A DNA stretch of 23,724 bases from Pseudomonadota bacterium (GTDB taxonomy: Bacteria > Pseudomonadota > Gammaproteobacteria > Burkholderiales > Gallionellaceae), in assembly GCA_021847165.1 (NCBI GenBank), contig JAJZUH010000006.1, positions 1 to 23,724 on the forward strand, read 5' to 3'. This document shows, in pieces, positions 1 to 23,724 of the stretch (within the stretch, counting starts at the first letter, position 1; each line of letters starts with the position of its first letter). Under the pieces are notes generated by a model. The model saw only the letters and a list, made by a program, of their open reading frames with translations, had not been told where the DNA came from and did not search any database. The translations under genes were made by a program, and so were the position numbers.

Positions 1-1206
1 TTCCCGTTGCTGGGTAAACACGTTGAGGTGAAGTGCAAAGCCTGTCACCCCAATGAAAAATTCAAGGATACACCGGTCCAGTGCAATGAGTGCCACAAGA
101 AGGACGACAAGCACAAGGGTAACTTCGGGCCCAAATGCGAAACCTGCCACAATGAAAAGAGCTGGAAAGAAATTCTGTTCGACCATGACAAGAAAACCAG
201 ATACCCGTTGCTCGGGAAGCACAGTGAAGTGAAATGTGTGAGTTGCCACAAAGGGAACCTGTATCAGGAAAAACTGAAGACCAACTGTGTTTCGTGTCAC
301 CAGAAGGACGACAAGCATAAGGGCAAGTTCGGGCCCAAGTGCGAGACTTGCCATATCGAGCGCGGCTGGAAGGACATTCCTTTCGATCACGACAAGAAGA
401 CCAGATTTCCCTTGCTCGGCAAGCATCGTGATGTCAAATGCAATGCCTGCCATAAAGGCGATTTGTATAAAGACAAGCTGAAGACAGACTGCTACTCCTG
501 TCACCAGAAGGACGACAAGCACAAGGGCAATTTCGGCTCCAAATGCGAAACCTGCCATATCGAGAAGAGCTGGAAGGAAATCCTGTTCGATCACGACAAG
601 AAGACCAAGTATCCATTGCTGGGCAAGCATCGCGATGCCAAGTGCGTCAGCTGTCACAAGGGGGATCTGTACAAGGACAAACTGAGGTCCGATTGCTACT
701 CATGCCACCAGAAAGACGACAAGCACGAAGGGCAGGAGGGCAGGAAATGCGAAACCTGCCACCACGAACAATCATGGAAGAAAACCGACTTCAATCATTT
801 GATGTCGCGCTTTCCGCTGACCGGAAGCCATATGCTGACGGAGTGCAAGAAATGCCACTCGACTATCAGATACAAGGACGCCAAGTCGGACTGCTGGTCA
901 TGCCACGAAAAGCAGGATGTGCATAAACGCACGCTTGGGATGGGCTGCGAATCCTGCCATAACACGCGCGATTGGCGGGACTGGGATTTCGACCATGATA
1001 AAACGAACTTCAAGTTGCAAGGGAAGCACAAGGAGTTGCGCTGTGCGGATTGTCACAAGACACCGGTGACCAAGAAGATGGTGCTCGCCGCGAGCTGTGT
1101 CAGCTGCCATGAAAAGGACGATAAACACGACGGTGCATTTGGCAGACGATGCGAGCAGTGCCATGTCGGATCATCGTGGAAGACCATCACCGGATCGGGA
1201 TGGAAA
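1..1206 (+). repeat. Six tandem 198-204 bp coding repeats (three-heme modules)
   Basis: Units begin at the aromatic residue of the [FY]PLLGKH motif at 1, 202, 406, 610, 811 and 1009, giving spacings of 201, 204, 204, 201 and 198 bases. The first four units are close at nucleotide level; for example the stretch encoding KDDKHKG recurs almost base for base near 100, 305 and 510. Units 5 and 6 retain the heme and histidine positions but differ elsewhere. The pattern suggests recent duplication or gene conversion at the N-terminal side and an older C-terminal end. The array continues upstream of the window. Confidence 0.9.
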
Positions 1207-1245
1207 GAGATCAAGATCGGCGGACAACGCTGGATCCAGCAGTAG
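1..1245 (+). CDS. Multiheme c-type cytochrome, 3' part (at least 18 hemes, six three-heme modules)
   Basis: The gene enters from the left edge: the reading frame is open from base 1 and begins inside a repeat, so the true start and signal peptide lie upstream. The visible 414 residues hold 18 CxxCH heme-binding motifs, three in each of six modules. Each module runs FDH, GKH, CxxCH, CxxCH, DKH, CxxCH, so each three-heme module comes with three non-motif histidines, fitting bis-His low-spin hemes. The protein is very rich in Lys and Asp, and ends in a short heme-free tail (WKEIKIGGQRWIQQ). Modules 1-4 are nearly identical; 5 and 6 have diverged. By family knowledge such proteins are periplasmic or extracellular electron carriers. 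Next to a second cytochrome and a porin it is probably one side of a trans-outer-membrane conduit. Which side cannot be decided without the N terminus. Confidence 0.93.
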   Translation, partial: FPLLGKHVEVKCKACHPNEKFKDTPVQCNECHKKDDKHKGNFGPKCETCHNEKSWKEILFDHDKKTRYPLLGKHSEVKCVSCHKGNLYQEKLKTNCVSCHQKDDKHKGKFGPKCETCHIERGWKDIPFDHDKKTRFPLLGKHRDVKCNACHKGDLYKDKLKTDCYSCHQKDDKHKGNFGSKCETCHIEKSWKEILFDHDKKTKYPLLGKHRDAKCVSCHKGDLYKDKLRSDCYSCHQKDDKHEGQEGRKCETCHHEQSWKKTDFNHLMSRFPLTGSHMLTECKKCHSTIRYKDAKSDCWSCHEKQDVHKRTLGMGCESCHNTRDWRDWDFDHDKTNFKLQGKHKELRCADCHKTPVTKKMVLAASCVSCHEKDDKHDGAFGRRCEQCHVGSSWKTITGSGWKEIKIGGQRWIQQ

Positions 1246-1387
1246 TTTTCGGAATCGGATCGAGTCATGCAATTCCCCCCACGAGCAGGTGTGGCACTGC
1301 CCGGCATTCATTTGGATTCGCAACCTTAAGAAATCATTGTGGTTTTAGTCTGTTCGGATACGCCGCCATTCGTCTGTCCTCGGCATA

Positions 1388-1421
1388 ACGGATAAACGGC
1401 CCTTCCATCCGTCAGGTTTTT
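1388..1421 (+). terminator. Weak candidate terminator in the gap between the two cytochrome genes
   Basis: A 6-bp inverted repeat, ACGGAT (1388-1393) and ATCCGT (1407-1412), encloses a 13-base loop and is followed by CAGG and five T (1417-1421). The long loop and short stem make it a poor intrinsic terminator. It is the only such structure I see between the genes. The rest of the 294-base gap (1246-1539) shows no credible small gene. A TCTAAT at 1456-1461 could be a -10 box for the downstream gene, but its best upstream -35 match, TTTACG, is only 15 bases away. Confidence 0.22.
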
Positions 1422-1499
1422 CACCTTAGACTCCTTTACGCATTCTTCACGACTCTCTAATGAGATTTTGATGATCGTGAGGGCTGCAAAAACACGACC

Positions 1500-1514
1500 T
1501 TCAGACGGTCTGAA
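1500..1514. promoter_or_regulatory. Perfect 15-base palindrome just upstream of the 25-heme cytochrome ribosome site
   Basis: TTCAGAC (1500-1506), a central G, and GTCTGAA (1508-1514) form a perfect inverted repeat with 7-base arms. It ends 12 bases before the ribosome-binding site AAGGGAG at 1527-1533. The position and symmetry suit a dimeric repressor operator or a short mRNA hairpin. With one central base it cannot fold as a perfect RNA stem-loop, which favours a DNA-binding site. No regulator is identified. Confidence 0.4.
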
Positions 1515-1539
1515 CCTGTGGGAACCAAGGGAGACATAG

Positions 1540-3765
1540 ATGAGCATGATGCGCTGCCGTATCCATAAAACGACAATTGCCTTGTTGCTTGGCCTGTTGT
1601 CCTGCTTTGCACAGACCGCCCAGGCGCAGACCATGGCCGGCCCTGTGCAAGCGCCAGGAAATGCCGCCCCGTTCGACCATTCCAAAACCGGATTCCTGTT
1701 GCGCGACATACATACCACGTTGCGGTGCGAACAATGCCACGTCGATGGCATCTTCAAGAACACCCCGAAAGACTGCGGCGGCTGTCACGCCATTGGAAGC
1801 CGCGTCGGCGCCACTCCCAAACCCGTGAATCATGTGCAGACCACCCAGTCCTGCGATACCTGCCACACGAGCCCGACCAGTTTCCTGGTGAAGAGCTTCA
1901 ATCACGTGGGCATGACCAATGTCGCCATCACGAATGGCTGTATCACCTGCCACAATGGACAGTCTTTCGGCGTCGTCAGCAAACCGGCCAACCACTTTCC
2001 TACTTTGCTGCCGTGCGAATCCTGCCATACCAGCACCAATACCTTCCTGAGCTGGAGAATGGATCACACCGGCCTGACCAGCAATTGCGCATCCTGCCAT
2101 AGCGGACAGTTCCCCGGGGTCGTCAGCAAGCCGGTGGCACATATCGCGACGACGGCCGATTGCGGCGTATGCCATAACACCAGTACATTCCTCGGATCGA
2201 CCTATAACCACTCCACGGTTGTCGCAGGTACCTGCGGCACCTGCCATCTGGGACAACAGCCGGGAGTAAAAGCGCAACCGGCATTCCACATTCCCACCCT
2301 GGGGGCCGGCAATGCCTGCGATGCATGCCATACGGCCACCAATACGGGCGGATTTACTTCTTTTCTGGGCGCGCTGTATGACCACATCACGCCGCTGTCC
2401 GCGGGCAATTGTTCGACCTGCCATAATGGCGCCTATCCCGGCGTGCTTGGCAAATCATCCTATGCGCTCCATGTCACGACTTCCGCGCAGTGCGATACCT
2501 GCCACACCTCGTCGAACACCAGCAACTTCACCACTTTCCTCGGCGTCGTGTATGCCCATCAACCGGCGGATGTAGGGAATTGCTCCACCTGTCACAACGG
2601 CACCACTGCAACGGGCAAGCCGGCCAATCACGTTGCATCGGCTGCACAATGCGATACCTGCCATACCTCGGCCACTACGGCGAATTACACGACCTGGCTG
2701 GGTGCCACCGTGGCGCACACGGCAGCTTTCCTGGGGACCTCCACGTGCGCTTCATGTCATAACGGCGTCAGTGCGACCGGCAAGCCGGCATACCACATAC
2801 CGACCACTGCGGGACTGGACTGTGGCAACAGCAGCTGCCATACCGCGACCAACACCAGCAACTACACGACCTTCTTTGGCGCCACGTTCACCCATGTGAC
2901 GATCACCACTCGCTGCGATGCGTGTCATAACGGGGTGAGTGCAACGGGCAAGTCGGCAACTCATGTATCTACAGTCCTCGATTGCGTCAGCTGCCATACC
3001 GCCACCAATACGGCCAATTACACCACTTTCCTGGGGGCGGTCTATACCCACAATCCGAACCCGCCAACGCCGGGCACTTGTGCGTCCTGTCATAACGGCA
3101 CGACTGCTACCGGCAAGCCAGCCAATCACATGGTGACCACGGCTTCCTGCGATGCCTGCCATACCCAGGCCAATACCGGAAATTTCACCACATTCCTCGG
3201 TGCGACCGGGGCGATGGCGCACACTGCAGCAATGGCCGGGACCTGCGCGTCCTGCCACAACGGCGCAGGTGCCAAGGGCTTGTCGACGGGGCACATCCCG
3301 GTCGCAGCGCTGTCGTGCGATGGCTGCCACGCCATGTACAACGGTACGACTGTCACGACATTTGCACCCGGCACCATGAACCATGCGCTGGTGACGGCAA
3401 CACGCTGCGACGTTTGCCATGGCGGTGCATATACGACACAAGGCTTGCAGTACGGCGGTGCCCAGGCCAAGGTATCCAACCACATTCCGACGACGATCAC
3501 GGCAGGACTGGATTGCACTACCTGCCATACCTCGCCGACCTACACCAGCTCCACCGGCTGGCTGCAAGAGAAGATGAATCACAACAATGCGCAAGGCGGC
3601 GGCGGGGGCGGAGTCTACTGCGTGAACTGCCATCTCTCCGGCGTGACCTATCTGGGCTCAATGCAGAAGAAGAGCCATAACGGCGCAAGCACCGCCAAGG
3701 ATTGCTCGAGTTCGAGCTGTCACAAACCCCTGGGAAGAACCGGGACGGCATACACCGTCTGGTAA
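1540..3765 (+). CDS. Secreted 25-heme c-type cytochrome
   Basis: This 741-residue protein starts at ATG 1540, six bases after AAGGGAG (1527-1533). An export signal of about 29 residues (basic start, Leu-rich core, cleavage after AQA) precedes the mature part; Cys22 within LLSC could alternatively be a lipobox. I count 23 CxxCH motifs and two CX4CH motifs (CGNSSCH from residue 428, CSSSSCH from residue 722), 25 potential hemes. The mature protein has exactly 25 further histidines, one per motif and mostly alternating with them. Residues 45-83 resemble a module of the upstream cytochrome; the rest is a different two-heme repeat. It is Thr/Ala/Gly/Asn-rich, unlike the Lys-rich upstream protein, and has a six-glycine run near residue 690. 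Probable role: an extracellular or porin-embedded electron conduit, inferred from the porin encoded next. Confidence 0.93.
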   Translation: MSMMRCRIHKTTIALLLGLLSCFAQTAQAQTMAGPVQAPGNAAPFDHSKTGFLLRDIHTTLRCEQCHVDGIFKNTPKDCGGCHAIGSRVGATPKPVNHVQTTQSCDTCHTSPTSFLVKSFNHVGMTNVAITNGCITCHNGQSFGVVSKPANHFPTLLPCESCHTSTNTFLSWRMDHTGLTSNCASCHSGQFPGVVSKPVAHIATTADCGVCHNTSTFLGSTYNHSTVVAGTCGTCHLGQQPGVKAQPAFHIPTLGAGNACDACHTATNTGGFTSFLGALYDHITPLSAGNCSTCHNGAYPGVLGKSSYALHVTTSAQCDTCHTSSNTSNFTTFLGVVYAHQPADVGNCSTCHNGTTATGKPANHVASAAQCDTCHTSATTANYTTWLGATVAHTAAFLGTSTCASCHNGVSATGKPAYHIPTTAGLDCGNSSCHTATNTSNYTTFFGATFTHVTITTRCDACHNGVSATGKSATHVSTVLDCVSCHTATNTANYTTFLGAVYTHNPNPPTPGTCASCHNGTTATGKPANHMVTTASCDACHTQANTGNFTTFLGATGAMAHTAAMAGTCASCHNGAGAKGLSTGHIPVAALSCDGCHAMYNGTTVTTFAPGTMNHALVTATRCDVCHGGAYTTQGLQYGGAQAKVSNHIPTTITAGLDCTTCHTSPTYTSSTGWLQEKMNHNNAQGGGGGGVYCVNCHLSGVTYLGSMQKKSHNGASTAKDCSSSSCHKPLGRTGTAYTVW
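2317..3330 (+). repeat. Two-heme coding repeat, units of 53-58 residues, in the 25-heme cytochrome
   Basis: Equivalent heme cysteines fall at residues 260, 318, 371, 428, 482, 537 and 593 (bases 2317, 2491, 2650, 2821, 2983, 3148, 3316). Each unit reads roughly as heme motif, T-x-NT-x-NFTTFLGA, an isolated His, GTCASCHNG, ATGKPANH, next heme motif. Every unit therefore carries two hemes and two free histidines. Looser versions of the same alternation extend back to about residue 100 and forward to the C terminus. Confidence 0.8.
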
Positions 3766-3797
3766 GCATTTGTCCAACCTCTTCATTAACGCCAGCG

Positions 3798-3827
3798 CCC
3801 GCTTCCATGCGCCACATTGGGAGCGGG
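3798..3827 (+). terminator. Hairpin between the 25-heme cytochrome and the porin gene
   Basis: CCCGCTTCC (3798-3806) pairs with GGGAGCGGG (3819-3827), a 9-bp stem with one G-U pair and a 12-base loop. Only three T follow, so it is not a strong intrinsic terminator. It may lower porin expression relative to the cytochrome or stabilise processed mRNA ends. It also buries the alternative TTG codon at 3817, one reason to place the porin start at ATG 3850. Confidence 0.45.
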
Positions 3828-3849
3828 TTTGCCCGGCCCTGAATCCATC

Positions 3850-6243
3850 ATGTGCCTGAAAACCTATCGAAAATTGCAGAAGCAACTGGTGCTGTGCTGC
3901 CAGCTCGTGCTGCTGTATGCGTTGCCGGGTTATGCCTCTGCCGAAATCATAGACGACATCTACCTGAAGACCGATGCGAATGGCGAGGTCGATGCAGTCA
4001 TCAAATTCTCCGTGCCTGTCCAGTACTCGCGCTATTTCCCGTTGCGGAAATCCGCCGACTTGTCGATCTATTTCAATGTACTGGGCAGTGTGGCCCGCGA
4101 CGAATGGCAGAACTACGAATCGCACAGGTCGCCCGCGTCAGAAATCGTGCGCGGATTCACGGTAACAACGCGCGACCTGAGTACCGGTCCGAAGATCGAG
4201 GTGCAATTCAGCCACCCGGTAGAATTCACCGTCTCTGCCGGCAAGAATGACCAGAGCATTCTGATCCACATCAAACCGGGCGTCGCTCCGCAGAAGAACG
4301 ACGGAAAGGCGACGGGAGCAACTGCATCAGGCTCGCCCGGCGTCGGCCCGGCAATACCGATCATGCCGGCACCTGCTGCGGCAGCGGCGCCGGCCGTCGC
4401 GTCCGGGCCAGTGAAACCCGCCTTGCCGCCAGTGCCTGCGCAAGCCATGCCGGCACAGCTGGGCGGGGCAGACGGCTTGCCGCTCTTTCCGATGATCGAG
4501 AAAGCGTCTCCGGAGAATGTCGGTTCCCCAACGGCAGGACCGCTTTCCGTGGCGGAACAGCGCAGGAAAGCCGACAGCCAGGCTGCAGAACTGATGGCGA
4601 AAGGGCGCGATGCGGTCCTGACCGGTGCCATGTTCACCGCAATCGACGCATTCAACAATGTCCTCAAGCTGCCACCGAATAAATACTCCGCAGCGGCCCA
4701 AGTGTGGATCGGCATCGCCAGGGAAAAATCCGGGCAACTGGCCAAGGCAAAACTGGAATACGAGTTGTACCTGAAACTCTATCCGGATGGGCAGGATACA
4801 ACCTGGGTCAGAGGGCGGCTCGCCAAATTGAATTCGATACAATATGCCGTCCCGTCAGCAATGCCTCAACCTGTCGCCGCGCCGCAAACTTCGGAATTCC
4901 ATACCGCCGAATACGGCAGCCTTTCCATGTATTACTACCATGGGGCGACCCAGACCGACACGGTGGCCACTGTCGGCGGTATCCAGACGCCATCCACCTT
5001 GTCGCTGACCGACCAGTCGGCGTTGATCACCAATGTGAGCATGACCGCACGTTCGTACAATAACGAGTACGACAACCGCCTCGTGTTCCAGGATTTCAAT
5101 GCGAAAAGTTTCTTGCCCGGGCAGGGAAACCAGAACCGCTTGAATGCGGCCTATTACGATTTCAAAAGCAGGGTCGACAACTATTCGGCGCGCATCGGAC
5201 GCCAGTCCGCAATGGGCGGCGGCGTACTCGGGCGGTTTGACGGCATCGCTGCCGGTTATGGCTTCATGCAGAACTGGCGCGTCAACATCGCCACGGGGCA
5301 GCTGTCCGACATCACCCTGGATTCCAAGCCCACGTTTCTCAGCCTCGGTGTGGATTTTGGCGTCAATAGCGCGCTGGGCGGTTCCGCCTATGTGATCAAT
5401 CAGAAAGCCGGGGGGATCACGGACCGGAAGGCTGCCGGGGGCTACCTGCGATATTTCGAGCAGGGCAAAACAGCGATGGCCATGCTGGATTACGACATGC
5501 AGTTCAAGGCGCTGAACATATTCACCCTGCAAGGTACGCTGAACTACGATTCGGGCACGGACTACAACTATCTGCTGGATCGTCGCAGAAGCCCGGTGTT
5601 GGACATCCGCAATGCGATCAACGGCACCACCTCGACCGTCAGCACCCTGCTGCAGAACGGCTGGACGACGAACGATCTGTTGATGCTGGCGAATGTACGC
5701 ACGGCGATCTCCAACCTCGCGATGGTCGGTGTGACACAACGCTTCAGGGAAAAGTGGCAGGCCGGAACGGATTTTATCGTTTCCAATACATCTGGTTTGC
5801 CGGCCAGCGGGACGCTCAATCCGGATGGCACAACCGGCCTGGAAGGTTTTGTGGCGGCGACGCCGTCCACAGGCAATACCTGGACAATCAACGGACGCTT
5901 GTCCGGCAGCGACGTCATTACCCAGCGCGACATGACGATGGGGACGCTGAGCTATACCAGGAGCCCCTTCCTGAGCGGCAAGTCGCTCCTGCTATACAAC
6001 CATTCCTATCCCCGCGAACTGTGGACGTTCGATAGCACGTTGCGGCTGTATTGGCAGACGGACAACACGGGCGGCAAGATCAGTACCACTTCGCCCGTCT
6101 TCAAGCTGGGTTATCGATTGAGAAACAGCCTGACCATGGAAGGGGAAGGGGGCATAGACTGGACCAGGACCAACCCCACCATTTCTACGCCATCGAACAC
6201 GACGCGGAAATACTTTTCCATCGGTTTGCGCTGGGATATCTGA
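3850..6243 (+). CDS. Outer-membrane beta-barrel porin with AMIN-like and TPR-like periplasmic domains
   Basis: From ATG 3850 this is 797 residues. The start is chosen because it gives a proper signal peptide (MCLKTYRK start, hydrophobic core, cleavage after ASA at residue 31); TTG 3817 would add 11 unlike residues. No strong ribosome site precedes either start. Order of parts: beta-rich AMIN-like domain (about 32-142), Pro/Ala-rich linker (143-235), TPR-like helical pair (236-328), then a long stretch of alternating amphipathic strands rich in Tyr, Asn and Gly (about 350-797) ending KYFSIGLRWDI, typical of outer-membrane barrels. It has no heme motif. By position it is the likely sheath through which a cytochrome spans the outer membrane; the periplasmic part could dock to peptidoglycan or to the Lys-rich cytochrome. 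The conduit role is inference; the barrel call is firmer. Confidence 0.85.
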   Translation: MCLKTYRKLQKQLVLCCQLVLLYALPGYASAEIIDDIYLKTDANGEVDAVIKFSVPVQYSRYFPLRKSADLSIYFNVLGSVARDEWQNYESHRSPASEIVRGFTVTTRDLSTGPKIEVQFSHPVEFTVSAGKNDQSILIHIKPGVAPQKNDGKATGATASGSPGVGPAIPIMPAPAAAAAPAVASGPVKPALPPVPAQAMPAQLGGADGLPLFPMIEKASPENVGSPTAGPLSVAEQRRKADSQAAELMAKGRDAVLTGAMFTAIDAFNNVLKLPPNKYSAAAQVWIGIAREKSGQLAKAKLEYELYLKLYPDGQDTTWVRGRLAKLNSIQYAVPSAMPQPVAAPQTSEFHTAEYGSLSMYYYHGATQTDTVATVGGIQTPSTLSLTDQSALITNVSMTARSYNNEYDNRLVFQDFNAKSFLPGQGNQNRLNAAYYDFKSRVDNYSARIGRQSAMGGGVLGRFDGIAAGYGFMQNWRVNIATGQLSDITLDSKPTFLSLGVDFGVNSALGGSAYVINQKAGGITDRKAAGGYLRYFEQGKTAMAMLDYDMQFKALNIFTLQGTLNYDSGTDYNYLLDRRRSPVLDIRNAINGTTSTVSTLLQNGWTTNDLLMLANVRTAISNLAMVGVTQRFREKWQAGTDFIVSNTSGLPASGTLNPDGTTGLEGFVAATPSTGNTWTINGRLSGSDVITQRDMTMGTLSYTRSPFLSGKSLLLYNHSYPRELWTFDSTLRLYWQTDNTGGKISTTSPVFKLGYRLRNSLTMEGEGGIDWTRTNPTISTPSNTTRKYFSIGLRWDI

Positions 6244-6251
6244 TGGCAATC

Positions 6252-6269
6252 CCCCGCCGGTCAGCGGGG
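6252..6269. terminator. Convergent intergenic hairpin between porin and aldolase genes
   Basis: CCCCGC (6252-6257) and GCGGGG (6264-6269) form a 6-bp all-GC stem with a 6-base loop, eight bases past the porin stop. Neither strand has a T tract after it, so termination here may need Rho or be weak. The 40-base gap between the convergent genes holds nothing else. Confidence 0.4.
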
Positions 6270-6283
6270 AAAATGCATCCGCT

Positions 6284-7333
6284 TCACGCTACCGTCACGG
6301 CCTTGTCCAGATAGACATCCTGGATCGCGTTGAGCAGCGCGACACCATCCTGCATCGGTTTCTGGAACGCCTTGCGGCCGGAGATCAGTCCCATGCCGCC
6401 CGCCCGCTTGTTGATGACCGCCGTGCGTACTGCCTGTTGCAGGTCGTTCTTGCCGGATTCGCCGCCCGAATTGATCATGCCGACCCGTCCCATATAGCAG
6501 TTCGCCACCTGGTAGCGCACCAGGTCTATCGGGTGGTCGGTGGTCAGGTCGCTGTAGACCTTCGGGCTGGTCTTGCCGAACTTGATGGCGTTGTAGCCGC
6601 CATTGTTCTCGGCCATCTTCTGCTTGACGATATCGGCGTTGATGGTGACGGCGAGGTGGTTGGCCTGCCCGGTCAGATCGGCGGCGACATGGTAATCCTT
6701 GTCCGCGGTCTTGAAGGCCGGGTTGCGCAGATAGGCCCACAGGATGGTCGCCATGCCGAGTTCGTGCGCGTGTTCGAACGCTGCGGAGATCTCCTGTATC
6801 TGGCGGCGCGAATGCTCGGAGCCATAGAAAACGGTCGCGCCGACGGCCACCGCGCCCATGTCGAATGCCTGGTCCACGCTGGCGAACAGGGTCTGGTCGT
6901 AGATGTTGGGGTAAGTCAGCATCTCGTTATGGTTGATCTTCACGATGAACGGGATCTTGTGTGCGTAACGGCGGGCTACCGAGCCCAGCACACCCAGCGT
7001 GGAAGCCACGCCGTTGCAGCCGCCCTCGATGGCGAGCCTGACGATGTTCTCCGGGTCGAAATAGATGGGGTTGGGGGCGAACGAGGCGCCGCCGGAATGT
7101 TCCACACCCTGATCCACCGGCAACAAGGAAAGATAGCCGGAATTCGCCAAACGGCCGTGTCCGTATAAAGCCTGCAGGCTGCGCAGGACGCCGGGTTTGC
7201 GATCCTTCACGGCCACCACGCGATCGACATAATCCGCCCCGGGCAAGTGCAGCGATTCTTTCGGAATGCCCGCACAACGGTGCTGCAACAGATGCTCTGC
7301 TTCTTCGCCCAGCAATTGCACGATATTCGTCAT
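6284..7333 (-). CDS. fbaB: Class I fructose-bisphosphate aldolase (DhnA/FbaB family)
   Basis: This 349-residue protein matches the DhnA-type class I aldolases in length and motifs. It cleaves or forms fructose 1,6-bisphosphate through a lysine Schiff base in the cytosol, serving glycolysis, gluconeogenesis or the Calvin cycle. Visible features are [12 protein letters not shown] at 71-82, IVKINHNE at 130-137, the likely Schiff-base Lys237 in INADIVKQK, and the phosphate-binding MINSGGESG near 286-294. The ATG at 7333-7331 follows GAGGAG with 8-base spacing. The gene is divergent from purT. In an autotroph it could serve carbon fixation, but no Calvin cycle gene is visible here. Confidence 0.93.
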
Positions 7334-7368
7334 GATTTCGCTCCTCGGATGGTCAAAATGGCGTGCTC

Positions 7369-7397
7369 ATCTTACTCCCTGTGTATAATTTTGTGCA
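7369..7397 (-). promoter_or_regulatory. Candidate promoter for the aldolase gene
   Basis: On the minus strand TGCACA (7397-7392) and TAAGAT (7374-7369) lie 17 bases apart, each matching four of six sigma-70 consensus bases. The implied transcript has a leader of about 30 bases. The spacer contains the opposing purT -10 box, so the two promoters would compete. Confidence 0.35.
7384..7389 (+). promoter_or_regulatory. purT operon -10 box
   Basis: A perfect TATAAT lies 32 bases before the purT ATG, placing the transcript start near 7396. No convincing -35 hexamer sits 16-18 bases upstream. Confidence 0.5.
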
Positions 7398-7421
7398 TTC
7401 CAACAACCTGTCTCTATCGCC

Positions 7422-8630
7422 ATGAAACAAACCACCATCGGTACCCCGCTCAGTCCCTCCGCAACCAAGGTCATGCTGCTGGGCAGCGGCGAACTCGGCA
7501 AGGAAGTCATCATTGCGCTGCAACGCCTGGGCGTGGAGGTGATCGCCGTCGACCGCTATGAAAATGCGCCGGGTCACCAGGTCGCCCATCGTGCGCATGT
7601 CATCAACATGGCGGATGGCGCGGCATTGCGCGCGCTGGTCGAAAAGGAAAAACCGCACCTGATCGTGCCCGAGATCGAGGCCATCGCCACCGACATGCTG
7701 GTGCAGATCGAAAAGGAGGGGCGGGTGCGGGTCATCCCCACCGCCCGCGCCGCACAACTCACCATGAATCGAGAAGGCATCCGCCGCCTGGCCGCCGAGT
7801 CCCTGGGACTGCCGACATCGCCGTACAAATTCGCCGACAGCCTGGAAGAGTTGCAGGCAGCCATCGACGGCGGCATAGGCTATCCCTGCATCGTCAAGCC
7901 GGTGATGTCGTCTTCCGGCAAGGGGCAGTCCAAGGTGGACAACCCGGCCGAGGTGAAGAAGGCATGGGATTATGCGGCCAGCGGTTCACGGGTGAACCAG
8001 GGCCGGGTGATCGTGGAGGGTTTCATCGATTTCGATTACGAGATAACGCAACTCACGGTGCGCGCGGTCGGGGCGAACGGCGAGATCGCAACGCATTTCT
8101 GCGAACCCATCGGGCATGTGCAGGTACACGGCGATTATGTGGAGAGCTGGCAGCCGATGGCGATGACCCCGGTGGCGCTGCAGCGATCGCGCGAGATCGC
8201 CAAGAAAGTCACCGACGATCTGGGCGGGCTGGGCATCTTCGGGGTCGAGTTGTTCGTGAAAGGGGATCAGGTCTGGTTCAGCGAAGTCAGTCCGCGTCCG
8301 CACGATACCGGCATGGTGACGATGTGCACGCAGCGCTTCAACGAATTCGAGTTGCATGCGCGGGCGATCCTCGGTTTGCCGGTCGATACCGCGCTGCGCG
8401 CGACGGGGGCGAGCGCGGTGATCTACGGCCAGCTGGACGAGCAGGGCATCGCCTTCAAGGGAGTGGACGAGGCATTGCGCGTGCCCGAATCGGATCTGCG
8501 CCTGTTCGGCAAGCCGGAGTCGTTCAAGAAGCGCCGCATGGGGGTGGCCCTGGCGAACGGCAAGGATACCGACGAGGCGAGAGCGCGTGCCAAGCTGGCG
8601 GCTAGCAAGGTTGTTCCTTTCAAAGCCTGA
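7422..8630 (+). CDS. purT: Formate-dependent phosphoribosylglycinamide formyltransferase (GAR transformylase 2)
   Basis: PurT uses formate and ATP to formylate glycinamide ribonucleotide, the third step of IMP synthesis, as the folate-independent alternative to PurN. The 402-residue protein matches the family (about 392 in E. coli, from memory) along its length: [13 protein letters not shown] near the start, [23 protein letters not shown], the ATP-grasp stretch [13 protein letters not shown], and the metal/ATP site [14 protein letters not shown]. The ATG at 7422 has no strong ribosome site. It heads a three-gene run: its TGA overlaps the next ATG in TGATG. With guaB and guaA further right, the window holds three purine genes, but they are not one operon. 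Confidence 0.96.
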
Positions 8631-9004
8631 TGATCGTAGGCCTTCACCATGCCACCTTCCTGACCGGCGATCTCGCCAGGTCGCGCGCGTTTTACGAGGG
8701 GGTGATCGGTTTGCGGACCGATCCCCGGCGGCCGGACATGAGCTTCGAGGGCGTGTGGTACGACATTGCCCCGAACCAGCAGATACACCTGATGTCGTTG
8801 CCGGATCCTGAAGCGGGATTGCAGCGGCCCGCGCATGGCGGACGGGACCGCCATGTGGCATTGCTGATAGACGATTTGCCGACATTGGCGGCGCGACTGG
8901 ATGCGGCCGGTATTCCTTATACGCTGAGCCGATCCGGGCGTCCGGCCCTGTTCTGCCGCGATCCGGACCAGAATGCGCTGGAATTCATCGAGGTCGCCGG
9001 GTGA
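8630..9004 (+). CDS. Glyoxalase/bleomycin-resistance (VOC) family protein
   Basis: A 124-residue single-domain protein of the vicinal oxygen chelate superfamily, cytosolic metalloenzymes with paired beta-alpha-beta-beta-beta modules. Likely metal ligands are His6 in LHHATF, His75 in RHVALLI and Glu118 in NALEFIEV; His53 may also take part. FYEGVIGL (21-28) is the usual first-module helix signature. The substrate is not deducible. Start and stop both sit in TGATG overlaps, with purT before and zapE after, so translation is probably coupled through all three genes. Many VOC proteins of this length are of unknown function, and I would not call it glyoxalase I. Confidence 0.85.
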   Translation: MIVGLHHATFLTGDLARSRAFYEGVIGLRTDPRRPDMSFEGVWYDIAPNQQIHLMSLPDPEAGLQRPAHGGRDRHVALLIDDLPTLAARLDAAGIPYTLSRSGRPALFCRDPDQNALEFIEVAG

Positions 9005-10128
9005 TGCAGCAACTGCCTGAGACCGGTATCAGCCCAAGCGCCTGGTATCGGAACGCTTGCGAGCAATCCGGTTTCGTATTCGATACGCGCCAGACCGCGG
9101 CCATCGAAGAACTGGAAGTGCTCTGGCATCAGCTGGTCGAATTCAAGGCCAGACGGAACCAGTTTCTCGGCCGCAGCCTGCTCAGTCCGGCCGTGCCCAA
9201 GGGGCTGTATATATGGGGCGGGGTGGGGCGGGGCAAGACTTTCCTCATGGACGGCTTTTACCACTGTCTGCCGTATCGACGGAAACGCCGCATCCATTTC
9301 CATAACTTCATGCTCGAAGTGCACCAGGAGATGAAACGGCACGCGCATGAGAACGACCCCCTCATGGCCGTGGCCGCGAAGATAGAGCGATCGACGCGCC
9401 TGTTATGCCTGGACGAGTTCCATGTCGACGACATCGCCGATGCGATGATCCTCGGCCGCCTGCTGACGGCGCTGCTGGAGCGCGGCGTGGTGTTGCTGAC
9501 GACGTCCAATTATTCTCCCGACGCACTGTATCCGAATGGATTGCAGCGGCAGAATTTCCTGCCCGCGATCGCCCTGCTCAAGCGCGAACTGAAAGTGCTG
9601 CATCTCGACAGCGATACCGACTATCGCATGTTGCATATGGCACGCGATCCCCTGTTCACGCTTGCAACCGATGCGAAGGCCGAAGACCGCATGAGCGCTT
9701 TTTTCCGCCGCCTCACCGCAGACATGCATGCCGGAACGGAGGCCATCCAGGTCAGGCAGATCAGGATTCCGGTCAAGCGCGTTGCGCGTGAAGTGGTGTG
9801 GTTCGATTTCCGGGTGTTGTGCGGTGGCCATCACGACCAGTCAGACTATCTGGAGATCGCACATCGCTATCCGACGGTCTTTATATCGGGCATCCCGAGA
9901 ATGACGGCAGAGAATGCGCCGGAAGCGAGGCGTTTCGCCTGGCTGATCGACGTGCTATACGATAACCATGTGAAACTGGTGGCGTCGTTCGAAGTCGAGC
10001 CTGACAAGCTTTACGAAGGCGGGCGGCATGACAGCGAATCACAGCGTATCTCCAGTCGGCTGGCCGAGATGCAGACGCATCGCTACCTGGAGTTGCCGCA
10101 CCACAGCCGTGGGGTGGGCTTGGAATAG
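9004..10128 (+). CDS. zapE: AFG1-like P-loop ATPase, cell division protein ZapE
   Basis: A 374-residue AFG1-family ATPase. In E. coli ZapE interacts with FtsZ and influences the Z ring (family knowledge). The P-loop GGVGRGKT lies at about 72-79 and the Walker B LLCLDEF at about 133-139, followed by HVDDIADAMI and the sensor-like LLTTSNYSPDALYPNGLQR typical of the family. ATG 9004 is preferred because it gives the same TGATG coupling as the previous junction; GTG 9001 would add one residue. The gene closes the purT run and converges on the next gene. Confidence 0.93.
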   Translation: MQQLPETGISPSAWYRNACEQSGFVFDTRQTAAIEELEVLWHQLVEFKARRNQFLGRSLLSPAVPKGLYIWGGVGRGKTFLMDGFYHCLPYRRKRRIHFHNFMLEVHQEMKRHAHENDPLMAVAAKIERSTRLLCLDEFHVDDIADAMILGRLLTALLERGVVLLTTSNYSPDALYPNGLQRQNFLPAIALLKRELKVLHLDSDTDYRMLHMARDPLFTLATDAKAEDRMSAFFRRLTADMHAGTEAIQVRQIRIPVKRVAREVVWFDFRVLCGGHHDQSDYLEIAHRYPTVFISGIPRMTAENAPEARRFAWLIDVLYDNHVKLVASFEVEPDKLYEGGRHDSESQRISSRLAEMQTHRYLELPHHSRGVGLE

Positions 10129-10129
10129 T

Positions 10130-10159
10130 CGGCTTGCCGTCGGTTCGCGCGACAAGCCG
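10130..10159. terminator. Hairpin at the end of zapE
   Basis: CGGCTTG (10130-10136) pairs with CAAGCCG (10153-10159), two bases after the zapE stop. The stem can extend inward by TCG/CGA with a three-base bulge. No T tract follows, so it is a candidate 3' end structure for the convergent transcripts rather than a clear intrinsic terminator. Confidence 0.4.
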
Positions 10160-10176
10160 CAAAGCGGGGTTTCTGG

Positions 10177-10569
10177 TTACGAACCGCTCTTCAGGCGGCT
10201 ATCGTAAGTTGCCTGGCACGCCGCATTGGCGGCTTCGAGCGTCTTGGCGGCTTCGTCCTGCGCGGCTTGCGGAATGGTGAATTGCCCCGGTTTGCGGCGC
10301 ACGGGTTTCTGGTTCTGGATCAGGAAGTCTTCTTTCGCTTTTTCCGCGGTCGCCTTGCAGGCATTCAGGTCGGCCAGGAGGGCGGCTTCGAACTTCGCTT
10401 TCGCTTCTGCGGCTGCCTTGGCCTTGGCCAGGGCCACAACACGTGCCTGTTCCATCGACTTGCGCAGTTCCTCGGCTTCCTGCAATTGCTGCTTGTTCAG
10501 ATAGTCCAGATAGAACCAGCTACCAGCCGTCAACACGATCAGCACCACAGCAACGATCTTTTTAACCAT
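10177..10569 (-). CDS. Small membrane-anchored, Ala/Lys-rich coiled-coil protein of unknown function
   Basis: I do not recognise a family. The 130-residue protein opens with MVKK and a single hydrophobic segment (about 4-20) without a clear signal cleavage site, so it is probably inner-membrane anchored with the rest in the periplasm. Residues about 24-85 are charged, Ala/Lys/Glu-rich and look like coiled coil. The C-terminal part has two cysteines (Cys71 in LNACKAT and one in ANAACQAT) that could form a disulfide. The ATG follows an excellent ribosome site (GGAGGAAG), and codon use resembles the neighbours, so I take it as real. It lies between two convergent partners and is not clearly in an operon with tas, whose end is 142 bases upstream. 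Confidence 0.75.
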   Translation of the reverse strand: MVKKIVAVVLIVLTAGSWFYLDYLNKQQLQEAEELRKSMEQARVVALAKAKAAAEAKAKFEAALLADLNACKATAEKAKEDFLIQNQKPVRRKPGQFTIPQAAQDEAAKTLEAANAACQATYDSRLKSGS

Positions 10570-10632
10570 CTCTTCCTCCCAGAAGTTTTTTGAAGTACGC
10601 GAGCGCTATGATAAACCAAATACGGGATTTAT

Positions 10633-10682
10633 TGCCTGCCTAAACGCCGCAAAATCGGGCATCCGCCAGCCGAAGGCAGGCA
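10633..10682. repeat. 8-bp inverted repeat in the gap between tas and the small membrane protein gene
   Basis: TGCCTGCC (10633-10640) and GGCAGGCA (10675-10682) are perfect complements separated by 34 bases. It lies past the tas stop on the minus strand. It could be part of a 3' end structure, but it lacks a T tract and has a long loop. The rest of the 142-base gap (10570-10711) shows only the ribosome site of the small protein. Confidence 0.3.
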
Positions 10683-10711
10683 TTTCCCCGGATCGATGGC
10701 GTTTTCCTGCG

Positions 10712-11746
10712 TCAAGGTGCCGGGTTGGGGTAATGCCTGTGTACGGCCTCGATCCTGTCCAGCACATCCGGCGCCAGCGTGACTGCGGCACTATCCAGGT
10801 TCTCCTGCAGTTGATTCAGGGAGGTCGCACCGAGGATGACGCTGCCGGTGAACCAGCGTGTCCTGGCAAAGGCAAGTGCCATCGATGCAGGGGAAAGTCC
10901 GGCTTCCCGGGCGATGCGCGCATATTCGCGTGCGGCCGCCGGCACGTTGGGTTTGTCGTAGCGCTGACCGAAGCCCGGGAAGAGGGTGATGCGGCCACGG
11001 ACGCGGGGATCGTCCAGGTATTTGCCCGTCAGCCAGCCGAAAGCGAGCGGACTGTAGGCGAGCAGGCCAACGTTGGCATGACGGCAGATCTCGGCGAGGC
11101 CGGCTTCGAAGGTGCGATTCATCAGGTGGTAGGCATTCTGTATGCTGACGATCCTCGGCAATCCCGACTGTTCGGCGCAGCGGACGAATTCGGCAACTCC
11201 CCAAGGCGTTTCATTGGAGAGGCCGATATGCCGCACTTTGCCGGCCTTGACCAGTTCCGCCAGGACGGACAACTGTTCGGCGATGGGAGTGCTGTCGCGT
11301 TCCTGTGTCGCATCGTAGCTGGTCGCGCCAAACATCGGCACGTAGCGATCCGGCCAGTGTATCTGGTAGAGGTCCACGTAATCGGTCTGCAAGCGCTGCA
11401 GGCTGGCATCGATAGCCGCATTGAGATGCGCACGGTTGATGCGGGGCGTGTCGCGTATCCAGCCGAAGCCGCGCGCGGGGCCGGCGATCTTGGTGGCGAC
11501 GACCAGCTTGTCGCGTTGCTGATGCCTGAGCCAGGTGCCGATATATCGTTCGGTGCGATGTGCGGTTTCGGCGCGCGGCGGAACCGGATACATCTCGGCG
11601 GTATCGATGAAGTTCACTCCGCATGAAACGGCAAGGTCGAGCTGGGCATGGGCATCGGCCTCGCTATTTTGTTCGCCAAACGTCATGGTGCCGAGGGACA
11701 GTGCCGACACCTTCAGGTCGCTGTTGCCGAGTTGCCTGTATTCCAT
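10712..11746 (-). CDS. tas: NADP(H)-dependent aldo/keto reductase, Tas type
   Basis: A 344-residue aldo/keto reductase. The N-terminal GTMTFGEQNSEADAHAQLD stretch and the C-terminal IEAVHRHYPNPAP closely match E. coli Tas as I recall it. The catalytic tetrad in this numbering is Asp48, Tyr53, Lys86 and His130 (in FIDTAEMY, VVATK and YQIHW). The start is ATG 11746, preceded by GAGGTG at five bases, giving MEYRQLG like the family; the GTG at 11752 overlaps that ribosome site. It acts in the cytosol on unknown carbonyl substrates. It is transcribed alone, divergent from the FIST gene. Confidence 0.92.
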   Translation of the reverse strand: MEYRQLGNSDLKVSALSLGTMTFGEQNSEADAHAQLDLAVSCGVNFIDTAEMYPVPPRAETAHRTERYIGTWLRHQQRDKLVVATKIAGPARGFGWIRDTPRINRAHLNAAIDASLQRLQTDYVDLYQIHWPDRYVPMFGATSYDATQERDSTPIAEQLSVLAELVKAGKVRHIGLSNETPWGVAEFVRCAEQSGLPRIVSIQNAYHLMNRTFEAGLAEICRHANVGLLAYSPLAFGWLTGKYLDDPRVRGRITLFPGFGQRYDKPNVPAAAREYARIAREAGLSPASMALAFARTRWFTGSVILGATSLNQLQENLDSAAVTLAPDVLDRIEAVHRHYPNPAP

Positions 11747-11774
11747 GATCACCTCGCAGAGTGGGGAGGCAGTT

Positions 11775-11801
11775 ATTTTAATCCCATCATCGTGCTAGCA
11801 T
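11775..11801. promoter_or_regulatory. Divergent promoter candidates between tas and the FIST gene
   Basis: On the minus strand TAAAAT (11780-11775) is a five-of-six -10 box about 29 bases before the tas start. On the plus strand TGCTAGCAT (11793-11801) resembles an extended -10 element for the FIST gene, giving a leader of roughly 120 bases. Neither has a good -35. The 181-base gap has no convincing gene; a 45-codon frame from ATG 11810 is discussed under rejected items. Confidence 0.28.
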
Positions 11802-11927
11802 CCTGCCCATGAGAAAACCGGCATTGGGGAACTGCGCACCCAGTATGCCGACAGGGGCGCGGAAACGGAATGCCCTGGCCGATCGTGCGTGGCACGGCGG
11901 CCATGACGGGAGAACAGCGGGGACGAT

Positions 11928-13082
11928 ATGGACAAGGCAAGCATGATGCACTACCTGCCGCAGGTCGAGGCGGGAACCATCGAGCGCAAGCTGGCCGAAC
12001 TGCAGGCGCTGCACCCCGCGCTGGGCATCTGCGCGCTGCTGCCGGAGGCGGAAAAAGACAAGGTTCCGGTGTTGCAGGCGGTTTGCGCGCAACACAAGGT
12101 GCCGCTGGCCGGGGCGATCTTTCCGGCACTGGTGCGGGACGGCCAGTTCCTGACGGATGGCGTGTGGCTGCTGTGTTTCGAGCAGATGCCCTATTTCGCA
12201 CTGTACGACAACCTGCCGGCGGAAACGGCAGAGGCGGAACGCGCGGCTGAGAGGATCGCCAACGATGTCCGGGCCCAGATCGACCATGTGCCGGACCTCA
12301 CGCTGTTCATGCTGTTCGATGCCATGGTGCCGAATATCGGCACGTTGCTGGATACGCTCTATCTGCATCTGGCGAACCGGGTCCATTATGCCGGAGCGAA
12401 TGCGGGCAGCGAGACCTTCCAGCCGATGCCCTGCCTGTTCGATTCCTCCCGCACCGTGCAGAACGGGCTGCTGCTGATGTTGCTGACGCGGCACAAAGGG
12501 GCGATCCTGGAACATGGCTACCATGCCAATCCGCATACGTCCTATGCGACCTCGACCAAGGGCAACTGCATCTCGCAGATCGACTGGCGTCCCGCATTCG
12601 AAGTGTACCGTGAACTGGTGCGCGAGCATTTTGGCGAGGAGGTCACGGCGGAGAACTTCTATCAATATGGTGTCCATTTTCCTTTCGGCATCGTGCGCGC
12701 CAATCATCATGTGCTGGTGCGCATCCCGGTCATGCTGACGGAAGACGGCTCGCTGTTCTGCGTGGGGGAGGTGCCAGCCAATTCCGTATTGACGCTATTG
12801 AAAGCGCCGACCGTGCGCACGGTCGAGACCTTGCACAAGCTGCATGAAGGTCTGAACAAGCTGAATGGGGATGTCGCCGGCGCGGAATTGCTGCTGTTCT
12901 ATTGTGCGGGGAGGCGGCTGCATCTCGGGGGGGCAATGGCAACGACCGAACTGGAGGCGTTTAGCGGGCTGACCCGCGCCGGACGGGTTGCCGGTGCGCT
13001 TTCGCTGGGGGAGATCGGCGGGTCGACGGTGCAGGGCTATCCGCTCTTCCACAATGCCACGCTGGTCGCCGCGCGCTGGTAG
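11928..13082 (+). CDS. FIST domain sensory protein (FIST N and FIST C)
   Basis: A 384-residue soluble protein with the layout of a two-part FIST protein: an N-terminal domain with a GAIFPALV stretch and FDAMVPNIGTLLDTLY leading to a glycine-rich YAGANAGSETF core, then a C-terminal domain ending in GGSTVQGYPLFHNATLV, the usual FIST C ending. FIST domains are predicted small-ligand sensors in signal transduction proteins (family knowledge). No transmembrane segment or signal peptide is present. The start follows a weak AGCGGGG. The next gene begins one base after its stop, so the two are almost certainly co-translated and FIST probably supplies the input for the GGDEF-EAL protein. The ligand is unknown. 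Confidence 0.85.
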   Translation: MDKASMMHYLPQVEAGTIERKLAELQALHPALGICALLPEAEKDKVPVLQAVCAQHKVPLAGAIFPALVRDGQFLTDGVWLLCFEQMPYFALYDNLPAETAEAERAAERIANDVRAQIDHVPDLTLFMLFDAMVPNIGTLLDTLYLHLANRVHYAGANAGSETFQPMPCLFDSSRTVQNGLLLMLLTRHKGAILEHGYHANPHTSYATSTKGNCISQIDWRPAFEVYRELVREHFGEEVTAENFYQYGVHFPFGIVRANHHVLVRIPVMLTEDGSLFCVGEVPANSVLTLLKAPTVRTVETLHKLHEGLNKLNGDVAGAELLLFYCAGRRLHLGGAMATTELEAFSGLTRAGRVAGALSLGEIGGSTVQGYPLFHNATLVAARW

Positions 13083-13083
13083 C

Positions 13084-15267
13084 ATGGAACGCGACGACAT
13101 CCTGCCGGTACTGTACGACCTGGTCGTCACCATCGGCAGCGAAATCAGCGTCAAGCCGCTGCTGACGCGCACCTTGCAGCGACTGCTGTATCACACCTCG
13201 TTCTCCGCCGGATTCATCTGCCTGGATGTTGCTCCGTGCAATCAGGCGGGCGAATCGGTCGAAGTGCGCCTCGATGCGGTGGTGGGCGATTTCGACCTGA
13301 TCGGCGCGATCGGCAAGCATGTCGCCATGCCCTCCGCGCTGGTCTGCAAGGCGGCGGGGAACGAATCCGGACAGGCGGAATTGTTGTCGGCCTTGGGTTG
13401 TACCCAGGCGCGATACGGAGCCTATCTCAGACTCCCCATCGATCATCGCGGCGTGATCGTTCTTCTTGCGGCAGAGAAACCGGAGACAAGCCTGCCGTTG
13501 ATCACGATGCTGCAGCCGGTGCTGGCGCATCTGGCCAAGGCCATCGTGCTGTGCCGCAACAACGATGCGTACACCAGCGATCTGGTTTCGCAGCGCGATC
13601 TGCTGGAGCAGGTGTTCGAGAGCAGCTATTCCGGAGTGGTGATTACCGACGCCTCGCCGAACATCATCGAAGTCAACCCCGCGTTCACGCGCATCACCGG
13701 CTACGAAGCGGAAGAAGTGCATGGCAAGAATCCCCATCTGCTGGCATCCGGGCGTCACGACCACGTCTTTTACCAGAAGATGTGGGACGACATCACAGGC
13801 AGCGGGCATTGGGAGGGCGAGATCTGGAACCGGCGCAAAAACGGGGAGGTTTATCCAAGCTGGCTGAGTATCCATCGCGTGAATGACAAAGCCGGTACGC
13901 TGCTTTATTACGTCGGCCTGTTCTCCGATGTCAGCAAGCGCAAGGAAGCCGAGGCGCAGATACACCAGCTGGCTTTCTACGACCCGCTGACCAATCTGCC
14001 GAATCGCCGCCTGCTGATCGAGCGTTTGCAGCAGGCGTTCTCGCTGGAGGCCCGCACCGGGCAGCATGGTGCGGTGCTGTTCCTCGATCTCGACAATTTC
14101 AAGACGCTCAACGATACCAAGGGGCACGATGTCGGCGACCGCTTGCTGGTCGAAGTGGCACAGCGGCTCAATACCTGCGTGCGCGACGGCGATACGGTGG
14201 CGCGGCTGGGCGGCGACGAGTTTGTCGTGATCCTCGGCTCCCTGAGCCAGATATCGGATGAAGCGGCTGCCCAGGCGGATACGGTCGCCGAGAAGATACG
14301 CGACCTTCTGAGCCAGCCCTATCAACTGGGGCAGTATGTGCACTACAGCACGCCCAGCATCGGGATCGTGCTGTTTCGCGGTCATCAGCAAAGCCTGGAC
14401 GATGTGCTGAAATATGCTGATACCGCGATGTACCAGGCCAAGACCGCGGGGCGCAACACCATTCGTTTCTACGATCCGGTGATGCAGGCAGCCGTCGAGG
14501 CGCGCGCCGAGCTTGCGGAAGAGCTGAGGCATGCGCTCGAACGGCAGCAACTTTGCCTGCATTACCAGATACAGGTGGACAACCGGTCCCGTCCGCTCGG
14601 TGCAGAGATGCTGTTGCGCTGGCAGCATCCCCAGCGCGGACTGATCCCGCCGTCCCAGTTCATCCCCCTGGCAGAAGAGACCGGGCATATCGTTCCTATC
14701 GGCCTCTGGGTATTGCGGACCGCATGTACACAGCTCAAAGCCTGGCAAGGGGATGGGTTGACGCGCGACCTGACGCTGGCCGTGAACGTGAGTGCCAAGC
14801 AGTTCCGCAGCCCGAACTTCGTTGCGCAAGTGCAGCGCACGCTGCTGGAAACGGGGGCGAAGCCGGAGTTGCTCAAGCTCGAACTGACCGAAAGCATCGT
14901 GCTGGAGAACGTCGAAGATGCCATTGCCAAGATGCGCGAACTGAAACTGTCTGGCGTAAGTTTCTCGATGGACGATTTCGGCACGGGCTATTCCTCGCTG
15001 CAATACCTCAAACAGCTGCCGCTGGATCAGATCAAGATCGACCAGTCTTTCGTGCGCGACATCGTCAATGACGCAAACGATGCAGCCATCGTTCAAACCA
15101 TTATTGCGATGAGCGAAGTGCTGGGACTGGACGTCATCGCGGAGGGCGTGGAGAACGAAGCACAGCGCGAGTTCCTTGATTTGCGGGGTTGCCACGCCTT
15201 CCAGGGCTACCTGTTCGGCAGGCCGGTTCCGCTGGCCGAGTTCGAAAGCGTGCTGCGTTCGCTTTAA
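13084..15267 (+). CDS. GAF-PAS-GGDEF-EAL cyclic di-GMP signalling protein
   Basis: A 727-residue cytosolic protein starting at ATG 13084, one base past the FIST stop, the natural coupled start. Domains: GAF-like (about 1-165), PAS (about 173-283, with [20 protein letters not shown]), GGDEF (about 297-460) and EAL (about 475-725). The diguanylate cyclase site is an intact GGDEF at 376-380, preceded by RDGD at 367-370 at the exact five-residue spacing of an inhibitory I-site. The phosphodiesterase side has EML at 508-510 in place of EAL (a tolerated variant), plus [25 protein letters not shown] and QGYLFGRP. Both activities therefore look possible, with the net effect set by GAF, PAS and presumably FIST. 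Its TAA overlaps the queF stop from the other strand. Confidence 0.93.
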
Positions 15268-15683
15268 CCGCGCGTATTGGATTGCGCCTGGAACTGGGTC
15301 AGATCGACCAGCGGCGCGGGTTGCCAGCCGGGCTTGCGGTGTTCCGCCACGACATTGGTGAAGATGCCGCCGCGCACATAGAACTTGGCAGTGAGGCGCA
15401 TGAAGCGGGGCTGCGTGGCGGCGACCAGATCGTCCAGCACGCGGTTGGTCACGTCCTCGTGGAAATGCCCTTCGTTGCGAAACGACCAGATATAGAGCTT
15501 AAGGCTCTTCAACTCCACGCATTTCTCGTCGGCGATGTAGTCGAGGATCAGGGTGGCGAAATCCGGCTGGCCGGTCTTCGGGCACAGACAGGTGAATTCG
15601 GGAATCTCCATGTGGATGTGGTAATCGCGCCCGGGTTGCGGGTTGTCGAAAGTCTCCAGAGTCTTGCTGGGTTGCGTGGTCAT
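15264..15683 (-). CDS. queF: NADPH-dependent 7-cyano-7-deazaguanine reductase (preQ0 reductase), short type
   Basis: QueF reduces preQ0 to preQ1 in queuosine tRNA modification. The 139-residue protein is the short single-domain type. The signature [14 protein letters not shown] gives the likely thioimide Cys34 and acid Asp41, followed by VELKSLKLY (56-64) for NADPH and subunit contacts, and His75 in GHFHED. Length is normal. It stands alone: no queC, queD or queE is visible. Its stop shares TTAA at 15264-15267 with the convergent GGDEF-EAL gene, and its promoter faces that of smc. No preQ1 riboswitch is seen in the short leader. Confidence 0.95.
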
Positions 15684-15712
15684 TTGGTGAGGTTTCCGGC
15701 TTGGGTTAGAAT
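15684..15712 (+). promoter_or_regulatory. Candidate smc promoter
   Basis: TTGGTG (15684-15689) and TAGAAT (15707-15712) are exactly 17 bases apart, matching three and five of six consensus bases. This places the smc transcript start near 15719, about 25 bases before the TTG start codon. The -35 abuts the queF start codon. Confidence 0.45.
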
Positions 15713-15719
15713 GCGGCGC

Positions 15720-15725
15720 ATTATA
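15720..15725 (-). promoter_or_regulatory. Candidate queF -10 box
   Basis: Read on the minus strand this is a perfect TATAAT, 37 bases before the queF ATG. No good -35 lies at the usual distance. It overlaps the expected smc transcription start, so the two genes should interfere at initiation. Confidence 0.4.
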
Positions 15726-15743
15726 TCGTCAGCCTGAGTCAAA

Positions 15744-18700
15744 TTGCGTCTCGCACATATAAAGTTAGCCGGTTTCAAGTCCTTCGTTGATCCCACCCAT
15801 ATCGCGCTGCCGGGCCAGCTCGTGGGCATCGTCGGCCCCAACGGATGCGGCAAGTCCAACGTCATCGACGCGCTGCGCTGGGTGCTGGGCGAATCGCGCG
15901 CTTCGGCGCTGCGCGGGGAATCCATGCAGGACGTGATCTTCAACGGTGCCGGCACGCGCAAACCGGTGGCGCGCGCCAGCGTCGAGCTGGTGTTCGACAA
16001 CTCGCTGGGCAAGGTCGGCGGGCAGTGGGCGACCTACGCCGAGATCTCCATCAAACGCGTGCTGCAGCGCGACGGCGATTCCAGCTACTACATCAACAAC
16101 CAGACCGTGCGCCGCAAGGACATCACCGACATCTTCCTGGGCACCGGGGTCGGCGCGCGCGCCTACGCCATCATCGAGCAGGGCATGATCTCGCGCATCA
16201 TCGAGGCCAAGCCGGAAGAGTTAAGAGTGTTCCTGGAGGAAGCGGCAGGCGTGTCCAAGTACCGCGACCGCCGCCGCGAGACCGAGCTGCGCCTGGGCGA
16301 TACGCGCGACAACCTGCTGCGCGTCAGCGACATCCTGCAGGAGCTCGACAAGCAACTGGTGCATCTGGGCGGGCAGGCGGAGGTGGCCAAGACCTATCGC
16401 GAGCTGGAAGCGCGGCGCGAAACCACGCAAAAACTGCTGTGGCTGGTGAACAAGCAGGAAGCCGAAACCCGCCGGGTGCGCCTGGCGCAGCAAGTGGAGA
16501 AGACCAAGAACGACCTGGAAGCCGAGATCGCCAAACTCCGCGAAGTGGAAGCCAGGCTGGAGACCGCGCGCAGCGAGCATTTCGGTTTGTCCGATGCCTT
16601 GCATGCCAGGCAGGGCGAGCTGTATGAGAGCAATGCCGAAGTGCTGCGGCTGGAGCAGCAGATCGCCTTCATCGTCGAGCAGCGCAACCGCCTGTCGCAA
16701 CAGATCCAGAACGGCGAGCGCCAGATTGCGCAGCAGCAGACGCAGTTACAGGGCCTGCGCACCTTGCGCACCCACTGGCAGCAACAGCAGGAAGACGCTG
16801 CCGTGCGCGTGGCGACCTGCGAGAATCGCAGCGAAGTGGAGGCGCAGAGCCTGCCGCAAGTCGAAGAGGCGGCGCGCGTGGCACAGGAACGCCTCAATGC
16901 CATGCAGCGCGAGCAGATGCTGATCCAGCAGCAACTGCAGATATTCGAGACCCAGCGCGGCCATGTGCAAGGCAACGTGCAGCAGCTGGACAACCGCCGT
17001 TCGCGCCTGATGCTGGAGCGCGACAACCTGCCGCAGGTGGACATCGGGTTGCTGGAGCAGAGCCAGCAACAGCTTGCCGAGATGCAGGCCGAATACGAGA
17101 TGCAGCAGCAGCAACTGGCCGAATTGCAGGAGCGCCTGCCGCTCGCCGATGCGGAGCGCCGTCGCCAGCGCGATGCCGTACAGGAACTGGGACGCCAGCT
17201 GGCGCAAGCCGAAGCGCGCCTGAATGCGCTGCAACAATTGCAGGCGCAGCTCGACAACGACAAGAATCTGAAGGACTGGCTGACGCGGCACCAGCTGGAT
17301 CACGCGCCGCGCCTGTGGCAATCCATCAGCATCGAGCCGGGCTGGGAGGACGCGCTGGAGGCGGTGCTGCGCGAGCGGATCAACGCGCTGGCATTGCCGC
17401 GGCTGGAAGATGCGGCTGGCTGGAACGATGCGCCACCGGCCAAACTGGCCGTGTACGCGGCGGATGGTTCGCGCGCGGGCAATGCTGCTGCGCAAGGCGG
17501 CCTGACGCCGCTGGCGGATTATGTGCGCTGCCAGGATGCGCAGGCGGCACCCGTGGTGACGGATTGGCTGGCCGGGGTGTATGCCGTAGCCGGCCTGAAC
17601 GAGGCGCTGGACCGGCGTGCCCATCTGCCGGCCGGCGCCTGGCTGGTGACGGCGCAAGGTCATCTGGTCGGCGCGCACAGCGTGCTGTTCCATGCGCCTG
17701 ACAGCCAGTTGCACGGCGTGCTGGCGCGTCAGCGCGAGATCGAACAGCTGCAGCAGGAAGTCGGGCAGCGCAATGCGGCGCTGGAGCAGGGCAAGCAACA
17801 GTCTGCGGCGGCGGAGGAGGCCTATCACACCGTCGAAGGCCGCATGGCGCCGCTGCGCAATTCCGTCAGCGAGTTGCAACAACGCCAGCACGGCGTACAG
17901 ATGCAGATCCTGAAGCTGACCCAGGCCAACGAACGCACGCAGGAGCGCAGCGTGCAGATCGCGCAGGAGCTGGAAGAGCTGGCGGACCGCATCGCCAACG
18001 AGCAGCGCCAGATGGAGGAGATCGCCGAGCAGATGACGATTCAGCGCGAAAAGCTGTCGTCGCAGCAGATGGAGAGCGATCAGGCGCGGCAGCAGGCCGG
18101 AACCCAGGACAATCTGTTGCGCGAGCAGCGCGACCGTGCGCAGAAGGCGCAGCACGAGTTGCAGGAGGCGCGTTTCTTCGCCAAGACCTGCGCCGAGAAG
18201 CTGGCCGATCTGGAGCAGAACCTGAGGCAGCACGGCGAGACGCTCACGCAACTGGAAGAGGCGCTGGCGCACAGCCGCAACGAGCAGGCCAACCTGAGCG
18301 AGGGCGATGCCGACCAGCAGTTGCAGGCGGCGTTGCAGCAGCGACAGGCGAAAGAGCAGGTGCTGGCCGAGGCGCGCAACACGCTGGAGCATGCCACCAT
18401 GAACCTGAATCGCATGGAACAGGAACGCATGCTCTGCGAACAGAAGCTGAATCCGCTGCGCGAGAAAGTAAGCGAGATCACGCTGAAGGAGCAGGAAGCC
18501 CGGATCCAGTTCGAGCAATGGGCGGAACAGCTGCAAGGCGTGGACGAAGCGCCACTGCTGCCGCTGATCGAAGGCGCCAAGGCCGGCGGCCTGCAGAACG
18601 AACTGACGCGCCTCGGCAACGAGATTACGGCATTAGGGGCGGTGAATCTGGCGGCGCTGGAAGAGTTGCAGTCGGCCCAGGAGCGCAAGACTTACCTGGA

Positions 18701-19274
18701 TGCGCAGGCGAAAGACCTGAACGAGGCGATCGAGACGCTGGAAGACGCGATCCGCCGCATCGACAAGGAGTCGCGCGACCTGCTGATGGCCACCTATGAT
18801 GAGGTGAACCGCCACCTGTCCGAGCTGTTCCCTATCCTGTTCGGCGGCGGCGATGCGAAACTGGTGCTGACTGGCGACGAGATCCTCGACAGCGGGGTGC
18901 AGGTGATGGCGCATCCGCCGGGCAAGAAGAACGCTTCCATCCACCTGCTGTCTGGCGGCGAGAAGGCGCTGACGGCTATTTCGCTGGTATTTTCGCTGTT
19001 CCAGCTCAATCCGGCGCCGTTCTGCGTACTGGACGAGGTGGATGCGCCGCTGGACGATACCAATACCGAGCGGCTGTGCAAGCTGATCCAGAAGATGTCG
19101 GACAAGACGCAGTTCGTCTATATCAGCCACAACAAGATCACCATGGAGATGGCGCAGCAGCTGGTCGGGGTGACCATGCAGGAGCGCGGCGTGTCCAAGG
19201 TGGTGTCGGTGGATATCGAAGAGGCGATGAAGCTGCGCGAGGATGCCGGCGGCAAGGCTGCAGTCGCAGCCTAA
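15744..19274 (+). CDS. smc: Chromosome segregation ATPase SMC
   Basis: A 1176-residue SMC protein that with ScpA and ScpB forms the bacterial condensin. The start is TTG 15744: translation from it begins MRLAHIKLAGFKSFVDPT, the standard SMC N terminus, and no ATG or GTG fits. Parts: N-terminal ATPase head with Walker A GPNGCGKS (31-38); coiled coil with long Gln/Glu/Arg-rich heptads (about 165-500); hinge (about 505-660); returning coil to about 1010; C-terminal head with signature LSGGEKA at 1069 and Walker B FCVLDEVDAP (Asp1097, Glu1098). Length is normal. The ribosome site is weak, which with TTG suggests modest translation. No scp gene adjoins. The stop overlaps the next, convergent gene. 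Confidence 0.97.
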   Translation: MRLAHIKLAGFKSFVDPTHIALPGQLVGIVGPNGCGKSNVIDALRWVLGESRASALRGESMQDVIFNGAGTRKPVARASVELVFDNSLGKVGGQWATYAEISIKRVLQRDGDSSYYINNQTVRRKDITDIFLGTGVGARAYAIIEQGMISRIIEAKPEELRVFLEEAAGVSKYRDRRRETELRLGDTRDNLLRVSDILQELDKQLVHLGGQAEVAKTYRELEARRETTQKLLWLVNKQEAETRRVRLAQQVEKTKNDLEAEIAKLREVEARLETARSEHFGLSDALHARQGELYESNAEVLRLEQQIAFIVEQRNRLSQQIQNGERQIAQQQTQLQGLRTLRTHWQQQQEDAAVRVATCENRSEVEAQSLPQVEEAARVAQERLNAMQREQMLIQQQLQIFETQRGHVQGNVQQLDNRRSRLMLERDNLPQVDIGLLEQSQQQLAEMQAEYEMQQQQLAELQERLPLADAERRRQRDAVQELGRQLAQAEARLNALQQLQAQLDNDKNLKDWLTRHQLDHAPRLWQSISIEPGWEDALEAVLRERINALALPRLEDAAGWNDAPPAKLAVYAADGSRAGNAAAQGGLTPLADYVRCQDAQAAPVVTDWLAGVYAVAGLNEALDRRAHLPAGAWLVTAQGHLVGAHSVLFHAPDSQLHGVLARQREIEQLQQEVGQRNAALEQGKQQSAAAEEAYHTVEGRMAPLRNSVSELQQRQHGVQMQILKLTQANERTQERSVQIAQELEELADRIANEQRQMEEIAEQMTIQREKLSSQQMESDQARQQAGTQDNLLREQRDRAQKAQHELQEARFFAKTCAEKLADLEQNLRQHGETLTQLEEALAHSRNEQANLSEGDADQQLQAALQQRQAKEQVLAEARNTLEHATMNLNRMEQERMLCEQKLNPLREKVSEITLKEQEARIQFEQWAEQLQGVDEAPLLPLIEGAKAGGLQNELTRLGNEITALGAVNLAALEELQSAQERKTYLDAQAKDLNEAIETLEDAIRRIDKESRDLLMATYDEVNRHLSELFPILFGGGDAKLVLTGDEILDSGVQVMAHPPGKKNASIHLLSGGEKALTAISLVFSLFQLNPAPFCVLDEVDAPLDDTNTERLCKLIQKMSDKTQFVYISHNKITMEMAQQLVGVTMQERGVSKVVSVDIEEAMKLREDAGGKAAVAA

Positions 19275-19723
19275 TTGCAGTTTTCCCTGATCGCCTTGCG
19301 TGCATTCTCCAGGTTCTGGGCGCGGGCCGCGTCGTCCATGATGGCGCGGTCGCCATTCGCGTCATAGGTCGAGATGCGCGGACTGTCTTCCAGGATGCGT
19401 GCGTTTTCGCGCGCGGCGGCACAGTTGCTCTTCTTGGCCTCGGCCTGTTTGTCCTGCTCGGCCTGTTTCTTGGCCGCATCGTCTTTTTCCTGCCGGGCCT
19501 TCTTCCATTCGGCCTCGCGCTCTATATAAGTCTTGGGTACAGAACTGGCCGCGGCATCCGGGGCGCTTTTGCCGGCGATATCGCGTACCGTCTGGGTGGC
19601 CACATCGGGCGGCGGGGTATCGGAATAATGAACCTTGCCATCGGCGTCGACCCATTTGTTGAGCCCGGCATGGGCATTCAGGGCGAACAGCGCCAGTACC
19701 AAGGTTGCAAGAAAGTGCTTCAT
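19271..19723 (-). CDS. Small secreted DUF4124 protein
   Basis: A 150-residue protein with a clean signal peptide (MKHFLATLVLALFALNAHA, cleavage after Ala19). It is followed at once by the DUF4124 signature GLNKWVDADGKVHYSDTPP, a short beta-rich domain common in proteobacterial periplasmic proteins of unknown function. The middle (about 65-100) is Lys/Glu/Ala/Gln-rich and probably coiled. Two cysteines (in SNCAAA and near the end, ENCN) may form a disulfide. The ATG follows GGAGGAAT, a strong ribosome site. The stop TAG overlaps the smc TAA by two bases. No function can be assigned. Confidence 0.85.
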   Translation of the reverse strand: MKHFLATLVLALFALNAHAGLNKWVDADGKVHYSDTPPPDVATQTVRDIAGKSAPDAAASSVPKTYIEREAEWKKARQEKDDAAKKQAEQDKQAEAKKSNCAAARENARILEDSPRISTYDANGDRAIMDDAARAQNLENARKAIRENCN

Positions 19724-19752
19724 GGCGATTCCTCCGGTGAATTGTGGTTGCG

Positions 19753-19781
19753 AAACTAGCTGTTAATTTGTCTCGCGTCAA
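19753..19781 (-). promoter_or_regulatory. Candidate promoter of the DUF4124 gene
   Basis: Read on the minus strand, TTGACG (19781-19776) and TAGTTT (19758-19753) are 17 bases apart. The -35 is five of six, the -10 only three of six. The implied leader is about 22 bases and contains the ribosome site. Confidence 0.38.
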
Positions 19782-19783
19782 TT

Positions 19784-19789
19784 TATGAT
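19784..19789 (+). promoter_or_regulatory. Possible -10 box for the unrecognised 224-residue gene
   Basis: TATGAT matches five of six bases and lies 71 bases before the ATG at 19861. No usable -35 is seen. It would be back to back with the DUF4124 promoter in the 137-base divergent gap. Confidence 0.25.
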
Positions 19790-19860
19790 AGCGCCCGAGT
19801 TTTACCGGCCCCCTGATCGCAGGCGGGTGGAAACGACAACTAGCGGAGCCGCAAGCCGAA

Positions 19861-20535
19861 ATGTCACACAAACATTCGCCGACTGGAATCAATCAGGATT
19901 ATTTCCTGGTGGAAAAGAATCAGGATCTGGCACTTCGGCTATTCCGCAGCTATTACCGCGCCCACCAGAATACCGGCAAGCTGTTCGACGATGTGCCGGA
20001 TTTCTTCCTGGTCGATCCCGCCGTGCTGAACGGGGCGGAACTGACGACGCGCGCTTCCGACAAGCTGATACTGGACGATTGCATCCATCGGGCGCAGGAG
20101 CGCCAGGGTTTCGTGGGAGTGAGCAAGCGGAAGAACCCCAAGCTGAACTATTACTGGCTGGAGTTGACGGTGTTGCCTTTCATGCTGGGCGATTCGGTGA
20201 CCGAAAACAACCGGAGCGAGTTTTTCTACCTCCTGAGCAATTTCATCGAATATACCAAGCAGCACCCCAAGGCTTATGGCGATATCACGGCCGAGATCGA
20301 TTCCGACAAGGATCTGGCCCTCATGCTGAAGGAGATCAACAAGCAGGGGGACGGCCTGAAGGTGCTGCTGGCGAGCTATGCCCAGGAAAGGCTGGTGCGG
20401 TTCAATGCGAACTGGCCGATCAGCGAGGTCAACAAGCTGTTGATGACGCTGAAGGACAACGACCAGAGCTGGTGCGACGTGTTCTTCGAGTACCTGATCT
20501 ATGTCATGGGCAGGAAAGGCAAAGGCGGCGGGTAA
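19861..20535 (+). CDS. Unrecognised 224-residue soluble protein
   Basis: I do not recognise this protein. It starts at ATG 19861 with only a weak GGAG 16 bases upstream. It has no signal peptide or obvious transmembrane helix and looks mostly alpha-helical, with many Tyr, Phe and Asn. Features that stand out are FRSYYRAHQNTGKLFDD (28-44), KRKNPKLNYYWLEL (89-102), an acidic DITAEIDSDKDLA stretch near 140, and a basic glycine-rich end (GRKGKGGG). Codon use resembles the neighbouring genes and the frame is intact over 675 bases, with guaB immediately downstream under its own promoter. No enzyme motif, nucleotide-binding loop or metal site is evident. Confidence 0.75.
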   Translation: MSHKHSPTGINQDYFLVEKNQDLALRLFRSYYRAHQNTGKLFDDVPDFFLVDPAVLNGAELTTRASDKLILDDCIHRAQERQGFVGVSKRKNPKLNYYWLELTVLPFMLGDSVTENNRSEFFYLLSNFIEYTKQHPKAYGDITAEIDSDKDLALMLKEINKQGDGLKVLLASYAQERLVRFNANWPISEVNKLLMTLKDNDQSWCDVFFEYLIYVMGRKGKGGG

Positions 20536-22056
<1,521 letters not shown>

Positions 22057-22074
22057 CACTGCGGGAAGGGAGAT

Positions 22075-22126
22075 GGGGGAAGAGCGACAGGCGATTGCCA
22101 ACATCACTCTTCCCCCTTTCCTATTT
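22075..22126 (+). terminator. Strong hairpin between guaB and guaA (terminator or attenuator)
   Basis: GGGGGAAGAG (22075-22084) and CTCTTCCCCC (22107-22116) form a perfect 10-bp stem. The 22-base loop can itself fold as GGC (22090-22092) with GCC (22097-22099). The following tail TTTCCTATTT is U-rich but interrupted. It lies 18 bases after the guaB stop and ends 19 bases before guaA. It could partly terminate guaB transcription, protect its 3' end, or tune guaA. Confidence 0.55.
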
Positions 22127-22145
22127 CCGATCCACGATCACTGAC

Positions 22146-23724
22146 ATGCATAAAAAGATACTCATCCTAGATTTCGGCTCCCAATACACCCAACTCATCG
22201 CGCGCCGCGTGCGCGAGACCCATGTCTATTGCGAGCTGCATCCGTGGGACATGAGCGAGGCGGATATCCGGGCCTTCGATCCCGCCGGCATCATCCTGTC
22301 CGGCGGGCCGAATTCCGTATACGAGGAGGAGACGCCGAAAGCCTCACAAGTCGTGTTTGACCTGAAGGTGCCGGTGTTCGGCATCTGCTACGGCATGCAG
22401 ACCATGGCGGCGCAACTGGGGGGCAAGGTCGAGAGCGGAAAAGTGCGCGAGTTCGGTTATGCGGAGATTCGCGCACAAGGTCATTCGAAGCTGTTCGACG
22501 GCATCCAGGACAAGACCAACGCGCAGGGCCACGGCCTGCTCGACGTGTGGATGAGCCACGGCGACAAGGTGACGGCACTGCCGCCCGGCTTTTCGGCCAT
22601 CGCTTCCAACGAGGCAACGCCGTTTGCTGCCATGGCAGACGAATCGCGCCGCTATTACGCGGTGCAGTTCCATCCGGAAGTGACCCACACCCATCAGGGC
22701 AAGGCCATCATCGGCCGTTTCGTGCACGACATCTGCGGTTGCGGGCAGGACTGGAACATGCCGGACTACATCGCCGAGGCAGTGGCGAAGATCAAGGCGC
22801 AGGTTGGCAGCGAAGAGGTCATCCTCGGCCTGTCCGGCGGGGTGGATTCTTCCGTGGCGGCAGCGCTGATCCATCGCGCCATCGGCGACCAGCTCACCTG
22901 CGTATTCGTGGACAACGGCCTGCTGCGCCTGAACGAAGGCGCGCAGGTGATGGAAACGTTTGCGAAGAACCTGCGCATGAAGGTCATCCATGTCGATGCC
23001 AGCGGCGAATTCATGAAGCACCTGACCGGGGTCAGCGATCCCGAGCAGAAACGCAAGATCATCGGCCGCGAGTTCGTCGAAGTGTTCCAGCGCGAATCGG
23101 CCAAGCTGAAGCAGGCCAAATGGCTGGCGCAGGGCACCATCTATCCCGACGTGATCGAGTCGGCCAGTGCCAAGACCAAGAAGGCGCACACCATCAAGTC
23201 GCACCACAACGTCGGCGGCCTGCCGGAATCCATGCACCTGAAACTGCTGGAGCCGTTGCGCGAACTGTTCAAGGACGAAGTGCGCGAACTCGGGGTGGCG
23301 CTGGGATTGCCGGCCGACATGGTGTACCGCCATCCGTTCCCCGGCCCCGGCCTGGGCGTGCGCATCCTGGGCGAGGTGAAGCGCGAGTATGCGGACCTGC
23401 TGCGCCGCGCCGATGCCATCTTCATCGAAGAATTGCGCAACACCAGGGATGCCGACGGCAAGAGCTGGTACGACAAGACCTCGCAGGCATTCACCGTATT
23501 TCTGCCGGTGAAATCGGTTGGCGTGATGGGCGACGGACGCACCTACGAATGGGTGGTGTCGTTGCGTGCGGTGCAGACGCAGGATTTCATGACAGCGCAC
23601 TGGGCGCATCTGCCGTATGAGTTGCTGGGCAAGGTCTCCAACCGCATCATCAACGAAGTGCGCGGCATCAACCGGGTGGTCTACGATATCTCGGGCAAGC
23701 CCCCGGCGACCATCGAATGGGAGT
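22146..23724 (+). CDS. guaA: GMP synthase (glutamine-hydrolysing), complete except for the stop
   Basis: GuaA aminates XMP to GMP using ATP and glutamine. The visible 526 residues match the family length (about 525), and the ending PPATIEWE is the normal C terminus. The one leftover base T at 23724 probably begins the stop codon, so only that is missing. The class I amidotransferase domain has the nucleophile Cys81 in GICYGMQ with His176 and Glu178 in FHPEV. The ATP pyrophosphatase loop SGGVDSS is at 230-236. The C-terminal dimerisation domain includes [15 protein letters not shown] 22146 is chosen for the standard [13 protein letters not shown] start; no clear ribosome site precedes it. It follows guaB, the usual pairing. 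Confidence 0.97.

Follow-up and report, generated by a model that had tools for sequence, protein, structure and literature searches.

A PCC3-type locus in a Gallionellaceae genome and the trans-envelope electron conduit that it probably encodes

The window, a stretch of 23,724 nucleotides that makes up one whole contig, carries a further member of the already described PCC3 kind of gene cluster, probably a PCC3-type trans-envelope electron conduit orthologous to Slit_1446-1449 of Sideroxydans lithotrophicus ES-1. In the available text of the defining study, PCC3 comprises a porin (POR), a periplasmic cytochrome (PER; median 21 hemes), a Ser/Thr/Ala/Gly-rich extracellular cytochrome (EXT; median 34 hemes) and a conserved inner-membrane protein (IMP) of about 300 aa with two WX3HX13H motifs and SGXXG (PMC5566968). 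Membership of this class had been proposed in a preliminary description of the DNA and is upheld by orthologous loci, which carry all four defining genes in order, and by synteny with Slit_1446-1449. The 18 and 25 heme motifs given there for the adjacent cytochromes were recovered on counting within the reading frames (Table 1), and the large outer-membrane barrel protein described after them has a signal-like N-terminus and a modelled beta-barrel.

Table 1. Features of the PCC3 locus and its downstream neighbour in the window.
Feature	Position	Strand	Basis or remark
Periplasmic-type multiheme cytochrome (cyt1), C-terminal 414 aa	1..1245	+	Frame; 18 CXXCH; 5′ end off contig
Extracellular-type multiheme cytochrome (cyt2), 741 aa	1540..3765	+	25 heme motifs; signal-like N-terminus
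PCC3 porin, 797 aa from ATG	3850..6243	+	Homologues, domain matches, structure model
Class I fructose-bisphosphate aldolase	6284..7333	-	Downstream flank, common to ES-1 locus; outside conduit

The first gene, cyt1, is open at the 5′ edge of the contig, its Lys-rich remainder forming six triheme c7-like modules and sharing 97% identity with the C-terminal portion of a 24-heme orthologue in Sideroxyarcus emersonii, such that six hemes and the inner-membrane gene would lie off the window contig. Recovery of the cytochrome start and of an inner-membrane partner had been suggested in the preliminary description, and neither was found elsewhere in the assembly, which is 69% complete. The hemes of cyt1 are spaced periodically (16-18, 18 and 32-33 residues). 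A spacing period of three holds for every one of the 45 distinct complete PER and, without exception, for the 120 best-scoring homologues, and seven to nine triheme modules make up 45 of the 46 complete PER of the loci covered. In the S. emersonii PER, Cytochrome_C7 matches fall in nine stretches, while the full-length protein gave no match to TIGR03508 (MtrA/MtoA, DmsE family decaheme) in a profile search. Read from its sequence, the periplasmic cytochrome consists of triheme c7-like modules in tandem, and its very heme-rich chain (18 hemes left in the window, 24 in the orthologue) is predicted to be periplasmic.

In cyt2, 23 CX2CH and two CX4CH motifs lie in diheme repeats within a chain that is 46% Ser, Thr, Ala and Gly, in keeping with the extracellular cytochromes of PCC3, which mostly repeat in diheme steps and carry 8 to 63 hemes. 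A surface location is predicted for this repetitive protein, which scores 46 bits against TIGR04257 (cut-off 40). Assignment to the MtrA/MtoA group was rejected, the TIGR03508 score of 55.3 bits being below the cut-off of 192.2. The heme motifs of the two window cytochromes are not due to chance, since both proteins clear the Pfam Cytochrome_C7 cut-off of 24.8 bits, at 76.8 and 126.9 bits. There are 36 histidines for the 18 hemes in the remaining part of cyt1, two per heme, and 50 for the 25 hemes of cyt2 when counted from 45 residues before the first heme, one more lying inside the signal-like N-terminus. One further histidine per heme motif in both proteins is the stoichiometry that bis-His ligation needs. 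Across the loci, the number of histidines beyond two per heme is greater than 2 in 20 of 46 complete PER, which counts against this picture.

The porin frame has its mechanical start at TTG 3817, with an ATG at 3850. Behind the signal-like N-terminus follow a beta domain (about 34-142), a low-confidence Pro/Ala-rich linker, a BamD/YbgF-like TPR region (about 234-330) and a barrel (about 351-797) with 22-24 strands in the predicted structure, and the homologues cover the whole length of the protein, which is modelled as an outer-membrane beta-barrel porin. Lack of PCC3 homology in the barrel had been named as grounds for abandoning the assignment, and the homology is present, at 93-94% to the S. 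emersonii porin. Membership of the MtrB/MtoB/PioB family was considered and rejected, as the window porin has no TIGR03509 match (E up to 0.1), nor has any of 21 PCC3 porins (E up to 0.01). In a porin tree built by a quick method, the window and S. emersonii sequences group together (support 100) inside a clade of 27 rows with the Slit_1449 locus (98), and the Slit_0867 locus belongs to its sister, a clade of 49 (97).

The closest named copy is that of S. emersonii (genome G004, with an IMP that includes the sequence P0122 unchanged), whose extracellular cytochrome is 95% identical with the same 25 motifs and whose operon is complete, whereas the window locus lacks its 5′ part. Slit_1446-1449, the published second PCC3 cluster of ES-1, is a syntenic orthologue with the same four genes, order and porin clade and a 24-heme periplasmic cytochrome like that of the window locus's complete orthologue. 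The downstream flank is likewise common to both (aldolase, PurT, a VOC-type protein and an AFG1 ATPase), the ES-1 genes having been paired to those of the window by length and N-terminus. The two differ in the extracellular cytochrome (23+2 heme motifs in the window, 28+1 in ES-1) and in the porin, which is 53% identical. The first ES-1 cluster, Slit_0867-0870, has the same gene kinds and order at a different genomic site, with 21/17+1 hemes and a porin of the sister lineage that is 38% identical. Heme counts of 24/28+1 and 21/17+1 in the genome used here (G028) equal those given for the ES-1 clusters in the available part of the published account (PMC8788666). Among 80 loci collected via the porin, so that linkage to it is by construction, the order IMP-PER-EXT-POR on one strand was found in 28, the four genes with a further cytochrome in six and a divergent arrangement of the four in three, all Nitrospirota; at least one of the four was missing from the scan in 43, many of them at contig ends.

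In relatives the IMP carries two WX3HX13H motifs in 67 of 69 sequences and SGXXG in all 69 (chosen among listed homologues and members of the loci), and these motifs are also present in S. emersonii. In its AF2 model the motif-bearing helices match TM3, TM4 and TM5 as described in the accessible text of He 2017 (PMC5566968). Against the conduit reading weigh the lack of a close solved relative among the matches to any of the four proteins, the failure to find the IMP gene and the PER start in this assembly, and the ES-1 proteome, with its zero values for the extracellular cytochrome. The localisation, contacts, quinone coupling and direction of the chain would be as follows. An IMP with two HX13H heme-b sites, as in the relatives, would couple to the quinone pool by electron exchange, eight triheme modules forming a 24-heme wire would carry the electrons through the periplasm, the barrel protein would hold the wire at the outer membrane with its TPR arm as periplasmic docking part, and the 25-heme cytochrome would extend from the cell towards a partner that is solid or macromolecular.

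The preliminary description had further suggested electron uptake from Fe(II) or minerals, and this part fared poorly. A dedicated conduit of this sort, with Fe(II) or solid iron as donor to the extracellular cytochrome and onward transfer into the cell, would be in keeping with the occurrence of PCC3 in two iron oxidisers, ES-1 and S. emersonii, the latter having one PCC3 porin and no MtrB/MtoB family match in a 99% complete genome. It would also suit Sideroxydans CL21, where the gene for the IMP in PCC3 copy 2 rises significantly with iron-oxidising ability (PMC12442390). However, as far as the available text goes, the other CL21 PCC3 genes did not change significantly (PMC12442390), both ES-1 clusters, the orthologue included, were expressed less with Fe(II)-citrate than with thiosulfate and went down after an FeCl2 spike (PMC8788666), and the orthologue's proteins differed little in level between Fe(II)-citrate and magnetite (PMC12016527), with 0 for the extracellular cytochrome in all eight proteome columns (PMC12016527). 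PCC3 sets also occur in Nitrospirota, and PCC3-like pairs of porin and EXT in Roseateles and Caenimonas. A dedicated Fe(II) oxidase is unlikely.

The same conduit may instead run outward, so that under oxygen shortage quinol electrons are discharged to Fe(III), humics or an electrode. The higher ES-1 expression on thiosulfate would suit this, as would the resemblance of the IMP motifs to a di-heme-b, quinone-reactive protein (He 2017, PMC5566968). Reductive growth or electrode reduction via PCC3 was, however, not found reported in the accessible PCC3 literature and sequence cannot tell direction, leaving this reading possible if rather doubtful. A role mainly as an electron store, located in the periplasm and on the cell surface and passing little current through, appears quite improbable: large heme numbers, the discussion of GSU1996-like triheme arrays as capacitors (PMC10138318) and storage as a possibility named in the available text of Hoover 2023 speak for it, but a recognisable inner-membrane redox gene stands beside 38 of the 80 porin loci, many others being cut by contig ends. 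We favour a general, perhaps reversible, conduit over one devoted to Fe(II) oxidation.

The ES-1 expression and the Nitrospirota copies call for caution over PCC3 as a marker of iron oxidation, and PCC3 is termed functionally unverified in the available text of the 2025 CL21 paper (PMC12442390). The triheme-module wire, the diheme-step EXT, the TPR arm before the barrel and the divergent Nitrospirota gene order were not found described in the accessible PCC3 literature. The modular wire opens direct tests through its triheme modules and the TPR arm. A clean background for testing is provided by S. emersonii, a cultured relative in which a single PCC3 porin and no match to the MtoB family were found.

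MtrAB, MtoAB and PioAB likewise pair a porin with a periplasmic multiheme cytochrome, whereas PCC3 has larger cytochromes and a porin with a TPR arm and no TIGR03509 match; MtrB is not known to have such an arm. The Geobacter 'nanowire' cytochrome GSU1996 carries 12 hemes in tandem triheme c7-type domains of one chain (PMC10138318) and shares these modules with the PCC3 PER. By analogy with it, a rod changing in whole triheme modules, seven to nine at about 3 nm each, would be about 21-27 nm long. Tentatively, such a rod might span both membranes without shuttles, with a TPR-docked barrel of 22-24 strands and a freely growing, mostly diheme antenna, as a general conduit of Gallionellaceae and nitrifying Nitrospira and not an iron oxidase. 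Each GSU1996 domain contains a single His-Met heme, whereas the histidine count of cyt1 would permit bis-His ligation throughout, and in contrast to GSU1996 the PCC3 periplasmic cytochrome is linked to a porin. Geobacter GSU2210 (27 hemes) stands beside GSU1996 among the closest known systems.

The window is one entire contig (C96, 23,724 bases) of an assembly with 69% completeness, and the claim of the preliminary description that adjacent cytochromes with 18 and 25 heme motifs precede a barrel protein was confirmed by the reading frames tabulated here.

Features of the window
Feature	Position	Strand	Detail
First cytochrome (periplasmic-type, PER), 5′ end off contig	1-1245	+	Open frame, 18 CXXCH
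Second cytochrome (extracellular-type, EXT)	1540-3765		23 CX2CH and 2 CX4CH heme motifs (25 in total)
Barrel protein (porin, POR)	from 3850		ATG at 3850, likely start
FIST-domain protein	11928-13082
PAS-GGDEF-EAL protein	12988-15267

PCC3 has been defined by a porin, many-heme extracellular and periplasmic cytochromes and an inner-membrane protein (IMP) with five helices, two WX3HX13H motifs and SGXXG (He et al., 2017; PMC5566968). A porin match was found in 33 of 61 genomes (the window's own and 60 relatives), with the full set of IMP, PER, EXT and POR seen around porin matches (20 regions). Complete relatives supply the missing left part of the locus, namely IMP and, in a genome taken from an identical IMP protein to be Sideroxyarcus emersonii, a PER of 24 hemes whose C-terminal 414 residues are 97% identical to the window piece. 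SGXXG was present in 69/69 IMP sequences and two WX3HX13H in 67/69, with the motif-bearing helices of an AF2 model (pLDDT 78) fitting helices 3, 4 and 5 of He et al. (2017). Sideroxydans lithotrophicus ES-1 carries two PCC3 clusters with 17/21 and 24/28 CXXCH (Zhou et al., 2022; PMC8788666), equal to the 17+1/21 and 24/28+1 hemes counted in the genome taken to be ES-1, again from an identical IMP protein. In a quick porin tree (93 rows, 79 different) the window grouped with S. emersonii and the Slit_1449 locus in a 27-row clade (SH-aLRT 98), the sister clade of 49 containing the Slit_0867 locus (97). Going by length and N-terminus, the genes downstream of the porin (aldolase, PurT, VOC-type protein, AFG1 ATPase) are shared with the ES-1 locus. 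These results together mark the window locus as the orthologue of Slit_1446-1449. By TIGR03509, which it does not match, the porin is not MtrB-like. The proposed PCC3 assignment is supported by the four-gene set in relatives, the IMP motifs and the porin clade, and the window is well supported as a PCC3 locus of an already known kind, truncated at the contig edge. Complete PCC3 sets have been reported from 26 genomes of Gallionellaceae, their periplasmic cytochromes having 21, 24 or 27 hemes (Hoover et al., 2023; PMC10734462).

Among 80 named porin loci retained out of 121 found, IMP-PER-EXT-POR occurred exactly in this order on a single strand in 28; another six had these genes plus an additional cytochrome, and 43 lacked one or more of the four in the scan, many at contig ends. 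In the remaining three, all Nitrospirota (L118, L122, L128), PER-IMP is divergent from EXT-POR. Partial sets were found in two further Nitrospirota MAGs (L116, L117), and one Nitrospirota set lies on a 773-kb Nitrospira contig. The porin of L118, from a Nitrospira MAG, was matched strongly (66-100% identity) in 25 of the 147 family genomes, its own counted, and only weakly in six more; no paper about PCC3 in Nitrospira was among the titles returned by a literature search. Elsewhere, extracellular-type cytochromes adjoin PCC3-like porins in an uncultured Nitrosomonadales (L073:1160-7012; 63 motifs, 1950 aa) and in Roseateles subflavus (L126:5979-9941; 47 motifs), and in a Sideroxyarcus MAG an additional periplasmic-type cytochrome starts downstream of the porin, with 15 motifs up to the contig end (L062:12214-13421). 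The porin tree pairs the protein from a 6.1-kb Candidatus Wallbacteria contig (L115), perhaps misbinned, with the one from a Gallionella MAG (L121) as sisters (support 100).

PER consists of tandem triheme modules of about 68 residues, period three giving the best spacing among periods 1-4 in all 45 distinct complete PER and in 120/120 of the best 120 of 7,372 homologues from a separate protein search, which overlap in part with the locus proteins. CXXCH counts were divisible by three in 113 of these 120 and in 46/46 complete PER from the loci, 45 having 21, 24 or 27 hemes and the exception (L099) having 15 and a start near a contig end. EXT spacing followed period two in 48/61, with 8 to 63 hemes. 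Where a locus had both proteins complete (44 loci), heme number had a coefficient of variation of 0.09 in PER and 0.50 in EXT, using the largest EXT per locus; a near-fixed inside and free outside agree with the assumed topology. More than 27 motifs were present in 25 of the best 120 of 7,372 PER homologues, in unknown genomic context, which speaks against a strict PER length rule. The tandem array resembles GSU1996 of Geobacter, with four triheme domains and described as 12 nm in a structure-paper title cited in PMC10138318, and by proportion eight modules would span approximately 24 nm. That 21-27 hemes may bridge the periplasm was already remarked by Hoover et al. (2023), with triheme modules in PCC3 not mentioned in the accessible text of that paper or of He et al. 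(2017).

Pfam Cytochrome_C7 scored far over its cut-off for both window cytochromes. The truncated first cytochrome has 36 histidines for its 18 hemes and the second has 50 for its 25, starting the count 45 residues ahead of its first heme, and on this composition both are predicted to hold one distal histidine for each heme. In relatives, leaving out sequences cut by contig ends (8/70 EXT, 8/54 PER), the excess over two histidines per heme was 0-2 in 54/62 EXT and 26/46 PER, and 3-9 in 20/46 PER. The contig edge at the first cytochrome falls within an array of similar triheme modules, where assembly perhaps broke at the repeats.

Of the suggestion that a PCC3-type system could take up electrons from Fe(II) or minerals, the PCC3 type stands, but present evidence goes against a dedicated Fe(II) oxidase, as expression of both ES-1 clusters was reduced on Fe(II)-citrate relative to thiosulfate and dropped after FeCl2 (Zhou et al., 2022). 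The Slit_1446-1449 proteins were detected at comparable levels in every sample, on Fe(II)-citrate as well as on magnetites, apart from the extracellular cytochrome, which was not detected (PMC12016527). In Sideroxydans strain CL21 both PCC3 copies were above mean expression, copy 1 going down and copy 2 up as iron-oxidising ability appears, with the copy-2 IMP alone changing significantly (PMC12442390). S. emersonii, called iron- and thiosulfate-oxidising in the title of a cited paper, has a single PCC3 porin and no MtrB-family match in its genome, such that PCC3 may take part in oxidising iron or minerals in this species. Further downstream in the window, the FIST-domain and PAS-GGDEF-EAL proteins are likely an ordinary sensing pair in cyclic-di-GMP turnover.
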